From Candidatus Gastranaerophilales bacterium (GTDB lineage: Bacteria > Cyanobacteriota > Vampirovibrionia > Gastranaerophilales > Gastranaerophilaceae), in the NCBI GenBank assembly GCA_944324305.1, contig CALUVV010000007.1, positions 62,001 through 126,000 on the forward strand: a stretch of 64,000 bases of DNA, written 5' to 3'. The first letter of the stretch is position 1; each line of letters opens with the position of its first letter. Positions 1 through 64,000 of this stretch are shown here, in pieces. The position numbers and the translations under genes were made by a program. The notes beneath the pieces were generated by a model, which saw only the letters and a list, made by a program, of their open reading frames with translations, had not been told where the DNA came from and ran no database searches.

Positions 1-627
1 GACATGATGACAACTCTTAACCGTGTAACAGAAGAGTACTATGAAGCAATAAGAGATTGGCAGACAGAAATCGGCAGATGGTTAAAACAAGTCGGAGATT
101 TAAAAGCCCAATATGTCGAAGATTTGGAAAATATACCTGATAAGACCATTCCAGATGAAAACGATGCACGTTATCAGTGGTATGTTAACCTTTACTACAG
201 AATGGGCGGAGGTGCTGAAAACGCTGACGGTACCAAAAATAATAACAATTATAAAGAATTGGAAGAAAATTTAATAAACAATTCAGAATGGCTTCAATTT
301 GCACTGGAACATGGTATTTTGACAATGGAACAGGCATCATACAATGAAAACGGTTCTGAAAAATACCCTGAAATTGGTACTTATGACTGGACTTCCATTA
401 TTTACACAAATGCAGCTGATATAAAATCTCAAGAAGATGATGTTAAAATCGCAGCAGCAGAAGTTAAGTATAAAAAAGCATTAACTGAAATTGAAAATCA
501 GGATAAAAAATTCGATCAGGATTTGAAAAAACTTGACACTGAACACAATGCTTTGCAAACAGAATATGAATCTTTGAAAAGCACTATAGATAAAAACGTT
601 GAAAGATCATTTAAAGTATTTTCATAG
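1..627 (+). CDS. C-terminal fragment of a coiled-coil protein of unknown function (partial)
   Basis: The reading frame is open from the first base of the window, so the gene very probably starts upstream and only its last ~208 residues are seen. The visible part is charged and mostly helical. It has an N-rich, Tyr/Trp-containing middle (around YQWYVNLYYRMGGG) and a C-terminal Lys/Glu/Asp heptad-like stretch typical of a coiled coil, ending KVFS. There is no signal, membrane segment or catalytic motif in the visible part. It converges with the relA/spoT gene, whose stop lies 4 bases away. I do not recognise the family. ATG codons at 4 and 7 are probably internal methionines, since no ribosome binding site can be seen before them. 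Confidence 0.75.
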   Translation, partial: DMMTTLNRVTEEYYEAIRDWQTEIGRWLKQVGDLKAQYVEDLENIPDKTIPDENDARYQWYVNLYYRMGGGAENADGTKNNNNYKELEENLINNSEWLQFALEHGILTMEQASYNENGSEKYPEIGTYDWTSIIYTNAADIKSQEDDVKIAAAEVKYKKALTEIENQDKKFDQDLKKLDTEHNALQTEYESLKSTIDKNVERSFKVFS

Positions 628-631
628 AAAT

Positions 632-2851
632 TTATCGGGAGCTTTTTTTCTTAAGATTTTTATTATGTCTGGGTTTTCCGTTATTCCTTTTTGGCAAATT
701 CGGTGTTGAATATGATGTTTGAATACGTTTTACACTGTAAACATCAGGTATTGCCTGAATGCTTAAAATAACTTTCTTTAACGTATCAATATTATCGAGT
801 TCTATACCAAGTTCAATAATCCCGATTTTGCCGCTTTTGGATTTCACATTTGCATAATTGATATTGGTGCCGTTATCTGATACCGCAGCTATAATGTCTT
901 TTAGCAGCCCTTGTTTTTCTGCTGTTTCAACTCTAATTGTAGTGTTATATGTTTTGTTAACATTATCGCCTGACCATTTTATATCCATTAATCTTTCGGG
1001 TTCAATGTGTTCAAGCATCTGGCAGTCCATTCTGTGAACGGTTACCCCTTTAGCTCGCGTAACCACACCTACAATCGGTTCCCCGGGAATGGGTGAACAG
1101 CATTTTGCTATTGAATATAATAATCCCTCAAGACCGATAATATCTTTTTCCGATTTTTTTCTGTAAGTCCCGTGAAATGATGTTTCAGGCGGTTTTTGCG
1201 GCTCAGGTTTTTTGAGCTTATTAATTATTTTGTTTAAAGTTGTTTCACCGTATCCGAGTGCCGCGAATAAGTCATCTGCGGAAAGATAATTCATTTGTTT
1301 TGCGACTTTGTCAAACTCGCCTGATTTCATGTAATCGTCAAATACGGCTTTTGTAAGCTCATGTTCAAGGTTAGTTCTGCCGACTTCAATATGTTCTTCT
1401 CTGTTATTTTTCTTAAACCACTGCTTAATCTTTGAGGAAGCCTGTTTGGTTACAACAAAATTAAGCCAGTCAAGGCGCGGTGCAGGAGTTTTTGATGTTA
1501 AAATCTCGACTATATCACCGTTATGCAATTTGGTGTCAAGCTGTGCAATTCTTCCGTTTATAAGTGCTCCTACGGTTTTGTTGCCTACTTCCGAGTGAAT
1601 TCTGTATGCAAAATCAACGGGGGTTGCATTTACAGGTAAATCAAAAACATCTCCGTTAGGTGTGAACGCAAAAACCTGATCAGAGAATAAATCCAACTTA
1701 ACCGAGTTAACATAATCTTCGGCAGATGCCATGTCTTTATCATATTCGACGAGTTTTCTCATCCATGAAAACTGCATATCAGTAGGATTGTTTGCTTTTT
1801 GCGACCCTTTTTCTTTATATCTCCAGTGTGCGGCAATCCCGTATTCGGCAACTTCATGCATTTCCCATGTTCTGATTTGAACTTCAAGCGGTTTTGAGCG
1901 CGGACCTATAACGGAAGTGTGCAAAGACTGATACATATTGCCTTTAGGCATTGCAATATAATCCTTAAACCTTCCCGGAATTGGTTTAAATTGGGAGTGT
2001 ATAAGCCCCAAAACTTCATAACATTCTTTTTCCGTATCTACAATGACCCTTACGGCTGTAATATCGTATAAATCATGAAAAGCTATATTTAAGCGTTTCA
2101 TTTTGCTGTAAATACTGTAATAATGCTTTGCTCTGCCTGTAATTTGAGCGTTAATTCCGGCTTTCTTTACGTCAGCGGTAATTTTATCAATAAGAATTTT
2201 AACTGTTTCTTCTCTGCTTGCTTTTGTCTGTGAAACAAGACGTGCAATTTCAAAATACTTATCAGGTTCCAAATATCTCAGCGACAAATCTTCAAGTTCA
2301 GCTTTAATTTTGTAAATCCCCAAACGGTTTGCAAGAGGTGCAAAAATATCAAGTGTTTCACGTGCGATTTTCTGCTGCTTGCTTGTTGTCATAAAATTCA
2401 GGGTTCTCATGTTATGAAGCCTGTCAGCAAGTTTTAAAAATACTATTCTTATATCGCTTGCCATTGCGATGAAAAGACGTCTGAAATTTTCTGCTTGACG
2501 TTCCTCTTTTGATTTAAACTGTAATTTCCCCAGCTTTGTAACTCCTTGTACAAGAGTGAGAACATCTTTTCCGAAAAGTTTTTCAATTTCTTCAGGCTGT
2601 GTATCGGTATCTTCCAGAATGTCATGCAAAAAAGCAGCTTGTAATGTATGCGAATCCACTTTTAAGCCGGCAAGGATTTTAGCAACTTCAACCGGATGAA
2701 TAATGTATGGTTCTTCTGATATTCTGTATTGACCTTCGTGCAGACGTTTGGCAAAAAGATATGCTTTTTCAATCTGTTCAATTTCTTCGGGTTCTCTGTT
2801 TTGTGCAATAAGCTCTTGTTTTATATCTTCAAAAAGTGGTTTTTCGCTCAT
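632..2851 (-). CDS. Bifunctional (p)ppGpp synthetase/hydrolase, RelA/SpoT family
   Basis: Long RelA/SpoT homologue (739 aa) that would make and degrade the stringent-response alarmone (p)ppGpp from GTP/GDP and ATP in the cytoplasm. The hydrolase HD domain is at about residues 45-150, with H52 and the catalytic H76-D77 pair in AFLHDILEDT. The synthetase domain follows at about 235-350 (YDITAVRVIV, GRFKDYIAMPKGN, YQSLHTS). Then come a TGS domain at about 390-450 (VFAFTPNGDVFDLP), a conserved Cys region (AKCCSPIPGEPIVG) and a C-terminal ACT domain. Length and domain order match the ancestral bifunctional Rel form. A strong promoter (TTGAAA, 17 nt, TATTAT) ends only 9 nt before the ATG, so the mRNA may be nearly leaderless. 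Confidence 0.96.
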   Translation of the reverse strand: MSEKPLFEDIKQELIAQNREPEEIEQIEKAYLFAKRLHEGQYRISEEPYIIHPVEVAKILAGLKVDSHTLQAAFLHDILEDTDTQPEEIEKLFGKDVLTLVQGVTKLGKLQFKSKEERQAENFRRLFIAMASDIRIVFLKLADRLHNMRTLNFMTTSKQQKIARETLDIFAPLANRLGIYKIKAELEDLSLRYLEPDKYFEIARLVSQTKASREETVKILIDKITADVKKAGINAQITGRAKHYYSIYSKMKRLNIAFHDLYDITAVRVIVDTEKECYEVLGLIHSQFKPIPGRFKDYIAMPKGNMYQSLHTSVIGPRSKPLEVQIRTWEMHEVAEYGIAAHWRYKEKGSQKANNPTDMQFSWMRKLVEYDKDMASAEDYVNSVKLDLFSDQVFAFTPNGDVFDLPVNATPVDFAYRIHSEVGNKTVGALINGRIAQLDTKLHNGDIVEILTSKTPAPRLDWLNFVVTKQASSKIKQWFKKNNREEHIEVGRTNLEHELTKAVFDDYMKSGEFDKVAKQMNYLSADDLFAALGYGETTLNKIINKLKKPEPQKPPETSFHGTYRKKSEKDIIGLEGLLYSIAKCCSPIPGEPIVGVVTRAKGVTVHRMDCQMLEHIEPERLMDIKWSGDNVNKTYNTTIRVETAEKQGLLKDIIAAVSDNGTNINYANVKSKSGKIGIIELGIELDNIDTLKKVILSIQAIPDVYSVKRIQTSYSTPNLPKRNNGKPRHNKNLKKKSSR

Positions 2852-2860
2852 GATATAATC

Positions 2861-2904
2861 ATAATACAGATTTTATTTGAATTTTTCAAGTAGAATACTA
2901 TAAT
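2861..2904. promoter_or_regulatory. Overlapping divergent promoters of relA/spoT and yggU
   Basis: Minus strand: TTGAAA at 2884-2889, 17-nt spacer, TATTAT at 2861-2866, driving relA/spoT. Plus strand: TTGAAT at 2877-2882, 16-nt spacer, TATAAT at 2899-2904, driving the YggU gene. The two -35 regions interleave, so the two promoters probably interfere with or co-regulate each other. Read directly from consensus matches; no start-site data. Confidence 0.6.
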
Positions 2905-2926
2905 TTCATTCATAAGGATTACAAAA

Positions 2927-3235
2927 ATGCTGCGCGACACTAAAGACGGATTAATAATAACTTTAAGGATATCTCCTAATGCATCAAAAAATGAGATTAT
3001 AAAAACGGATGAATTTCTTAAAGTCAAAATTACGGCACAGCCTGTTGACGGTAAAGCCAATAAAGCTGTTGTCGAATTTCTGTCAAAGCAGTTGAAAGTT
3101 CCCAAATCCTCATTTGAATTGCTAAAAGGGCACACCTCAAAAGATAAGACTTTTTTAATTAAAACTGATGATGCATCCAAAATTAATGAAATAAAAAGTT
3201 TTGTTAACTCTGTAGTAAATAATAGCAAAATTTAA
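2927..3235 (+). CDS. DUF167 / YggU family protein (UPF0235)
   Basis: Small protein (102 aa) of the YggU/DUF167 family, a widespread alpha/beta fold of uncertain biochemical role. Recognisable family features are the strand LRISPNASKNEI, the central KVKITAQPVDGKANKAVVEFLSK (the A-P-V-D/E-G-K-A-N motif), and LKGHTSKDKTFLI near the end. An AAGG ribosome binding site precedes the ATG by about 8 nt, and a TTGAAT/TATAAT promoter lies at 2877-2904. It is a single gene between the divergent relA/spoT and the next hypothetical gene. No function is inferred beyond family membership. Confidence 0.88.
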   Translation: MLRDTKDGLIITLRISPNASKNEIIKTDEFLKVKITAQPVDGKANKAVVEFLSKQLKVPKSSFELLKGHTSKDKTFLIKTDDASKINEIKSFVNSVVNNSKI

Positions 3236-3302
3236 AATTTACGTTTTTTAGGAAAAACAAAAGATTTTTTAATGATATAATAAAACGTGCAAAGGAGTAA
3301 AT

Positions 3303-3899
3303 ATGAAAATTAATAATGTTCAATCTTACAATTATAATACAATGAATTGTGATTGCAATAAAAAGAAAAGTAATCCTGCGTTTTCTGCAAGAATTCCTGC
3401 ACAAACAGAACGAAAAATTTTAACCGAAGCGGTTGAAAACGGCTCGGAATTTCTAGCATCAGTAAGAGCACAGTTAGCAAATATTCGTAAATGGGGCAAA
3501 TCTGATACTACATTAACTGAAGCTTTTGATTTAGACAACGGCAAAACAGCCCTCGGACTTGATAACAGTTCAATTTCAACAATGTACGGTGCAAACCTTC
3601 CGAATAAAACTTCTTTGCTTGATACAGTTATGTCATTGAAAGAAAAAGATATTATAAAAGCGGAAAAAGACTTGCAACAAATCGTTGATGATAATAAAAC
3701 TGATTTAATTATTAAGGCTCTGAACGATGATAAATTAATGAATAAAATCGTTCATAAATCTAACCCATCAGATGAAGAATTAGCGGAAGCAATTGATAAA
3801 CTTTCCGAAGAACGTATTACCGAACTGCGTTTCGGTCTTGACGAACCGTCAAAATATTCATCAAATGATGATATAATTCATTTTGATTTTTCAGCTTAA
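3303..3899 (+). CDS. Hypothetical protein with N-terminal FSA tag
   Basis: 198-aa protein I do not recognise. The first ~25 residues are Asn/Tyr-rich and likely disordered (MKINNVQSYNYN, then CDC and KKK), followed by NPAFSAR. This resembles the short aromatic-S/T/K-G/A tag seen near the N-terminus of several unrelated proteins in this window. The rest is predicted helical and acidic, with no membrane segment or catalytic motif. The start is firm: AAAGGAG at 3291-3297 lies 5 nt before the ATG, and an extended -10 (TGATATAAT, hexamer 3276-3281) lies just upstream. It appears to be transcribed alone. Confidence 0.8.
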   Translation: MKINNVQSYNYNTMNCDCNKKKSNPAFSARIPAQTERKILTEAVENGSEFLASVRAQLANIRKWGKSDTTLTEAFDLDNGKTALGLDNSSISTMYGANLPNKTSLLDTVMSLKEKDIIKAEKDLQQIVDDNKTDLIIKALNDDKLMNKIVHKSNPSDEELAEAIDKLSEERITELRFGLDEPSKYSSNDDIIHFDFSA

Positions 3900-3907
3900 A
3901 TAAAAGC

Positions 3908-3935
3908 TTGCAAAATTTTTATTTAACGGTAGAAT
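3908..3935 (+). promoter_or_regulatory. Promoter upstream of the His-rich leader peptide
   Basis: TTGCAA at 3908-3913, a 16-nt spacer and TAGAAT at 3930-3935 form a reasonable vegetative promoter. The expected transcript would start near 3942, just before the AGGGA ribosome binding site of the 3955 leader ORF. It would carry a ~200-nt 5' UTR to the membrane-protein gene at 4139. Inferred from consensus similarity only. Confidence 0.45.
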
Positions 3936-3954
3936 TATTCTGTAGGGAAAAATA

Positions 3955-4020
3955 ATGATTAAATTCAATTCTTTAAAATTGCATCATACACATCATCATA
4001 GCGGCCTTGGAAGGCTATGA
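3955..4020 (+). CDS. Putative 21-codon histidine-rich leader peptide
   Basis: A short ORF with a plausible ribosome binding site (AGGGA at 3944-3948) starts at ATG 3955 and ends at TGA 4018-4020. It encodes 21 residues, including HHTHHHS, that is five His codons (all CAT) within six codons at 3985-4002. The layout is reminiscent of amino-acid-sensing leader peptides such as hisL. The end of the ORF overlaps the 5' arm of a 14-bp stem (4005-4018), so a translating or stalled ribosome would open that stem. The gene downstream is not a histidine-biosynthesis gene, so what is sensed is unknown. Translation is inferred, not shown. Confidence 0.5.
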   Translation: MIKFNSLKLHHTHHHSGLGRL

Positions 4021-4128
4021 ATTGATGTTTTACGCTTTTAAAGAATAAAAAAAATATAATTCAATTCTTATAAAATAGTCTTCCAAGGAACCCGAAAAGC
4101 GTTTGGCAGACTATATTAAGAATTGGAG
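4005..4128 (+). promoter_or_regulatory. Candidate structured 5' UTR (pseudoknot and Shine-Dalgarno-masking helix)
   Basis: Three sets of complementary segments are visible. Stem A is CCTTGGAAGGCTAT (4005-4018) with 4075-4088, 14 bp with one G-U. Strand ACGCTTTT (4032-4039), inside the loop of A, is complementary to AAAAGCGT (4095-4102), outside it; this gives a pseudoknot topology. CAATTCTTA (4062-4070) is complementary to TAAGAATTG (4117-4125), which overlaps the GGAG (4125-4128) of the 4139 gene. It is also complementary, exclusively of the former, to AAGAAT at 4041-4046. Together with the leader ORF this suggests a translation-coupled switch. Pairing was judged by eye, with no energy calculation. 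Confidence 0.5.
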
Positions 4129-4138
4129 ATTAATAGAA

Positions 4139-5413
4139 ATGACAATAACAAATATAATTTCGGCTATCGGAAATAATAGCAGTGTATACCCCTTAATAGT
4201 ACGTGATTGCGGGATTGAAGTCCCTTCAAAAATTCTTTTGACTTACAATCAGAATAAAAAAGAGTCAAAGGGGATTGCTTATTTAGCTGCAAGAGAACGT
4301 TTCCTGGACGAGTATGCGACATCTGCTGTATGGCTCGGCGGTATTCCTCTTGTCGGCTGGCTTGCAAATAAGTATATTAAAACAAGAGGCCTTAACCCTG
4401 ATGTTAATTTGAAACTCTTCAAGGAAGAACAGAATATTCAAGGTATTGATTACAATATTAAAAAGTTTAAGGATTTGGCTCCGGATGCCGTAAAAGACTT
4501 AATTAAAGCAAAAGAAAATAAAAAACTTTATGAAAAACTGCTCGCAGGAAAATTTCTTGCATCTACGACAATTCCTATTCTTTTTATGGGGTTTATACTG
4601 CCGAAATTAATCTTTGCATCTTCTGCAAAAAAAATTGAGAAGCTTAGAGCTAAAGAAGCGGAAAAGCAAAAAAACGTACAAAATGTGAGCTTTTTACAAA
4701 AAGATAGATTTTATAAATCAAAAGATATTAATTTTACGGGTAACTGGGTTACCAGAGCTGCTAATTTTTCGGCACAGGATAAAATGGCTGTAACTGACGG
4801 CGGTTATGCAGTCGGTCGTGTTGCAACTGCGCGTAATAAAAATGAACGCTATGATTTGGCTTTCAAAATGACAGGTATGATGTTTTTAAACTTTGTTGCG
4901 CCAAAATGGATTGAAAAGGGGTTAAATAAAATAACAGGTGTTGAACTCGATCCGCTCATGCTTGCAGATGAAAACTTTGCAAAACAGATTAAAGAAGGAA
5001 ATCTTCAGCTTCCTGTTAACGATTCCGCCGAAGAACTTTTAAAATTTGTTGATAATATTGAAAATAAAGATACTATATTCATTAAATATGCTAAAAAGTT
5101 TGAAAAAGTTAAAATGCTTGATAACGGAATAAGAGACCCGAGAGAGTATGTTAATATTAAAAACCTTGCTAAATTCAGAAATGATATTGAGACATTTGCT
5201 TTTAAGGCAAAGAATGCGGATGATATGACTGCTTTTATAAGAAAGACTAAATTTGCGAAATCAGCAAATATATTGACAAATGTAGCTTTAAGCAGTTTTC
5301 TTCTTGCTTATGCTTTGCCAAAGGTACAATTTGCATTCAGAAAACTTGTAACCGGCTCTGATTTGGAACCCGGCCTGGCTCCCGCAGAAAAAATCGTTGA
5401 TAACAAAGCATAA
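4139..5413 (+). CDS. Hypothetical multi-pass membrane protein
   Basis: 424-aa protein of unknown function. I chose ATG 4139 because GGAG lies 10 nt upstream; an in-frame TTG at 4103 sits inside the foldable leader. Hydrophobic segments lie near residues 55-75 (WLGGIPLVGWLANKYI), 140-165 (TTIPILFMGFILPKLIF), 245-265 (MMFLNFVAPKW) and 380-405 (ALSSFLLAYALPKVQF), so it is probably in the inner membrane. Two repeats of the pattern 'small-ALPK/ILPK/VAPK' occur at the ends of these segments. An internal DINFTGNW matches the F-T-G tag otherwise found at N-termini here. It is followed by a strong terminator. It may be controlled by the His-rich leader upstream. Confidence 0.8.
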   Translation: MTITNIISAIGNNSSVYPLIVRDCGIEVPSKILLTYNQNKKESKGIAYLAARERFLDEYATSAVWLGGIPLVGWLANKYIKTRGLNPDVNLKLFKEEQNIQGIDYNIKKFKDLAPDAVKDLIKAKENKKLYEKLLAGKFLASTTIPILFMGFILPKLIFASSAKKIEKLRAKEAEKQKNVQNVSFLQKDRFYKSKDINFTGNWVTRAANFSAQDKMAVTDGGYAVGRVATARNKNERYDLAFKMTGMMFLNFVAPKWIEKGLNKITGVELDPLMLADENFAKQIKEGNLQLPVNDSAEELLKFVDNIENKDTIFIKYAKKFEKVKMLDNGIRDPREYVNIKNLAKFRNDIETFAFKAKNADDMTAFIRKTKFAKSANILTNVALSSFLLAYALPKVQFAFRKLVTGSDLEPGLAPAEKIVDNKA

Positions 5414-5445
5414 AAAAAGACCTCTTTTGAAGAGGTCTTTTTTTT
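5412..5445. terminator. Bidirectional rho-independent terminator
   Basis: A-run, stem GACCTCTT / AAGAGGTC with a 3-base loop, then a T-run of eight. It sits between two convergent genes and can serve both strands. Confidence 0.9.
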
Positions 5446-5454
5446 ATTTTTATA

Positions 5455-6114
5455 TTAAACCATTGCAATTTCTTTCGGTTCCATATAGATAACTTGATTG
5501 CTATCCATAGAGTGATCAACATCAGGAAGAATTTCATTTTTAATATTAGCCAAATCCTGCTGCATTAATCTTCTTGGAGATCCTTCTGCCATAGAGCCGT
5601 TTCTCAATAAATATGACGGGTGGAAGATTGTCATTGCTCTGTAGTCTTTTCCGTCAACGTTAATGTTCATCCATTGACCTCTGACTTTAGAAATTGTCTG
5701 TTTTTTATCTAATTCTACAAATGATTTTAATGCAGTTGCCCCGCAAAGTATTATTGCTCTCGGGTTTATAATATCAATTTGTGCGTTTAAGAATTTTCTG
5801 CATGCTGATTGTTCTTCAGATGTAGGAACTCTGTTTTCGGGCGGTCTGCATTTTACCGTATTAATAATATATACATCTTCGTCACGGGAGATACCTGCTT
5901 CTGCAAGAAAATCATCCAAAAGTTGCCCTGCACGACCTACAAACGGTCTTCCTGTTTCATCTTCCATTTCTCCCGGAGCTTCTCCGATAAGTACAATTTT
6001 TGCAGTTGAAGGATTTCCGTCAGAAAAAACAACATTTTTTCTTGTTTTGGCAAGTGCGCACCCCATGCAGTTTTCACACTTTGATCTTACTATCTCCAGA
6101 CAATCTTTCTTCAT
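5455..6114 (-). CDS. Uracil-DNA glycosylase, family 4 (Fe-S type)
   Basis: 219-aa type-4 uracil-DNA glycosylase, which removes uracil from DNA to start base-excision repair. Cys13, Cys16 and Cys19 in the N-terminal CENCMGC, plus the cysteines of VKCRPPENR and SACRKF, supply the expected Fe-S ligands. The catalytic-pocket motif is GEAPG (residues 44-48), followed by GRPFVGRAGQLLD. The C-terminal HPSYLLRN motif is present. The start (GAGGAG nearby) lies inside the end of the upstream symporter gene (41-nt overlap), so the two are co-transcribed. A second, diverged copy of the same family is at 58042-58641. The role is secure from motifs; the exact substrate range is not. Confidence 0.93.
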   Translation of the reverse strand: MKKDCLEIVRSKCENCMGCALAKTRKNVVFSDGNPSTAKIVLIGEAPGEMEDETGRPFVGRAGQLLDDFLAEAGISRDEDVYIINTVKCRPPENRVPTSEEQSACRKFLNAQIDIINPRAIILCGATALKSFVELDKKQTISKVRGQWMNINVDGKDYRAMTIFHPSYLLRNGSMAEGSPRRLMQQDLANIKNEILPDVDHSMDSNQVIYMEPKEIAMV

Positions 6115-7588
6115 TTTCTACTCTCTCCTCGTTATTTTTAAATAAACCTACGTTATATTTTTTGCAATATCTCTTTAATTCTTTCATGATTACATCAGAT
6201 AACATGAATACTGCTATTAAGTTTGGCACAGCCAGGAATAAAGTAAATGCATCAGATAGATTAATTATACTCTTAAAATTCATGGCAGAGCCTATAACTA
6301 TGAATATACAATATATAACCTGAAAAGCCCGTGTTGTCAATTTTGTATCGCCGAATAAATAATTCCATGCTTTGATACCGTAGTAAGAGCCGCAAAGCAT
6401 AGTGGAAAGCACAAAACAGCTAGCCATAAATGTTAACAAAATAGGGAAGAACGGGCATACACTTCCAAATGCTTTTGATGTTAATTCAATTCCTGCAATT
6501 CCTGTTGTATTAAGGTATTCACCTGAAACTACAATAACAAAAGCCGTTGCCGAGCCGACTATTACCGTGTCTACAAAAGGCTGCAGCATTGCAATAAAAG
6601 CCTGAGCGACAGGGTTGTTTGTTTTTACGGCAGAGAATGCAATAGGAGCTGTTCCCAGTCCTGCTTCATTTGCAAACATTGCACGTCTGAAGCCCCACAG
6701 CATACATGCAAACATGCCGCCTGCTAGTGCTTTCGGATGAAATGCTTCTTTAACAATTAATGCAAATGTATGAGGAACATGACCTATATTGTATATACAC
6801 ACTGCAAAAGCTGTCAGTACATATAAAGTACACATAACTGGCGTTACCTTAGAAGTGAATTTTCCTATAGCCTTAATCCCGCCTATAATTGTAAAATAGG
6901 TAATTACCGCGACAATAAGACCTAAAAGCCAGCTTTGATCTGCAAAGAAACTGTTATTTCCTCCGGTGACTTCCGTAATCTGTGTTGTCATTGCATTAAT
7001 CTGGAACAAATTCCATCCGCCTATCATTGCAAAAATGCAGCATACGGCATAAATTTTAGATAAATGCGGTGCAAATTTTCCTATATACTTGTTATTTTTC
7101 AGCGCACCTTCAATATAATACATAGGGCCGCCTGCAATTGTTCCGTCAGGGTTAACTTTTCTGAATTTAAGACCCAGCAGAACTTCTGCAAATTTTAATG
7201 CCATAGAAAAGAAACCTGCCAGAATCATCCAGAAAATTACTCCGGGACCGCCGATTGAAACAGCAGCTGCCGAACCTGCCACATTCCCTATTCCTGCAGA
7301 TGCGGAAATAGTGGCCGTCAAAGCCTGAAATGAGGAAACTTCTCCTTTTTTCTTTTTAACTCTGATTTCTTTGTGCTCGTAGTTTTTTGTAATCAGTTTT
7401 ATTGCATGTTTAAATCCCCAGATACCGATAAATCTTGTACGTATGGTAAAATAAAATGCAGCAATCATTAACAGGGCAACAAGAAATTCTACTTTTACAC
7501 CTTGAATGGTTACTGAACTGAATATTATCCCTGAAATTTTATCGGCTATTGGAGATAAAAATGTATCTATTGCTGTGTCTAAGTTCAT
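6074..7588 (-). CDS. Sodium:alanine/glycine symporter, AGCS family
   Basis: 504-aa polytopic inner-membrane transporter of the alanine-or-glycine:cation symporter family, importing small amino acids with Na+. Family hallmarks are GEVSSFQALTATISASAGIGNVAG (about residues 90-115), GGPMYYIEGALKN, MIGGWNLFQINAM and MFANEAGLGTAPIAFSAV. About ten hydrophobic helices are visible, and length is normal for the family. The only -10-like element (TGATAAAAT) ends 9 nt before the ATG, and no clear ribosome binding site is present. It may therefore use a very short leader, or be translated from a transcript running through from the pilin gene 36 bp upstream. Downstream it overlaps the UDG gene. Confidence 0.93.
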   Translation of the reverse strand: MNLDTAIDTFLSPIADKISGIIFSSVTIQGVKVEFLVALLMIAAFYFTIRTRFIGIWGFKHAIKLITKNYEHKEIRVKKKKGEVSSFQALTATISASAGIGNVAGSAAAVSIGGPGVIFWMILAGFFSMALKFAEVLLGLKFRKVNPDGTIAGGPMYYIEGALKNNKYIGKFAPHLSKIYAVCCIFAMIGGWNLFQINAMTTQITEVTGGNNSFFADQSWLLGLIVAVITYFTIIGGIKAIGKFTSKVTPVMCTLYVLTAFAVCIYNIGHVPHTFALIVKEAFHPKALAGGMFACMLWGFRRAMFANEAGLGTAPIAFSAVKTNNPVAQAFIAMLQPFVDTVIVGSATAFVIVVSGEYLNTTGIAGIELTSKAFGSVCPFFPILLTFMASCFVLSTMLCGSYYGIKAWNYLFGDTKLTTRAFQVIYCIFIVIGSAMNFKSIINLSDAFTLFLAVPNLIAVFMLSDVIMKELKRYCKKYNVGLFKNNEERVENEERLSGDSKIKV

Positions 7589-7624
7589 CTTAATTTTATT
7601 TTATCATAAACAAAATGTGTAATT

Positions 7625-8320
7625 TTACCTCCAAGGATAATCATTTTTTATTTCCCAGTTGTCATATATAATTAGTGCAGTACACCACGCTCCTGAACTT
7701 TTTGAATTGCATGCATTGGGATTTGTACCGGTTAATACATTTCTGTCCGGATTATCCGAACCCCAGAAAAAAGAACTTTCTTCAGAACTTCCTGATGTGT
7801 TGTAACCGAATGGAACTATCCCCTTTTTGTCTGAAACAGATAGTGCGAATAAATCAATCCCATATCTGTTTGGTAATCGTTTCCCGTTGATATCTATATA
7901 AAAAATATAACCTGAACCATTATTTGCAAAAGCAGCTACGGTACCGTTGCTGAGAACTACTTTAGGTGTAAGCTTGTCGTAGTATGCAAGAGTAGTGATG
8001 TCTGTACCGCTCAATCTTTTATATGTTATTTCCAGCGGATTTTCCATTCCGTAATATTCATTTACTGTTTTTACATAAGGTTTAATGTAAGTTTTATAAA
8101 AGTCTTCTCCCGAAAGAGAGTAATCCCAGAATTCTTTAGAACCGCTGCTGGTTTCAGAAAGTATTATAGCCTGGCTTAGTATTGAATAAGCCTGCTTTAA
8201 CAAAGTGACAGTTTGTTTTTTTCTATTTTCTGCAATTAGCGACGGCATAGTCATTGCTGCAACAATTCCTATAATTCCGAGTGTAATAAGTACTTCTGCC
8301 AGTGTAAAACCTTTTTTCAT
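7625..8320 (-). CDS. Pilin-like protein with prepilin N-terminal signal (short leader)
   Basis: 231-aa member of the pilin-like family that recurs in this window. The leader is MKKG, followed by FTLAEVLITLGIIGIVAAM: a class III (prepilin peptidase) signal with Glu at position +5 and a hydrophobic anchor helix. The globular part ends with two family motifs, a D-I-N-G-x5-Y-G-x-D-x-F segment (DINGKRLPNRYGIDLF) and a terminal W-C-T-A...NWEIKNDYPW. It would be processed and exposed on the surface or in a pseudopilus. No G-tract interrupts the leader. It is divergent from an XRE regulator, with a strong promoter and an inverted repeat between them. I saw no pilus-assembly genes nearby. Confidence 0.9.
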   Translation of the reverse strand: MKKGFTLAEVLITLGIIGIVAAMTMPSLIAENRKKQTVTLLKQAYSILSQAIILSETSSGSKEFWDYSLSGEDFYKTYIKPYVKTVNEYYGMENPLEITYKRLSGTDITTLAYYDKLTPKVVLSNGTVAAFANNGSGYIFYIDINGKRLPNRYGIDLFALSVSDKKGIVPFGYNTSGSSEESSFFWGSDNPDRNVLTGTNPNACNSKSSGAWCTALIIYDNWEIKNDYPWR

Positions 8321-8341
8321 TCCCGTTGTGCCTTCTTAAAT

Positions 8342-8386
8342 TAATACCTCTGTTGGTATTATAACATGCTATATAGTAATTTTCAA
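8342..8386 (-). promoter_or_regulatory. Promoter and inverted repeat of the 7625 pilin-like gene
   Basis: TTGAAA (8381-8386), 17-nt spacer and TATAAT (8358-8363) on the minus strand form a near-consensus promoter. A perfect inverted repeat TAATACC-N6-GGTATTA (8342-8361) overlaps the -10 and start region, a natural repressor position for the divergent XRE protein. The site assignment is an inference. Confidence 0.65.
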
Positions 8387-8410
8387 TACGTTTAATTAAA
8401 ACATAAAGTA

Positions 8411-8428
8411 ATTGAAAATAGTACTAAA
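8411..8428 (+). promoter_or_regulatory. 18-bp motif shared with the promoter of the 30325 pilin-like gene
   Basis: ATTGAAAATAGTACTAAA occurs here, just upstream of the XRE gene. It recurs exactly on the minus strand at 31087-31104, where it contains the -35 of a G-tract pilin-like gene. AGTACT inside it is palindromic. It could be a binding site of the 8438 XRE regulator linking the two loci, but one exact 18-mer pair could also arise by chance in an AT-rich window this size. Confidence 0.35.
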
Positions 8429-8437
8429 GGTAATTAA

Positions 8438-8758
8438 ATGAACGATATTAAAAAGAAATTAGGTAAAAAAGTTAAATATTACAGAGAGCTGAAGGGGTTA
8501 ACGCAGGAAGAATTGGCTGAAAAAATTGATATTAACTGCCGTTCATTGTCTTTTATTGAATGCGGTACAAATTTTGTTACTGCTGATACTCTTGAAAAAC
8601 TATGTAACAAACTTTCTGTAACTCCTAAGCAGCTTTTTGACTTCGAATATTATCCAAAAAATCCTGATGATATAAAGAAGGAAGTCTGCAAGCTTATTGA
8701 TTTAAATAAGGAAAAGTTAACGGATATTTATAATATTTTAAAGGGCTTTTTGTGCTAG
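8438..8758 (+). CDS. XRE-family transcriptional regulator
   Basis: 106-aa protein with an N-terminal helix-turn-helix of the Cro/C1 (XRE) type. KKVKYYRELKGLTQEELAEKIDINCRSLSFIE (about residues 10-42) is the HTH, followed by TADTLEKLCNKLSVTPKQLFDF. The last ~35 residues form a short helical tail. AAAGG at 8427-8431 gives a good ribosome binding site for ATG 8438. It is divergent from the 7625 pilin-like gene, and the 117-bp spacer holds an inverted repeat and a repeated AT-rich motif, so it probably controls that gene and itself. It overlaps the end of the convergent HD-GYP gene by 4 bases. Confidence 0.88.
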   Translation: MNDIKKKLGKKVKYYRELKGLTQEELAEKIDINCRSLSFIECGTNFVTADTLEKLCNKLSVTPKQLFDFEYYPKNPDDIKKEVCKLIDLNKEKLTDIYNILKGFLC

Positions 8759-9531
8759 GAAACTTTTGCATAATTCTTGTCAGCCGCATAATTAACCAGA
8801 GCTTTAAAAACGAACGGATGTAATTTGCCGTCTTTGACATCCTGATAGATTATTGTTAATGCTTGTTTGGGCGTCATTGATTTTTTATAGGCGCGTGATT
8901 CTGTCAAGGCAGAATATTTATCTGCTATTGAAAGTATTTGTAAATTTAAATCGGCGTTAAAATCTTTTCCTACCCATGGATATCCTGTTTTTTTAGCGTT
9001 CTGGTGATGATTTCGGATTAAATTCAATGTTTTGTTGTTGATGCCTGTATTTTTCAATAGTTCATAACTCAATTCCGAATGCTTATGCATTATTTTGATT
9101 TCATATTCATTCAATTTATCAGGTTTGTTCAGAATTTCCGGAGGAATTAAAACTTTCCCTAAATCGTGCAAGTATGCAGCATCTTCTACAGCCTGTATGT
9201 CAACCCTGTTTTTTAACGCAAACGGAAGGTTTTCGGTTATACCTTTTACAATATTTTGTGTGTCTTTCAAATGATTGTGCTTTAAGTCATTCAATTCTTT
9301 TATATTTAATTTTAAATCAGGATTAAAATCTTTTGTAATATTTTTTATTTTAGGGTTTGATTTAATCATTTTTTGCAGTGCTGTTTCGGATGCAAAACGA
9401 TCAAGGGAAGAATATTCAAACGTGTCAGCGTTTAATTCTCTTCCGAAACCGATGTTAAATCTGCTGCGGTTAACATAAATATTCGGTTGTATTGCGCCCA
9501 CACCAAGCGCTCTGTTAATTTCCGTTCCCAT
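8755..9531 (-). CDS. HD-GYP/HDIG-domain phosphohydrolase-like protein
   Basis: 258-aa protein with an HD-GYP-type domain in its second half. AYLHDLGKVLIPPEILNKP (about residues 120-138) carries the HD pair. HKHSELSYELL and IRNHHQNAKKTGYPW supply the further His ligands and the G-Y-P motif, and LSIADKYSALTE follows. Such domains hydrolyse cyclic di-GMP or related nucleotides. The N-terminal ~90 residues lack a recognisable sensor domain but include RFNIGFGREL, resembling the F-x-G tag of other proteins here. I start it at ATG 9531 rather than at an in-frame TTG two codons upstream. A TATAGT-like -10 is close to the ATG and no ribosome binding site is obvious. Confidence 0.85.
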   Translation of the reverse strand: MGTEINRALGVGAIQPNIYVNRSRFNIGFGRELNADTFEYSSLDRFASETALQKMIKSNPKIKNITKDFNPDLKLNIKELNDLKHNHLKDTQNIVKGITENLPFALKNRVDIQAVEDAAYLHDLGKVLIPPEILNKPDKLNEYEIKIMHKHSELSYELLKNTGINNKTLNLIRNHHQNAKKTGYPWVGKDFNADLNLQILSIADKYSALTESRAYKKSMTPKQALTIIYQDVKDGKLHPFVFKALVNYAADKNYAKVS

Positions 9532-9670
9532 TAACAAAAACTACACTATAATTACACTGCTACATGTTTATAAAGTAATTTTTTTCAGGGAAATTGCCTT
9601 TAATATTAGCCATGTGTACAATTTTTAACAAAATTTCACTAAAGATTAATGTGCGTGATAAAATAGAAAT

Positions 9671-10621
9671 ATGAGAGTTATAAAAAATGTTTTAATTTGC
9701 GGTCTGGGAGCTGTAGGCAGTATTTATGCAGATAAAATACAAACTTTTGATGCTGGGAGTTTAAGGGTTCTGGTTGATAAAGAAAGGCTTGAGAGATATT
9801 CCGAAAATCCTGTTATATTCAACGGTAAAGAACTTAATTTAAAATATGTTTTACCGGATGATAATAATTTTAAAGCTGACTTAATTATTATTGCAACCAA
9901 ATACGACGGTTTAAGTGAAGTTATCGACAATATGGAAAATTTTGTCGGTAAAGATACTGTTATTCTTGCTTTGCTTAACGGTGTTACCAGTGAAAAGATT
10001 ATTGCGGAAAAATACGGAAGAGATAAACTTTTATATTCTTATTTTATCGGCCACAGCGCAATAAGAACGGGCAGAAATGTGACACATGATAATGTTAATA
10101 CCATTGTTTACGGTTCGGAAAATTCAGACGACTTTGAGAATGTTCAAAGAGTTAAGGAATACTTTGAACGCGCTGGTATAAATTACAAAATACCCGAAGA
10201 TATAATTCATTCGCTATGGCTTAAATATATGCTCAATGTTTCGGCAAATCAAACAACGGCAATTTTAGGGCTTACTTTCGGAGAAATGCTTTCTAACGAT
10301 AAGTGTATGGATTTTGCAATCAATATTATGAAAGAGGTTCAGTCGGTTGCTAAAGCCGAAGGGGTTAGGAATACGGATATTATGATTGAAGAAACAATTG
10401 AGCATTTGCGTACAATGATACCCGAAGGAAAAACTTCAATGCTTCAGGATGTGGAAGCAGGCAGAAAAACAGAAGTTGATATGTTTGCGGGCACAGTGAT
10501 CAGACTGGGCGTCAAACACGGTATTGCAACACCTTACAATAAAATTATAAAAGAAATGATTGAAATTATTCATAAAAGTCAGGAGTTAAAGCGGAAAGCT
10601 CAAACTCCTGCAGTTGTTTAA
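9671..10621 (+). CDS. 2-dehydropantoate 2-reductase (ketopantoate reductase family)
   Basis: 316-aa NADPH-dependent reductase of the ApbA/PanE family, which reduces 2-dehydropantoate to pantoate in pantothenate/CoA synthesis. The N-terminal Rossmann motif GLGAVGSIYADK (residues ~11-22) binds the cofactor, and the family segment ALLNGVTSEKIIAEKYG follows near residue 100. Next is the helical C-terminal domain with LWLKYMLNVSANQTTAILG (the K and N...S substrate residues) and TSMLQDVEAGRKTEVD. An extended -10 (TGATAAAAT, hexamer 9659-9664) ends exactly 6 nt before the ATG, so the mRNA is probably leaderless. Related family members act on other 2-oxo acids, so the pathway assignment is likely rather than certain. 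Confidence 0.9.
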   Translation: MRVIKNVLICGLGAVGSIYADKIQTFDAGSLRVLVDKERLERYSENPVIFNGKELNLKYVLPDDNNFKADLIIIATKYDGLSEVIDNMENFVGKDTVILALLNGVTSEKIIAEKYGRDKLLYSYFIGHSAIRTGRNVTHDNVNTIVYGSENSDDFENVQRVKEYFERAGINYKIPEDIIHSLWLKYMLNVSANQTTAILGLTFGEMLSNDKCMDFAINIMKEVQSVAKAEGVRNTDIMIEETIEHLRTMIPEGKTSMLQDVEAGRKTEVDMFAGTVIRLGVKHGIATPYNKIIKEMIEIIHKSQELKRKAQTPAVV

Positions 10622-10622
10622 T

Positions 10623-11452
10623 TTATTTACATCTGATTTTAGTGCTCCAATCTAAATCATTACAATGCAAATAATCTATATTTTCGTTAAAAATTGCCCA
10701 GGCTGTGCAGGCTCGTCCGTTTGCGTCAGTGCTTTTTGACTTATTGCAAAAATCTTTAAACTGGTAATTAGGGTCATCTTTCATCCCGGCAGGATATATT
10801 CCTGTAGATTTTATATCAAATATAAAAACGTCTTTCCCGAACGTATAACTTCCTCTATATCCGTCAATATCAACTTTGATATTCCCGAAATTGTCGATGT
10901 CATTGTTATCATATATATTTAGCATTATCATTACCTGCGTTCCGTCGGCAAGTACAAACCTGTATTCATTAGCGTTCTTGTTATATTCGTTATAATTGCG
11001 TCCGTCAAGTGTTTTCACATAACCGTCAGTAAGACATCCTTCATCAAATCCGCAGTCTTTGATTATTTTTAAGTAAGGCTTAATGTTATTGAAAAATATT
11101 TCAGAGTTAACTTTTGTATTATCTTCTCCAAACCAGCTCCTTACATCCATATTTTCATTACGTGCAAGCATATATGCATTATCTAATACCGAATAAACTT
11201 TTTTTAACCGTGCAATCGTAGATTTTTCTTTATGTTCTGCAATCAACGACGGCATGGTCATAGCAGCGACAACTCCTATAATCCCCAGTGTAATTAAAAC
11301 TTCCGCTAATGTAAAAGCTGTTAAACAGCGCTTAAAATTAAAACACTTTAAACTTTTAGAAAATTTGTAAAAGCGCCCCTTAAACAGTCTATCCGGTGTA
11401 TCTACGCACGTAGTGCCGGGGGGGGGGCGATACTTAATGCTTTAATAATCAT
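10623..11452 (-). CDS. Phase-variable pilin-like gene, out of frame in this sequence (10-C tract)
   Basis: Translation from ATG 11452 (AGGAGG 5 nt upstream) reads MIIKALSIAPPP and then stops after five more codons, because the coding strand has ten C at 11418-11427. One more C would join this start to the downstream frame and give ~276 aa. The long leader would end RCLTA, followed by FTLAEVLITLGIIGVVAAM, the prepilin motif. The globular part has the family motif DIDGYRGSYTFGKDVF and a Cys-containing C-terminus. No start codon with a ribosome binding site exists downstream of the tract, so the gene as written is OFF. A promoter (TTGACA 11500-11505, 17 nt, AATAAT 11477-11482) precedes it. Alternatives are transcriptional slippage, or a base-call error in the homopolymer. 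Confidence 0.8.
11365..11428 (-). repeat. 64-bp leader repeat, copy 1
   Basis: This stretch, from the C-tract through the codons for TTCVDTPDRLFKGRF, is identical over 64 bp to 63905-63968 in another pilin-like gene, with weaker similarity on both sides. It contains CTACG-CA-CGTAG, a small inverted repeat next to the G/C run. Such identity in the leader, while the globular domains differ, points to recent exchange or strong selection on the DNA. Confidence 0.85.
11418..11427 (-). repeat. Homopolymer tract G10 (C10 on the coding strand)
   Basis: Ten consecutive G on the plus strand within the leader codons of the 10623 pilin-like gene. With ten the gene is out of frame; eleven (or eight) restores the frame. 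Confidence 0.95.
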
Positions 11453-11511
11453 TTCTGCCTCCTTTTTTATAAAACCATTATTTATTATTTTTCCGATGTT
11501 GTCAAGTTTTA

Positions 11512-12018
11512 TTAATAACTTTCCTGCTGTACCTGCCGGCTGTAATCAATTGTCTGCCGGCGCATTTGTTCAATTTCATTCACTGTCTGGTCGACTTGCT
11601 CCTGCACACTTTGCGTATTAACTGAGGAGCCGTTTAGTTTAAGTGATGATAAGCCTTTAAAAGTGTTAATTCCTATAAAAAATACAACAACGGCTATTAC
11701 AAGTCCGATTAATAAATCAACTGCCCCGAAGCCGAGTTTATTTTTATTTATAAAGAATTTTATTGCTTCTTCTGTTGTTTTCGGCGTTTTAAGAATTTCT
11801 TCTTCGAGAGAATGCGGTCTTTGTTGTTTTACAAAAAACTTATTGTAAACAGTTAAACCTGTAAAGATTATTATTGATGACAGCGCAACTCCTCCCATTG
11901 CAAGTCCGAATTTTATAACAGCAGTATGCATAACAGCAGAGCGGGTTTGTTCGCACAAGCCCGCATTTGCCGTTAAAAATATCAATGTTAGAAATGTATT
12001 AAAGATTTTATTCTTCAA
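11512..12018 (-). CDS. Small secreted/membrane protein co-transcribed with RNase G
   Basis: ~168-aa protein of unknown function. I start it at TTG 12018, which has AGAGGAAA just upstream and overlaps the rng stop by 11 bases. A longer in-frame extension to 12168 would lie entirely inside rng and encode only its out-of-frame basic tail. From the TTG the protein begins with a signal-peptide-like stretch (KNKIFNTFLTLIFLTANAGLC). Two hydrophobic helices follow (KFGLAMGGVALSSIIIF and LLIGLVIAVVVFFIG), with a Gln/Glu-rich C-terminal helix after them. It is probably an inner-membrane protein with both ends charged. Its position suggests translation coupled to rng. Confidence 0.65.
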   Translation of the reverse strand: MKNKIFNTFLTLIFLTANAGLCEQTRSAVMHTAVIKFGLAMGGVALSSIIIFTGLTVYNKFFVKQQRPHSLEEEILKTPKTTEEAIKFFINKNKLGFGAVDLLIGLVIAVVVFFIGINTFKGLSSLKLNGSSVNTQSVQEQVDQTVNEIEQMRRQTIDYSRQVQQESY

Positions 12019-13786
12019 CTTTTTCCTCTGTTGTTTCTTTAGCTTTTTTGGTTCGCGGTTTTCTTGCTTTTGAAGTTCCGCGGTTTGGTCTTCTTGTCTT
12101 TTTAGGTTTTTCTTCAGTCTGCTCTGGCTGTTGAACTTCTTCCGCCGCAGGTTGTTCGGTCGTTTCAACGGCAGGTTCTACTACTGTTTCAATCACAGGT
12201 TTAATTTCTTCATTCGGTTTTAAAACTGTTTCTGCAGTTTCGATTGTTTGTTCAGTAACTTCCTGAACTTCCTGTTTTTTCTCAAATTTATTTTTTCTGT
12301 TTCCGCGTTTCTTTTTGCTGTCGCGTTTTTCTGTTTCCTGAATTGCAGCGGTTGAAGGATTTTCAACTGCAATTTCAATCTGCTGTACTTCCTGCTGTTC
12401 AGTAATCGGTGTTTCCTGTTGAGGTGCAGGCTGATTTTGATTTTTGTTGTTATTTTTATTCTTTTTAAAATTATTTACAGGTAATTTCATTTTTGCTGCT
12501 TTTGCTCTGTATTCACCTTCCGCAGTCGGTGTTGAGAAGTTGAATTCATTCATAAAGTAGCCTGTTCCCTGACAGTGAGGACATTTTCTCGTAAATATTT
12601 CGGAAAGTGACTGACCCTGTCTGTGTCTTGTAAGTTCTACAAGTCCCAAATCGGAAATTTGACCTACCTGCGGTTTTGCTTTATCGGGTTCAAGCGCAAT
12701 TTCGAGTTCTTCAAGCATCGCAAGTTTGTCTGCGCGCGACATCATATCAATAAAGTCAACAATAATCATACCGCCGATATTTCTTAATCTTAATTGTCTT
12801 GCAATTTCATGAACAGCTTCAATATTTGTTTTTAAAATAGTTTCATCCTGAGTTGAAGAACTTGTGAATTTACCGCTGTTAACATCGATTACCGTAAGAG
12901 CTTCTGTTTGCTGGATAAATAAATATCCGCCTGAGGGCATATTTACCTTAACATTTAAAGCTGCTTTAATTTCTTTATGAATATCAGTAGCTATAAGCAA
13001 GGGTTCAGTTCCTTTATATAAAGTTACCTGAACATTTTTATTCATATGCCAGTTTTGCAGGATGTTTTGAACTCTCTGCATTGCAAAAGCCGTATCAACA
13101 ACGATTTCTTTAACATCTTCCGTACAGGCTTCTCTTATTGTTCTGTAGAGCAAATCCTGATCCCTGTATAAAAGGTTTGGAGGTGTCATTGTTTCTGCAG
13201 CCGTAATAATATTATTCCATTTTTCAAGCAGAATTTCCAAATCTTCCTGAATATCGGCTTCTGACTGTCCTTCCGCTTCAGTACGTATGATTACACCTAC
13301 ACCAACAGGCTTTATTAAGCTTACTACAGATTTTAATCTTGCTCTTTCTTTTGAATTTTCTATCTTTTTACTAATGCTTATGCCCGGTTCATTAGGCATT
13401 AAGACCAAAAATCTTCCGGGTAAGCTTATTTCTGTTGTAACTCTGGGGCCTTTGTGTCCTGTCGGTTCTTTTACTACCTGAACAATAAGTTTTTGTTTCG
13501 GAGAAAGCTTGTCTTTTAATGCACCTTTTCCCATAACATCCTGTGCGTGCAAAAATCCCATTTTATCAACGCCTACGTTTACGAAAGCCGCATCAATACT
13601 CGGCAGAATGTTATCAACCGTTGCAAGATAAACATCGCCTAAAATTACATCTCCTCTTGAAATAAAAAAGTCGGTAACTTTACCGTTTTCCATAACCGCA
13701 GCAATATTATCACGTTCCGCAATAATTATTCTTTTTTCAATGTTTCCGTTTTGCTGCCCGTTTTTGTTGTGTCTGTCATTTGCCAT
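12008..13786 (-). CDS. rng: Ribonuclease E/G family endoribonuclease
   Basis: 592-aa Rne/Rng endonuclease that cleaves single-stranded AU-rich RNA in mRNA decay and rRNA maturation. The S1 domain is at about residues 35-120 (GDVYLATVDNILPSIDAAFV). The catalytic Mg2+ aspartates are D301 (VIDVNSGKF) and D344 (IIVDFIDMM). The Zn-link is C402-x2-C405 (KCPHCQGTG). The tail from ~420 to 592 is low-complexity, rich in Gln, Glu, Pro and Lys (three basic RNRK/KTRRPNRG patches). It resembles the unstructured, partner-binding tails of cyanobacterial RNase E rather than the short RNase G of E. coli. It is in an operon downstream of the radical SAM gene (14-nt gap). Confidence 0.94.
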   Translation of the reverse strand: MANDRHNKNGQQNGNIEKRIIIAERDNIAAVMENGKVTDFFISRGDVILGDVYLATVDNILPSIDAAFVNVGVDKMGFLHAQDVMGKGALKDKLSPKQKLIVQVVKEPTGHKGPRVTTEISLPGRFLVLMPNEPGISISKKIENSKERARLKSVVSLIKPVGVGVIIRTEAEGQSEADIQEDLEILLEKWNNIITAAETMTPPNLLYRDQDLLYRTIREACTEDVKEIVVDTAFAMQRVQNILQNWHMNKNVQVTLYKGTEPLLIATDIHKEIKAALNVKVNMPSGGYLFIQQTEALTVIDVNSGKFTSSSTQDETILKTNIEAVHEIARQLRLRNIGGMIIVDFIDMMSRADKLAMLEELEIALEPDKAKPQVGQISDLGLVELTRHRQGQSLSEIFTRKCPHCQGTGYFMNEFNFSTPTAEGEYRAKAAKMKLPVNNFKKNKNNNKNQNQPAPQQETPITEQQEVQQIEIAVENPSTAAIQETEKRDSKKKRGNRKNKFEKKQEVQEVTEQTIETAETVLKPNEEIKPVIETVVEPAVETTEQPAAEEVQQPEQTEEKPKKTRRPNRGTSKARKPRTKKAKETTEEKVEE

Positions 13787-13800
13787 AAATAAAAAATCCT

Positions 13801-16332
13801 TTATAATTCTTGTAAATCTTTGTCAAAGAACCGTGTACGCTTTATATCAAAAGTTACGTCGGGTGCAATTAAATTCATCAGAATATCTGCTCTCAATGCG
13901 GGAACTCCGTTTTCAACGGTTCCATCTGCTTTATTAATTGCTGATTGACCGGTTTTAAGTACTATGAACAGACTTTCACCTTCAAATCTGTGAGATTTTA
14001 TTGACTGTTTAACGTCTGTTTTTTTTATTAAACCTTTTTTGTTTTTCTTCTCGATAAAAATTTCTTCGGAAGATAAAACTTTGTCTGTATTATATCTTAA
14101 ATTTTCAAAATCGTAAAGTGATTTATTAAAAATGTCAATCTTATATTCTGCCCATTGTGCTGTCATATCAATTGCAGGGGCATTTTTTTCTATTTTAACA
14201 ATACTTATAATTTTTGACTGTTCCGGCAGAACTTTCTCTAACTTTAGTTTGAGTTCGTCAGGCGTAAGGTTATTAAAAAGCTCTAAATCAACGAGTTCGC
14301 ATTCGCTTTCGGCAAATAACGGGAGTGCAATTCCCATTGATACTTTCATTGAAGGATTGTAACCGAGAGAATAAACTATTTCCAGATCTGTTCTGGCAAG
14401 TGCTTTGAAAAAAGTATTCTGCCAGTCAAGATGAGAGAAATATTTTAAAATTCCTGATTTAGTAAGCTTAATTCTGTATTTATAAATTTCTCTGTCGTAA
14501 CCCTGACATGTTTTGGGGTCTTTTATTTCAATTTTTAAATTCTGTGCTTTTTCACTTGCTTTGAAAGGTTTTGCAAGAATTTTACGGGTTTTAAGATTTT
14601 TGCATACACCGCAGTTAACGCATCCTTTTTCACAGGTAGGCTTTGTATTTGAAGCATTAAATTCCGTAATAAACCAATCTTTATCAACACCGATATTTAT
14701 AAAATCCCATGGAAGAACTTCATCTGCAGCATATTGTTTTTGAGCAAGTTCTGCAAGCTTAATCCCGAGTTCTTCCGCTGTTTCATGCCAGATATCTTTG
14801 TTGAAGTATTCGCCCCATGCATCTAAATAGCATCCTTTTTTATAAAGAGCTTCGATATATTTGCAAAGGCTTATATCCCCGCGGGTTAAAACAGCTTCAA
14901 TCTGTGATACGGTATCTTCATGGTAGTTAATTTTTAAGCCTTTAATATGTGCTGTTTTTTCTTTTAAATAGCGGATATGCTCATTTACTTCCTCTAAGCT
15001 CATTTGTCCGTACCACTGGAAAGGCGTAAAAGGCTTGGGAACAAAAATTGATAAAGTGCAGGTTATATCAAGTCCATGGTTTAAACCTTTTTCACGTTTA
15101 ATCTGTTTGCAGCGGTACTTGATTTTACCGAGAAGCTCTGCCATTTCATCCATATCTTGTAACGTTTCTGTCGGAAGCCCGCAGATAAAATAAAATTTAA
15201 TTTTTGACCAGCCGTTTTCATATAATGTCAGAACAGCATTTAAGATTTGTTCTTCCGAAATATTTTTTTTGATTTTATCGCGAAGTCTCTGACTTCCGGC
15301 TTCGGGCGCAAGTGTCATTGTTGATTTTCTTACGCTTTGAACCAAATTTGCAAGTTCAAGATTAAATCCGTCAATACGCTGGCTCGGAAGTGAGACCGAA
15401 ATTTTTTTTTCATTAAAATCAACCGCTAATTCTTTTATTACTTCGTTAATATTTTTGTAATCGTTGGACGAAAGCGAAAGAAGCGAGTATTCATCATAAC
15501 CTGTGTTTTTAACAAGTTCTTTTGCAATTTTAATTATATCTTCCGCAGAACGTTCTCTTATCGGTAATGTTACGTGTCCCGGCTGACAGAAGCGGCACAT
15601 TCTGCCGCATCCGCGTCTTATTTCCACAACAGCCCTGTCCTGCACTGATGTTGAAAACGGTATGGGATAAGACTTTAATGCTGTATTATATTCTAATTGT
15701 GCTATTCTCTTTGTGACGGTTCCGCCTGTTAAAGCTGACCAACGTCCCGAGTTTTCACCGTCGCATAAAGCTTTAATTCTTTCTTTTCGCGGCAACCCTT
15801 TTGTTTTTTCTAAGATTTGGCAAACTTCAATAATACTGTCTTCTCCGTCGCCAATCATAAATACGTCTATGAATTCGGCTACGGGAAGCGGGTTAAAAGC
15901 ACAGGGACCGCCTGCAATTATAATCGGGTCATCATCGCTTCTCATATCGTTGCGGTAAGGAATTTGCGACATTTCAAGCATTTTCAGCACAGTCGGAAAT
16001 GCCATTTCATACTGGAGTGAAAACCCTACCGCATCAAAATCTTTAATATATTTTTTGCTTTCAAGCGCATATAATATTTCGGGCTGAAAATCCGCCTCCG
16101 GAGCGTAAACCCTGTCAGCCATATAATTTGGCTGTTTATTTACCAAATCATATAAAACTCTTACACCTAAGTTGCTAATACCGATTTCGTATTTGTCGGG
16201 AAATGCGAATGCAAATTTTACATCTGCGCTTTCAAAATCTTTATTGTAAGACAGGAATTCTCCGCCTACGTATTGATATGGTTTATTGCATTTATATAAG
16301 GCTTCGTGGTTTTCTCTAAAAAAACAATTCAT
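13801..16332 (-). CDS. B12-binding/radical SAM protein fused to a DUF2344 domain (TIGR03960/TIGR03936 type)
   Basis: 843-aa protein with three parts. The N-terminal B12-binding-like region contains FPDKYEIGISNLGVRVLYDLVN and IIAGGPCAFNP. A radical SAM core follows with the 4Fe-4S motif CGRMCRFC (Cx3Cx2C) near residue 240. The C-terminal DUF2344 domain (KSGILKYFSHLDWQNTFFKALARTDLEIVYSLGYNPSMKVS) starts near residue 620. A cysteine cluster (CEKGCVNCGVCKN) near 575 may hold an auxiliary cluster. In many bacteria these two units are separate genes next to rng; here they are fused, as in cyanobacteria. The substrate is unknown. The gene lies 3 nt after the 16336 gene and just before rng, clearly one operon. 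Confidence 0.92.
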   Translation of the reverse strand: MNCFFRENHEALYKCNKPYQYVGGEFLSYNKDFESADVKFAFAFPDKYEIGISNLGVRVLYDLVNKQPNYMADRVYAPEADFQPEILYALESKKYIKDFDAVGFSLQYEMAFPTVLKMLEMSQIPYRNDMRSDDDPIIIAGGPCAFNPLPVAEFIDVFMIGDGEDSIIEVCQILEKTKGLPRKERIKALCDGENSGRWSALTGGTVTKRIAQLEYNTALKSYPIPFSTSVQDRAVVEIRRGCGRMCRFCQPGHVTLPIRERSAEDIIKIAKELVKNTGYDEYSLLSLSSNDYKNINEVIKELAVDFNEKKISVSLPSQRIDGFNLELANLVQSVRKSTMTLAPEAGSQRLRDKIKKNISEEQILNAVLTLYENGWSKIKFYFICGLPTETLQDMDEMAELLGKIKYRCKQIKREKGLNHGLDITCTLSIFVPKPFTPFQWYGQMSLEEVNEHIRYLKEKTAHIKGLKINYHEDTVSQIEAVLTRGDISLCKYIEALYKKGCYLDAWGEYFNKDIWHETAEELGIKLAELAQKQYAADEVLPWDFINIGVDKDWFITEFNASNTKPTCEKGCVNCGVCKNLKTRKILAKPFKASEKAQNLKIEIKDPKTCQGYDREIYKYRIKLTKSGILKYFSHLDWQNTFFKALARTDLEIVYSLGYNPSMKVSMGIALPLFAESECELVDLELFNNLTPDELKLKLEKVLPEQSKIISIVKIEKNAPAIDMTAQWAEYKIDIFNKSLYDFENLRYNTDKVLSSEEIFIEKKNKKGLIKKTDVKQSIKSHRFEGESLFIVLKTGQSAINKADGTVENGVPALRADILMNLIAPDVTFDIKRTRFFDKDLQEL

Positions 16333-16335
16333 TTT

Positions 16336-16665
16336 TTATGCTAAATCCTCTGGAAAGTATTTGTCAATTTCTATTATTGTACCGTCAAGAGTGTTTTCTT
16401 CAAAAGATTTCATGAATTTAAAAAGGTCGCCGTTCGGAACATCATAATTATACAAAACTGTTTCCCCTTTGTATTCACGCATTACTCTTACGATGTAATG
16501 GCATTTTTCGGCGTATTTTTTCAGATGTTCCGCACTGAATTTATTGCCGTTGTGGTCCTTGTCAATTCTTACATAATTAAAACCCGCATAAAATTTAACT
16601 TTTTCTTTGCTCTCTGCAGGTTTTGAAAATATATCTATAACCTTTTTATTAATTTCGTCACTCAT
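16336..16665 (-). CDS. Hypothetical 109-aa protein, first gene of the radical SAM/rng operon
   Basis: Small soluble protein I do not recognise. It has a charged N-terminus (INKKVIDIFSKPAESKEKV), then a mixed alpha/beta pattern (FYAGFNYVRID, KKYAEKCHYIVRVMREYKGETVLYNYDVP), and an acidic end. There is no membrane segment. It lies 3 nt upstream of the radical SAM gene on the same strand and is therefore almost certainly co-transcribed with it and rng. Its function may relate to that operon, but nothing in its sequence says how. Confidence 0.7.
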   Translation of the reverse strand: MSDEINKKVIDIFSKPAESKEKVKFYAGFNYVRIDKDHNGNKFSAEHLKKYAEKCHYIVRVMREYKGETVLYNYDVPNGDLFKFMKSFEENTLDGTIIEIDKYFPEDLA

Positions 16666-16751
16666 ATTTACATTTAACTATATTAACGGCTGGCATGTCT
16701 AAAATGTTAACAATTTGTGATATAATAGTTAAAGAATTAAGGAGATATATT

Positions 16752-17726
16752 GTGTTTATTAAAAAGAACAGAATGACAGGAAGATTAATTGTGAATTTGT
16801 TCGGTTTGCGTCTGAAATTTCGTCTGCCGGTAAAAAATAAGAATTCAGATGAAAGACTTGCTAACCTTTTATACGAACTTGCAGACCCGAGAACTCTTGA
16901 AAAAGTAAAACTTCCTAAAGTTTTAAATCTTTACGACACTTTATATACACTTGTAGATTCAAATAAATCTCTTGCCCGTTTTGGAGACGGCGAATTTAAA
17001 ATTATGATGGGTGAAAGTATTAATTTTCAAAAGTACGATAAAAAACTTGCCCAGCGTTTGGAGGAAGTTTTATCAAATAATATGGAAAATCTGATGGTTG
17101 GAATTCCTGATGTATTCGGCTATTGTCCCAGTGAATATTTCCGACGTGTTCTGATTTCCAGCAGAGAGCATCTGTATAAGTTTATGAACTTTGAAAGACC
17201 CTATTGTGATGCTTTTTTAACACGCCAGTCTAAATTTGAAAGCGAAACTAAGGGAAATGATTATTACAGAAATCTTAAAAAACTCTGGGAAAATAAAGAT
17301 ATTGTAATAGTGGAAGGCGAAGGTAGCAGACTAGGAATTGGGAATGATTTATTTACAAATGCAAAATCTATTCGTAGAATTCTTTGTCCGATAAAAGATG
17401 CTTTTTCGAAATACAATGAAATTTTAAATGCCTGCAAAAATTCGGGGGAGGGACTGTTTATAGTCGCTTTAGGCCCGACTGCCACTGTTTTAGCCTATGA
17501 TTTGTCTAAAGAAGGTTATCGTGCTTTAGATGTCGGGCATGTCGATACAATGTATGAATGGTTTTTGCGAAAAGCTACAAAAAGTATTCCTATTGAAGGT
17601 AAAATTGTGTTTAACGAAGAACGTAATAAAAAAAGCCTAAAACCCTGTAAAGACAAAAAATATTACGAACAGATTATAACAATAATTGAGAAGTTCACGA
17701 ACGAGAAAAACTACCCAAATGGGTAA
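16752..17726 (+). CDS. GT-D fold glycosyltransferase (DUF1792 family)
   Basis: 324-aa putative glycosyltransferase of the GT-D type, known from glycosylation of bacterial surface proteins and polysaccharides. The hallmark SLARFGDGEFKIMMGE (nucleotide-sugar/metal site, R-F-G-D-G-E) is present near residue 83, followed by VGIPDVFG and VEGEGSRLGIGNDL. I place the start at GTG 16752, because AAGGAG (16739-16744) and an extended -10 (TGATATAAT, hexamer 16721-16726) lie between it and the longer ATG 16695. The N-terminus (IVNLFGLRLKFRLPV) resembles that of the neighbouring acyltransferase (IINFLGIRIRFRNK), suggesting a shared membrane- or complex-targeting element. The acceptor is unknown. Confidence 0.82.
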   Translation: MFIKKNRMTGRLIVNLFGLRLKFRLPVKNKNSDERLANLLYELADPRTLEKVKLPKVLNLYDTLYTLVDSNKSLARFGDGEFKIMMGESINFQKYDKKLAQRLEEVLSNNMENLMVGIPDVFGYCPSEYFRRVLISSREHLYKFMNFERPYCDAFLTRQSKFESETKGNDYYRNLKKLWENKDIVIVEGEGSRLGIGNDLFTNAKSIRRILCPIKDAFSKYNEILNACKNSGEGLFIVALGPTATVLAYDLSKEGYRALDVGHVDTMYEWFLRKATKSIPIEGKIVFNEERNKKSLKPCKDKKYYEQIITIIEKFTNEKNYPNG

Positions 17727-17882
17727 TATCAATACCATTGATTTTTTTATATAATACATTTTGAATAATTCGTCAGCATAATGAATTACTATTTTTTTTG
17801 TGTTAAAGTTAATTTTTTATGTTCACGAAAATTTAACCACATGGCTAATACAATTTAGTAAATAGTTTAATATAATTGCTGT

Positions 17883-18599
17883 ATGATTTATTTAAAAAAA
17901 GGAAGAATGCCACATTCATATATTATTAATTTTTTAGGAATAAGAATACGTTTTCGTAACAAGTTTGCTTGCTATAATAATAAAGTTGTTCTGGTTGATG
18001 AAAATGGAAATCAAAAAAACAAAAATTTTAAAGGTTTAAAAGTCAAATTTTTGGGAAGGAATTCTACTGTTAAAATTTATGCTCCTTGTCCTAAATTTGA
18101 AAACTGTGTTTTTGTCTGCGGTGATAATGTCAATATATCGATAGGAAGTTCTAAACATAGGATCAGCAACCTTTATGTAGACTTATTATCTGAAAACGGC
18201 AGATTAAATATAGGTACAAACCTGGCTTTACGCGGGGGGGTATTTTCCATTAAGGAAAAAGAAGGATTAAGTGTTAATATAGGGAATGAATGTTTAATAG
18301 CATCAAACGTAAAGCTTTGGACAACGGATTTTCATACTGTCTTGGATGCAGAGACAAAACAGCCGTTAAATCCGCCGGCAGATATAAATATAGGTAATCA
18401 TTGCTGGATTTGTGAGGATATAACAATTGCAAAAGGGGTATCAATTAATGATGATACGATAGTTGCCGCAAAATCTTACGTAACAAAATCATTTAATCAA
18501 AAAAATATAATAGTGGGCGGAATTCCTGCCAAGATAATTAAAGAAAATGTGACATGGACATCACAACCTTATGATAAATATTTGGAATCATTCAGTTAA
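17883..18599 (+). CDS. Left-handed beta-helix acyltransferase (WbbJ/LacA-like)
   Basis: 238-aa protein ending in a hexapeptide-repeat acyltransferase domain (INIGNHCWICEDITIAKGVSINDDTIVAAKSYVTKSF, then GGIPAKIIKEN), the acetyl-CoA-dependent family that O-acetylates sugars. The catalytic His is probably the one in TTDFHTVLD. The N-terminal FLGIRIRFRNK resembles that of the GT-D gene just upstream, so both probably act on one surface glycan. TATAAT (17871-17876) ends 6 nt before the ATG, so a leaderless transcript is likely. There is a run of seven G at 18234-18240 in the coding sequence; the frame is intact. The last 8 bases overlap the convergent gene. Confidence 0.85.
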   Translation: MIYLKKGRMPHSYIINFLGIRIRFRNKFACYNNKVVLVDENGNQKNKNFKGLKVKFLGRNSTVKIYAPCPKFENCVFVCGDNVNISIGSSKHRISNLYVDLLSENGRLNIGTNLALRGGVFSIKEKEGLSVNIGNECLIASNVKLWTTDFHTVLDAETKQPLNPPADINIGNHCWICEDITIAKGVSINDDTIVAAKSYVTKSFNQKNIIVGGIPAKIIKENVTWTSQPYDKYLESFS

Positions 18600-18906
18600 G
18601 CTTTTTAGCATAATCTTTATATTCTTTTATAAAGTTAATAATTTCAAGTGCAAGTTCTTTTCTTATATCAATAGGTGCATTTTTAAGATATTCCATTGCA
18701 TGTGATACTTTAATATTTTTATCGTACCATCTGCGCATGATGTAATTATACTGGTCATCCAGCGACATTTCAATATTAAAATCAATATCTTTTAATCTGT
18801 CTATTATAAAATCAGCACAACGCACCTGAATGTATTCATCTGCTTTTTCAAGTTCTGCAACAGCTCTGCTGACTGTCGGATCAATATCATACCAGCGTTT
18901 TTTCAT
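18592..18906 (-). CDS. RWYD-repeat helical protein (2 repeats)
   Basis: 104-aa protein of unknown function made of two ~45-residue repeats, each starting RWYD (KRWYDIDPTVSRAVAELEKA and RRWYDKNIKVSHAMEYLKNA). Each repeat has a V-S-x-A-h...L-E/K pattern and then an amphipathic helix (RCADFIIDRLKD, RKELALEIINFIKE). Start ATG 18906 is chosen because a consensus promoter (TTGACA, 17 nt, TATTAT) ends exactly 6 nt before it, indicating a leaderless mRNA. An in-frame TTG five codons upstream overlaps that -10. A paralogue follows at 18946-19245. It is probably soluble; no known domain was recognised. Confidence 0.75.
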   Translation of the reverse strand: MKKRWYDIDPTVSRAVAELEKADEYIQVRCADFIIDRLKDIDFNIEMSLDDQYNYIMRRWYDKNIKVSHAMEYLKNAPIDIRKELALEIINFIKEYKDYAKKLN

Positions 18907-18945
18907 ACATTCATAATACAAATTTTTTATTTTTCTGTCAAGCGT

Positions 18946-19245
18946 TTAAGCTACAGCAGAATTGATTAATGCAAGAACAGACAATGAAACTTCTTTTTGA
19001 ATATTTTTTGTGGTTTCTTTCAAGTATGCAAAAGCAGTCGATACTGTTTCATTCTTGTCGTACCATCTGCTGTGCCTGTTAGACAAATTTGTTTTAGTTA
19101 TATTTTTAATGTATTCCAGTTCCTTGTCTTTTTCCTGTACAAGTTTAATTATATATTCTGCGTATTGTACCTGTGCGTTAGGCGGTGCACACTCTATCAT
19201 ACTTATTGCCATACAAACATCAGGCTCAAGGTCATACCAGCGCAT
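18946..19245 (-). CDS. RWYD-repeat helical protein, paralogue (2 repeats)
   Basis: 99-aa paralogue of the neighbouring gene with the same two-repeat design: MRWYDLEPDVCMAISMIECA and SRWYDKNETVSTAFAYLKET, each followed by an amphipathic helix (VQYAEYIIKLVQEK, QKEVSLSVLALINS). Unlike its neighbour it has a classical ribosome binding site, GGAGGA about 6 nt before ATG 19245. The two genes lie in tandem, 39 bp apart, and the downstream one has its own promoter in that gap. This looks like local duplication. Function unknown. Confidence 0.75.
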   Translation of the reverse strand: MRWYDLEPDVCMAISMIECAPPNAQVQYAEYIIKLVQEKDKELEYIKNITKTNLSNRHSRWYDKNETVSTAFAYLKETTKNIQKEVSLSVLALINSAVA

Positions 19246-19375
19246 TCAGCTTCCTCCCAAATAAATCTATATATGCACAATTTTATTATGCCCATATTTT
19301 AATAAAATAAAACATGATGTCAAAAATTTTTTTAATAATTTTGTATTTGTTTACAAACTGATGTATAATTCTGAT

Positions 19376-20530
19376 ATGAAAAGATTTATAGCTTTGCTGA
19401 TATTATTTTCATTTATACTGTGCAATTGTTCTGTATATGCGGAGGTTCTGGAAGGGCATGCCGAAAAAACGGATGTTTATGAGCAGCAGCTTCAGCAGGA
19501 ACTTTTTACGGGTCAGGTTGAACATCTTGAAAGAAAAGATGTAATAAATATGACGGTTTCCCAGGTTTTGGACAGTAATATTAATATTGAAGGCGATGAA
19601 TTTTTTGCGGAAGTTACAGATGAGGTTAAGGGTGACAAAGGTGTAATTATTCCTAAAGGAACAATTGCACATGGTAAAATAACCCAGACAGGTGACCCGA
19701 AAAGAATGGGGCGTCAAGGATGGATAGCACTTGATTTTGATTATTTAATAACTCCGGACGGACGCGAAATTCCAATCGAGGGAAAAATGTCTACCAAACT
19801 TCACCCTGTTGCGGAAGCTTCAAAAATTGTTGTACAGGATGTGGGGTATACTCTTGCGGGCGGAGCTGTCGGCGGATTTATGGCGTTAAACTGGCTCGGA
19901 CTTGAAGCCGCTATTGCTTCACAGGGCTATACAGTTGCGGGCGGTGCGGCTGTAGGCGGTGCAATCGGACTTGGTATGGCTTTAATAAGAAAAGGACATG
20001 ATGTTTTAATTGCTCCGGGAGATGAAATAAGAGTAAAAATAAATACTACGGTTCCGCTTCCGGTTTACAAAGAATCCGCTCTTATGCAGCATGAAATGTT
20101 TTATCCGGGGCTAGATATTCATATCAGTGATATAAAACATGAAACAGATCCTTTCGGTGAGGTTAATACAATTACTCTGACCGTAATGATTTCAAATATG
20201 TCGGATAAGACGTTTTCAGGTCTTGATATGGCTCTGGTAAATGACTATAATTCGGTTTTTCGACCTTCCATTTTTGGCGATACCAAGCTTATGTTTAAAC
20301 AAATAAGACCAGGCGATAAGTTCGCAGGCAGAGTTTCGTTTGCGGTAGATAATATTAACAGAAGTTTCTGGCTGACTTTTTATGACAGAAGAAAGGGCAC
20401 GGCATTAACAAAGATTTCACTTGATAATGCTTACAGAAATGTATCTGAAAAAACAAAGAAGAAAAATTTAAAATTGAGAAAGCGAAAAACCAATTTTAAA
20501 AAAGAAGAGGACCTTCTTAATATCCGATAA
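19376..20530 (+). CDS. Hypothetical exported protein with Gly-rich hydrophobic hairpin
   Basis: 384-aa protein with a signal peptide (MKRFIALLILFSFILCNCSVYA). The start is set at ATG 19376 because TATAAT (19364-19369) ends 6 nt before it; an ATG five codons upstream overlaps the promoter. The region at about residues 75-145 (VIIPKGTIAHGKITQTGDPKRMGRQGWIALDFDYLITPDGREIPIEG) resembles a beta-barrel/OB-like fold seen in envelope proteins with an 'IPKGT' strand. A glycine-zipper-like stretch follows (AGGAVGGFMALNWLG ... AGGAAVGGAIGLGMALI), which could insert into a membrane. The C-terminus is very basic. No precise family was recognised; an envelope location is likely. Confidence 0.72.
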   Translation: MKRFIALLILFSFILCNCSVYAEVLEGHAEKTDVYEQQLQQELFTGQVEHLERKDVINMTVSQVLDSNINIEGDEFFAEVTDEVKGDKGVIIPKGTIAHGKITQTGDPKRMGRQGWIALDFDYLITPDGREIPIEGKMSTKLHPVAEASKIVVQDVGYTLAGGAVGGFMALNWLGLEAAIASQGYTVAGGAAVGGAIGLGMALIRKGHDVLIAPGDEIRVKINTTVPLPVYKESALMQHEMFYPGLDIHISDIKHETDPFGEVNTITLTVMISNMSDKTFSGLDMALVNDYNSVFRPSIFGDTKLMFKQIRPGDKFAGRVSFAVDNINRSFWLTFYDRRKGTALTKISLDNAYRNVSEKTKKKNLKLRKRKTNFKKEEDLLNIR

Positions 20531-20624
20531 TTTGTAACATTTTTTTTATTATGGAGTTGAAATAAAGAAATTTTATGTTACAATGTTAGTAATTAGTAAA
20601 GACATAAAGAAAGTAGAGGAACGT

Positions 20625-20966
20625 ATGGTGTGCGGGAAATTGGAAATTGATATTTTGAATTCATTTTGGAGCTTAACAGCAGAGGATGAAGACAGAGATA
20701 TTTCCATTCAGGATATTGTTGACGACCTGTCGGCTAACGGTGTAGAAAGGGCGTACACTACCATAAAAACCGTAATGGACAGACTTACCGTTAAATCAAT
20801 TCTTGTACGTTATAAAGTCGGAAAGAAGTTTTATTATAAAGCAGCAATGAATAAAAATGAAATGGCAATGGATGCTGTTAAAACTGTTGCAGCACAATTT
20901 TTTAACGGCAGCTTTACCGATATGATCAGATTTGTGGAAAATAATACTCAAGATATTTTAGTGTAA
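20625..20966 (+). CDS. BlaI/MecI-type winged-helix repressor
   Basis: 113-aa regulator similar to the BlaI/MecI/CopY family. The winged-helix part covers LEIDILNSFWSL, ISIQDIVDDLS, AYTTIKTVMDRLTVKSILVRYKVGKKFYYKA (recognition helix and wing) and is followed by a helical dimerisation end. I choose ATG 20625 because GAGGA is just upstream and the promoter (TTGAAA 20557-20562, TACAAT 20579-20584) would start transcription near 20591, downstream of an earlier in-frame ATG at 20583. It lies 1 nt before the 20968 gene, in an operon with it and the serpin-like gene. I see no BlaR-type sensor here. Confidence 0.82.
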   Translation: MVCGKLEIDILNSFWSLTAEDEDRDISIQDIVDDLSANGVERAYTTIKTVMDRLTVKSILVRYKVGKKFYYKAAMNKNEMAMDAVKTVAAQFFNGSFTDMIRFVENNTQDILV

Positions 20967-20967
20967 A

Positions 20968-21345
20968 ATGAATGACAGAGTATTAGTCGCAGAACTTATA
21001 CGTCAAGTTTTAATTTCTCGAATGTGTGTGAGAGAAGCTGTTTTAAAATTTCCGCGTGATACAAAAGATAAAAGTATTCACGCAGCTTATCATGCACTTG
21101 TTCATTATGAAGCTGACGAGGATTTGAGAAGGCGTGATGAATTATACAGGGAAGAACAGGATGATTATCTTGAGTTCATTTCTCAGGTTCTTGAACGCGG
21201 CGGGGATTTGCCCGAAAATATTATAAATAATTATGAAAAATATTATGCTTGTGCTAATATACCTCATGAAGAAAATGCAAAAGGTTTTTTTAAAGGTTTT
21301 TGGAAATTTTTAAATATAAATACCGTTAAAAAGGAGAGAAAATGA
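20968..21345 (+). CDS. Hypothetical helical protein in the BlaI operon
   Basis: 125-aa soluble protein that I do not recognise. The first half is a helical, charged domain (VLVAELIRQVLISRMCVREAVLKFP, then DKSIHAAYHALVHYEADEDLRRRDELYREEQDDYLEFISQVLE). The C-terminus has a short aromatic, basic patch (KGFFKGFWKFLNI). It directly follows the BlaI-like gene and its stop overlaps the next start by 4 bases (ATGA), so translation of the three genes is probably coupled. It may be a partner of the regulator, but this is position-based only. Confidence 0.75.
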   Translation: MNDRVLVAELIRQVLISRMCVREAVLKFPRDTKDKSIHAAYHALVHYEADEDLRRRDELYREEQDDYLEFISQVLERGGDLPENIINNYEKYYACANIPHEENAKGFFKGFWKFLNINTVKKERK

Positions 21346-22385
21346 AAAAATTATTAACACTACTTGCAGTTTTGGTTCTTGCAGGCGGGACTGCAATGGC
21401 AAAAGGTGACAAAACTCTTGATGTACTGCCTCTTTTGTCATCTCAATCAACTCAAGCCAACAGAGTATGGGTAGGCACTTTTCAGCTTGTTTGGAATGAC
21501 TTAATGGACGGAATAGTTAAAGGTCCCGTTAAATTTGAGGATTATAAGTCGCCGCTTGCAAAACAGCTTAATAAGCAAAAATTTAAAGCTGACCAGTTGT
21601 CGGAAGATTCTTACTATAAAACATACGGAGAAACTTCTCCCGAATTGAAAGCACAAATCGAAACGGCAATTAAAGAGAAATTTAATGAAACAAGCGATGT
21701 TCTCGATGCAATAGACTGGACGCCGGGGTCGGGAAAATATCTTGTTTATGCAATGTTAAAGAAAGACTTTAAATTCTTAACCGCATTTGACAAGCTGAAA
21801 CGCGCAAGATTTGCTCATTCACTGAAAAAGGTTGACTATTTCGGTATCGACGAAAACAGCAGTAAAATGCTTGACCATACCGTAAACGTTTTATTCTATA
21901 ATTCTCCTAAAGACTTTGCGGTTGCCGTTAATACTCAGGGTAAAGACATTTTATATTTGTATAGAACCAATGACAATAAAACATTTGACAAGCTCTATTC
22001 CGATATGTTCATGAAGAAAGTTAATTATGACGGACCTTCAGAGTTTATGGATAAAGATGAGTTTAAAGTTCCTAATATCAGCTTATTCAGGGAAAAATCC
22101 TTTGATGAATTGTGCAATCATACAATTAAAGGTACTGATATAATGATAGGACAGGCTCTTGAAACCGTAGATTTCAAAATGAATAATGAAGGAGTTAAGC
22201 TGAAATCCGAAGCCGCAATTGCGACAAAGATGTCAATGCCTATTATCCCTGAAAATATGAAACCGAGAAAATTCTATTTTGATGATACATTTGTTTTATT
22301 CCTGCAGGAAACTGATAAAATTAAACCATATTTTGCATTACGTGTAGATGATGTTTCACTGATAAATAAAACAGGAAGAAAATAA
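21342..22385 (+). CDS. Exported serpin-like protein (tentative)
   Basis: 347-aa protein with a clear signal peptide (MKKLLTLLAVLVLAGGTAMA, ending at an A-x-A-type site), AAGGAG before the ATG and a 4-base overlap with the preceding gene. The C-terminal part has the order of a serpin reactive-centre region: MNNEGVKLKSEAAIAT, then KMSMPIIP, then RKFYFDDTFVLFLQE and KPYFALRVDDV. These match the hinge, the 'D/HPFLF.I' strand and the final strand. The N-terminal two-thirds is not obviously serpin by eye. If correct it would be a secreted protease inhibitor or a non-inhibitory serpin. A strong terminator follows. Confidence 0.6.
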   Translation: MKKLLTLLAVLVLAGGTAMAKGDKTLDVLPLLSSQSTQANRVWVGTFQLVWNDLMDGIVKGPVKFEDYKSPLAKQLNKQKFKADQLSEDSYYKTYGETSPELKAQIETAIKEKFNETSDVLDAIDWTPGSGKYLVYAMLKKDFKFLTAFDKLKRARFAHSLKKVDYFGIDENSSKMLDHTVNVLFYNSPKDFAVAVNTQGKDILYLYRTNDNKTFDKLYSDMFMKKVNYDGPSEFMDKDEFKVPNISLFREKSFDELCNHTIKGTDIMIGQALETVDFKMNNEGVKLKSEAAIATKMSMPIIPENMKPRKFYFDDTFVLFLQETDKIKPYFALRVDDVSLINKTGRK

Positions 22386-22387
22386 CT

Positions 22388-22416
22388 AAAAGGAGGTTTA
22401 AATAACCTCCTTTTTT
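22388..22416. terminator. Bidirectional rho-independent terminator
   Basis: Stem AAAAGGAGGTT / AACCTCCTTTT with a 5-base loop and a T-run, between the convergent serpin-like gene and the 22415 gene. Confidence 0.9.
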
Positions 22417-22630
22417 AATATTCAAGACATGCGATTTTAAGCTTAATTCTGTCATCTTCTATCTTATCACATTCATTTTTCAAATATTTGGTAAGTATAT
22501 ACAGATATTTACCTGCTTCATCAACACATTGTGCATTGCACAGAATATCCAGTAAATCAGCAGTTTCAAGTACTTGCATCGTGTGTTCTTCGATACTTTC
22601 GAGTAATTGGTTAATCTCTTTCCTGTCCAT
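22415..22630 (-). CDS. Small helical protein divergent to XRE-radA
   Basis: 71-aa all-helical acidic protein (IEEHTMQVLETADLLDILCNAQ, AGKYLYILTKYLKNECDKIEDD). The start at 22630 is set by AAGGAGA 5 nt upstream; a longer in-frame ATG at 22738 would overlap the divergent XRE gene. It resembles the 58978 protein in size and in the pattern D-h-h-x-I-L-x-N ... A-G-x-Y-L-x-x-h-x-K. That gene is also divergent to an XRE gene in front of a DNA-repair gene. Function unknown; it could be a target or partner of the XRE regulator. Confidence 0.7.
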   Translation of the reverse strand: MDRKEINQLLESIEEHTMQVLETADLLDILCNAQCVDEAGKYLYILTKYLKNECDKIEDDRIKLKIACLEY

Positions 22631-22654
22631 GCGTTCTCCTTTGTGTATAATTAG

Positions 22655-22673
22655 TATCATGTTTTGTATGATA
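22655..22673. promoter_or_regulatory. Inverted repeat between the small helical gene and XRE-radA
   Basis: TATCAT-N7-ATGATA at 22655-22673, centred in the 83-bp divergent spacer. A likely dimeric binding site, most plausibly for the adjacent XRE protein; inference from symmetry and position. Confidence 0.45.
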
Positions 22674-22713
22674 ATATATAGAAATGGTATTGTCAATAGT
22701 ATATTATATATAA

Positions 22714-22950
22714 ATGAATAAAAGAGATGATTTAGCAATTTTGGGTGATGGTATCAGATTGGAGCGTTTGCGCAGGAAATGGTCGCAAGAGTATCTTGCA
22801 GATGTGGCAGGTTTATCTCAGTCACAGCATGTTAGCAGGATTGAAAGCGGTAAAGTTGATATGCAGGTAACCACTCTTTTTTCTATTCTACGCGCACTTG
22901 ATTGCGAGCTTAAAGACCTTATTGACCTTCGCGGAGTGAAGAATGGCTAA
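22714..22950 (+). CDS. XRE-family regulator preceding radA
   Basis: 78-aa protein that is essentially one helix-turn-helix domain: IRLERLRRKWSQEYLADVAGLSQSQHVSRIESG followed by TLFSILRALDCELKDLIDL. TATTAT (22702-22707) ends 6 nt before the ATG and no ribosome binding site is present, so it is probably leaderless. Its end overlaps radA by 8 bases, so regulator and recombinase are expressed together. It closely resembles, in size and in the ILGDGIRLER / ILGDNIRAER start, the XRE protein that precedes the type-4 UDG at 58042. Confidence 0.85.
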   Translation: MNKRDDLAILGDGIRLERLRRKWSQEYLADVAGLSQSQHVSRIESGKVDMQVTTLFSILRALDCELKDLIDLRGVKNG

Positions 22951-24313
22951 AGTTAAATCAAAATGGATTTGTCAGGAATGCGGATATGAAACAGCAGGCT
23001 ATCTCGGTAAATGCCCCGAATGCGGTTCTTGGGGAACACTTGCCGAAGAAGTTCAGTTTGCCGTAAAACCGCAGCAGAATTCCGTTCATGACGAATTTAT
23101 TAACAAAGAAAAACCGGAACTTTTAAAAGATATTCATATCGGTGAAGAAGTAAGAATTTCAACAAATATTTCTGAATTTGACAGAATACTCGGCGGCGGT
23201 CTGGTGCAGGGTTCTCTCGTTTTAATCGCAGGCGACCCAGGTATCGGGAAATCTACAATTCTTTTGCAGACAAGCGGCGAACTTTGCAAAAATAACAAAA
23301 AAGTTTTATACGTATCGGCCGAAGAAAGCGCAAGCCAATTAAAACTCAGAGCTCAGCGGCTTTCGATTAATTCCGACAACCTTTATGTATACCCTCAAAC
23401 CTCAATGGAAAAAATAAAATCCGAAGTTGAAAATATAATGCCCGATGTTGTTGTAATAGACAGTATTCAGGCAATTTATTCGCAAAATGTTGCAAGCTCG
23501 GCAGGAAGTGTTTCTCAAATTCGTGAATGCACAAACCTTTTAATGCACATTGCAAAATCAAAAAATATAACAATTATCGTAATCGGCCATGTTACCAAAG
23601 AAGGAAATATTGCAGGTCCTAAAGTTCTTGAGCACATGGTGGATACCGTAATTTATTTTGAAGGCGACAAGTACAAATCTTACAGAATGCTCCGTTCTAT
23701 GAAAAACCGTTTCGGAAATACGTCCGAAGTCGGAATTTTCGAGATGCACTCGAGCGGCCTGAAAGAAGTTAAAAATCCTAATGAACTTTTTCTTAACGAG
23801 CGTTCGCAAATTTCTGCCCCCGGAAGCGCAATTATTGTAACGAATGAGGGAACACGCCCTCTTCTGGTGGAAGTTCAAGCTCTTGTCGGAACAACGCCTT
23901 ACCCTGCGCCGCGCCGCGTTACAAACGGTGTAGACACAAGCAGAGTTCTGCAAATCCTTGCCGTTCTTGAAAAACGGGTCGGGCTCAACCTTTCCAAACA
24001 AGATGTGTACGTAAATGTTATGGGCGGAATTGATGTTAATGAACCGTCCGCAGACTTAGGCATAGCTCTTGCCGTTGCAACCTGTGCAAGAGATGTTGTT
24101 GTTGATCCTCAAACGGTAATTATAGGGGAAATCGGATTATCCGGAGAAATTCACCCCGTAAATAATATTGAAAAACGTCTTAATGAAGCAGTAATGTCAG
24201 GTTTTAAAAAGGCAATAATTCCTTATGCAAATAAAGTGCAGGACAACAGGATTGAAATTGTTCCCGTAAAACGTCTTATGGATGCAATAAGCGCCTGTGT
24301 GTCGCCGGCTTAA
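22943..24313 (+). CDS. radA: DNA repair protein RadA (Sms)
   Basis: 456-aa RadA, a RecA-like ATPase acting in branch migration and recombinational repair. The domains are in order: a C4 zinc finger (CQECGYETAGYLGKCPECG, residues ~10-28); a RecA core with Walker A GDPGIGKST near residue 97 and a Walker B-like VVVIDSIQAI; the RadA signature KNRFG (MKNRFGNTSEVGIFEM) near 255; and a C-terminal Lon-protease-like domain (DVYVNVMGGIDVNEPSADLGIALAVATC). Length is typical. It overlaps the XRE gene by 8 bases, an unusual partnership for radA that is mirrored by the XRE-UDG pair. Confidence 0.96.
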   Translation: MAKVKSKWICQECGYETAGYLGKCPECGSWGTLAEEVQFAVKPQQNSVHDEFINKEKPELLKDIHIGEEVRISTNISEFDRILGGGLVQGSLVLIAGDPGIGKSTILLQTSGELCKNNKKVLYVSAEESASQLKLRAQRLSINSDNLYVYPQTSMEKIKSEVENIMPDVVVIDSIQAIYSQNVASSAGSVSQIRECTNLLMHIAKSKNITIIVIGHVTKEGNIAGPKVLEHMVDTVIYFEGDKYKSYRMLRSMKNRFGNTSEVGIFEMHSSGLKEVKNPNELFLNERSQISAPGSAIIVTNEGTRPLLVEVQALVGTTPYPAPRRVTNGVDTSRVLQILAVLEKRVGLNLSKQDVYVNVMGGIDVNEPSADLGIALAVATCARDVVVDPQTVIIGEIGLSGEIHPVNNIEKRLNEAVMSGFKKAIIPYANKVQDNRIEIVPVKRLMDAISACVSPA

Positions 24314-24314
24314 T

Positions 24315-24656
24315 TTATTTACCTGTTTCAACGCCGGGAGCATCTTTAACGATAAAAGGCCTTACAAACGCCCATGTTCCGTATAAAGACGTTAATAAAC
24401 CCGCTGTCATTAAGGACTTATTGACTTTAGGATGCTTGTTGAATAATCCGCCTAATGTAACCAGAGTTGTTCCCGCCATAATCCCGAGATACCCCTTAAA
24501 AATTGTTCTGGGAACAACTATAGTGTCTGTCATATCTGCGGAATTTTTTGTACAGGAATGAAATTTTTCCAAAAAAGTTTCTTTTTTCGGCTGTTCGGCA
24601 CAATTTCTGAAAACAGGGGCTGCATTATTATGTACACATATCTTACTCACTAACAT
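24315..24656 (-). CDS. Small hypothetical membrane protein
   Basis: 113-aa protein starting at ATG 24656. A promoter (TTGCAA, 17 nt, TATTAT at 24663-24668) ends exactly 6 nt before that ATG, so it is probably leaderless; a TTG two codons upstream is less likely. The N-terminal half is polar with several Cys (KICVHNN, FRNCAEQP, FHSCTKN). The C-terminal half has two hydrophobic stretches (YLGIMAGTTLVTLGGLF and LMTAGLLTSLYGTWAFV), probably a helical hairpin in the inner membrane. It is convergent with radA with only one base between. I do not recognise the family. Confidence 0.68.
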   Translation of the reverse strand: MLVSKICVHNNAAPVFRNCAEQPKKETFLEKFHSCTKNSADMTDTIVVPRTIFKGYLGIMAGTTLVTLGGLFNKHPKVNKSLMTAGLLTSLYGTWAFVRPFIVKDAPGVETGK

Positions 24657-24800
24657 AACCAAATAATATCGTGACGAAAAAATATTTGCAATATTAAATT
24701 AACTATTTCTTAATATTTTAAACGCATATACCTACTTGATTAGTTTTTTTGTTAATGATATAAGTTACATGTTAAAGGTTTTACAAAAGAAAGGGAGTAA

Positions 24801-25817
<1,017 letters not shown>

Positions 25818-25836
25818 TTAACTAAAATTGTAATTT

Positions 25837-25868
25837 AAAAAAGTCCGACAGATGTCGGACTTTTTTTT
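25837..25868 (+). terminator. Rho-independent terminator after gap
   Basis: A-run, GTCCGAC-agat-GTCGGAC stem-loop, then eight T. Confidence 0.93.
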
Positions 25869-25932
25869 GTATATTCGGCTGATTTATTTTCTCACAAACT
25901 AACAAATAATATGATTGAAAGAGAGGTAAATT

Positions 25933-26136
25933 ATGCAGGTTTTAAAAATTATAACTTATATATTGGTGCTTATCGGTGCTCTTAACTGGGGACTTGTAGG
26001 AATTTTTAACATTGATCTGGTTGCAATGATTTTCGGCGATATGACTGTTCTTGCAAGAATTGTATATGCATTAGTCGGTATCAGCGCAATCATATACGCA
26101 ATTTTATCTTATAAAGATGTTTTCGAGAAATATTAA
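25933..26136 (+). CDS. DUF378-family small membrane protein
   Basis: 67-aa protein with two hydrophobic helices (IITYILVLIGALNWGLVGIF and ARIVYALVGISAIIYAIL). The LVLIGALNWGLVG...D...FG pattern is the signature of the DUF378 family of small inner-membrane proteins of unknown role. GAGAGG lies before the ATG. The stop overlaps the convergent M16 peptidase gene by 4 bases. It stands alone after the gap terminator. Confidence 0.88.
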   Translation: MQVLKIITYILVLIGALNWGLVGIFNIDLVAMIFGDMTVLARIVYALVGISAIIYAILSYKDVFEKY

Positions 26137-28931
26137 GCAGAAGCTAATGTTTTAAAATAACTGTCATTATATTTCAGAGTATCTTCTGTTGCAATAACAG
26201 AGTAGGTCGGCTTGCCCGAGAAAATATAATTTGCGGCATTATAAATATCTTCTGCCGTAACTTTATCAATTTCTTCCAAAATTTGGTTTTCTCTTGATAT
26301 TCCGTAAGGCGATTCCATACCCTGCATAAGGCTTATGGTTTTGCCGAACGGGGTATTGTTTGAATTTAAAACACTGTTTTTCAGGCTTAATTTTGCATTA
26401 TTTAATTCTTCTTCGGTGACTTTTTCTTTTTTCATTTTTTCAATGTGTTTGTTAAAGCCTTCAATAGATTTGCGGACATTATCAAAACTTGTTTCTCCGG
26501 TATCTTTATTATCTGTTGTTGTTCCTATTTTTAGCGTTAAAAGGCCTATATCATTGTTTGTTTCGTAGTTTGATCTGACATGATATGCCAGTTTTTGAAT
26601 TTCTCTCAAGTCGTTAAACAGTCTTGAGGACGGATTGCCGCCGAGAATTGTATTTAACAGTTCAAGTGTTACACGGTCTTTAATATTTTGATTTATTTTA
26701 AATTTGTATGCTTCAACGATTTCAGCCTGATTTTTAAAATCGGTATCTGTTAAAACTTTTGTCTGTTCTACGGGTTTATAAACTTCCTGTAATGTTCTTA
26801 CCTCATGCGGCTGAACAGGTTTAAATTCCGATAGAGCTTTGAAAAGCACATTATTTAATTCCGGTTTTTTATCAAAAGGTGCTGATATTGCAAGTTCTCC
26901 TTTGCCGTTTTTGACCGTAAATTCGTATTGCGCTTTAACATCATCCAGTGTTAAAGTTTCAAGATCTTTTAAGATTTCTTCTTTTGAATAACCTTCGGGC
27001 AGACCTTTAAAGATTTCACTGTCCAGTTTGTCAAACGCTGATTTATCTGATGTAAGTATTGCTTCTTTAATATCGGCTTTGGCGTGTTCTAATTGTTCAG
27101 GGGTAAATCTCGGATTTTCTATAACTTCCTGCAATGTTTTCAATGCTTTTTGCAAATCGTCGCTGTCGCAGGTTACAGCCGCCGAAATTGTATCATAGCC
27201 TGCTCCGATAGAACTTGAAATCCCGTTTTTAGCCAAATCTGTTTTATAATCTTCCTGATTTCTGAAAATTGAGCCTTCATCAAGGAGTTTGTCAAGTACA
27301 AGCTCAGCTGATGGTTTGCCGTTAAATGTTTTGTCTGCTGCTATTCTGAAATGAATGTTTGCATTATTTGTTTTTGAATTTATTGTTGCGGCTCTGTAGT
27401 TATTAGCCAGGTTATATTCTTTTACACTTGCCATATTTATAGCTTCTTTTTTTGTACCTGTAAAAGAAACATTTTTATAATTTTGCTGTATGCTTTCTTC
27501 AGTTGCAGATGACGGGTGGATTAAGGTTACGGAAGCTTTGTTTATATCCATGTATTTTTTTGCGGTATTTACAATGTCTTGAGCTGTCATTGATTTTACA
27601 ATTGTCTCAAAATTGTTTAAATAATCTTCATTATTTTCTAAAATTGATGTTCCGATTGCATTATTAGTATCAAACGAGCTTTCAAACATATTTGAAAATG
27701 CGTTAAGCATTTTTTTCTTAACTATCTGCATTTCATCATCAGTCGGCGGGTTATTTGCAATATTTCCGATTTCGTTGAACATTGTTTTCAAAACTTTTTC
27801 GGAATTTTCATCGGAGCATTCTGACATTATCATTAAAACTCTGCCGTCTTTAGGATTTGTACTTATTTTTTCTTCTTCAGCCCAGGAACCTGTGTTATAT
27901 TGCTTAATCTTTTTATCAATTCTTGAAGTTGCTGACATTGAGAGAATTCTTGTAAGTGCTTCGGTATAAATTCTATCTTTTGTATTATCTGATGCCGCTC
28001 CGTTAAAACCTATTACAATGGTTGCTGCGTTTGCTTTATCAGATATTAAATCTTCTCTCACAGTTTTTTCTGTTGGAATAAGCGGTTCAAAATGTCTTTG
28101 TACTGAAGGTTGTTTTTTTGATGTAAAGTATTTGGAAACAAGCTTCATTGTATCTTCCGGGTTTACATCACCGGTTATTACTGTCACCATATTGGCAGGA
28201 TAGTAATTATTATTGTAATAGTTTACAACATCTTCTCTGGTTAAATTTGTTATGTTATCTGTAGTTCCGCCAATCATATCGGTTGACGTTGATTTGATAC
28301 CGTAAAGATTTTTAATCATCTTATTTATTGCAAGATTTTCCGGATCCGATGTAATCATATTTATTTCGGAATTAACGATGCCTTTTTCTTTTTCAAGTTT
28401 TTCGGCTGCAAATATAGGAGTTTCAAGCATTGAGGCATGAATTTTTATTTTGTTTTCCAAATCATTTTCATTTAAAAGATTTGAGCTGATATAGTAATTT
28501 GTTTCCGCAAATCCTGTGGAAGCGTTTGTGGAAGCTCCCATTTTATCAACCTGCTTAAAGAAATCACCTTCTTCAAGTCCCTGTGAGCCGTTGAATAAGT
28601 TATGTTCTATATAGTGGCTAATTCCGCGAAGTTTATCCGGTTCATTCATAGAGCCCGTATTTACATAGGTTCTCAAGACAGTATCGCCTTCCTGAGGAAC
28701 TATAATAACTTTCTGGCCGTTTGCAAGCTTGTAGCAATAAGCTTTTGTGTCGTACGGAAAATTCATTTCTCCTGTTTTTGTATAAGCCATAGGAGTTTTG
28801 ACCGTATAATCCGGCTGAACTTTCGGTAATTGCTCAATTTGAGGATTTGTATGAGCTTCATTGCCTTTAAATACGGTTTTATTATTTATTTGATAATTAT
28901 TTACACTGTTAATCGAATTTATTCTAAACAC
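26133..28931 (-). CDS. M16 family metallopeptidase (two-half insulinase/pitrilysin type)
   Basis: Large ~932-aa zinc peptidase with two M16 halves. The first half carries the inverted zinc motif H-x-x-E-H (RGISHYIEHNLFNG, near residue 95) and a distal Glu (KGIVNSEINM). The second half (from ~500) keeps the fold but lacks HxxEH, as is usual for the inactive half. Near the N-terminus KTVFKGNEAH matches the F-x-G tag of other proteins here. The start is uncertain: GTG 28931 gives a short Asn-rich N-terminus like those proteins, while an in-frame TTG at 28985, 6 bp from purA, would add 18 residues; neither has a good ribosome binding site. It probably degrades peptides in the envelope or cytoplasm. 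A second, 443-aa M16 protein is at 59180. Confidence 0.88.
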   Translation of the reverse strand: MFRINSINSVNNYQINNKTVFKGNEAHTNPQIEQLPKVQPDYTVKTPMAYTKTGEMNFPYDTKAYCYKLANGQKVIIVPQEGDTVLRTYVNTGSMNEPDKLRGISHYIEHNLFNGSQGLEEGDFFKQVDKMGASTNASTGFAETNYYISSNLLNENDLENKIKIHASMLETPIFAAEKLEKEKGIVNSEINMITSDPENLAINKMIKNLYGIKSTSTDMIGGTTDNITNLTREDVVNYYNNNYYPANMVTVITGDVNPEDTMKLVSKYFTSKKQPSVQRHFEPLIPTEKTVREDLISDKANAATIVIGFNGAASDNTKDRIYTEALTRILSMSATSRIDKKIKQYNTGSWAEEEKISTNPKDGRVLMIMSECSDENSEKVLKTMFNEIGNIANNPPTDDEMQIVKKKMLNAFSNMFESSFDTNNAIGTSILENNEDYLNNFETIVKSMTAQDIVNTAKKYMDINKASVTLIHPSSATEESIQQNYKNVSFTGTKKEAINMASVKEYNLANNYRAATINSKTNNANIHFRIAADKTFNGKPSAELVLDKLLDEGSIFRNQEDYKTDLAKNGISSSIGAGYDTISAAVTCDSDDLQKALKTLQEVIENPRFTPEQLEHAKADIKEAILTSDKSAFDKLDSEIFKGLPEGYSKEEILKDLETLTLDDVKAQYEFTVKNGKGELAISAPFDKKPELNNVLFKALSEFKPVQPHEVRTLQEVYKPVEQTKVLTDTDFKNQAEIVEAYKFKINQNIKDRVTLELLNTILGGNPSSRLFNDLREIQKLAYHVRSNYETNNDIGLLTLKIGTTTDNKDTGETSFDNVRKSIEGFNKHIEKMKKEKVTEEELNNAKLSLKNSVLNSNNTPFGKTISLMQGMESPYGISRENQILEEIDKVTAEDIYNAANYIFSGKPTYSVIATEDTLKYNDSYFKTLASA

Positions 28932-28990
28932 ATTTATATAAAAACATGAACACGAAAAAAATTGCCTTTTTACCACCTTTGTCAATTAAT

Positions 28991-30265
28991 TTATTTGAAG
29001 ATAGTTTGTTCTCTGTCAGGTCCTACGCTTACGATTGAGATAGGCACTTCAAGCAATTCTTCCAATCTTGCAAGATATTTTTTTGCATTTTCGGGAAGTT
29101 TTCCGTATTCTGTAATTCCTGTAATGTCTTGCCCCCAGCCTTTGTGAGTTTCATAAACTGGTTCTAAATACTTGTGAATAAACACATCTGTCGGGTAGCT
29201 TGTATATATTTCTCCGTTACGGGTATCTTTGTAAGCCGTACAAACTTTTATTTCATCAAAAGTATCAAATACGTCAATTTTGGTTAAGGCTATTGATGTT
29301 AAACCGCCGACTAAAACTGCATATTTCATAATTACGGCATCAAACCAGCCGCAGCGTCTGGCTCTGCCTGTGGTTACACCGTATTCATGGCCGATTTCCC
29401 GAATTTTGTCGCCTGTTTTGTCTGTTAATTCGGTCACAAAAGGTCCTTCACCTACTCTTGTTACATAGGCTTTTGCAACACCGATAACTTCATCTATCAT
29501 TGCAGGACCGTAGCCTGAACCTGTTGCAGCACCGCCGCCTATCGGATTGGATGATGTTACAAACGGATAAGTTCCATAGTCTATATCAAGCATTACACCT
29601 TGTGCACCTTCAAAGAGGATTGCTTTTTTATCGCGTTTTGCATCTTCCAGAACTTTCTGCCAATCAAAACATACATAAGGTTTGAATATTTCAGCGTATT
29701 TTTTGCATAAAGCAAGAACTTCTTCTTTTGTATAAGTTTTCAGTCCGTAAACTTCTTTTAAAGTCTTGTTTTTCAATGGCAGAATGATATCGAGTTTCTC
29801 GGAAAGTTCGGGAGAATACAGGTCTTGAACTTTTAAGCCTATTCTTGCCATTTTATCGGTGTAAGTAGGCCCTATTCCTTTTTTAGTTGTTCCGATTTTT
29901 CCTTTTGTCGCGGTGTTTTCGGAGTATCCGTCAACTTCGGTGTGATATGGCATTGTAATTGATGCAAGCGGGTTAATTTTAAGTCCTGATACATCAATCC
30001 CTTCTTTTATAAGTCCCTGGATTTCTTCTTCAAAATATTCAGGCAGAATAACTGTTCCTGCTCCGATAAAACAAGTTTTTCCTTTGTATAAAATTCCTGA
30101 AGGTATCAAGTGAAACTTAAAAGTTTTATTATGCGCAACAACAGTATGTCCCGCATTGCAGCCGCCCTGATATCTTATGATTAAATCTGCATTTTGTGCT
30201 AATAAATCAGTAATTTTTGCTTTACCTTCATCGCCCCATTGAGCTCCGACAACAACCTTATTCAT
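28991..30265 (-). CDS. purA: Adenylosuccinate synthetase
   Basis: 424-aa enzyme that joins IMP and aspartate using GTP, the first committed step from IMP to AMP. Diagnostic motifs are the N-terminal VVGAQWGDEGKAKITDLLA (P-loop and catalytic Asp), GCNAGHTVV (catalytic His), GTTKKGIGPTYTDK, FEGAQGVMLDIDYGTYPFVTSSNP and TTGRARRCGWFD. Length is normal. GGAC/GAGGG precedes the ATG. It reads towards the M16 gene 6-60 bp downstream, so the two may share a transcript. No other purine genes lie in the window. Confidence 0.96.
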   Translation of the reverse strand: MNKVVVGAQWGDEGKAKITDLLAQNADLIIRYQGGCNAGHTVVAHNKTFKFHLIPSGILYKGKTCFIGAGTVILPEYFEEEIQGLIKEGIDVSGLKINPLASITMPYHTEVDGYSENTATKGKIGTTKKGIGPTYTDKMARIGLKVQDLYSPELSEKLDIILPLKNKTLKEVYGLKTYTKEEVLALCKKYAEIFKPYVCFDWQKVLEDAKRDKKAILFEGAQGVMLDIDYGTYPFVTSSNPIGGGAATGSGYGPAMIDEVIGVAKAYVTRVGEGPFVTELTDKTGDKIREIGHEYGVTTGRARRCGWFDAVIMKYAVLVGGLTSIALTKIDVFDTFDEIKVCTAYKDTRNGEIYTSYPTDVFIHKYLEPVYETHKGWGQDITGITEYGKLPENAKKYLARLEELLEVPISIVSVGPDREQTIFK

Positions 30266-30324
30266 ATCCCTCGGTCCTTTCTTAAAAAACAGGTCAATTA
30301 CTTATTTATTTTAGCACAAACAAA

Positions 30325-31046
30325 TTATAATCTGTAAGGATAATCATCTTTAAATTCCCAATTATCAAACATTAAAAGCGGTGTACATTGATATGCACTT
30401 TTTTTACAAAGATTTAAAGCCTCTTTTCTTGTTTTTGTATTTGCTCCATATGGCCCGAATGATTTGTTCTCTGAACCGTAATAAAATAATCTGTTTGATT
30501 TTGTAAAACACATTAAAAATACAAATTTATCTCTGCCAAATATATTGGGCTTACTATTACCGTTTACATCAAAATAAAAATCCATGCAAGTGCCATTGTT
30601 AAATGAAAAACTCGAACCGTCTGCTAAGTATACCTCTGTTCTTGTACCTGTTCCGCTATCTAAATTTTTTCCTTCAGTAATGCTTGTGTATTTGAGATAA
30701 GGAGCAAGATATTGCATAAAGAATTCTTTTGTTATTTTGCCTTGAGTATTATAATCAGTATTACCGTCGTCATCAAATGCTGTTTCAACTTTTACCCAAT
30801 CTAAAGAATTCCCGTTATCGATTTCGCTCATTATTATAGCCTGTTCCATTAATGAATAAAATTTTTTTAATCTTGCTGATGTTTCTGTTTTTTTAGAATT
30901 TTGAATTAATGCAGGCATTGTTAAAGATGCAACTACTCCTATAATACCTAAAGTTATGAGTACTTCTGCAAGAGTAAAACCGCAATTCCCATTATTTATA
31001 AGTGTTTTGTCGGGGGGGGGGCAATCAAAGCTTTTTGTTTTTTCAT
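30325..31046 (-). CDS. Phase-variable pilin-like gene, out of frame in this sequence (10-C tract)
   Basis: From ATG 31046 (GGAGG 6 nt upstream, strong promoter before it) the gene reads MKKQKALIAPPP and then TKHL and a stop, because of ten C at 31012-31021. With eleven C the frame continues DKTLINNGNCG and then FTLAEVLITLGIIGVVASL, giving a 240-aa prepilin. The C-terminal half has the family motifs DVNGNSKPNIFGRDKFVF and CTPLLMFDNWEFKDDYPYR. The leader is different from those of the 10623 and 63202 genes apart from the IAPPP segment, so the tract position is conserved although the surroundings are not. No downstream start with a ribosome binding site would bypass the tract. Sequencing undercall is the alternative. 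Confidence 0.8.
31012..31021 (-). repeat. Homopolymer tract G10 (C10 on the coding strand)
   Basis: Ten G on the plus strand in the leader of the 30325 pilin-like gene; one more would put the prepilin in frame with its ATG. Confidence 0.95.
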
Positions 31047-31074
31047 ATTTATCCTCCGTTATTCTTTTTAACCA

Positions 31075-31103
31075 ATTATAACAAATTTTAGTACTATTTT
31101 CAA
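31075..31103 (-). promoter_or_regulatory. Promoter of the 30325 pilin-like gene
   Basis: TTGAAA (31098-31103), 17-nt spacer, TATAAT (31075-31080) on the minus strand. The 18 bp at 31087-31104 are identical to 8411-8428 near the XRE gene of another pilin-like locus. The TTTGTTATAATTG around the -10 recurs at the 51120 pilin-like promoter. Confidence 0.75.
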
Positions 31104-31107
31104 TATG

Positions 31108-32784
31108 TTATTTATTGGGAAATTGTTCTGTTAAACCTTTATTAAGTTTTTCAAATCTGTTTAAATTTTCAAGATATAATTTAGAGGCATCATACAAAGA
31201 AGATTGAGCCCATCCAAGCGGTGTATGTGTTCCCGGGACAAACAGAATTTCTCCTTTTGAATTTGTAACTGCCTGGTATGCTTCAGGCAGCTGGAATGAA
31301 GGACATTCTTTCCCGTTAGCTTTGAATGTATTTTTACCTGTTATTCTTGCGTAACTTCTGTTTATATATTCTGTTTGTTTTTGTATCGCTTTATTTAAAA
31401 GTTCTATGGTCTTAGCATCAACTCTTTTTTCTTCATCTATTTTATCTAAAAGACGTTTTGCCGCTGTGCCATAGCTTTTAGAAATATCACTTGTCATAAA
31501 CCATTGCGCTTCTGTTTTGTAACCGGTGTTTACAGATTCGTTAACTATATGGTCGGATGTCATATTCAAATAATTGTCTCCGCTATAGCGAATGACACCG
31601 TGTGATCTGACAATTTCAGGTATTTTATTATCTCCTGTTTCTAAGTATTCCATTCGTTTAATGATTTCTTCTGCATCCTTCACCGGATTATCGCTGAATT
31701 TTTCTGTGTGCGGTATAAAACTTAATGCCCCGTCTAAAATTCTTTCATTATCGTACGGTACTTCTGATATACTGTCTTGTTTTATTCGTATCTCTCCAAG
31801 TTTTAACATATCTTTCAGCCCTTTTTCATCTTCAAATATTTTACCGTTTTTTGAAGAAATCAGCCTGTTGCGAACTTTTATCAACTCGGGATTTTTTGTT
31901 GGTGAATACATTAAATTTATAATTTTCCTGAAACCTTCATTAATAATTGCGACGTCGCTTGAAGGTGTAATCATAAATGTTTGTTCTTCCCATGATCCTG
32001 TTGATTTACTGTATGGGTAAATTAATTTTTTCAAATATGCGGTTATATTGGCAATTGAATCAATAGAATTTTGAGAAATATCAGAAGCTTTTTTGTAGCC
32101 GTATTTAGCACCTTTAAATCCTTCGCTGATTAGGTCAGCCATTGTTTGTAAATATAGACCGGGAGATTCCAGCCTTGTATGTGTGTACCATTTATGTGTT
32201 TTCATGTTATTAGGATTAAAAACATGGCCTATTCCGTATTTAGAAGTATTTGGCCATCCGTGATTAAGTTCATAATCCAGCGGATTGTTTATAACTTTAT
32301 TAAAATTTCGCTCTTGTTTTTTATAATAAGAAGAAATATTTTCCATAAGAGGTACGGCTGCTTGAGGATATTTGTCTTTTAATATAGGCATGTATCTGCA
32401 GCTGTCGGTAACCCATATTAATTTTCCCATTAACGGATTTTCTTTAGCATTGATAAGACTTGTTGTTATAAAATGTGTTTTAGGATTTATATTTAAATCA
32501 AAAGACCCTTTTTTTGATGCATAATCAAATAGTTTTTTAAAGTTATTACTTGTATATGAAGCTTGTAACTTTCGTGCAATTTCTTTGTTATGTACAGGAA
32601 GCTCATAACCGTCAAAAAGTTTTATAATCGGCTTATAGTTATCAAAAACGTTAACTTTAGGGGTTTTCCCGCTAAAAGAAACACTATCGGAAGGTTGTGT
32701 AAGATAAGTTTTTTTAGAATGTAAATTACGGTTTGTATAAACATTATTAAGCGGTCTAAAACATTGAACAGGTAAAATAAACAT
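31108..32784 (-). CDS. GH15-like (glucoamylase / phosphorylase-kinase-type) protein
   Basis: 558-aa protein with landmarks of an (alpha/alpha)6-barrel glycoside hydrolase family 15 or related protein. These are LIWVTDSCRYMPIL near residue 125 (cf. W-x-R-D-x-Y), NHGWPNTSKYGIGHVFNP, SPGLYLQTMADLI, STGSWEEQTFMI near 268 (the W-E-E of GH15), and GTHTPLGWAQSSLY near 525 (cf. T-P-L-x-W-A/S). Whether it hydrolyses alpha-glucans or is a regulatory homologue is unclear. The first 45 residues are Asn/Ser-rich with SVSFSGKTPKVN, the F-S-G tag seen in several unrelated proteins of this window. AAGGAGA precedes ATG 32784. A classical export signal is not evident. Confidence 0.68.
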   Translation of the reverse strand: MFILPVQCFRPLNNVYTNRNLHSKKTYLTQPSDSVSFSGKTPKVNVFDNYKPIIKLFDGYELPVHNKEIARKLQASYTSNNFKKLFDYASKKGSFDLNINPKTHFITTSLINAKENPLMGKLIWVTDSCRYMPILKDKYPQAAVPLMENISSYYKKQERNFNKVINNPLDYELNHGWPNTSKYGIGHVFNPNNMKTHKWYTHTRLESPGLYLQTMADLISEGFKGAKYGYKKASDISQNSIDSIANITAYLKKLIYPYSKSTGSWEEQTFMITPSSDVAIINEGFRKIINLMYSPTKNPELIKVRNRLISSKNGKIFEDEKGLKDMLKLGEIRIKQDSISEVPYDNERILDGALSFIPHTEKFSDNPVKDAEEIIKRMEYLETGDNKIPEIVRSHGVIRYSGDNYLNMTSDHIVNESVNTGYKTEAQWFMTSDISKSYGTAAKRLLDKIDEEKRVDAKTIELLNKAIQKQTEYINRSYARITGKNTFKANGKECPSFQLPEAYQAVTNSKGEILFVPGTHTPLGWAQSSLYDASKLYLENLNRFEKLNKGLTEQFPNK

Positions 32785-32833
32785 TATACTTTCTCCTTTT
32801 GAAATCTATAAAACCAATCAATATTTTTTTTTG

Positions 32834-33826
32834 CTATTTATTTTTATAAATCGCAGTGAGTTTCGGTAATACCTCAAAAATATCACCGACAATTCCGCAG
32901 TCACTGTGTTCAAAAATCGGAGCTTTTTCATCTGTATTAATTGCAATTATTTTGTCACTGTCCTGCATTCCGACAATGTGCTGAATTGCTCCTGAAATTC
33001 CGCATGCGATATATAATTGTGGTGTAACAGTTTTTCCTGTCTGGCCTATTTGAATATCAGCGGACGCAAGTCCCATATCAACAGCTCCTCTGCTTGCCGC
33101 TACACAGGCTCCTATGCTTTCCGCAAAGTTTTTTAATAACTCAAAACCCGCTTCATTTTTCATCCCTTTACCGCCGGCTACAATAATCCGTGCACTGTCA
33201 AGTTCGTTAATGGCTGTATTTAACCCTTTCACAAATTCAATAAATTCAACTTTTTTTTGAACGTTTCCTATATCAGGTTTAATATAAATAAATTTTGTAT
33301 CTTTAACAATATTTTCGGGTGCAGGCTTAAACACTTTAGGCCTTACCGTAGCCATTTGCGGCAAAGTTTTGCATAGAATGGTAGCCATTAATTTTCCGCC
33401 AAATGTCGGACGGGTTGCGGCGAGTTGTCCTTTTTCGTTAATATCCAATCCTATACAATCTGCAGTCAGTCCCGTATGCAAAGACGCAGAAATCCTAGGA
33501 GCTAAGTCACGCCCCTGTGTTGTTGCACCGATAAGCATTATATCAGGGTTTACTTCCCGTATGATTTCTACGGCAGTTTTTGAGTATAACTCTGTTGAGT
33601 AATCGGCAAAACTTTCATCTTCCGCAATATAAACGTAGTCAAATCCTGAATTTATAAATGCTTCTTTAAAGCTTTCGGCAAGACCTGTCTTGCAAATTAA
33701 AAGAGCCGAAACATCAGCATTATTGAGCTTTTTTGAAAGCTCCTGAGCTTTGTAAGCAAGCTCAAAAAGTACTGTATGGAGATAATTTTCTTTTGTAACT
33801 TCTGCATATAACAAAATATTACTCAT
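32834..33826 (-). CDS. etfA: Electron transfer flavoprotein, alpha subunit
   Basis: 330-aa ETF alpha subunit, which binds FAD and passes electrons between dehydrogenases and an acceptor. The C-terminal FAD domain is clear: IIVAGGKGMKNEAGFELL, AASRGAVDMG, QIGQTGKTVTPQLYIACGISGAIQH and KIIAINTDEKAPIF. I start it at ATG 33826, which has GGAGG upstream and overlaps the etfB stop by 8 bases; an earlier TTG is less likely. It is last in the operon 35663-32834 with an NfnA/SudB-like flavoprotein, a Cys-rich 60-aa protein and etfB. No acyl-CoA dehydrogenase or ETF-quinone oxidoreductase gene is adjacent. Confidence 0.95.
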   Translation of the reverse strand: MSNILLYAEVTKENYLHTVLFELAYKAQELSKKLNNADVSALLICKTGLAESFKEAFINSGFDYVYIAEDESFADYSTELYSKTAVEIIREVNPDIMLIGATTQGRDLAPRISASLHTGLTADCIGLDINEKGQLAATRPTFGGKLMATILCKTLPQMATVRPKVFKPAPENIVKDTKFIYIKPDIGNVQKKVEFIEFVKGLNTAINELDSARIIVAGGKGMKNEAGFELLKNFAESIGACVAASRGAVDMGLASADIQIGQTGKTVTPQLYIACGISGAIQHIVGMQDSDKIIAINTDEKAPIFEHSDCGIVGDIFEVLPKLTAIYKNK

Positions 33827-34604
33827 TTTCAATTCCTCCAAATTCTTTTATCTTTAATGCCAGTGTGTCACAATCATTGCAAAACTCGCATTCTCCTCTT
33901 GTTTTGGGCGGTCTGAACGCTTTACTTACGTAAGTAGGAGAGCCTTTTATGCCGACTTCTTCCGGGCTTAAACCGATATCTTCCAATGTATAAACCGTTA
34001 TATCCGAATTTTGTGCTTTTATAATACCGTTAATTGTTGGCCGTGCCGGTTCTTCAAATCCTTTTAAAACGCAGACAAGCACAGGAAGTTCTGCTCTTAG
34101 TGTTTCAAAACCTTCTTCAATTTCTCTTGTTGCATAAATGCATTTGCCGTCACATTTGCTTAGTTCTCTTACGTATGTTATCTGAGGGATGCCCAGCTGA
34201 CAGGCTATGCTCGGTCCTGTTTGGGCTGTATCGCCGTCTACTGCAAACTGGCCGCAGATAATTAAGTCATAATCAGGCATTTTTGATTTTATTGCGGAAG
34301 CAATAGTTTTACCTGTTGCATAAGTATCTGCGCCCGCAAATTTTCTGTCTGAAATCAGTACACCTTTATCGCAGCCTATAGCAATAGTTTTTTTCAACAT
34401 TTCTTCAGCCTGAAGCGGTCCCATTGTCAGAACGGTTATTTCAACATTATCCATACTCTTTTTTAATTTAAGAGCTTCTTCAATAGCATATACATCAAAA
34501 GGGTTGATGACGCTTTCGACACCTTCCCTTTGTATGGTATTATTTTCAGTCCACTTGATATCTGTTGTATCAGGAACCTGTTTTATGCAAACAAGAATTT
34601 TCAT
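33819..34604 (-). CDS. etfB: Electron transfer flavoprotein, beta subunit
   Basis: 261-aa ETF beta subunit, partner of EtfA. Typical features are the N-terminal KILVCIKQVPDTTDIKW, INPFDVYAIEEALKLKK, VLTMGP, LIICGQFAVDGDTAQTGPSIA (nucleotide-binding region) and LPVLVCVLKG. The QFAVDGDTAQTGP segment resembles that of bifurcating-type EtfB proteins, but distinguishing bifurcating from ordinary ETF needs an alignment. The C-terminus has a short Cys-rich tail (CEFCNDCD) that could hold a metal or Fe-S centre. AAGG precedes the ATG. It is co-transcribed with etfA. Confidence 0.95.
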   Translation of the reverse strand: MKILVCIKQVPDTTDIKWTENNTIQREGVESVINPFDVYAIEEALKLKKSMDNVEITVLTMGPLQAEEMLKKTIAIGCDKGVLISDRKFAGADTYATGKTIASAIKSKMPDYDLIICGQFAVDGDTAQTGPSIACQLGIPQITYVRELSKCDGKCIYATREIEEGFETLRAELPVLVCVLKGFEEPARPTINGIIKAQNSDITVYTLEDIGLSPEEVGIKGSPTYVSKAFRPPKTRGECEFCNDCDTLALKIKEFGGIENE

Positions 34605-34616
34605 ATATAAATTACC

Positions 34617-34799
34617 TTATCTGTGCTGTTGTGCTGCTCGTTGTCTTGCATTTGTCTCCAAAAGGGCGTTATATGCAAGCATATACATTGCGCATTTTTT
34701 TACACTGGGAACATACCAGGCACAGCTTTCTAATGTACAAACTTTGTCAATGTCTGAACCTGCACTCATCAGCGGGCAATATGGAATATCTTTAGCCAT
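34617..34799 (-). CDS. Small Cys-rich protein in the etf operon
   Basis: 60-aa protein with a strong ribosome binding site (AAGGAGA 5 nt before the ATG), placed between the NfnA-like gene and etfB with gaps of 12 bp on each side, so it is a genuine gene. Four Cys (C8, C21, C26, C36) are spaced CPLMSAGSDIDKVCTLESCAWYV...KKCAMY, suggesting a bound Fe-S cluster or zinc. The C-terminal part is a helix (YMLAYNALLETNARQRAA). No known family was recognised; it could be an electron-carrier or assembly component of the flavoprotein complex. Confidence 0.78.
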   Translation of the reverse strand: MAKDIPYCPLMSAGSDIDKVCTLESCAWYVPSVKKCAMYMLAYNALLETNARQRAAQQHR

Positions 34800-34811
34800 T
34801 AATTTTTCTCC

Positions 34812-35663
34812 TTATTTATTAGATATTTCTGCTGCTTGTTTAAGCAAATTGCAATTTTGGTCGCGTTTTCTTTCCTGATCTTTGTAAATACGTGTTCTGT
34901 TTATAACTTCATCAAAGTCTATTTTATGTGCATCAAAATCAGGTCCGTCAACACAGGCAAATTTAGTTTCTCCGCCTACGGTAACACGGCATGCGCCGCA
35001 CATACCTGTTCCGTCTACCATAATCGGGTTCATACTTGCTTCAGTATAAATCCCTTTATCGCGTGTTAAATCCGCCACTGCTCTCATCATAGGCATAGGA
35101 CCGACAGCTATTGCATAATTAACTTCTTCCTGCTTTATAATTCTGTCTAGAACCTGTGTAACAAAACCTTTTTCACCTAACGACCCGTCATCTGTAGTTA
35201 TAAATAACTCGGTGCAGGCATCTTTCATTTTGTCCTGCCAGAATATTAAATCTTTATTTCTTGCACCCATAATCATATAGACTTTATTTCCTGCTTCTTT
35301 AAAAGCTTTTGCAATTAAATAGCAGGGAGCAGCTCCGTATCCTCCTGCAAGACAAACTACTGTTCCGTATTTTTTTATATGTGTAGGCTGGCCGAGCGGT
35401 CCGACCAGATCTTGAATTTCATCTCCCGGATTTAATTCTGCAAGTTGTTTTGTTGAGTAGCCGACAGCCATAAACACAAGAGTTAATTCGCCTTTTTCTT
35501 TATTTACATCTGCAATAGTGAGCGGCACTCTTTCGCTGTCCGCTTTTGCTCTGAATATAATAAATTGTCCGGCTTTAGCGTTTCTGACAACATACGGTGC
35601 ATCTATGGTTATTTCATATTGATTGGGACAAAGCTCTTTTTTTGATAATATTTTATATCCCAT
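34812..35663 (-). CDS. FAD/NAD(P)-binding, [2Fe-2S] electron-transfer subunit (NfnA/SudB/PyrK type)
   Basis: 283-aa flavoprotein of the ferredoxin-NADP reductase-like group. The FAD domain has ERVPLTIAD (R-x-P-x-T/S) near residue 52. The NAD(P) domain starts VCLAGGYGAAPCYLIAKAF. The C-terminal Cys motif DGTGMCGACRVTVGGETKFACVDGP ligates a [2Fe-2S] cluster, as in NfnA/SudB and PyrK. I start it at ATG 35663 with AAGGAGA just upstream. There is no adjacent NfnB (GltA-like) or PyrD gene; instead it heads an operon with etfB/etfA. It could therefore feed NAD(P)H electrons to ETF, an inference from order only. Confidence 0.88.
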   Translation of the reverse strand: MGYKILSKKELCPNQYEITIDAPYVVRNAKAGQFIIFRAKADSERVPLTIADVNKEKGELTLVFMAVGYSTKQLAELNPGDEIQDLVGPLGQPTHIKKYGTVVCLAGGYGAAPCYLIAKAFKEAGNKVYMIMGARNKDLIFWQDKMKDACTELFITTDDGSLGEKGFVTQVLDRIIKQEEVNYAIAVGPMPMMRAVADLTRDKGIYTEASMNPIMVDGTGMCGACRVTVGGETKFACVDGPDFDAHKIDFDEVINRTRIYKDQERKRDQNCNLLKQAAEISNK

Positions 35664-35787
35664 AATTTTCTCCTTCTTATATACTGACATTATACTATAA
35701 AATGTGAAAATTAGGGAAATTTTTTAAGTAATATTTATCAGCTGTTAAGCTAAGGAAAAATTTTTCTTATGTTTTACTATGTTAAAC

Positions 35788-36309
35788 ATGGACAATTCAC
35801 AAAATGAAAAGAAATTATTTTACGAACGTGTAAAATGTAAATCATTATGTCATAAATACAATTCGATTTCTCCCGAAATGCTTGGTATCAGGCAAGACCT
35901 GATTAAAACTATTTTAGGGAAAACAAAATCGTTATTTTTAATAGAGCAGCCTTTTATGTGTGATTACGGATATAATATACATATCGGCGAAAACTTTTAT
36001 TCCAATCATAATTTGCTGATTTTGGATGCGGCACGGGTTACTTTCGGAGATAATGTCTTAGTAGGTCCCAATTGTTCATTTTTTACATCAATTCATCCGC
36101 TGAATGCTGAATTGCGAAACAAGGGAGCTGAAAAGTCAAAACCTGTTAATATAGGTAATAATGTTTGGATTTGCGGAAATGTAACTGTTTTACCCGGTGT
36201 AAACATCGGTGACAATTCGGTTATAGGGGCAGGGAGCGTCGTGGTTAAAAATATTCCCCCTAATGTACTTGCGATGGGTATTCCATGCAGGGTTATAAAG
36301 ACTTTATAA
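35788..36309 (+). CDS. Maltose/galactoside O-acetyltransferase-like protein
   Basis: 173-aa left-handed beta-helix acetyltransferase of the Maa/LacA group, transferring acetyl from acetyl-CoA to sugars. The sequence has the expected blocks: IEQPFMCDYGYNIHIGENFYSNHN, DAARVTFGDNVLVGPN, then SIHPLNAELR with the catalytic His, and the final hexapeptide coil NIGNNVWICGNVTVLPGVNIGDNSVIGAGSVV ending GIPCRVIK. ATG 35788 is preferred because TACTAT ends 7 nt before it; an ATG three codons upstream is inside that spacing. There is no ribosome binding site, so it may be leaderless. It overlaps the convergent 36293 gene by 17 bases. Confidence 0.9.
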   Translation: MDNSQNEKKLFYERVKCKSLCHKYNSISPEMLGIRQDLIKTILGKTKSLFLIEQPFMCDYGYNIHIGENFYSNHNLLILDAARVTFGDNVLVGPNCSFFTSIHPLNAELRNKGAEKSKPVNIGNNVWICGNVTVLPGVNIGDNSVIGAGSVVVKNIPPNVLAMGIPCRVIKTL

Positions 36310-36829
36310 CACCGTTTACAAAATCAAAACAATTATTTTTTATAGCCGTAAGAACTTCTGTGGCGTTTAATTTTTTAATGTCGCTTACATGCTTATCAGG
36401 AGTTGAGAATGCGAAATGTGCAAGAAATCTTTTGCTTTCTTCTAACGCATTATGTATAATTCCCTTTTTATTTTCAAGCATGGCATCAAGCATCCCGTCA
36501 GGATTTTCTCGAAATCCGGCCTCAATCATTGAACGTACTTCTTTATACGGTTTATCATGCTTAGGGTATGATATAAAGTTGTATTGTTTATAATTTTCTC
36601 CTATAAAACCGAGCAGAGGTTTTGCATCACTGTTTGTTGCCGCAAAAAGTTCGGTTGACTGCTTATAGTCTTTTGGCAGAGTAAAAACTCCCGCGTAATC
36701 ATAGACTTTTGAATTATCTCCGCGGAATTTATATTCTGATTTGTATTTGTTATCAATAGCTGTTTCGATTTGCTTTAATTCGTTATAAGAGCCTTTGATT
36801 GTATACAATCCTGTAAATGATATGTTCAT
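36293..36829 (-). CDS. Hypothetical protein starting with an ISFTG tag
   Basis: 178-aa soluble protein that I do not recognise. It begins MNISFTGLYTIKG, so the F-T-G motif found elsewhere 20-50 residues in is here at the very N-terminus. The rest is mixed alpha/beta with no membrane segment or catalytic motif (YAGVFTLPKDYKQSTELFAA, LLGFIGENYKQYNF, KRFLAHFAFSTPD). AAAAGGAGA lies before the ATG. It is transcribed in the same direction as the PfkB gene but lies upstream of nothing obvious; its 3' end overlaps the acetyltransferase. Confidence 0.75.
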   Translation of the reverse strand: MNISFTGLYTIKGSYNELKQIETAIDNKYKSEYKFRGDNSKVYDYAGVFTLPKDYKQSTELFAATNSDAKPLLGFIGENYKQYNFISYPKHDKPYKEVRSMIEAGFRENPDGMLDAMLENKKGIIHNALEESKRFLAHFAFSTPDKHVSDIKKLNATEVLTAIKNNCFDFVNGVIKSL

Positions 36830-36872
36830 TCGGGGTAATCTCCTTTTAACGAATATAACATTCGTGAAAAAT

Positions 36873-37919
36873 TTATTTTGCTATTTGATATTTATATTCA
36901 GGATTTTCTTTTAATTTTTTTTCAATTTGTTCAAAAGTTAAAAGTCCTTGTGTTGCTCCGAATTCTGACACTACTCCTGCAGAATTTACGGAAGCATACA
37001 TTAAGGCTTTTCCTATATCTGCTTTGGTTCTGCCGAGAGCCGCGCAAAAGGTTGATGCAAAAGCATCGCCTGCACCGAGGGTTGAAACAACAGGACCTTC
37101 AAATACAGGGCAATAATAGTATTTATGTCCGTCGAATGCATATGCCCCTTTCCCGCCGTCAGTTATTACTATAACCTGATAGTCGTTCACTTTTAATTTG
37201 TTAAACATTTCTTTAACATCGGGGTGTATGAGTTCTTCCGAAAACTTTTCTTCTCTTGTATCGGGTCTTACCTGTATTTGAGTTGCCATAGAGGCTTCTT
37301 CTTTGTTCATTACAACAATATGAGCGTTTTCAAGAATTTTCTTTATATAGTTAAATCCTCTTTTGATACTTGATGTCCCTGCATTAAAACATACTTTTAC
37401 ATTATTGTCTTTTGCAAAACTTACAATATAATCAAGCACTTTTGTGCTGTCTCCGTTAAGCGGTGCAATATAAAGAAGCTTGGCATTTTTTATAGCGTCA
37501 AAGTTTATATCTGCTTTTTTTATTTGTGCATTAGCTCCTCTGTGGGCAAGGACTGTTCTGTCACCCTGAAAACTTACAAGAATAATTGAAAAGCCCGTGC
37601 TTATGGCAGGATCCTGGATAATGTTTGATAGGTCAACATTTCTTTCTCTGAATGATTCCAATATGCCTTCGGAATATATATCATCGCCTATTTTAAATAT
37701 TGCACCTGTTTTTAATCCTAAATTCGCAAAGTTGCAAGCTGTATTAACACCTCCCCCGCCGACTTTTGAGGCGAAATCGGTGATTTCTACTTTTGACCCG
37801 TAAGGGTAACTCATAAATTCAGACTTTTTATTTTTTGTATAAACAGAAACTATATTTGCATCATCGCTTTCAACAAAAACATCCATTGTTGCGCTGCCGA
37901 TAGTTATAACATCGCTCAT
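36873..37919 (-). CDS. PfkB-family carbohydrate/nucleoside kinase
   Basis: 348-aa ribokinase-like (PfkB) sugar or nucleoside kinase. The N-terminal sugar-binding motif is VGGGGVNTACNFANLG near residue 52. The ATP site and catalytic base are in STLGAGDAFASTFCAALG near 290 (G-A-G-D). A middle segment (VVMNKEEA) is also typical. GGAGGAAG lies before the ATG. The long insertion IQVRPDTREEKFSEELIHPDV is unusual. The specific substrate cannot be read from the sequence; ribose, fructose derivatives, adenosine or 2-keto-3-deoxygluconate are possible. It is flanked by hypothetical genes that give no hint. Confidence 0.9.
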   Translation of the reverse strand: MSDVITIGSATMDVFVESDDANIVSVYTKNKKSEFMSYPYGSKVEITDFASKVGGGGVNTACNFANLGLKTGAIFKIGDDIYSEGILESFRERNVDLSNIIQDPAISTGFSIILVSFQGDRTVLAHRGANAQIKKADINFDAIKNAKLLYIAPLNGDSTKVLDYIVSFAKDNNVKVCFNAGTSSIKRGFNYIKKILENAHIVVMNKEEASMATQIQVRPDTREEKFSEELIHPDVKEMFNKLKVNDYQVIVITDGGKGAYAFDGHKYYYCPVFEGPVVSTLGAGDAFASTFCAALGRTKADIGKALMYASVNSAGVVSEFGATQGLLTFEQIEKKLKENPEYKYQIAK

Positions 37920-38048
37920 CTTTTCTTCCTCCGATTACTTTCAGCTTAGCACAAAAGATTTTATTTGTTAATTTATATTAATTTACGGCAAAAAATTTTT
38001 TGTTTTGATTTAAAATAACAAGAGTAAATATACATTTTGGAAGACAAT

Positions 38049-40235
38049 ATGAAGATAGAAAAAATTACCCCCTTGTATTATGCACATAGAAATTCAAAAA
38101 ATTCTGACAACAAGAACTTGTTGTCAAAGAATAATTATACTAATTATTCTTATAATCCTCTTGCTTACAGAGATTATAATGTAAGCTTCGAAGCACGCCT
38201 TTTCAGAACTCCCGCCAATTTTTTCGAGCAGGATTTTAACCGTAACGGAATGCCTGAAACAATGAAAAGTTATCTTTATGATGACTATGAAGACAGGCAA
38301 AATATGCCGCCCGCACAAATGATGAGACTTGTTTTTAAAGATATAAAAGGAACGAATTCTCTGGAGCAGGTTAAGAGTATTTTCCCTGACGAACAGTTAT
38401 TCAAAAATTTAAAAGATACCCCCGGCAGAAAAGCAAGAACTGGGATTATTGCCGAGATTGATTTAATGAAACAGGAAAACAAATCTTTATTTAAAAACGG
38501 TGAGGATAATTTAGGGCTTTATATCCTGAAAAAGATTTATCTCGAAGGTAAAACTTTGAAAGAAATTAATAAGGATTTTGAAAAAGATATTTCCGTTCAC
38601 TATAAAGGTTTAAGCCCGATAAAATATGAAACTTTATCTGCTTATGGGATTAAATTTCCCGATAATGCATTCTGGAAATCATTCACAGCGACAAGGGAAG
38701 ATTTCCCTTATGAATATAAGCCGAGAAAAGCCCTGCCCGGCCGAATTTCACAAAGTGAACCGCGTGTAAGCAATCCTGCTAAACCTAAAGCGGAAAAGAA
38801 AAGATTTGAAAATGTTAAAGATTGGGAAATAGATAAACTTGCCGACGGACTTATTAAAGGTATCGGAAGTTCTGAAGAAACTGAAAAACAGCTTAAAAAG
38901 CATAATGTTCAGGATAAAGAAGCTTTAAATTTCGTTGCAAAATATATGAGCGAAATAAATTTTGTAGTACTTGAAAAAGTTCATGCATCTGACGAGATGA
39001 AGGATTTTTATGAAAATTATGATAATTTATCAGACAAGCGCAAAAATATTTTCAAGGCTTACTGGAACAGTGATCCTCAAATAAAGAAACATCGTTCTCA
39101 GGCAATGAAAGATACCATAAAATTATTTATGGATGCCTATGGTGTTGACGGGAATAATGATGAATTCCGCGAGCTTCTCGAGTATGCAAGAGGAATTAAA
39201 TCTGCACGATTAAAAGAACAGGAAAAACATGATATAATTCAGGCAGAGTACGATGAAATGTTTGCAAAACTTGATGAGCAAGCAGTTGAAGAAGACAATG
39301 TTAAAGAAGATATTCAAGAAGTTCCGGTTGATAAAGATAAAAACTTGTTATCTTATACCGTTTCTCCCAAAAAACATGAAATCAGGTTTAACAGCGATTT
39401 GACGCAAGAATTTAAAAAAGTAATTCAGTCCCAATTGACACTTTTGCCGGATGCATTTTCAAAAAGATATACTCAATATTTTCTGGCTCATCCCGCAGTA
39501 AGTGATAAATATAAATTAACTGTACTGCTTGGCGATACCGTCCCTGAAGGATATGAAGACCTTGTATTACAAAAAGAAGAAACAGATAAAATATCTCTGG
39601 GGGTTAATAAAGATTTTACGTTGAAATACCCGTATGTTATCGCCGCGTGCAATCAGGCAATGGTTGAATTAATTGCTTCGGCAAGACCTAAAGAAGCACC
39701 CAAAATGCTTACATTAGATACTGATCAGCTGTTAAAACTGGCGGAATTAGATTTTAACGGGTTAACAGATAAGCAAAGAGCCGAACTAAATGCAAATTAT
39801 GAGAGTTATATGAAGCCTGTGGCTTCAAAAGAAGAGATAAACAAAATTAATTCAATGTTTGTTGATTTTATTTATAATTATAAGAAAAGTCTTATATATG
39901 ATAAAGACTCACAGGTAGCAGGTTTAACCGAGCTGCTGCACGCAAATTTAAAATCTAATCCTGCTTTGAAAAAAGATTTGACAAGGTGTATTAAATACTC
40001 TAAATTTGTCGAAAAATATGGCGGTACTGTAAAGATTTTGTTAAAAGATAATATTGATGATAATTTGAAAAAAGCGAAAATGGAATTAATGATTGGAGAT
40101 TTGATGGCCGTTAATGCAATGGATTTGACAAATATTTTAGCCGATAATAAATATAATCTTGATACGATTGTAAAACCTGTTGATCCTGAGTTATACTATC
40201 TTTTAAGAGAAAAAAATATGTTGCTGCATTGTTGA
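38049..40235 (+). CDS. Large hypothetical protein with N-terminal SFEA tag
   Basis: 728-aa, highly charged, predominantly helical protein that I do not recognise. The start is set at ATG 38049 with GGAAG upstream; an in-frame TTG four codons earlier lies inside that ribosome binding site. Residues 1-50 are Asn/Tyr/Ser-rich and probably disordered, ending DYNVSFEARLFRTP, a variant of the F-S/T-G tag. Long Lys/Glu segments follow (about 220-300, 400-440), and the C-terminal half has repeated helices. There is no signal peptide, TM segment or enzymatic motif. A terminator hairpin lies after the stop. Similar long lineage-specific proteins are common in this type of genome (from general knowledge). 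Confidence 0.78.
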   Translation: MKIEKITPLYYAHRNSKNSDNKNLLSKNNYTNYSYNPLAYRDYNVSFEARLFRTPANFFEQDFNRNGMPETMKSYLYDDYEDRQNMPPAQMMRLVFKDIKGTNSLEQVKSIFPDEQLFKNLKDTPGRKARTGIIAEIDLMKQENKSLFKNGEDNLGLYILKKIYLEGKTLKEINKDFEKDISVHYKGLSPIKYETLSAYGIKFPDNAFWKSFTATREDFPYEYKPRKALPGRISQSEPRVSNPAKPKAEKKRFENVKDWEIDKLADGLIKGIGSSEETEKQLKKHNVQDKEALNFVAKYMSEINFVVLEKVHASDEMKDFYENYDNLSDKRKNIFKAYWNSDPQIKKHRSQAMKDTIKLFMDAYGVDGNNDEFRELLEYARGIKSARLKEQEKHDIIQAEYDEMFAKLDEQAVEEDNVKEDIQEVPVDKDKNLLSYTVSPKKHEIRFNSDLTQEFKKVIQSQLTLLPDAFSKRYTQYFLAHPAVSDKYKLTVLLGDTVPEGYEDLVLQKEETDKISLGVNKDFTLKYPYVIAACNQAMVELIASARPKEAPKMLTLDTDQLLKLAELDFNGLTDKQRAELNANYESYMKPVASKEEINKINSMFVDFIYNYKKSLIYDKDSQVAGLTELLHANLKSNPALKKDLTRCIKYSKFVEKYGGTVKILLKDNIDDNLKKAKMELMIGDLMAVNAMDLTNILADNKYNLDTIVKPVDPELYYLLREKNMLLHC

Positions 40236-40258
40236 AAATTTTTGACGGTTTATTCAAA

Positions 40259-40289
40259 ACAAAGCACCTGTTTTATGCAGGTGCTTTGT
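40259..40289. terminator. Hairpin between convergent genes (terminator)
   Basis: Perfect 12-bp stem ACAAAGCACCTG / CAGGTGCTTTGT with a 7-base loop. T-runs are weak on both sides, so it may act mainly as a 3'-end-protecting hairpin for both transcripts. Confidence 0.75.
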
Positions 40290-40312
40290 AATATTGTAGG
40301 TTTGGTTTAATT

Positions 40313-42454
40313 CTAATTAAACTGTGCTTTTTCTTCTTCTGAAACCCCTTTAATTGTAAGGTTAACTCTGCCTTTATCGTCAATTTTAATAACTTTAACG
40401 ATAACTTCATCACCAATATGTAAATGAGGTTCGATTGCATCAATTCTTTCGCTGCAAACCTGTGAAATATGCACCATACCGTCTTTGCCGGGTGCAAGTT
40501 CAACAAATGCTCCGATAGGAATAATTCTTACAACTCTTCCTTTAACAACCATTCCGGGTTCAGCTTTGAATGTTAATTCTTTAATCATTCGTTTGGCAAT
40601 TTCGGCACCTTCCTGATCGTTTGAAGTAATTGTTACAACACCGTTGTCCTGAATATCAATTTCGGCACCGGAAGCGTCAATTATTGCTCTGATTTGTTTT
40701 CCGCCCGGTCCGATAACCGTTCCGATATCTTCTGTCGGAATAGTCATTGTTGTAATGCTCGGTGCATATGGCGATAAATGATCTGCAGGAGCGGAAATTA
40801 CTTCTCTCATTTTTCCTAAGATATGAAGTCTTCCTTCTTTAGCTTGAGCAAGCGCACGACGTAAAGTTTCGTTTGCAATACCTTTTGCTTTCATATCCAT
40901 TTGAAGGGCTGTAATTCCTGTATCATTACCTGTAACTTTAAAGTCCATATCTCCCAAAAAGTCTTCAATGCCTTGAATATCGGTTAATACAACAGGTTCT
41001 TTGCCTTCTTCGGTAATCATACCCATTGCAACTCCGCCTATCATACATTTAACCGGAACACCGGCATTCATCAAAGCCATTGATGAACCGCAGGTTGAAG
41101 CCATTGATGTTGAACCGTTTGATTCAAGTACATCTGATGTTACGCGGATTGTATATCCGAATTCTTCCTGAGAAGGAAGTGCGGGAACGTTTGCTCTTTC
41201 AGCTAATGCTCCATGTCCTACTTCACGTCTTCCGGGGCCTCTTAACGGTTTAACTTCTCCTACGGAGAAACCCGGGAAGATATATTTATGCATATATGTT
41301 TTTTCTGTTTCGGGGTCAACTCCGTCAAGTTCCTGTTTCATTCCGGGACCTGCTAAAGTTGCAACCGATAATACCTGAGTTTGTCCTCTTGTAAATACTG
41401 CAGAACCGTGAGCACGCGGAATAACTCCTACTTCGCACCAAATCGGGCGGACATCATGCGGTTTTCTTCCGTCAGCTCTTACGCCTTCATCCAAAATCAT
41501 TGTACGCATAATTTTCTTTTCAGCATTTTTAAATTCTTCCGCAACAAAGTCAATGCCTGTTTCTTCCATAATTTTTTTGCTGTAATCATCTTCCGGAAGT
41601 GCATCAATTTTTTCTTTAACAAGTTTTTTTGCTTCTTCGAGTTTTTCCTGTCTGTAAGCTCTGTCAAAGTTGTGATATGCATCAAAAATCATATCGTGAG
41701 CTGTTTCATCAATAATTTTCTTAATTTCTGTTGTATCGTAAGGATTAACAAAAACTTCTTTTTCAACTCCGCATTCTTTAACAAAAGCTTCTTGAGCTTC
41801 GCATTGTTTTCTTATTTCGCCTTGAGCAAATTCAACTGCGTTCATAATATCATCCTCAGTTACAAATTTGCATCCTGCTTCAACCATAATTACAGAGTCA
41901 TGTGTACCTGCAACCACGATATCAAGATCAGATTTGTCAGCCTGCTGGTGAGTAGGGTTTGCAATCATATTTCCGTTCTCGTCGCGTGAAACTCTTACTG
42001 CACCTATAGGCCCTTCAAACGGAGCTCCTGAAAGCATTAATGCACAGGAAGCACCGAACATTGCCAGAGTATCAGGTTGGTTTTGCTGATCGTAGCTGAA
42101 TAATTGAGCTACGATTTGAATATCATTTCTATATCCTTTTGGGAAAAGAGGTCTAATCGGTCTGTCAATAAGCCTTGATATTAAAATAGCCTTATCGCTT
42201 GCTTTACCTTCGGAACGGTTGTAACCTCCCGGGATGCGTCCGATTGAAGACATTCTTTCTTCATAATCAATTAATAAAGGGAAAAAGTCTATTCCCACTC
42301 TTGGTTCTTTAGAAACAACACAGTGAACAAATAACATTGTATCACCGCATCTTACCGTAACAGAACCGTTTGTAGATTGAGCGTATTTGCCGGTTTCAAT
42401 TGTAACTGTTTTACCGCCGATTTCAATCTCAAATTTTTTAGTTTCCGGTACCAT
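40313..42454 (-). CDS. pnp: Polyribonucleotide nucleotidyltransferase (PNPase)
   Basis: 713-aa 3'-5' phosphorolytic exoribonuclease of the degradosome type. The order is RNase PH-like domain 1 (ETGKYAQSTNGSVTVRCGDTMLFV), an all-helical linker, RNase PH-like domain 2 (GVRADGRKPHDVRPIWCEVG, RGQTQVLSVATL), a KH domain (IGTVIGPGGKQIRAII) and an S1 domain (GMVVKGRVVRIIPIGAFVELAPGKDGMVHISQV). I start it at ATG 42454 with AAAAGG upstream; a longer frame to 42502 would precede the usual PNPase start. The 5' leader holds a GTGCC...GGCAC hairpin, of the kind that in other bacteria mediates pnp autoregulation. A -10 TATAAT is at 42519-42524. Confidence 0.96.
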   Translation of the reverse strand: MVPETKKFEIEIGGKTVTIETGKYAQSTNGSVTVRCGDTMLFVHCVVSKEPRVGIDFFPLLIDYEERMSSIGRIPGGYNRSEGKASDKAILISRLIDRPIRPLFPKGYRNDIQIVAQLFSYDQQNQPDTLAMFGASCALMLSGAPFEGPIGAVRVSRDENGNMIANPTHQQADKSDLDIVVAGTHDSVIMVEAGCKFVTEDDIMNAVEFAQGEIRKQCEAQEAFVKECGVEKEVFVNPYDTTEIKKIIDETAHDMIFDAYHNFDRAYRQEKLEEAKKLVKEKIDALPEDDYSKKIMEETGIDFVAEEFKNAEKKIMRTMILDEGVRADGRKPHDVRPIWCEVGVIPRAHGSAVFTRGQTQVLSVATLAGPGMKQELDGVDPETEKTYMHKYIFPGFSVGEVKPLRGPGRREVGHGALAERANVPALPSQEEFGYTIRVTSDVLESNGSTSMASTCGSSMALMNAGVPVKCMIGGVAMGMITEEGKEPVVLTDIQGIEDFLGDMDFKVTGNDTGITALQMDMKAKGIANETLRRALAQAKEGRLHILGKMREVISAPADHLSPYAPSITTMTIPTEDIGTVIGPGGKQIRAIIDASGAEIDIQDNGVVTITSNDQEGAEIAKRMIKELTFKAEPGMVVKGRVVRIIPIGAFVELAPGKDGMVHISQVCSERIDAIEPHLHIGDEVIVKVIKIDDKGRVNLTIKGVSEEEKAQFN

Positions 42455-42573
42455 AATTACCTTTTCTTTCTGTGCCGCCTTCGGGCACCTTTTGTTATAC
42501 ACTTCTGATGTTCGTTATTATTATACCGCAAACAAGAAAAAGATGAGATTTTCTATAAAGTAATGTGACAAAT

Positions 42574-43269
42574 TTACCACGGGTAATCTTTCGTAATTTC
42601 CCAACCGTCCATCATTATAAGTGCAGCACACCAAACTCCGTCTTTACTTTTATTACAAGCTCTTGCGTTTGATGAATTTAAAATTTTTTCTCTGTCCATT
42701 TTATCTCCGAACGAGCCGTCCGAGATTGCCGCGCCTAATCCGTAGGGACGAAGCCCGCCATCTGCCTGAATTGAAAAAGCAAACATATCCTTTCCCCATG
42801 TATTAGGCTTTTTGTATCCGTTTATATCAGTCAAGATAATTTTGAAATTATTCTGTGGAAGGTCAAAAATAATCATTGAACCGTCATTTAAAATTATTTT
42901 CGGTGTTGATTTTTTGCTATATGAACCGTAAGTGTTACATATCCTTCCGTTTAGACATTTATAACTTATGTCAAACGGCGGGTCTGAATTTATAAATTCT
43001 TGTGAAACGGTAATATACGGCTTTATATATGTCTTGTAAAAATTCTCGGGTGATAAAGAAAAATTCCAATACTTTATTTCTCCTTCATTAAGCTCTGCCC
43101 CTTTAACTGCCTGATTAAGTACGGAATAAACCTTTTTTAATCTGTTAACTGTTTCTTGTTTTTGATAATTCGCTATAACAGCAGGCATAGTCAAAGTTGC
43201 AACCATACCGATTATACCGAGTGTAATCAGTACCTCTGAGAGTGTAAATGCTTTTTTAAAGAAACTCAT
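42574..43269 (-). CDS. Pilin-like protein with prepilin N-terminal signal (short leader)
   Basis: 231-aa member of the pilin-like family. ATG 43269 has AAGGAGG about 8 nt upstream and gives leader MSFFKKA followed by FTLSEVLITLGIIGMVATL, a prepilin peptidase signal with Glu at +5. A longer ATG at 43293 would place that ribosome binding site inside the gene. The C-terminal half has family motifs DINGYKKPNTWGKDMFAF and WCAALIMMDGWEITKDYPW. It has no G-tract and is intact. It is divergent to an XRE gene; two copies of a TGTCCCG-x-ATxTGG site flank its promoter region. Its -35 region is poor, so activation or relief of repression at those sites is likely. Confidence 0.9.
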   Translation of the reverse strand: MSFFKKAFTLSEVLITLGIIGMVATLTMPAVIANYQKQETVNRLKKVYSVLNQAVKGAELNEGEIKYWNFSLSPENFYKTYIKPYITVSQEFINSDPPFDISYKCLNGRICNTYGSYSKKSTPKIILNDGSMIIFDLPQNNFKIILTDINGYKKPNTWGKDMFAFSIQADGGLRPYGLGAAISDGSFGDKMDREKILNSSNARACNKSKDGVWCAALIMMDGWEITKDYPW

Positions 43270-43289
43270 ATATTCTTCCTCCTTATGAC

Positions 43290-43344
43290 CCATATTCGGG
43301 ACAATATATTAACCATTATACATTATAATTCCAAATACGGGACA
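43290..43344. promoter_or_regulatory. Paired operator-like repeats between pilin-like gene and XRE gene
   Basis: CCATATTCGGGACA (43290-43303) and CCAAATACGGGACA (43331-43344) are direct repeats (12/14 identical), 41 bp apart, about four helical turns. Between them lie two overlapping TATAAT elements facing opposite directions (plus-strand one at 43324-43329). GGGAC is not expected by chance in such AT-rich DNA. Probable binding sites for the adjacent XRE protein. Confidence 0.55.
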
Positions 43345-43359
43345 CTTTTGTTAAGAATT

Positions 43360-43635
43360 ATGAATGAATTAGAAAAAAAGTACTGTATAGAGTTCGGTAG
43401 GGCTTTAAAAAAATTAAGGATTGAGCACACGCACAAATCTGCCCGTCTGTTTGCGTATGAAAATGATATTCCTAAATCAACATTATGGCGTGTGGAGAGC
43501 GGAGAAAACGAACCACAGCTGGTAACTTTGAAAAAAATAGCAGAAGGTTTCGGCTGGTCAATGACTGAATTTTTTAAAAACATAGAAGATAAATTGCCTA
43601 AAGATATTAAAATATTTGATGAAGAGCATTATTAA
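43360..43635 (+). CDS. XRE-family transcriptional regulator
   Basis: 91-aa helix-turn-helix protein: FGRALKKLRIEHTHKSARLFAYENDIPKSTLWRVESGENEPQLVTLKKIAEGFGWSMTEFF. I start it at ATG 43360; an in-frame ATG at 43285 lies upstream of the promoter (TATAAT 43324-43329) and is inside the operator region. It is divergent to the 42574 pilin-like gene, the same arrangement as 8438/7625. The HTH sequence is not closely similar to the 8438 protein. It is followed by a terminator. Confidence 0.85.
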   Translation: MNELEKKYCIEFGRALKKLRIEHTHKSARLFAYENDIPKSTLWRVESGENEPQLVTLKKIAEGFGWSMTEFFKNIEDKLPKDIKIFDEEHY

Positions 43636-43641
43636 CATTAA

Positions 43642-43662
43642 AAAAGCCCTTTAGGGGCTTTT
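43642..43662 (+). terminator. Rho-independent terminator after XRE gene
   Basis: AAAAGCCC-tttag-GGGCTTTT hairpin directly after the stop codon, with the T-rich end inside the stem. Confidence 0.8.
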
Positions 43663-43697
43663 CTATCAATATATAGACAAATAAGAATTAGTCGCTG

Positions 43698-43994
43698 TTA
43701 GAAATGCATGTCAAAGGATGACGGCATTCCGTTAATTTTTTCGTCTTCCATTCTCATTGCGGAGCCGATTGTGAAGCTTTCGGCATAAAGTTTATTTATT
43801 TTGTAATTAATATCTCCTGTGAATACTTCTTCATTTTCTTCCAAGAATTTAAACAATGGTTCAGCAGGACTTTTAACAATGCCGCTTAAAGTATCTCCGG
43901 CTTGTTTAAGAGTTCTTTCTCCGATTTCAGGAACTTTTACGTTCATTCCGAAAGGTTTATATGGTCTGTTAAATGAAGCACCTGTATCTGCCAT
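43698..43994 (-). CDS. Hypothetical 98-aa protein
   Basis: Small protein I do not recognise, with AAGGGAC 6 nt before ATG 43994. The N-terminus (MADTGASFNRPYKPFGMNVKV) is low-complexity with F-N-R and P-F-G, loosely like the N-terminal tags elsewhere in the window. The middle is amphipathic (RTLKQAGDTLSGIVKSPAEPLFKFLEE), and the end is polar. There is no membrane segment. It lies between the XRE gene and the HNH-like cluster, convergent with the first. Confidence 0.68.
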   Translation of the reverse strand: MADTGASFNRPYKPFGMNVKVPEIGERTLKQAGDTLSGIVKSPAEPLFKFLEENEEVFTGDINYKINKLYAESFTIGSAMRMEDEKINGMPSSFDMHF

Positions 43995-44060
43995 TTGTTT
44001 AGTCCCTTTTTATTAACTACATTTTAGTAATCGGCAGTCAGGGGATAAAAATTTAATTTT

Positions 44061-45422
44061 TTAAGCTTTTTTTTTACAATTGTTAATATTTAAAAGTTCC
44101 GGATTTAATTTTGAAGTGTCTAAATTTACGGTTTTACGCGACTGTCTGTAAATTGTATTTTTAAAATCCAAAATATATTTGATATTAATATTGTGTCTGG
44201 CAAAAACTCCCGAGTTTGCGAGTTCAATCAGCTTATCAACATATTTCTGGCAATTTTCTTTTGTTTGCGGCCGTCTTTTTAACTGTTTCATAAAATCTAT
44301 ATTTTGTCTTTCCGTATTTTCGCGGCAGCAGGCTCCGCCGAAGTTATACATTAAATCTGGTCCGCCGCAGGATTTGGGGTAAATATGTTCGACAGAGGCT
44401 ATGGAAGGCCACAGCAGCCTGTAACCTATTTTTTCCGATGAATCAGGCAAGACTTTCAAAATATATGCTGAAGTGCTTTCTTTTGAAGTCGGAAGCTTTT
44501 GTGCGATAGAAATCATTTTTTCCTGAAGCTGCTGATCAGGAATATCTTGTATAAGTTTTGATAAATCATAAATGAATGATTTTCTGTTGAAGGGAATAAC
44601 TGTGCTTTCTTTGTTTAAACGGCTTTTAGATGTATTAAACAGATTATTAAGAGCCGTATTTTCTTTAAGTACTGAATGTTTAAAAATTTTATATAAAAAC
44701 GAGAGTGTATTTTTCTGTCTGCCTATTGTATTTGCGGTGGTGCTGTTAGTAAATTTATTTGCTTCCTTTATCAGCTTGTCCATAACTTTTATTGCTTTAA
44801 TATCTTCCCCTTTTTCAATATCTGCTTTTATTTTTTCAAGTTTGTATTTGAATTCATAGGAGCTGAAAGGTACTACAACAGGCTCATCATTTAATTTTTT
44901 ATTTGTATTTTCCATAAATTGTTTAAATTTATAACGGTATTTATCGGGAAGTTTATGTGAAGCTTCTGTAAGTTCCTGAAAAATGGGATTTTGTTTTTTT
45001 CTTAATCTCTTTTTAAATCTCGGAGCAATTTCCTGCATTAGTTCATGAAGATTTTTGTCAGGTGAATTTTGCGCGGCTTCTTTAATTATCTCAAACACTT
45101 TCGCTTCTGTGCCGGTTATACTTTTTTCATAAGGAGTTAAGACTTCTATAACCCGTGATGCAGGCTGCCGGAATGTGTTATTTTTTAGCATTTTGGTAAC
45201 CATTTTGGGGTCAATCATTTCAATCCCGCTGTACATACAAGGAAGCCCGTAATGAAATAATGTTCTTAATTTCCCTGAATTCGCTATTGATGTAAACGGT
45301 ACATAGTACACCGAACTTAATGAATTTATGTATGAGTGCAGAAAATATGTATTTTGATTTATTTTCTTTTTATTCTGATTGATATTTGTGAAATTATTTA
45401 ATGTAATTGCAGGTACTCTCAT
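44061..45422 (-). CDS. HNH-nuclease-like protein, cluster copy 1 (degenerate Cys motifs)
   Basis: 453-aa protein homologous to the next two genes. The N-terminal motif is PCMYSGIEMIDPKMVTKML, in which only the first Cys of the C-x-C-C-G seen in its paralogues is kept. Near residue 343 lies an HNH-like block, VEHIYPKSCGGPDLMYNFGGACCRENTERQN (E-H, P-K-S, G-G, N, C-C, N). The family end DKLIELANSG...DTSKLN follows. HNH proteins are usually metal-dependent DNA or RNA nucleases; with altered Cys, activity is uncertain. The first 45 residues are Asn-rich. There is no clear ribosome binding site. It is 19 bp downstream of copy 2, so one operon. Confidence 0.75.
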   Translation of the reverse strand: MRVPAITLNNFTNINQNKKKINQNTYFLHSYINSLSSVYYVPFTSIANSGKLRTLFHYGLPCMYSGIEMIDPKMVTKMLKNNTFRQPASRVIEVLTPYEKSITGTEAKVFEIIKEAAQNSPDKNLHELMQEIAPRFKKRLRKKQNPIFQELTEASHKLPDKYRYKFKQFMENTNKKLNDEPVVVPFSSYEFKYKLEKIKADIEKGEDIKAIKVMDKLIKEANKFTNSTTANTIGRQKNTLSFLYKIFKHSVLKENTALNNLFNTSKSRLNKESTVIPFNRKSFIYDLSKLIQDIPDQQLQEKMISIAQKLPTSKESTSAYILKVLPDSSEKIGYRLLWPSIASVEHIYPKSCGGPDLMYNFGGACCRENTERQNIDFMKQLKRRPQTKENCQKYVDKLIELANSGVFARHNINIKYILDFKNTIYRQSRKTVNLDTSKLNPELLNINNCKKKA

Positions 45423-45441
45423 ATTATCCCGTTTTTTACCG

Positions 45442-46782
45442 TTATCGTCTTAATATATTTTTTACTGCCTTTTTATTTGCATAATGCTTTGCGTCGATAA
45501 TGAACTTTTGTTTCTTTATTTTTTGTCTTTTTATCTTTAATTTTCTTGCTTCCCGTCTTTCTGCCTTTGTCGGAGTTGTGCCATTGTTAACATTTAAATA
45601 TTTTGTATTTTTTTCTTTTACTTTTTTCTCGTGTTTCCATAAGCCGCTGACATCAATATCAATCAATCCTTTTGATAACTTATAATAAGTCATAGCTATT
45701 TCTGTAATATAGCTTTTGTCAACTTTGCCCTGCTTGCATAAATTAATGAGTTTATCAAAATGTTTCTGCATATTTTGGGGCATTTGCGGATATTCACGGA
45801 TTTGTTGTATTACGTCGTCGTGTCGTCGGGCATGGTTATCACGTGCGCATTCATTAATAAGATTTGAAAATTTAGTTTTCCCGCCAAGACATTGCGGGAG
45901 TGCATGTTCAATTGTTGCTTCAGAACCGCTTAATATTCTTTCAGCAATATTTCTGTGTGTATATTTGTCTTTAGCATATTTCACGATAAATGCATGGACA
46001 GAATTGTATGAAGTCGGCAAAGTATAAGCCGTTTCCAAAATTTTATTTAAAAAGTTTTTATACGGATTAGTTTTATATTTAGGTTCGCTGCTGTGTGAAA
46101 TAATTTTTTCAGCGAAAGCTTCAAGTTCTCCAATAAATGTTTTTCTGCTGAAAGTTTTACTGTTATTTTTTGTAAGTATGTTTTGATAAGTTTTTTCAAT
46201 TATTTTTGATAATTCGTTAAAATGTTCTTCGCATAATCTGTCCCGCCCGTATAAGCCTATATCACTAAGTATTGCGGTCTGCTGTAATACCAGTTGTCTT
46301 TCTGCTCGTTGATATTTTTTTCTTAAAATTTCGTGGAAATCTAAATTAGGATGTTTTTTGTTACTGCTTTCAAGAATTGTATAAATTTGCTTTTCAACAG
46401 GATGCATATAATTCTTAAAATTTTTTAAAAGAGTTATCGTATCTGAAGCATTGTCAGATATGCTTGCTCTGATTTTATCCATCAGTTGCGGCGGCATCAT
46501 TAAATCTCCACAGCACGGACAGGGCAGCATATATTTTGAATATTCTAAGATTTCTCTTTTTGGAAGTTCAGACGGAGTTATTAAACCTGCTTTAGCATCA
46601 TCAAACGGTCTTGTGTAATGTATTTTAAACGGATATTCCGGTTTAGGCGTTTTTTTGTTTCCGGTAAAATTAACGCAGTCTGCGCTCAATACAGGGTACC
46701 TGTATTGAGAATAATCATACTGATTATTCTCAAAATTTCTTCCTTGCTGAAAACTGTTTAATAATACAGGTGTAATCTTCAC
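45442..46782 (-). CDS. HNH-nuclease-like protein, cluster copy 2
   Basis: 446-aa paralogue. N-terminal residues ~35-42 carry CVNFTGNKK, the F-T-G tag. Next comes the zinc-like motif LPCPCCGDLMMPPQLMDKI near residue 90, then long helices. The HNH-like block IEHALPQCLGGKTKFSNLINECARDNHARRH lies near residue 290, followed by PQMPQNMQKHFDKLINLCKQG. The last ~65 residues are extremely basic (KAERREARKLKIKRQKIKKQK), suggesting nucleic-acid binding. The start codon is GTG with no evident ribosome binding site. It is probably a nuclease; target and location unknown. Confidence 0.78.
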   Translation of the reverse strand: MKITPVLLNSFQQGRNFENNQYDYSQYRYPVLSADCVNFTGNKKTPKPEYPFKIHYTRPFDDAKAGLITPSELPKREILEYSKYMLPCPCCGDLMMPPQLMDKIRASISDNASDTITLLKNFKNYMHPVEKQIYTILESSNKKHPNLDFHEILRKKYQRAERQLVLQQTAILSDIGLYGRDRLCEEHFNELSKIIEKTYQNILTKNNSKTFSRKTFIGELEAFAEKIISHSSEPKYKTNPYKNFLNKILETAYTLPTSYNSVHAFIVKYAKDKYTHRNIAERILSGSEATIEHALPQCLGGKTKFSNLINECARDNHARRHDDVIQQIREYPQMPQNMQKHFDKLINLCKQGKVDKSYITEIAMTYYKLSKGLIDIDVSGLWKHEKKVKEKNTKYLNVNNGTTPTKAERREARKLKIKRQKIKKQKFIIDAKHYANKKAVKNILRR

Positions 46783-46838
46783 AATTTAAAAATACACCTG
46801 ATTAAAAATTTTTGCTATTTTGTTGCTAAAGTGTTACC

Positions 46839-47798
46839 TTATTCATAAAGTTTGCTTAAATCAAGGCATATTATTTTATCTGAAAGGCATTCAAGGACAT
46901 CTTTCAGATTAGTTATATAATCCTTTTTACATAACCCCTTTTTGCAAAGAGAAATCAATTTATCTGCCTGAATTTGGGCATTTTGCGGCATAAACGGATT
47001 TTCTTCAATCTGTACCGATAACGGGTAATGGTGTCTGGAATTATTGCAATATGAGCATTCAAGAGCAAAGTTTAGAGAATTGTTCATTCCTTTCATGCAT
47101 TTTGGTAAAAGATGTTCAAAGGTTCCGACAGATGGATGTATCAAATTAAGAGCGATTACAGACGGGCGTTTTCTTGCATTTTTTACGACAAAAGCACATA
47201 CTTCATCGCTTGAACGCGGCAGCCTGCGTGCTATTTCAAGTATTTCATCTTTAAGTTTTTTGTTTTCGATATTTTTTAAAATGTTTTTAAGTTTATGAAT
47301 AAAAATTCTTCTTGAAAATGGTTTATGCGGTTCGGGATCAAAGATAATATCATTTGTCTTAATCATAAGTTTTCTGAGCTGTCTTGCCATTTTTTTAGGC
47401 AGAATTCTCCTGTAGAAACTTATTTTATTAAATATAATACTTTGTATTTTAACCAGTGCAAGTTCATGAACATCTTTTTTCATAAGTAAAAGTTCTTTAA
47501 AGTTTTTATCGGGGTATTTGACCGACATGCTTTTAAACATGTTAAATACCTGCCTTTCAACAGGGTGCATAATTCTTTCAAAAGGTTCCAGTATTTTTAT
47601 TGCGGAAAAGGCCGTTCCCGATAATTCTTCCATATCGAGAAGTTTAGAATAAATATCAGGGTGAAGCATCTCCATACCGCAGCACAGGCATGGAATGCGA
47701 TAATTAAGTAAATTCTTTAATTCTTTTCTTGTGAGCGGAATTTCGGGAATTTTACATTTGAAAGCGATATTTTCGGTTTTAACAATTTTTTTCTCCAT
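46839..47798 (-). CDS. HNH-nuclease-like protein, cluster copy 3 (most canonical)
   Basis: 319-aa shortest paralogue. N-terminal NIAFKCKIPEIPLTRKELKNLL is followed directly by the zinc-like motif IPCLCCGMEMLHPDIYSKLL. The HNH-like block FEHLLPKCMKGMNNSLNFALECSYCNNSRHH, near residue 227, has the full C-x-x-C-N. The end matches copy 2 (PFMPQNAQIQADKLISLCKKGLCKKDYITNL). Because both Cys pairs are intact this copy is the best candidate for an active metal-dependent nuclease. TATAAT lies about 25 bp before the ATG. It is first in the three-gene cluster. Confidence 0.8.
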   Translation of the reverse strand: MEKKIVKTENIAFKCKIPEIPLTRKELKNLLNYRIPCLCCGMEMLHPDIYSKLLDMEELSGTAFSAIKILEPFERIMHPVERQVFNMFKSMSVKYPDKNFKELLLMKKDVHELALVKIQSIIFNKISFYRRILPKKMARQLRKLMIKTNDIIFDPEPHKPFSRRIFIHKLKNILKNIENKKLKDEILEIARRLPRSSDEVCAFVVKNARKRPSVIALNLIHPSVGTFEHLLPKCMKGMNNSLNFALECSYCNNSRHHYPLSVQIEENPFMPQNAQIQADKLISLCKKGLCKKDYITNLKDVLECLSDKIICLDLSKLYE

Positions 47799-47850
47799 AC
47801 GCGTCCGTCAGGATTAATGTTCAATTATATTATTCCCGTTTGCGCTGAAT

Positions 47851-48456
47851 TTATACCCCCGGCGGCGGCTGAATATATAACGGCTTAAGCTTTCGCCAGT
47901 CCCCTTCATCTTCTTTTTTTACTGCTAAATCAGCAAGAATTTCCCCGAGCGGAAAATCTTTTTCCTGATATGATACACCACCGAGAAGCGGTTTTAATTT
48001 ATCATCGGTAATAACAGTATAATCCCCTGATTTTATAATTTCCTGAACTTCTTCAATATTAACGGCCCCTTTAATTTCTCCGTCACAGTAAAGATATGCG
48101 CAATTTTTTCTGGCATCCAGTGCAACAAGAGGGTTTTTCGGCGCAATTTGCGCAAGAATTTCCAATGAAGAAACTCCGGATGCTTTGCAATTCAGCTGCT
48201 GTGCCATGACGCGCGCAACTGTTACGCAGGCGCGTATTCCCGTAAAACTTCCCGGTCCCGTATTTACCGCTATAAGATTTACATCCTGCGGTTTAACATT
48301 ATTTTCCGACAGAATTTCCTGCAATGTAGAAATTAAAAATGCCGAATGATACTTATTATCTTTGTTTTTTACAATTCGTGAAGACAGAACTTCTTCATCA
48401 CGCTTTAATACTGCGTACATTTTATCCAAACATGTATCAAATGCCAGTGTTATCAT
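47851..48456 (-). CDS. tsaB: tRNA threonylcarbamoyladenosine biosynthesis protein TsaB
   Basis: 201-aa ASKHA-fold protein needed, with TsaD and TsaE, for the t6A37 modification of ANN-decoding tRNAs. Signature stretches are ITLAFDTCLDKMYAVL at the N-terminus, HSAFLISTLQEILSE, and LIAVNTGPGSFTGIRACVTVARVMAQ near residue 65-88. VALDARKNCAYLYCDG and the end LKPLYIQPP complete the family pattern. Its start overlaps the tsaE stop by 4 bases. It is last in the operon yebC-GGDEF-tsaE-tsaB. Confidence 0.94.
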   Translation of the reverse strand: MITLAFDTCLDKMYAVLKRDEEVLSSRIVKNKDNKYHSAFLISTLQEILSENNVKPQDVNLIAVNTGPGSFTGIRACVTVARVMAQQLNCKASGVSSLEILAQIAPKNPLVALDARKNCAYLYCDGEIKGAVNIEEVQEIIKSGDYTVITDDKLKPLLGGVSYQEKDFPLGEILADLAVKKEDEGDWRKLKPLYIQPPPGV

Positions 48457-48914
48457 TTTGATAAACCCTCAATTATTTCATCTTTTCCGACAGATTCGAA
48501 TTCATATACTCTTGAATCATCGTCATTGTATTTTACGTTAATTTTAATATGATTAAACGGAGCTTCATTCTGGTTAAATTCCGCCCATTCAACAAAAGTT
48601 ACCTGTTTGCCTTCCGAGTATTCGCGCAGTTCGTCATAAATAGTTTTAATCCCTTCATTTTCAAGCCTGTACAGGTCAAAATGATAAATAGGAATTGAAC
48701 CGGTATGATATTCGTTAAGAATGACAAAACTCGGACTTGTTACTTTTTCTTTTACTTCCAGAGCATCTGCAACAAGCTTAACAAAAGCGGTTTTTCCCGC
48801 GCCTATTTCTCCGTAAAGGTTAATAAAGCAGCCATCTTTGATTAATGACGCAAATTTATATGCAAGCTTTTTTGTGTCGTCAAGGTTATGACAAATTTGT
48901 TGAAACTTCTTCAT
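48453..48914 (-). CDS. tsaE: tRNA t6A biosynthesis ATPase TsaE
   Basis: 153-aa P-loop ATPase of the t6A complex. Walker A NLYGEIGAGKTAFVKLVADAL is near residue 33-53 (G-x-G-A-G-K-T), then VTSPSFVILNEYHTG, IYHFDLYRLENEGI (the D-L-Y-R-L signature) and FVEWAEF. It overlaps the GGDEF gene by 29 bases and tsaB by 4, so translation is coupled through the operon. Function is secure from the motifs. Confidence 0.95.
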   Translation of the reverse strand: MKKFQQICHNLDDTKKLAYKFASLIKDGCFINLYGEIGAGKTAFVKLVADALEVKEKVTSPSFVILNEYHTGSIPIYHFDLYRLENEGIKTIYDELREYSEGKQVTFVEWAEFNQNEAPFNHIKINVKYNDDDSRVYEFESVGKDEIIEGLSK

Positions 48915-50235
48915 ATACTTCTGCCCTGTTCCTTCCGTTTTCTTTTGCTGTGTAAAGAGCTTTATCAGCTTTTTGCAATAAGATTTTTTCGTTATCTCCG
49001 TTTTTGTATTCGGATATGCCTAAACTAATTGTAACACCAATAAGTTTTTCATTTACATCAGCATTAACTTTTGAAATATCTATCTTTGTTTTTTCAACAG
49101 CTCTGCGAAGTCTTTGTGCAACCATTTGTGCCTCTTCGATTTTTGTGTAAGGCAATATAATCGCAAATTCTTCACCTCCGTATCTTCCGGCGATATCGTA
49201 ATCTCTCAGCTGATGTTTAATAACTCCCGATACTGTTTTTAAAACCAGATCGCCTGCGGCATGTCCGTATGTGTCATTAACATTTTTAAAGTAATCAATG
49301 TCAGTCATTATTGCGCAGAGATTACGTTTTTGTCGTTTTGCGCTGGAGACTTCCTGTTTAATACGTTCTTCAAGCTGGCGTCTGTTATAAAAACCTGTTA
49401 AAGCATCAAGTGTAGCATGTTTTAGAATTTCCGCATAAACATTGGCTCTGTTAATAGTTGTTGCGGCTTGATTTGTAAGTTGTTCAAGATAGCTTATTTC
49501 TTTTTCGCTTAAGATATTATCCGTGCTTTTTGTAACAATGCAGCCAATGAGTTTATTTTCGCTTATGAGCGGGAATAAACCGATTTTTTTGTCGGGGGTT
49601 AAAATGTATTCCGACTTGTTATTAAGGCATTTCAAAAGTTCAAAAATTTTTTCATCTTTGCATGCACAAGGCCACACAAGTTTGTTATTTATAAAAATGT
49701 AAATCAAATGCTCGCATACAAATTTATCAATCATTTCTCCGATAATCGGTATAATGTAGCTTGTTTCATATTGAGTTTCAATAATTTTAGCAATATTTTT
49801 CATTGCGTCGTGAAAATCAATATTTTTTTGCATTCGGTCAGAAAGAATTACATTTTGAATTTTTAACGACACCAGATATGAAGCAACTTTTAAAAATTCA
49901 AGCGTCTGAGTATTCAAAGACTGTGCAAATTCAAGCATTCCTATGAGTTTCTGCCCCTCATAAAGCGCATAATAAAGTCTGTTGTCATGCAATGTGTAAT
50001 TGTTATTTTTTAAATCTTCAAATATTTTATATAACTTTTTAGTTTTTTCTTTGTTCCCGAATTCGTCAATAGAAATCCAGCTTTTTGAAAAGTCCCTTAA
50101 AGTTTCCGATGTGAAGTCATAAATATAAATATTAACCGCAGAGAAGGTTTCCTCAAGAACACGTGTAATACCTGCCGCATTACACGTGTCGTTAAGTTTT
50201 ATTGATAATTTTTCAATATCTTTAAAGTTTTGCAT
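48886..50235 (-). CDS. GAF-like/GGDEF-domain diguanylate cyclase
   Basis: 449-aa predicted cytoplasmic diguanylate cyclase. The C-terminal ~170 residues form the GGDEF domain: HATLDALTGFYNRRQLEERI, IMTDIDYFKNVNDTYGHAAGD, the active site RYGGEEFAIILPY (G-G-E-E-F) and ADKALYTAKENGRNR. The N-terminal ~270 residues look like one or two GAF sensory domains (LYYALYEGQKLIGMLEF, LFPLISENKLIGCIVTKS). There is no membrane helix. The HD-GYP gene at 8755 could be a matching c-di-GMP phosphodiesterase. The start overlaps the yebC stop by one base. Confidence 0.93.
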   Translation of the reverse strand: MQNFKDIEKLSIKLNDTCNAAGITRVLEETFSAVNIYIYDFTSETLRDFSKSWISIDEFGNKEKTKKLYKIFEDLKNNNYTLHDNRLYYALYEGQKLIGMLEFAQSLNTQTLEFLKVASYLVSLKIQNVILSDRMQKNIDFHDAMKNIAKIIETQYETSYIIPIIGEMIDKFVCEHLIYIFINNKLVWPCACKDEKIFELLKCLNNKSEYILTPDKKIGLFPLISENKLIGCIVTKSTDNILSEKEISYLEQLTNQAATTINRANVYAEILKHATLDALTGFYNRRQLEERIKQEVSSAKRQKRNLCAIMTDIDYFKNVNDTYGHAAGDLVLKTVSGVIKHQLRDYDIAGRYGGEEFAIILPYTKIEEAQMVAQRLRRAVEKTKIDISKVNADVNEKLIGVTISLGISEYKNGDNEKILLQKADKALYTAKENGRNRAEVYEEVSTNLS

Positions 50236-50984
50236 TATCCTTCCAGTTTTTGCAAAATATCATCGGAAATATCAAAGTTGGCATAGACGTTTTGAACATC
50301 ATCATGTTCTTCAAGTTTATCCAATAATTTCAGAATTTGATCAGCTGTTTTTTCGTCGGTAACTTCAACGGTATTTTGCGGAATTCTTGTAAGTTCTGCA
50401 GACACGCTTTTGAATCCTTCCGCTTCAAGCCCTTCAACAACTGTCTGGAAATTTTCGGGGGAAGTGATTACTTTATATTGTTCTTCTTCTTCCGTTACAT
50501 CAAGTGCATCAAGACTTATAGCGGCTTCGAACAATTTATCGAAATCAATGCTTTCATCGAAAGTAATGACACCGCGCTGATCGAACATCCAGCCAACACA
50601 GCCAGTTGCTCCTAAACTTCCGTTATATTTTGTAAAGAAACTTCTTATATCACCCGCGGTTCTGTTTCTGTTATCGGTCATTGCTTCAATAACTACGGCA
50701 ACACCGCCTGATGCATAACCTTCATAAATTAATTCTTCATAATTATCCGAAGAGCCTGCCCCGGCACCTTTTTCAATAGCTCTTTTAATATTATCGTTCG
50801 GAAGCCCTGCAGCTTTAGCTTTTTCAATTGCCGTTCTTAAACGGAAATTCCCTGCAGGATCAGGACCGCCGAGCCTTGCTGATACAATTAATTCTCTGGA
50901 ATATTTTTGAAAAACTACTGCACGCTGCGAATCAACTTTAGCTTTTTTATGTTTAATTGTTGACCATTTTGAGTGTCCTGACAT
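50235..50984 (-). CDS. yebC: YebC/PmpR-family protein (possible regulator or translation factor)
   Basis: 249-aa member of the YebC/PmpR (TACO1) family. The N-terminus MSGHSKWSTIKHKKAKVDSQR is diagnostic, followed by FQKYSRELIVSARLGGPDPAGNFRLRTAIEKAKAAGLPNDNIKRAIEKG and YEGYASGGVAVVIEAMTDNRNRT. Family members have been described as transcription regulators and, more recently, as ribosome-associated factors relieving stalls. An AGGT-type site lies before the ATG. It is the first gene of the operon with GGDEF, tsaE and tsaB, and is divergent from the Cys-rich pilin-like gene. Confidence 0.95.
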   Translation of the reverse strand: MSGHSKWSTIKHKKAKVDSQRAVVFQKYSRELIVSARLGGPDPAGNFRLRTAIEKAKAAGLPNDNIKRAIEKGAGAGSSDNYEELIYEGYASGGVAVVIEAMTDNRNRTAGDIRSFFTKYNGSLGATGCVGWMFDQRGVITFDESIDFDKLFEAAISLDALDVTEEEEQYKVITSPENFQTVVEGLEAEGFKSVSAELTRIPQNTVEVTDEKTADQILKLLDKLEEHDDVQNVYANFDISDDILQKLEG

Positions 50985-51056
50985 ATTTTTTACCTCATTT
51001 AATCTTATACTTTATGCCATTATATTACCACAAAAAACAGTTAAAATTAATTACAG

Positions 51057-51085
51057 TTGAAATGTTTTAAAATCTTTGTTATAAT
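51057..51085 (+). promoter_or_regulatory. Promoter of the 51120 pilin-like gene
   Basis: TTGAAA (51057-51062), 17-nt spacer, TATAAT (51080-51085). The context TTTGTTATAATTG is the same as at the 30325 pilin-like promoter. An AAGGAG ribosome binding site at 51107-51112 precedes ATG 51120 by 7 nt. Confidence 0.78.
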
Positions 51086-51119
51086 TGTAGGTGAGATTTT
51101 ATAATAAAGGAGCAATTAT

Positions 51120-52654
51120 ATGAGAAAGATTATTAGCCGCATGTTTTGCGGGGGGGGGGCAGCCTAAAAGCTCCTAAATCAAGTGTTTTTGGGTATACAT
51201 TAGCAGAAATTATTATAGTAATGCTAATTATTGCAGTAGTTGTTTCTGTAACAATCGGTATAACCAAGGCAAAGTTAGATAACATTGTATCTTATACCTA
51301 TTACAATGCTTATTCAACGTTAGTAAAAATATCAACAGAAATGCTTGCTGATTGGAGTCCTGCTGATATTGAGTATAAGCAAACATATAATATTGAAGGC
51401 AGTTGTCGAAATTATGCGAATATTAAACATAACCTGTTTTTTTATATAAATAATTTTTTATATCCTCCTGTTATGGCTTACCCTCAAATGAACTGCATTG
51501 ATAATATATATGGTCGTACGTGCTGTCAAGCTCCGGCATATCCTGACCCCAATTATATACCATCAGATACAGGTAGGCCGAGGTATTGCCTTATGGACTG
51601 TTGGGATGGTTCAACTGCTGTAGTGGGTGAATGTCCCCAGCAAATTGAATGTTGGGATCACAGTTATGCCACAAGTATCTCAAACTGCCCTGCTTATGTT
51701 CTTTGTCAGGATGGCAGTAAAGCTTATAGCATGGCAGATTGTCCGGCTTGTCAGCCTCCTGATAATATAGAAATTCCTTGCGGTCAGAGTTGGAACAGTC
51801 AAACTTGTCAATTAGAAGGTGTTCCCAAAGTATGTTCAAACGGTCAACATCTAAATGATAACTGTGAATGCATCAACAGTTGTCCGGCCGAGCCGGGATG
51901 CGGCAAAACCTGTGATCCTTCCAGCGGTATTATAAGTGATATAGCCGGCTTTAACCGCACTTGCAGTGATGAAACCTATGAATGGAGTGAGGAACAGTGT
52001 AAATGCATAATATCCCCTCGGACGTTACCTCGCAAAGGTCAGAACTTTTGTAAATTATTTGAACGTCACGCCAATATCATGAGCGGCAGTGATGTATGCA
52101 GCGGCAGTGTAATCAGTAATGGTACAACCGACTTTTCAACTAAAACACCTGACATTACATTACGAAACGGCTTACGTATTTATAATATGCATAACGACGC
52201 AGGAGCTATTTCTATGTTAGCCAATAATACTCAAGGCGGCGTTTATGACGGCGTTCCCAATACCAATTCTTACGGCTACACTGTTTATGTAGATATTGAC
52301 GGTGCCAAAGGCGATTCTCAATTGTGGAGTGATGTTTATCCATTTTACATAACTTTATCGGGTAAAATCATTCCTGCCTACGATACATCTAATTTAAATC
52401 AAAGTGGTGGTGACAGTTTACGTCATTTGCAGGTAAGCGTAGAGAATGAGAATTACAACAGCGGTAAACGTAGTACCAAGTGGCTTGCTAAGAGTGTTCC
52501 CTTTAAAGAAGGTGCTTGTATTGCAGGTTATGTAGGCGATGCAACTCCTTATTGCAAAAACGGGCCATCCTTTACAAAGGCAAGTGAATGTACGACAAAT
52601 TACAATTCATTGTGCCGTGTCAAACAGATACAGCCAGTAAAGTTTTTCTTCTAA
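51120..52654 (+). CDS. Phase-variable Cys-rich pilin-like gene, out of frame in this sequence (10-G tract)
   Basis: From ATG 51120 (AAGGAG 7 nt upstream, strong promoter) the gene reads MRKIISRMFCGGGAA and stops at 51165-51167, because of ten G at 51150-51159. Eleven G give a 511-aa prepilin: leader ending KSSVFG followed by YTLAEIIIVMLIIAVVVSV. After the anchor helix comes a Cys-rich region (about residues 75-305, 24 Cys). It holds three short repeats C-W/Q-D-G/H-S-x-A-x5-6-C (CWDGSTAVVGEC, CWDHSYATSISNC, CQDGSKAYSMADC) and then EGF-like spacings. The C-terminal domain has the family DIDGAKGDSQLW motif. It is probably a disulfide-stabilised surface adhesin. A TTG at 51146 is in the pilin frame but has no suitably placed ribosome binding site. 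Confidence 0.8.
51150..51159 (+). repeat. Homopolymer tract G10
   Basis: Ten G ten codons into the 51120 pilin-like gene; one more restores the frame. The strand of the G-run is the coding strand here, whereas the other three genes have C on the coding strand. Confidence 0.95.
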
Positions 52655-52698
52655 CTCAAAGCTCTATAGTATCACAATAAATTAATGAGTTAGAATGC

Positions 52699-52724
52699 GG
52701 CGCCGAATTTATTCGGCGCCTTTT
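52699..52724 (+). terminator. Rho-independent terminator after the 51120 gene
   Basis: GC-rich perfect stem GGCGCCGAA / TTCGGCGCC, 4-base loop, then TTTT. Very stable in this AT-rich context. Confidence 0.9.
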
Positions 52725-52730
52725 CCTGGT

Positions 52731-53348
52731 TTAGTCAATTGATTTCCCGTGTAAGTCTGTACCGCCTGTTTTTATAAGATTATATTTATCTGCAATTTGT
52801 TCAACTGTTTTTGCCTTATGGAATTTAATAATTCCCCTGTGGCGTTTGTAAGGATAGTAGACTTCCAGCCCGTCTAAGCCGTATGATATGAGCTTCTTTA
52901 CAAATCTGTCTAAATTTATTGCCCAGCAGCAGGCCGGGTGTGCAAGAACCGCTATACCGCCTGCATTATGAATTGCCTGTATAAGTTTTTTTATATCACG
53001 TTTTGAAAAAATCCTTATAATATCAAGTTCCGTTTCTTTTTTTGTTTTTGCGCAGAATGATAAAAGTTCTTTATTATTAATGTCTATATCGTAAGCCAGA
53101 AGGTGCATAAATACATAGCCGCACCAGACATCAAATTCAACACCTGTCATTACAATATCTTCTTTAAGAATATCGGTTTTATGGTAGGCTTCTACTGTAT
53201 TATGATCGCAGAAAGCTATTTTTTTGAAGCCCTGTTCTTTTGCCTGTTTAAGTATATCATTGACATCGCCCTCTCCGTCCGAAAAAGTCGAGTGTAAATG
53301 AAGGTTAACCTTATTGTTTATAAAATCTTCTTTTGTAAATTTTTCCAT
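52731..53348 (-). CDS. PHP-domain phosphoesterase
   Basis: 205-aa protein of the PHP (polymerase and histidinol phosphatase) metal-dependent phosphoesterase family. The four motifs are visible: NLHLHSTFSDG near residue 15, AFCDHNTVEAY near 45, GGIAVLAHPACCW near 140 and GGTDLHGKSID at the end. The substrate could be a nucleoside monophosphate/bisphosphate or 5'-phosphorylated oligonucleotide, as in YciV-like proteins. I start it at ATG 53348; an upstream TTG at 53372 overlaps the TATAAT promoter element (53364-53369). The 5' UTR would be only about 8 nt. Confidence 0.9.
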   Translation of the reverse strand: MEKFTKEDFINNKVNLHLHSTFSDGEGDVNDILKQAKEQGFKKIAFCDHNTVEAYHKTDILKEDIVMTGVEFDVWCGYVFMHLLAYDIDINNKELLSFCAKTKKETELDIIRIFSKRDIKKLIQAIHNAGGIAVLAHPACCWAINLDRFVKKLISYGLDGLEVYYPYKRHRGIIKFHKAKTVEQIADKYNLIKTGGTDLHGKSID

Positions 53349-53400
53349 ATTTGTAATAAAATTATTATACAATAAATTAAAAGTATTTAACAGGAGAGAT

Positions 53401-54402
53401 ATGGCAAAAGAAGATAAAAGTGTTTGGTTTATATTTTTTGAAGGTATAAAAATTTATTGTTTAAACATACATAAATTTTTGTTATATATGGCTTTTCCTG
53501 TTCTGGGGCAGTTAATCGGACTTTTTTTAATTTTCGGTTTAACATACTGGTACACTCAAAATTTGCAGGAATTAACTTCAAAATTTCCGCTGTTAAATGA
53601 TATGTCCGTAATGCTTTTATGCATAATTCTCTCGATTATTCCGGGGCTTTTGATATGGGCAAAAGCTTTTTGGGATTATCTTGTTTCATACGGCGCGCTG
53701 AATTCTATGACTGACGGGTATTTAAACACGGGAAGGGTTTATGATTTTAAGGCGCACAATTCTGTTGTTACGCAAAAAACATTTTCTTTCATAGCGTTAT
53801 GGCTTTTGTTTAGTATATTTACATTAATCTCTGTAATTCCTGTTTTCTGGATTATCGGTTTTGTATTTTTTATTTATTTTATATTGATTTTTCAGGTATT
53901 TACATTTGAAAACGGGTTGTCGCCTGTCGGATATTTTAAAAGAAGCCTTCAGCTTATTAAAGGTAAATTTTCAAGAACATTTTTGTTAATGACGTTGCTC
54001 GTTATTTTTACATATTACCTTTTGACGGCAGGGCTTGGAGTAATTTTTGATGCTCTGAATATTACAAAACCTCTTGCAAAAGTTTTTGAAGTCTGGGCGT
54101 ACGGCCTTCCTCTGGAACCGTTTGAACCGTTCCATGTTACGCCTGCGCTTATCGGGACCGAACTTGTTAAACAACTTGTATTTTTCCTTGTAATAGGTTT
54201 TACTCTGCCGATAAGAAGTATCTGCTGGACATTGTGGTATAACAATCTTGTGGATGACGCAGATGTTTTAGCTTCAAAACCAAAAAAGAAATCTAAAAAA
54301 AGTGCTTCCAAAAAGGTCGCGGCTAAAACGTTTAAGATTGAAAAAAGAGGGATTGATCCCGAAATTATCAGACGCGCAAGGTTGGAAGACGATGAGTACT
54401 AA
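53401..54402 (+). CDS. Multi-pass inner-membrane protein of unknown function
   Basis: 333-aa protein with about six hydrophobic segments (FLLYMAFPVLGQLIGLFLIF, MLLCIILSIIPGLLIWAKAFW, FIALWLLFSIFTLISVIPVFW, IIGFVFFIYFILIFQVF, FLLMTLLVIFTYYLLTAGLGV, LVFFLVIGFTLPIRSICW). The C-terminal tail is very basic (SKPKKKSKKSASKKVAAKTFK), probably cytoplasmic. ATG 53401 has AGGAGAG 5 nt upstream; an in-frame ATG at 53314 would lie within the divergent PHP gene. The overall look is like glycerophosphodiester-phosphodiesterase membrane-domain/YciC-type proteins, but I am not certain. It is 3 bp before the zinc-ribbon gene, in an operon with rph. Confidence 0.78.
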   Translation: MAKEDKSVWFIFFEGIKIYCLNIHKFLLYMAFPVLGQLIGLFLIFGLTYWYTQNLQELTSKFPLLNDMSVMLLCIILSIIPGLLIWAKAFWDYLVSYGALNSMTDGYLNTGRVYDFKAHNSVVTQKTFSFIALWLLFSIFTLISVIPVFWIIGFVFFIYFILIFQVFTFENGLSPVGYFKRSLQLIKGKFSRTFLLMTLLVIFTYYLLTAGLGVIFDALNITKPLAKVFEVWAYGLPLEPFEPFHVTPALIGTELVKQLVFFLVIGFTLPIRSICWTLWYNNLVDDADVLASKPKKKSKKSASKKVAAKTFKIEKRGIDPEIIRRARLEDDEY

Positions 54403-54405
54403 GTT

Positions 54406-54621
54406 ATGTTTATTTGTAAAAATTGTAAATCGGTCGACAAATTTGAATTAATGTTTTCTCCTGATTACAGAGGCGAAAAAAAGTTCTTGCAGGAATACAA
54501 CAAGGACGGTGACATCGTAATTACGGTTGACGGTTATAAATTTATTCCTGATTTACAATTTATGAATGACCATGCGGTATGCAGATACTGCGGCCAGATT
54601 TATATGTGGGATTACGAGTAA
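54406..54621 (+). CDS. Small zinc-ribbon-like protein
   Basis: 71-aa protein with two Cys pairs, C4-x2-C7 (FICKNCKS) and C61-x2-C64 (VCRYCGQIYMWDYE), a split zinc-ribbon. Between them is an acidic and aromatic region (DYRGEKKFLQEYNKDGDIVITVDGYKFIPDL). It sits 3 bp after the membrane protein gene and 17 bp before rph, so it is part of that operon. No known family was recognised; the ends look like a nucleic-acid-binding or protein-binding zinc module. Confidence 0.75.
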   Translation: MFICKNCKSVDKFELMFSPDYRGEKKFLQEYNKDGDIVITVDGYKFIPDLQFMNDHAVCRYCGQIYMWDYE

Positions 54622-54638
54622 ATGAAAAAGGGAAAAAT

Positions 54639-55343
54639 ATGAAAAGAGAAGGCAGAAAAAATAATGAAACAAGAGAGATAAAATTCACAAAAGATTATAC
54701 AAAACACGCATTGGGGTCTGTTCTTGTCGAATTCGGCGACACTAAAGTAATTACAACTGCGTCGGTTGAAGAAGGAAAACCAAAATGGATGGACAAAGAT
54801 GAAAAACGCGGATGGGTTACTGCAGAGTATTCGCTTCTTCCTTCGGCCCCGAATACCAGATGCCAGAGGGAAAGAACAAAAATATCGGGAAGAACGCAGG
54901 AAATTCAAAGGCTTATCGGAAGAAGTCTGAGGGCTTGCGTTGATTTGGAAAAAATACCCGATTTGACTATAACGGTTGATGCGGATGTAATTCAAGCCGA
55001 CGGCGGAACAAGAACGGCAAGTATTTGCGGCGGGTTTCTTGCCTTAAAAATTGCAATTGAAAAGCTTCTTGCAAACGGCAAATTGGCTGAAAATCCGATT
55101 ATCGAGCCTATTGGCGCTGTTTCGGCAGGAATTGTTGACGGAGAAGTCAGGCTGGATTTGGATTACATGGAAGATTCACACGCGCAGGTCGACAGTAACA
55201 TTGTTTTGACAAAAAGCGGTAAAATTATCGAGTTCCAGACGACTGCCGAGGGTGAACCTTATGAACAGGACAAGATGATTGAAATTTTTAATACGGCTCA
55301 ACAAGGAATAAAAAAAATAGTTGCGATGTATGATTTAATTTAG
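54639..55343 (+). CDS. rph: Ribonuclease PH
   Basis: 235-aa phosphorolytic 3'-5' exoribonuclease that trims tRNA 3' ends. Family landmarks are REGRKNNETREIKFTKDYTKHALGSVLVEFG at the N-terminus, ITTASVEEGKPKW, GWVTAEYSLLPSAPNTRCQRER (substrate region), SGRTQEIQRLIGRSLRACVDL (phosphate-binding R/S) and VDADVIQADGGTRTASICGG. I start it at ATG 54639, which has AAGGGA upstream; an earlier in-frame ATG lies inside the zinc-ribbon gene. Length and motifs are fully normal. Confidence 0.96.
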   Translation: MKREGRKNNETREIKFTKDYTKHALGSVLVEFGDTKVITTASVEEGKPKWMDKDEKRGWVTAEYSLLPSAPNTRCQRERTKISGRTQEIQRLIGRSLRACVDLEKIPDLTITVDADVIQADGGTRTASICGGFLALKIAIEKLLANGKLAENPIIEPIGAVSAGIVDGEVRLDLDYMEDSHAQVDSNIVLTKSGKIIEFQTTAEGEPYEQDKMIEIFNTAQQGIKKIVAMYDLI

Positions 55344-55378
55344 TATAATATTTTAGTAGACGAAAAGGAGAGTTTATT

Positions 55379-55684
55379 ATGAAAAAATTATTAATTGCAT
55401 CTTTAGTATTAGCAATAGGCAGTGCAGCAGCTGTTTATGCTGCAGATTCGCAACCGACAACTTACACGGAACGTTTTATCCAAAAGCATACACAGAAAAT
55501 TGTTGATAAAGAAAAACAAATGCAGGAACAGCAAAAAGCACGAGAAGATGCCCGTTTGAAACAACGTGAAGAGCTTCAAAAGAAAATGGAAGCTGACAGA
55601 AAAGCAAGAGAAGATGCATCAAATGCAAGAAAACAAAAAGTTGAAAGAAAAAAACAATTATTCAACGAATTAATTTCTAAATAA
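55379..55684 (+). CDS. Small exported coiled-coil protein
   Basis: 101-aa protein with a clear signal peptide (MKKLLIASLVLAIGSAAAVYA, cleavage after A-x-A-like VYA) followed by a fully charged single helix rich in Lys, Glu, Gln and Arg (KEKQMQEQQKAREDARLKQREELQKKMEADRKARED). It is probably a periplasmic coiled coil similar in look to OmpH/Skp-like or lipoprotein-type spacers, but the family is not identified. AAGGAGAG lies before the ATG, and a terminator follows. It is separate from rph by 35 bp. Confidence 0.82.
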   Translation: MKKLLIASLVLAIGSAAAVYAADSQPTTYTERFIQKHTQKIVDKEKQMQEQQKAREDARLKQREELQKKMEADRKAREDASNARKQKVERKKQLFNELISK

Positions 55685-55700
55685 TAAAAATAATTCTTAT

Positions 55701-55737
55701 AAAAAAAAGGCACTTTTTAATAAAAGTGTCTTTTTTT
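55701..55737 (+). terminator. Rho-independent terminator
   Basis: A-run, GGCACTTTT-taat-AAAAGTGTC stem (one G-U), then seven T, after the exported coiled-coil gene. Confidence 0.88.
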
Positions 55738-55788
55738 GCATTAGTCAGAACTCTGTGATACAATCTTTTTATAATTGGAGTTATTTTT

Positions 55789-57408
55789 ATGCAGACATTA
55801 ACTAAAACTCTTACAGGGGCTCAGATAGTAACAGAAACATTAAAAAAGTTTAATGTTGACAGTATATTCGGCTATCCGGGCGGCATTGTACTGGGTGTAT
55901 ATGATGAACTGTATCGCCAGAATTGCATAAAACATTATCTTATGCGCCATGAACAGGCTGCTGTGCATGCGGCTGAAGGTTATGCAAGAGTTAGCGGAAA
56001 ATGCGGGGTTGCCCTTGTTACTTCAGGTCCCGGGGCTACAAATATTGTTACGGGACTAGCAAATGCATATCTTGACGGATATCCTCTGGTTGTAATTACA
56101 GGTCAGGTTTCTGCTGAACTGCTCCATAAAGATGCATTTCAGGAAGTTGATATTATAGATATTACAAAATCCTGTACAAAACGCAATTATCAGGTAAGAA
56201 GAGCAGCCGACCTGCAAAAAACTCTTGCAGAAGCCTTTAATACTGCAATGTCAGGCAAACAGGGACCTGTCGTAGTTGATATAACAAAGAATGTTTTTTC
56301 TGAAACAGCGGAATTTGATACTTCTTTAAGCTGCGATATTTCAACGCACTTAACATCTGATTATGATGTAAAAACTGCTCTTGATGCAATATGTTCCGCT
56401 AAACGTCCGTTAATTATTGCGGGGGGCGGTGTTGTGCAGGCAGGCGCATCAAAAGAAATAAGAGAATTCGCAAAACTTTTAAATATCCCTGTTGTTTCTA
56501 CAATGATGGGTCTTGGAGCTTATCCTGCGGATGATGATAATTATATGGGAATGATAGGTATTTTCGGTCAGCCCTGTGCAAATAAAGCTGTCAGAGAAAG
56601 TGATTTGATATTTGCAATAGGTGCCAGATTTAACGATAGAATAAGGTGCTGCTTCCCTAATAATGAGCTGGGTAAAAATCTTATACATCTTGATATAAAT
56701 GAAAGCGAGATTTCAAGAGTTGTGCCTGCTTCAATTTCAATAGCAGGTGATGCAAAGATTGTCTTAAATAAAATGATTGCAGAGTTTAATAATACTCTTT
56801 ATAAAACAGATTTTCAGCGGGGTAATGAGCTTAAAAAATCTGACATTACTCCTTTAAAAAGAAGTTCTGCGATGCATTCTTTTGAGGTTATGCAGGAAAT
56901 ATATGAGTGCTTGAAAGATAAAAATCCTGTTATTACGACAGAAGTCGGGCAGCATCAGGTTTGGGCGGCAAGGTATTTAAAATTTAATACTCCGCGAAAA
57001 TTTATTACATCGGGCGGGCTCGGTACAATGGGGTTCGGTTTTCCTGCTGCGATAGGTGCCTGCGTAGCTAATAACGAACCTGTTATATGTATTGCGGGTG
57101 ACGGATCTTTCCAGATGAATATTCAGGAGCTTGCAGTGTGTATGGATTATAAGCTTCCTGTTAAAGTTTTTATTATAAACAACGGTTATCTTGGTATGGT
57201 CAGACAATTTCAGGAAAAAACTTGTAATGAAAGATACTTCGCTACAAAAATTTCCAATCCTGATTTTGTAAAACTTGCTGAAAGTTACGGAGCATCAGGA
57301 ATAAGAGTTGAAAAAATTGAAGATATAAAAGATGCAATTAATAAAGCTTATTCTTTTGACGGTCCGTTTCTGATTGATTTTGCTGTTGAACCTAAGGAGT
57401 TATTATAA
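55789..57408 (+). CDS. ilvB: Acetolactate synthase, catalytic (large) subunit
   Basis: 539-aa ThDP-dependent enzyme condensing two pyruvates (or pyruvate and 2-oxobutyrate) in valine/isoleucine synthesis. The N-terminal domain has FGYPGGIVLGVYDEL, HEQAAVHAAEGYARVSG (catalytic Glu) and VTSGPGATNIVTGLANA. The central FAD-type domain and the C-terminal ThDP motif GDGSFQMNIQELAV...INNGYLGMVRQFQ follow. TGGAG lies before the ATG. No ilvN (regulatory subunit) gene follows; instead a TM-anchored pilin-family gene begins 6 bp later. Catabolic acetolactate synthases look similar, but the long FAD-type middle fits the biosynthetic group. Confidence 0.93.
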   Translation: MQTLTKTLTGAQIVTETLKKFNVDSIFGYPGGIVLGVYDELYRQNCIKHYLMRHEQAAVHAAEGYARVSGKCGVALVTSGPGATNIVTGLANAYLDGYPLVVITGQVSAELLHKDAFQEVDIIDITKSCTKRNYQVRRAADLQKTLAEAFNTAMSGKQGPVVVDITKNVFSETAEFDTSLSCDISTHLTSDYDVKTALDAICSAKRPLIIAGGGVVQAGASKEIREFAKLLNIPVVSTMMGLGAYPADDDNYMGMIGIFGQPCANKAVRESDLIFAIGARFNDRIRCCFPNNELGKNLIHLDINESEISRVVPASISIAGDAKIVLNKMIAEFNNTLYKTDFQRGNELKKSDITPLKRSSAMHSFEVMQEIYECLKDKNPVITTEVGQHQVWAARYLKFNTPRKFITSGGLGTMGFGFPAAIGACVANNEPVICIAGDGSFQMNIQELAVCMDYKLPVKVFIINNGYLGMVRQFQEKTCNERYFATKISNPDFVKLAESYGASGIRVEKIEDIKDAINKAYSFDGPFLIDFAVEPKELL

Positions 57409-57414
57409 ACAATT

Positions 57415-58041
57415 ATGGCAGGTAAAAAACGTCTTTTAATCTTAACTTGTGTATATATTACAATTTTATTGTTTGCGGTTGCTTATTATACTTGCAATTT
57501 AATTGATAAAGCAGCAGTGACTTCCTTTAAAAAATTGTATTCGGCATATACACAGGCTTTATATTCAACTGTTTATCAAATGGACGGTGATACCGGCTGT
57601 TATTTCAGCTCTGATAAGCGTATAAGAAATGATTTCAGCAGATGTGACAGATTTTATAAAAACTTTGCGTCTAATTTGAAAGTAACCAGATACTGTAAAA
57701 ATAATGCATTAAAGAACGGTTGTATACCTGTGTATAAAAGTTATGCACACTCGACTTCGTGTGCAGGGTTCTCGGAAAGTATGATGAACAAATTTAATCA
57801 GGCTTTTGTTATGAATGATAATACAAACATTATAGTATTTAATCAACCCGCAAATGTACAAAAGCCTTTATTTGCAGTTGACAGCAACGGTAAATTGTTT
57901 CCGAATAAAAGCGGTTACGATCTTTTTAGCCTTGTAATAATGCGAAATCCCGAAGGGAACTATTCTTTTCATCCTAACGTAATACACTGTTTACCGCATG
58001 AAAAAGGCGGAATAAAAAACATTCAGGATGTGTATAAATAA
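57415..58041 (+). CDS. Pilin-family paralogue with an ordinary N-terminal TM anchor
   Basis: 208-aa protein whose globular part matches the G-tract pilin-like protein at 63202: FKKLYSAYTQALYSTVYQ, CDRFYKNFASNLKVTRYCKNNALKNGCIPVYK, CAGFSESMMNKFNQAFVMND and the family motif DSNGKLFPNKSGYDLFSL. The N-terminus is different: MAGKKRLLILTCVYITILLFAVAYYTC has no F-T-L-x-E prepilin signal, no Gly/Ala-Phe cleavage site and no Glu at +5. It would therefore be a membrane-anchored, non-processed relative, possibly a chaperone, initiator or decoy of the pilins. It lies 6 bp after ilvB and is probably co-transcribed, a strange partner. Confidence 0.78.
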   Translation: MAGKKRLLILTCVYITILLFAVAYYTCNLIDKAAVTSFKKLYSAYTQALYSTVYQMDGDTGCYFSSDKRIRNDFSRCDRFYKNFASNLKVTRYCKNNALKNGCIPVYKSYAHSTSCAGFSESMMNKFNQAFVMNDNTNIIVFNQPANVQKPLFAVDSNGKLFPNKSGYDLFSLVIMRNPEGNYSFHPNVIHCLPHEKGGIKNIQDVYK

Positions 58042-58641
58042 TTAATCCATTTGGGAATATACTCTTTTAATCTCTTGAATATCCTGCCACATAAGCCATT
58101 TTGGGCTTCCTTTTTCTCTGGAATCATTTCTTAAAAGATATGAAGGGTGGAAAATAGGCATCATTTTTGACATATTCGGTCCTTCAAACCATTTTCCGCG
58201 AATTTTTGTAATCCCCTGAGTTGTACCGAGAAGCGAATTAACTGCGACGCGTCCGCAAAGCAGTATTATTCTGGGTTTAAGTATTTCAATTTGTGCATCT
58301 AAATATTCTCTGCAGGCTGCTTTTTCATCCGGAAGCGGGTCGCGGTTATCAGGCGGGCGGCATTTTAAAGTGTTGCAGATGTATACATCTTTTTGCCTTG
58401 ACAAGCCGACTGATGCAAAAATTTTGTCCAGTAATTGTCCTGCTTTGCCGACAAAGGGTTCTCCTTTTTGATCTTCATAGTATCCGGGAGCTTCTCCGAT
58501 AAGCATAAGTTTGCGGTTGGGGATGCCTCCTGAGAATACAATATTAGTTCTTGTTTTTCCGAGCGGACATTTCTGGCACGAAAGGCATTTTTCCCGAACT
58601 TTTTCGAGTTGTTCAATTTCGTTTGATGTTGCTTCTTGCAT
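58042..58641 (-). CDS. Uracil-DNA glycosylase, family 4 (Fe-S type), second copy
   Basis: 199-aa type-4 UDG, clearly related to the 5455 gene but diverged. The N-terminal Fe-S cysteines C19, C22 and C25 (KCLSCQKCPLGKTRT), the active motif MLIGEAPGYYEDQKGEPFVGKAGQLLD, TLKCRPPDNRDP and HPSYLLRN are present. It removes uracil from DNA, like its paralogue. It is 5 bp downstream of an XRE-type gene and presumably co-transcribed with it, which suggests regulated (for example damage- or stress-linked) expression. It is convergent with the TM-anchored pilin paralogue with no gap. Confidence 0.92.
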   Translation of the reverse strand: MQEATSNEIEQLEKVREKCLSCQKCPLGKTRTNIVFSGGIPNRKLMLIGEAPGYYEDQKGEPFVGKAGQLLDKIFASVGLSRQKDVYICNTLKCRPPDNRDPLPDEKAACREYLDAQIEILKPRIILLCGRVAVNSLLGTTQGITKIRGKWFEGPNMSKMMPIFHPSYLLRNDSREKGSPKWLMWQDIQEIKRVYSQMD

Positions 58642-58646
58642 AATAG

Positions 58647-58877
58647 TTAATCCTTCTTAAAAGGAACATTTTTGAATAAATCTTCAACAGGAATATTGAG
58701 AGAATTTGCGATATCAAAGACGATGAAGGCGGATGGTGTTTGTTTTGCACTTTCTATTTTTCTTATAGAATCTTTATTTACATCTATAAGTTCGGCTAAC
58801 TTTTCTTGTGAGAATTTCTTTCTCATTCTTTCAGCCCTTATATTATCGCCTAGAATTTTTAAACGTTCATCTCTCAT
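58647..58877 (-). CDS. XRE-family regulator preceding the second UDG
   Basis: 76-aa helix-turn-helix protein (ILGDNIRAERMRKKFSQEKLAELIDVNKDSIRKIESAKQ, then AFIVFDIANSLNIPVEDLF). I start it at ATG 58877: the promoter TTGAAT-17-TATAAT ends 9 nt before it, and an ATG nine codons earlier would lie inside that promoter. It is 5 bp before the UDG gene on the same strand. It resembles the 22714 XRE protein that precedes radA, and both are divergent to a small helical-protein gene. Confidence 0.82.
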   Translation of the reverse strand: MRDERLKILGDNIRAERMRKKFSQEKLAELIDVNKDSIRKIESAKQTPSAFIVFDIANSLNIPVEDLFKNVPFKKD

Positions 58878-58936
58878 ATTTTTTGTATTATAGTGTATTG
58901 ACAAATTTTATTCAAACGTCTATAATCATAATTATA

Positions 58937-58950
58937 ACGATTATAATCGT
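58937..58950. promoter_or_regulatory. Perfect palindrome between XRE-UDG and the divergent small gene
   Basis: ACGATTATAATCGT is a perfect 14-bp palindrome in the 100-bp divergent spacer. A related ATAATCATAATT / ATAATCGTAATT direct repeat, 21 bp apart, surrounds it, and a TATAAT (58942-58947) facing the 58978 gene lies inside it. Likely operator of the XRE regulator, repressing the small gene when bound. Confidence 0.55.
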
Positions 58951-58977
58951 AATTTAGCATAAGAAAGTAGGTCGAGT

Positions 58978-59187
58978 ATGCAAAACAGAATTCTCAAAAA
59001 AATGATAGGTTATGAAGCTGATTTGCACGAAATCAGAGATTTTATCAAAATTTTGTATAACTGTGTTGAAAATAACCCTGATGCAGGTTACCTTCAGCAG
59101 TTTGTCAAAATTGTTGAAACAAAACTGGATAGCTTTGCAGAAAATTACGAAGAATTAAACAATCAGGTTTGGCTGCTGCTTAATTAA
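58978..59187 (+). CDS. Small helical protein divergent to XRE-UDG
   Basis: 69-aa acidic, all-helical protein (YEADLHEIRDFIKILYNCVENNPDAGYLQQFVKIVETKLDSFAENYEEL). It matches the 22415 protein in size and in the order D-h-h-x-I-L-x-N, A-G-x-Y-L, h-x-K. Both are transcribed away from an XRE gene that leads a DNA-repair gene. A weak AGG-type ribosome binding site precedes ATG 58978. Function unknown. The 3' end overlaps the convergent M16 gene by 8 bases. Confidence 0.7.
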   Translation: MQNRILKKMIGYEADLHEIRDFIKILYNCVENNPDAGYLQQFVKIVETKLDSFAENYEELNNQVWLLLN

Positions 59188-60511
59188 TTTCGGGTTCTAA
59201 GATTGAAATAACCGCATTATCAAGATTTAAATATTTTTTGATTGTGTTTTCCAGATCTTCTACTGTTATATCTTCAACATCTTTTAAGTAATTTTCTATA
59301 AGCTTCAAATCTTCACATACGGTCATATAATAACCTATTGTTTCTCCGATTTCCGAAACTGTTTCTGCGGCAAATGCAAAACGCGATTTAGTCTTTTTCT
59401 TTGCTTTTGCTAGTTCTTCTTCCGTAATTCTGTTATTTAAGAGGTTTTCAATTTCTTTTTTTACTAATTCGACTGCAATATCGCGCTTTTCAGGTTTGAA
59501 ATTAGCCTGTATAAAGAAATTATTTCCGTCTTTGAACTGGTAATGTTCGGCATTTGCCATATTAAAGATTTGTTCGGGCTGTTTTTCGATTAAGTTCTGG
59601 TATAATCTTGAACTTGTGCTTTCGCCTAAAATTATGCTTATAATATCAAGCTCAATATTTTCCTTTAGCTGATTGGCTTTTGGACCCAAAAATCCGACCA
59701 TTAAATAAGAAGTATTTGTTTTTGCTTTATTTTCAACAACTATTGTTCTTTCTGTCGGCGTGTCAATTTCGTTAATTTTTTTCGGAGCGTTGGGGCGTCC
59801 TTTAAAATCAAATTCTTTTTCAACTTTATCCAGAACTTTTTCTTTATCAAAATCCCCTACAATAATGGTTGTCATATTTTCGGGTGAATAAAATGTTTTA
59901 TAGTAATTCATTATTTCATCGCGCGTTACGCGTGAAATAATTTCGGGTGTTCCTATAACGTCGCGTTTATAGGGGTGTTTTTTGTACATATTAAAGTTAC
60001 AGGCGTTATAAACTTTTGTCCAATTTTGATCTTTACGCATTCTGATTTCTTCAATAACAACGTGGCGTTCGCGTTTGTCCGTAACTTTGGGGTTGTTCAA
60101 ATCAAACGGAGCTCCTATTTCTTCTTCCGGCAGAACAGGATCGAGCATCATATCCGCATGAAGTTCGATTGCAAGGTTTAAATCTCTGTCTTGAGGTCCT
60201 TTCGGAAGAGTTACATAATAGAAAGTGTAATCTTTCCACGTTGCCGCATTTACAATTGCGCCTTTAGCTTCAAGAGTTTTGTCAAAGTATCCGGCTTTGT
60301 GCTTATGTGTCCCTTTGAACATCAAATGTTCAAGAAAATGTGAAATTCCGTTATTTTTATCATCCTCGTTTATTGAACCTGTTTTAACCCAGGTGCTTAC
60401 GTTTACAAGCTCGCCTTCTTTGTGTGCAAGAACAATCTTATGCCCGTTTTCTCTTTCGTAAATTTCTACATCTTCCGTAAGGTACGGATATTTTATTAAA
60501 CTCTTCTTCAT
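59180..60511 (-). CDS. M16 family metallopeptidase (single pair, PqqL/YmxG-like)
   Basis: 443-aa zinc peptidase of the M16 family, half the size of the 26133 protein. The zinc site is H-F-L-E-H in NGISHFLEHLMFKGTHKH near residue 57, with the distal Glu in RHVVIEEIRMRKD near 150. The inactive second half of the subunit starts around 230 (TNTSYLMVGFLGPKANQ; LGESTSSRLYQNLIEK with the conserved S-R-L). It resembles YmxG/MPP-type processing peptidases that act as dimers. AAGGGG lies before the ATG. There is no signal peptide. It is divergent from the nanE gene. Confidence 0.93.
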   Translation of the reverse strand: MKKSLIKYPYLTEDVEIYERENGHKIVLAHKEGELVNVSTWVKTGSINEDDKNNGISHFLEHLMFKGTHKHKAGYFDKTLEAKGAIVNAATWKDYTFYYVTLPKGPQDRDLNLAIELHADMMLDPVLPEEEIGAPFDLNNPKVTDKRERHVVIEEIRMRKDQNWTKVYNACNFNMYKKHPYKRDVIGTPEIISRVTRDEIMNYYKTFYSPENMTTIIVGDFDKEKVLDKVEKEFDFKGRPNAPKKINEIDTPTERTIVVENKAKTNTSYLMVGFLGPKANQLKENIELDIISIILGESTSSRLYQNLIEKQPEQIFNMANAEHYQFKDGNNFFIQANFKPEKRDIAVELVKKEIENLLNNRITEEELAKAKKKTKSRFAFAAETVSEIGETIGYYMTVCEDLKLIENYLKDVEDITVEDLENTIKKYLNLDNAVISILEPEIN

Positions 60512-60571
60512 TATTTTTCCCCTTTATTTTTACATTATACTATAAATAAATTTTTGGGTTATAATAATTTT

Positions 60572-61255
60572 ATGAATATTATTAATCGTTTAAAAGGTAA
60601 AGTAGTGGTTTCTTGTCAGGCAATGCCTTCCGAACCTTTGTATCTTGAAAAGTGTATGGTTGCTATGATGAAATCCGTTGTTAAAGGCGGAGCAGGCGGG
60701 CTTCGTGTTGCAGGCGCAAGAGATGTTAAGAATGCAAAACATCTTTTTGATGTTCCGATTATCGGGCTTACCAAACCTGATATTATCCCTTCGAACTGGC
60801 AGGAGATTGTTTATATTACTCCGACTTTGAAAGAGGTTATCGAACTTGTGGAAGCCGGTGCGGATATTATTGCGTTTGACGGAACTATGAGGGAAAGGCC
60901 TAACGGGGCAAAGCTTGAAGAATTGATTAAATATGTGAAAATTAATAATCGTGTTTCAATGGCGGATATTTCAACTCTTGAGGAAGGTATAAACGCTGCT
61001 AAGCTTGGGGCAAATATGTTGTCTACTACTTTATCCGGGTATACGCAGTTTTCGCAAAATCGTGGAGAGGGACCTGATTTTGAGCTTTTAAAACAGCTGG
61101 TTGACAACACAAATATTCCCGTTGTTCTGGAAGGGCGTATATGGGAGCCTGAAGAAGTTGACAAAGCTTTTGAGCTCGGTGCTCACTGTGTTGTTATAGG
61201 TTCGGCAATCACAAGACCGCAATTGATTACAAAAAGATTTGTGCAAAGGGGTTAA
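60572..61255 (+). CDS. nanE: N-acylglucosamine-6-phosphate 2-epimerase (NanE family)
   Basis: 228-aa TIM-barrel enzyme interconverting ManNAc-6-phosphate and GlcNAc-6-phosphate. Characteristic segments are VVVSCQAMPSEPL (Q at the N-terminus), GGAGGLRVAGARDVKNAK, PIIGLTKP, GADIIAFDGTMRERP and SMADISTLEEGINAAKLGANMLSTTLSGYT. VVIGSAITRPQLIT forms the final phosphate-binding turn. ATG 60572 is chosen because TATAAT (60560-60565) ends exactly 6 nt before it, so the mRNA would be leaderless; an ATG six codons earlier overlaps the promoter. It heads an operon with a ROK kinase, a small protein and a UbiA-family gene. It points to use of host-derived amino sugars. Confidence 0.93.
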   Translation: MNIINRLKGKVVVSCQAMPSEPLYLEKCMVAMMKSVVKGGAGGLRVAGARDVKNAKHLFDVPIIGLTKPDIIPSNWQEIVYITPTLKEVIELVEAGADIIAFDGTMRERPNGAKLEELIKYVKINNRVSMADISTLEEGINAAKLGANMLSTTLSGYTQFSQNRGEGPDFELLKQLVDNTNIPVVLEGRIWEPEEVDKAFELGAHCVVIGSAITRPQLITKRFVQRG

Positions 61256-61257
61256 AA

Positions 61258-62124
61258 ATGAAAAAAGCACTTGCAATAGATGTTGGCGGAACAAAAATTT
61301 ATAATGCAATCGTTAATGAAAAAGGCGAGATTATATCGGAAATAGAAAAACGACCTACCCCGAAAACTTTTGCGGAAATAAAAGCGGCGTTTGAAGAAAT
61401 TATCAATAAATATGAGCGTCAGGTTGATGTAATTGCTTTTTCCACATGCGGCGCGGTTAATAACTCTAACAGCGGAATTTTAGGTTCTACAGGGAATATC
61501 GCAAAGGAATATCCGTCAATGGATTTCCAAAGTTTGAGCAAAAAGCCTGTTTTCGTGGAAAATGATGCTAACGCGGCAGCATGGGCAGAACATATCGTAG
61601 GGGCTTCTAAAGGAATGCCTTATTCGATAATGCTTACGCTCGGAACAGGTGTCGGCGGAGGGATTATTCTCGATAATAAACTTTATAAAGGAAAAAACGG
61701 TGCGGCGGGAGAAATGCATTTTAAAATGAGAACGGATAAACACAGAAAATGCACCTGCGGAAGTTATGATTGTTTTGAAGCTTACGCGTCAGGGACGGGC
61801 TTAAAAAGGACTGCAGAAGAAATTTCGGGCGATGATGAAATTACGACCTATGATGTTATTGAGAATAAAGACAGACCCTTAATGAAGAAAATCCTTGATA
61901 AATGGCAGAATGATATTTTGGAAGGGATTATCGGGCTTGCGAATATCTTTGATCCCGACGTTATTGTCTTATCAGGTTCAATGGCAGAGTTTGTTGATAT
62001 TGCTTATCTTGAAACAGAAGCAAATAAACAGATTGTCACAACTCCTTTTAAGGTTGTAAAAGCATCGGCGGGAAATTATTCGGGAATGATTGGTGCGGCA
62101 TTGCTTGCTCTGGGGGTTAAGTAA
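61258..62124 (+). CDS. ROK-family sugar kinase, probably N-acetylmannosamine kinase
   Basis: 288-aa ROK (repressor, ORF, kinase) family protein. The phosphate-binding motif AIDVGGTKIYNAIV is at the N-terminus, followed by FSTCGAVNN, FVENDANAAAWAEHIVGA (catalytic Asp) and TLGTGVGGGIILD. The zinc motif KCTCGSYDCFEAYASG (C-x-C-G-x4-C) completes the ROK pattern. It starts 2 bases after the nanE stop, so ManNAc is the likely substrate (NanK role), giving ManNAc-6-P for NanE. The usual GEiGH is replaced by GEMHF, a small deviation in the sugar-binding loop. There is no HTH domain, so it is a kinase and not a repressor. Confidence 0.88.
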   Translation: MKKALAIDVGGTKIYNAIVNEKGEIISEIEKRPTPKTFAEIKAAFEEIINKYERQVDVIAFSTCGAVNNSNSGILGSTGNIAKEYPSMDFQSLSKKPVFVENDANAAAWAEHIVGASKGMPYSIMLTLGTGVGGGIILDNKLYKGKNGAAGEMHFKMRTDKHRKCTCGSYDCFEAYASGTGLKRTAEEISGDDEITTYDVIENKDRPLMKKILDKWQNDILEGIIGLANIFDPDVIVLSGSMAEFVDIAYLETEANKQIVTTPFKVVKASAGNYSGMIGAALLALGVK

Positions 62125-62125
62125 A

Positions 62126-62344
62126 TTGGGAAAGTCTAAAAAAAGAATTATTTATAAGGGTAAAAATCTTCAATTTACCAATCTTACAAGAGAAGAAGCC
62201 GCAAAAACAGCAGCGGAATTTCTTAATTTGAACAGTAAAGAGGCTTATTCGCTTATTACTCTGTTTGGTTTGACTGCCGAGGAAATTCTTGAAGCGGGTG
62301 CGAGTTACGAGGCTGTAAAAGGAGTGGAAAGTCTTTTGGGATGA
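62126..62344 (+). CDS. Small helical protein in the nanE operon
   Basis: 72-aa protein that I do not recognise. I start it at TTG 62126, directly after the ROK stop, since the longer frame would overlap ROK deeply. It begins with a basic stretch (GKSKKRIIYKGKNLQF), then three helices (TREEAAKTAAEFLNLN, KEAYSLITLFGLTAEEILEAG, YEAVKGVESLL). Its last 4 bases overlap the UbiA-family gene start, so translation is likely coupled. The pattern could be a small nucleic-acid- or protein-binding adaptor; no function is inferred. Confidence 0.62.
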   Translation: MGKSKKRIIYKGKNLQFTNLTREEAAKTAAEFLNLNSKEAYSLITLFGLTAEEILEAGASYEAVKGVESLLG

Positions 62345-63219
62345 TTAAAACGATTTTGTTCTGGCTTGAAAATTCAAGACTTTTTTCTCTGCCTATGACG
62401 CTTCTTTCATGGCTTGTAATCTTTGTTTACGCCTTGAAAGAAGGCGGAAATATTATAAACGGTGCTGCCGCATTAATCGGAATATCTTTTGCGCATCTTG
62501 CGACAAACCTTTTTGACGATTATGTTGACTACAAAAATTTAACTGATAACTCACAAAAATGTAAGTGCGCATATATAAAAGAGGGGAAAGCTTCTTTAAA
62601 TGATGTTCTAAAAGTTGTTGTAATCTATTGTTTTTTAGCTTGTTTGACAGGTTTATTTTTGTTTTTAAGATGCGGGCTGCCGGTAATCGGGCTTGCTGTT
62701 ATCGGCGGTGTTATTACTCTTATTTATGCTAAGCTTTCTCAAAAAGGGTTAAGTGAATTTGCTGTGGGGCTTGCCTTCGGTCCTTTGCTTTTTGAGGGTG
62801 TTTATTTTGTAATGACAGGTAATTTTTCTTATACCGTACTTGTAATGTCGTTAGCAGTTGTTATGTTTACTATAGGTTTGATGTATGTTCATACGCTTTT
62901 GGATTTTGAAGGTGATATGTGTGCGCATAAAAAAACTCTTGTCTGCAGAATAGGCGACAAGAGCAAAGCTTTAAAAGGTGTTTTTATCGTTTACGGTTTG
63001 GGGTATTTATTTACCCTGATCCTTTCATTTATGTTGAAAAACTGTCTGATATTATTAACCTTTTTACTTATTCCGCTCGTATTTAATATGTATAATTCTC
63101 TTAAAACATATACTTGCGGCGGAGATGTGAATGAATTTTATTTCAGGCTTCTGAAAGCAAGAAATCTTATGGTGTATTATTCAATTTTACTTACCGTTTT
63201 TTTATTTATTAAGTCCTGA
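62341..63219 (+). CDS. UbiA-family prenyltransferase (MenA-like)
   Basis: 292-aa polytopic membrane enzyme with the two Asp-rich motifs of the UbiA superfamily: NLFDDYVDYK (residues ~57-66, N-x-x-x-D-x-x-D) and LLDFEGDMCAHKKTL (D-x-E-G-D-x4-K) near 185. Eight or nine hydrophobic helices fit. Such enzymes attach polyprenyl chains to aromatic rings in quinone synthesis; the closest look is MenA-like or UbiA-related proteins in non-quinone producers. The substrate cannot be assigned. It is coupled to the small gene upstream (4-base overlap) and overlaps the convergent pilin-like gene by 18 bases. Confidence 0.85.
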   Translation: MIKTILFWLENSRLFSLPMTLLSWLVIFVYALKEGGNIINGAAALIGISFAHLATNLFDDYVDYKNLTDNSQKCKCAYIKEGKASLNDVLKVVVIYCFLACLTGLFLFLRCGLPVIGLAVIGGVITLIYAKLSQKGLSEFAVGLAFGPLLFEGVYFVMTGNFSYTVLVMSLAVVMFTIGLMYVHTLLDFEGDMCAHKKTLVCRIGDKSKALKGVFIVYGLGYLFTLILSFMLKNCLILLTFLLIPLVFNMYNSLKTYTCGGDVNEFYFRLLKARNLMVYYSILLTVFLFIKS

Positions 63220-63995
63220 TAGCATTTCTTCCGGCTTTTTCCCACCTTTCTCCACAAGTGAGCAACAGGCTTCTAACCTTATAATTCCTGGTTTTACTTC
63301 GTTTAACTCAAAAGAAAATATGTCATGTCCCCATTTATTCGGCCCCTTTTTTCCGTTGACGTCAAGAGCAAAGCAGCCAGCCCAATCCCCCGGGATTTCA
63401 TCGTATGTAAAAAGAATTGTTCCGTCGTTAAATACGAATGCCCAATTTCTGTTAAGTATGTTGTTTTGGCTGTAGCCGCTGCACCCGTTTAACGCATCAT
63501 CATCTTCATATTCTTTTATCGTGTCCACTCCCTGATATTTCGGAATACAGTTATCTTCGTAAGCATTTCCCTTACATATTTTAATAACATTCATCTGCTT
63601 TGTCAGTTTTTCATAAAAATCTTCGCATTCAACAAACTTTGTTGTATCTTGTGAATCATTGTTGTGATAGTAACACTGAGGTAATACTCCATCTTTTGCC
63701 TCAATTAGTCTAACGGCATTATAAATATTAGAATATGCCCTTTTAAATTGCGACTGCAGAGCTGTATTTTGATAATTTGCAATCAAAACCGGCATTGTAA
63801 GAGCGGCAGCAATTCCGATAATACCTAAAGTAACAAGAACTTCAGCCAATGTAAAAGCCTTCAAACAGCGCTTAAAATAAAACCGGTTGAAAATTTTAGA
63901 AAAATTGTAAAAGCGCCCCTTAAACAGTCTATCCGGTGTATCTACGCACGTAGTGCCGGGGGGGGGGCAATCCTTAATGCTCTTGATTTAATCAT
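63202..63995 (-). CDS. Phase-variable pilin-like gene, out of frame in this sequence (10-C tract)
   Basis: From ATG 63995 the gene reads MIKSRALRIAPPP, then five codons and a stop, because of ten C at 63958-63967. With eleven C it becomes a 264-aa prepilin: leader ending RCLKA, followed by FTLAEVLVTLGIIGIAAAL. The globular part has conserved Cys pairs (CEDFYEKL, KICKGNAYEDNCIPKY, CSGYSQNN) and DVNGKKGPNKWGHDIFSF. The region from the tract to ~15 codons on is identical in DNA to the 10623 gene. An in-frame TTG at 63864 would give a short leader (LKA then FTLAE) but has no ribosome binding site. The promoter lies outside the window. Confidence 0.8.
63905..63968 (-). repeat. 64-bp leader repeat, copy 2
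   Basis: Identical over 64 bp to 11365-11428, including the C-tract, the CTACG-CA-CGTAG inverted repeat and the codons for TTCVDTPDRLFKGRF. Similarity fades outside this block, although short conserved patches (AAACAGCGCTTAAAAT) remain nearby. Confidence 0.85.
63958..63967 (-). repeat. Homopolymer tract G10 (C10 on the coding strand)
   Basis: Ten G on the plus strand in the leader of the 63202 pilin-like gene; the gene is out of frame with ten and in frame with eleven. Confidence 0.95.
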
Positions 63996-64000
63996 TTCTG

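Follow-up and report, generated by a model that had tools for sequence, protein, structure and literature searches.

The window, a 64,000-nt stretch from the 2.2-Mb, 99.98% complete genome of a member of the Gastranaerophilales, a lineage of non-photosynthetic gut bacteria related to cyanobacteria, carries at positions 4139–5413 a gene (start codon ATG at 4139) coding for a 424-aa protein of unassigned function; this gene and all features of its leader lie on the + strand. Structure prediction gave an all-helical protein (mean pLDDT 80, pTM 0.73) with long hydrophobic helices, suggesting that the product is a membrane protein. A terminator-like hairpin with a U-run was found in the sequence 3' of the gene (5418–5445), and since the following gene runs in the opposite direction, the 4139 gene is apparently alone on its transcript. 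Upstream lies a 21-codon leader ORF (MIKFNSLKLHHTHHHSGLGRL, 3955–4020, stop codon TGA at 4018–4020), which has counterparts in orthologues and is preceded by a Shine-Dalgarno-like AGGGA (3944–3948). In agreement with the original prediction, five of six consecutive codons in this ORF are CAT (CAT CAT ACA CAT CAT CAT, 3982–3999, encoding HHTHHH). A promoter-like site (TTGCAA, 16 nt, TAGAAT; 3908–3935) was assigned by consensus match; similar TTGCAA/TTGACA ... TAnnAT stretches are visible in many orthologous leaders, and the number of promoter-like sites found by the consensus scan was not above that in shuffled sequences. Upstream of the leader, the window contains a 198-aa ORF on the same strand (3303–3899) that has no Pfam match, and in many relatives this place is taken by an ORF whose N-terminus is similar but whose length varies.

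Relatives and GTDB contigs supplied orthologues of the 4139 protein, and with them 86 distinct upstream regions. A clear His-rich leader ORF with 3–7 His codons was present in 85 of them (the ORF of L157 is doubtful), a count that on its own is biased upward as the scan picked the most His-rich ORF per region; the place of the ORF relative to the RNA arms described below is fixed among the orthologues and is unaffected by this selection. The leader peptides take forms such as LKLHHxHHHSxLxRL, LKLHLHHHINLKRL, QLHHNHQHSNPKGL and MFTPSVKRHHHNHHHCH, and their histidines are encoded by 365 CAT versus 23 CAC codons. The last His codon and arm A are separated by 8 nt in the median leader and at both quartiles, and the leader stop codon lies at a median of 13 nt inside arm A. 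Some leaders have just 3 His codons, which speaks against reading them as attenuators. In one sub-clade (L009–L011, L013, L020 and L024) the leader stop codon TGA is changed to TGG and the ORF extends as ..LWDWWCTL*, adding three Trp codons downstream of the His run; this could reflect either added sensing of Trp or a shift of the stop codon alone.

The leader RNA contains three arms that can pair in two ways. Arm A (4005–4025) consists of 4005–4018, complementary to 4075–4088, and of GAATTGA (4019–4025), complementary to the anti-Shine-Dalgarno (anti-SD) positions 4061–4067. Arm B (4061–4088), the partner of either A or C, comprises the anti-SD TCAATTCTTA (4061–4070) plus ATAGTCTTCCAAGG (4075–4088), and arm C (4108–4128) comprises AGACTAT (4108–4114) and TAAGAATTG (4117–4125), which runs into the Shine-Dalgarno GGAG (4125–4128). 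Helices A:B and B:C share arm B and are mutually exclusive. Two of these pairings had been proposed originally and were confirmed: the 14-bp stem 4005–4018/4075–4088 is perfect except for one G-U pair, and the 9-bp complementarity 4062–4070/4117–4125 is perfect, with the proposed sequestration of the Shine-Dalgarno borne out by the orthologous leaders, covariation and folding. Three parts are additional to those proposals, namely helix B:C proper (4075–4081/4108–4114), helix 1:2 (3968–3978/4036–4046 and 3990–4002/4014–4028, within 3968–4046), which includes the His codons, belongs to the MFE structure and would form when the leader is untranslated, and a Shine-Dalgarno mimic at 4019–4025 that binds the anti-SD. 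The mimic, GAATTGA, comes after the leader stop codon and repeats the Shine-Dalgarno-flanking GAATTGGA; in the ON fold, its partner is the anti-SD.

The region 3942–4145 has a predicted folding energy of −45.1 kcal/mol compared to a mean of −29.7 (sd 3.6) for shuffled sequences (z = −4.29), and none of 200 shuffles folded as well; taken alone, the OFF hairpin and the ON stem of the window gave z-scores of −4.82 and −4.72, respectively. Covariation was assessed on an alignment of 34 leaders built without reference to structure. For A:B together with the pseudoknot (see below), 91% of the cells were paired and changes on both sides were seen for 12 of 22 pairs, while for B:C these values were 90% and 9 of 16 pairs; in both cases, 0 of 500 shuffles were as good, and sliding the partners by 1–3 columns lowered the pairing to 28–56%. 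Helix 1:2 showed 80% paired cells, above the slid controls, with both-side changes not above those of shuffles (89 of 500). The pairing between GAATTGA and the anti-SD, of which 6–7 of the 7 pairs are kept in most of the 34 leaders, is too invariant for covariation. More distant leaders outside the alignment have the same two pairings with other letters, among them L124 (CCCTAAGGGG/CCTCTTAGGG with TAACCTCTTAG/CTAAGAGGTTA) and L171 (AGAGGTTGT/ACAACCTCT with ACAACCTC/GAGGTTGT). Because an automatic arm finder chose other or short helices in a minority of the 86 leaders, we do not claim that A:B and B:C are universal. Across the orthologous loci, both elements on which the prediction depended have been retained, the ORF being clear in 85 of 86 regions and the stems covarying.

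The pseudoknot proposed earlier would join ACGCTTTT in the A:B loop (4032–4039) to AAAAGCGT in the B:C loop (4095–4102). Its 8-bp complementarity is indeed perfect, and the pseudoknot itself is moderately supported by the sequence comparisons: when taken alone, 73% of its cells were paired, weakly above column shuffles (8 to 9 of 500 as good in pairing and covariation score), and the best loop-loop helix in 40 leaders scored 13.1; shuffling the loops gave 9.9 (sd 0.3), and swapping them between species gave 12.0 (sd 0.4).

To represent a translating ribosome, we used nested folding of the RNA that it leaves free, assuming that it covers 14 nt counted from the start of its A-site codon; the pseudoknot and co-transcriptional kinetics lie outside this model. 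For the window, B:C had a probability of 0.98, A:B of 0.00 and Shine-Dalgarno pairing of 0.70 in the absence of a ribosome, and nearly the same values were obtained with the ribosome at the stop codon (0.98, 0 and 0.69, respectively). With the ribosome at the first His codon, A:B reached 0.72 and Shine-Dalgarno pairing fell to 0.38, and at the second His codon the values were 0.98 and 0.28. The placement of the stop codon fits an attenuator, as by geometry and masked folding a terminating ribosome masks arm A and a stalled one leaves it free. Among 85 orthologues, A:B exceeded 0.5 in 51% with the ribosome at the second His codon, in 12% without a ribosome and in 0% with the ribosome at the stop codon. 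Two results of this folding count against an attenuator: in the window, a ribosome placed at the last His codon still yields B:C, and nearly half of the orthologues do not favor A:B even when the ribosome is at the second His codon.

The leader ORF, its His codons, the two exclusive helices, their spacing and the single copy per genome (see below) were established by comparing sequences and by computation, and we read them, with a probability of about 0.86, as a ribosome-mediated histidine attenuator that serves this one gene. The attenuator-like design noted originally is supported by the 86 orthologous leaders, by covariation and by folding with the ribosome at set positions. When charged tRNA-His is ample, the ribosome would read the leader to its stop codon (4018–4020) and cover arm A (4005–4018), leaving arm B to pair with arm C, so that the Shine-Dalgarno upstream of 4139 is hidden; where a relative still has the U-run, the same B:C hairpin would act as a transcription terminator. 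If the leader is untranslated, helices 1:2 and B:C would form and the gene would be off too. When histidine is short, depletion of charged tRNA-His would stall the ribosome on the His codons (3982–3999) and arm A would stay free to capture arm B over 14 bp, probably aided by the 8-bp pseudoknot, with GAATTGA (4019–4025) capturing the anti-SD. Formation of A:B would then release the Shine-Dalgarno, and the membrane protein would be made, presumably helping a histidine auxotroph to cope with the shortage.

The leaders differ in how the OFF state is likely to act on expression. Arm C could be located in 49 leaders, and in 28 of these at least 6 U stand just after it; the terminator hairpin of one of the orthologues, L011, folds well (z = −5.5). 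In the window, arm C is followed by ATATTAA instead of a U-run, ATTAA (4115–4119) standing in place of the 6–10 U of relatives. A protein tree built from 30 orthologues places the window in an eight-row group (support 94/92) in which the U-run is weak in all eight, and another eight-row group has kept it in all. The state of the U-run was clustered on the tree, requiring 5 changes compared to 10.2 for shuffled labels (0 to 1 of 500 as low). Because its clade has lost the U-run, control in the window's species is probably translational, and the history suggested by these sequences is one in which a transcription attenuator retained Shine-Dalgarno sequestration in this clade while its U-run decayed. 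The original proposal of control at translation fits the window's species, but, with the terminator kept in many relatives, transcription attenuation is no less widespread than translational control. The preservation of 6–10 U after arm C in many relatives would also be expected if the element were a pure transcription attenuator in the window's species, with B:C terminating despite a degenerate U-run and the Shine-Dalgarno pairing being incidental. We consider this unlikely, if still worth some weight: ATATTAA replaces the U-run in the window, a terminator scan (loops of at most 8) found no terminator-like site there, and the U-run is weak in every one of the eight rows that form the window's clade, yet the anti-SD pairing is kept.

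The same RNA switch would also be served by any other cause of stalling at the same place, for example if the His-rich nascent peptide, rather than His codons in an empty A site, arrested the ribosome in response to a metabolite, a metal or a drug, and paralogues of the gene are indeed preceded by a different leader peptide (RRNSIIKANAPIVKLMNLIWGL), strongly conserved and resembling an arrest peptide. We regard arrest by the His-rich peptide as improbable, since outside of its histidines it varies in length, N-terminus and C-terminus, its conserved non-His residues coincide with the RNA arms, and the number and order of the His codons vary, as codon sensing predicts. That the peptide is a functional small protein (e.g. 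metal-binding, as His-rich peptides can be) with an RNA structure that is incidental or serves RNA stability is very hard to reconcile with the covariation of mutually exclusive helices, the fixed spacing from the last His codon to arm A, and a single copy that always precedes the same gene.

The histidine attenuator favored here belongs to a known class, and the variant is new in its lineage, its target, its architecture of pseudoknot and Shine-Dalgarno mimic, and the difference in output mode among orthologues. Amino-acid attenuator leaders have been described in Proteobacteria, Actinobacteria and Firmicutes (PMC9413887, PMC2965389, PMC1262725), and the His leaders among them, from Proteobacteria and Firmicutes, control his or hisS-family genes (PMC9413887, PMC2965389); our literature searches for attenuation leaders in Gastranaerophilales found no paper. 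With the hisL attenuator of the his operon of Escherichia coli and Salmonella (Rfam His_leader), the element shares a leader ORF containing consecutive His codons, alternative pairing of the 1:2, 2:3 and 3:4 type (1:2 being predicted here) and, on the proposed mechanism, expression upon histidine shortage, but it has no Rfam match, its target is an uncharacterized membrane protein instead of the his operon, its output in the window is probably translational, it has an additional, moderately supported pseudoknot, and its host is without key his biosynthesis genes. The His leaders of Firmicutes, known from the Bacillus cereus group, Peptostreptococcaceae and Erysipelotrichales (PMC9413887) and from hisS*/hisZ of bacilli (PMC2965389), were likewise predicted by comparison and combine a short leader containing 3–5 His codons with terminator/antiterminator alternatives; they control histidine biosynthesis or hisS-family genes, whereas lineage and target are different here. 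Attenuators in which an RBS sequester replaces the terminator (PMC9413887) resemble the window's leader in that the OFF hairpin hides the Shine-Dalgarno, but in our case both versions occur within one orthologous set, the U-run being weak throughout one clade. The pseudoknotted LEU element of actinobacterial leuA, whose leader contains Leu codons (PMC1262725), also has a codon-run leader ORF, a pseudoknot or alternative hairpin, and a Shine-Dalgarno that takes part in pairing. In contrast to our leader, where the His codons are in the predicted helix 1:2 and the Shine-Dalgarno pairs with a separate anti-SD strand, its Leu codons pair with the Shine-Dalgarno itself, and target and phylum differ. 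The present set adds a well-supported amino-acid attenuator in Gastranaerophilales, displays a terminator version and a Shine-Dalgarno-sequester version among orthologues, and points to histidine shortage as a functional lead for a widespread unannotated family of gut membrane proteins in apparent histidine non-producers.

Of 77 genomes searched with a covariance model of the leader, exactly 35 gave a match at E < 0.01, just upstream of the gene, and these are the 35 with an orthologue; the few further matches were weak or antisense to the same site. By this model, the leader occurs in one copy per genome, upstream of the 4139-type gene only, and both gene and leader are absent from five genomes of the genus. 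The model found no second copy in the window's genome, and none of its other HHxHH stretches or short His-rich ORFs serves as the leader ORF of a comparable attenuator. Searches against Rfam, including His_leader, T-box and amino-acid riboswitches, gave no match at the gathering score, and permissive thresholds returned chance matches below the cut-off.

HisG, HisB and HisD were not found in the window's own genome (99.98% complete), whereas each was recovered in 13 of 14 control genomes, which makes histidine auxotrophy very probable for this organism. HisD was absent from all 33 genomes searched across its genus, and many bacteria of the group seem unable to make histidine. Within the family, HisD was absent in 9 of the 11 genera with a 4139-type gene versus 8 of the 15 genera without it, a difference that is not significant (one-sided Fisher p about 0.14) and therefore a trend only; a strict coupling of the gene to hisD loss was rejected on these counts. 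Close relatives that bear a name are MAGs of Candidatus Gastranaerophilales or Melainabacteria. One further record, named Fusobacterium sp. CAG:439 (L094), contains a protein 94% identical to the 4139 protein and, given this identity, appears to be a misnamed Gastranaerophilales genome.

Comparisons of the 4139 protein with Pfam, NCBIfam, a PDB sequence profile, Foldseek and VIA-align returned nothing reliable; the VIA-align matches, with Z of 5.7 or less, were dismissed as being at the level of common helical arrangements. The original description of the target as unrelated to known his genes is borne out. A link to histidine supply is plausible because of the auxotrophy of the host, but the protein resembles no known transporter, and the suggestion that it is a histidine-linked transporter is a guess. 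The gene mostly stands alone and its neighbors vary among relatives, and the neighborhood was rejected as a clue to function. In some genera (L063, L150 and L169), the gene adjoins an opposite-strand ORF that by eye resembles threonyl-tRNA synthetase at its N-terminus. More distant paralogues of the gene are found in most genomes that carry it. It is conceivable, as a speculative proposal, that this membrane-protein family of the Gastranaerophilales forms a response to translation shortage, each paralogue having its own stalling leader (the His attenuator or the arrest-type peptide with RRNSIIKANAPIVKLMNLIWGL), and that the member under His control safeguards the supply of histidine or peptides to these auxotrophic gut relatives of cyanobacteria. 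Upstream of the paralogues L077 (G000:C7:12800–14700), L069–L076 and L204–L223, a highly conserved mini-ORF, M..(I/L)RRNSIIKANAPIVKLMNLIWGL*, lies about 30–70 nt before the gene and has no codon run; it may be a nascent-peptide arrest leader. Homologues at the level of the order have a related ...NLxWGL* ORF.
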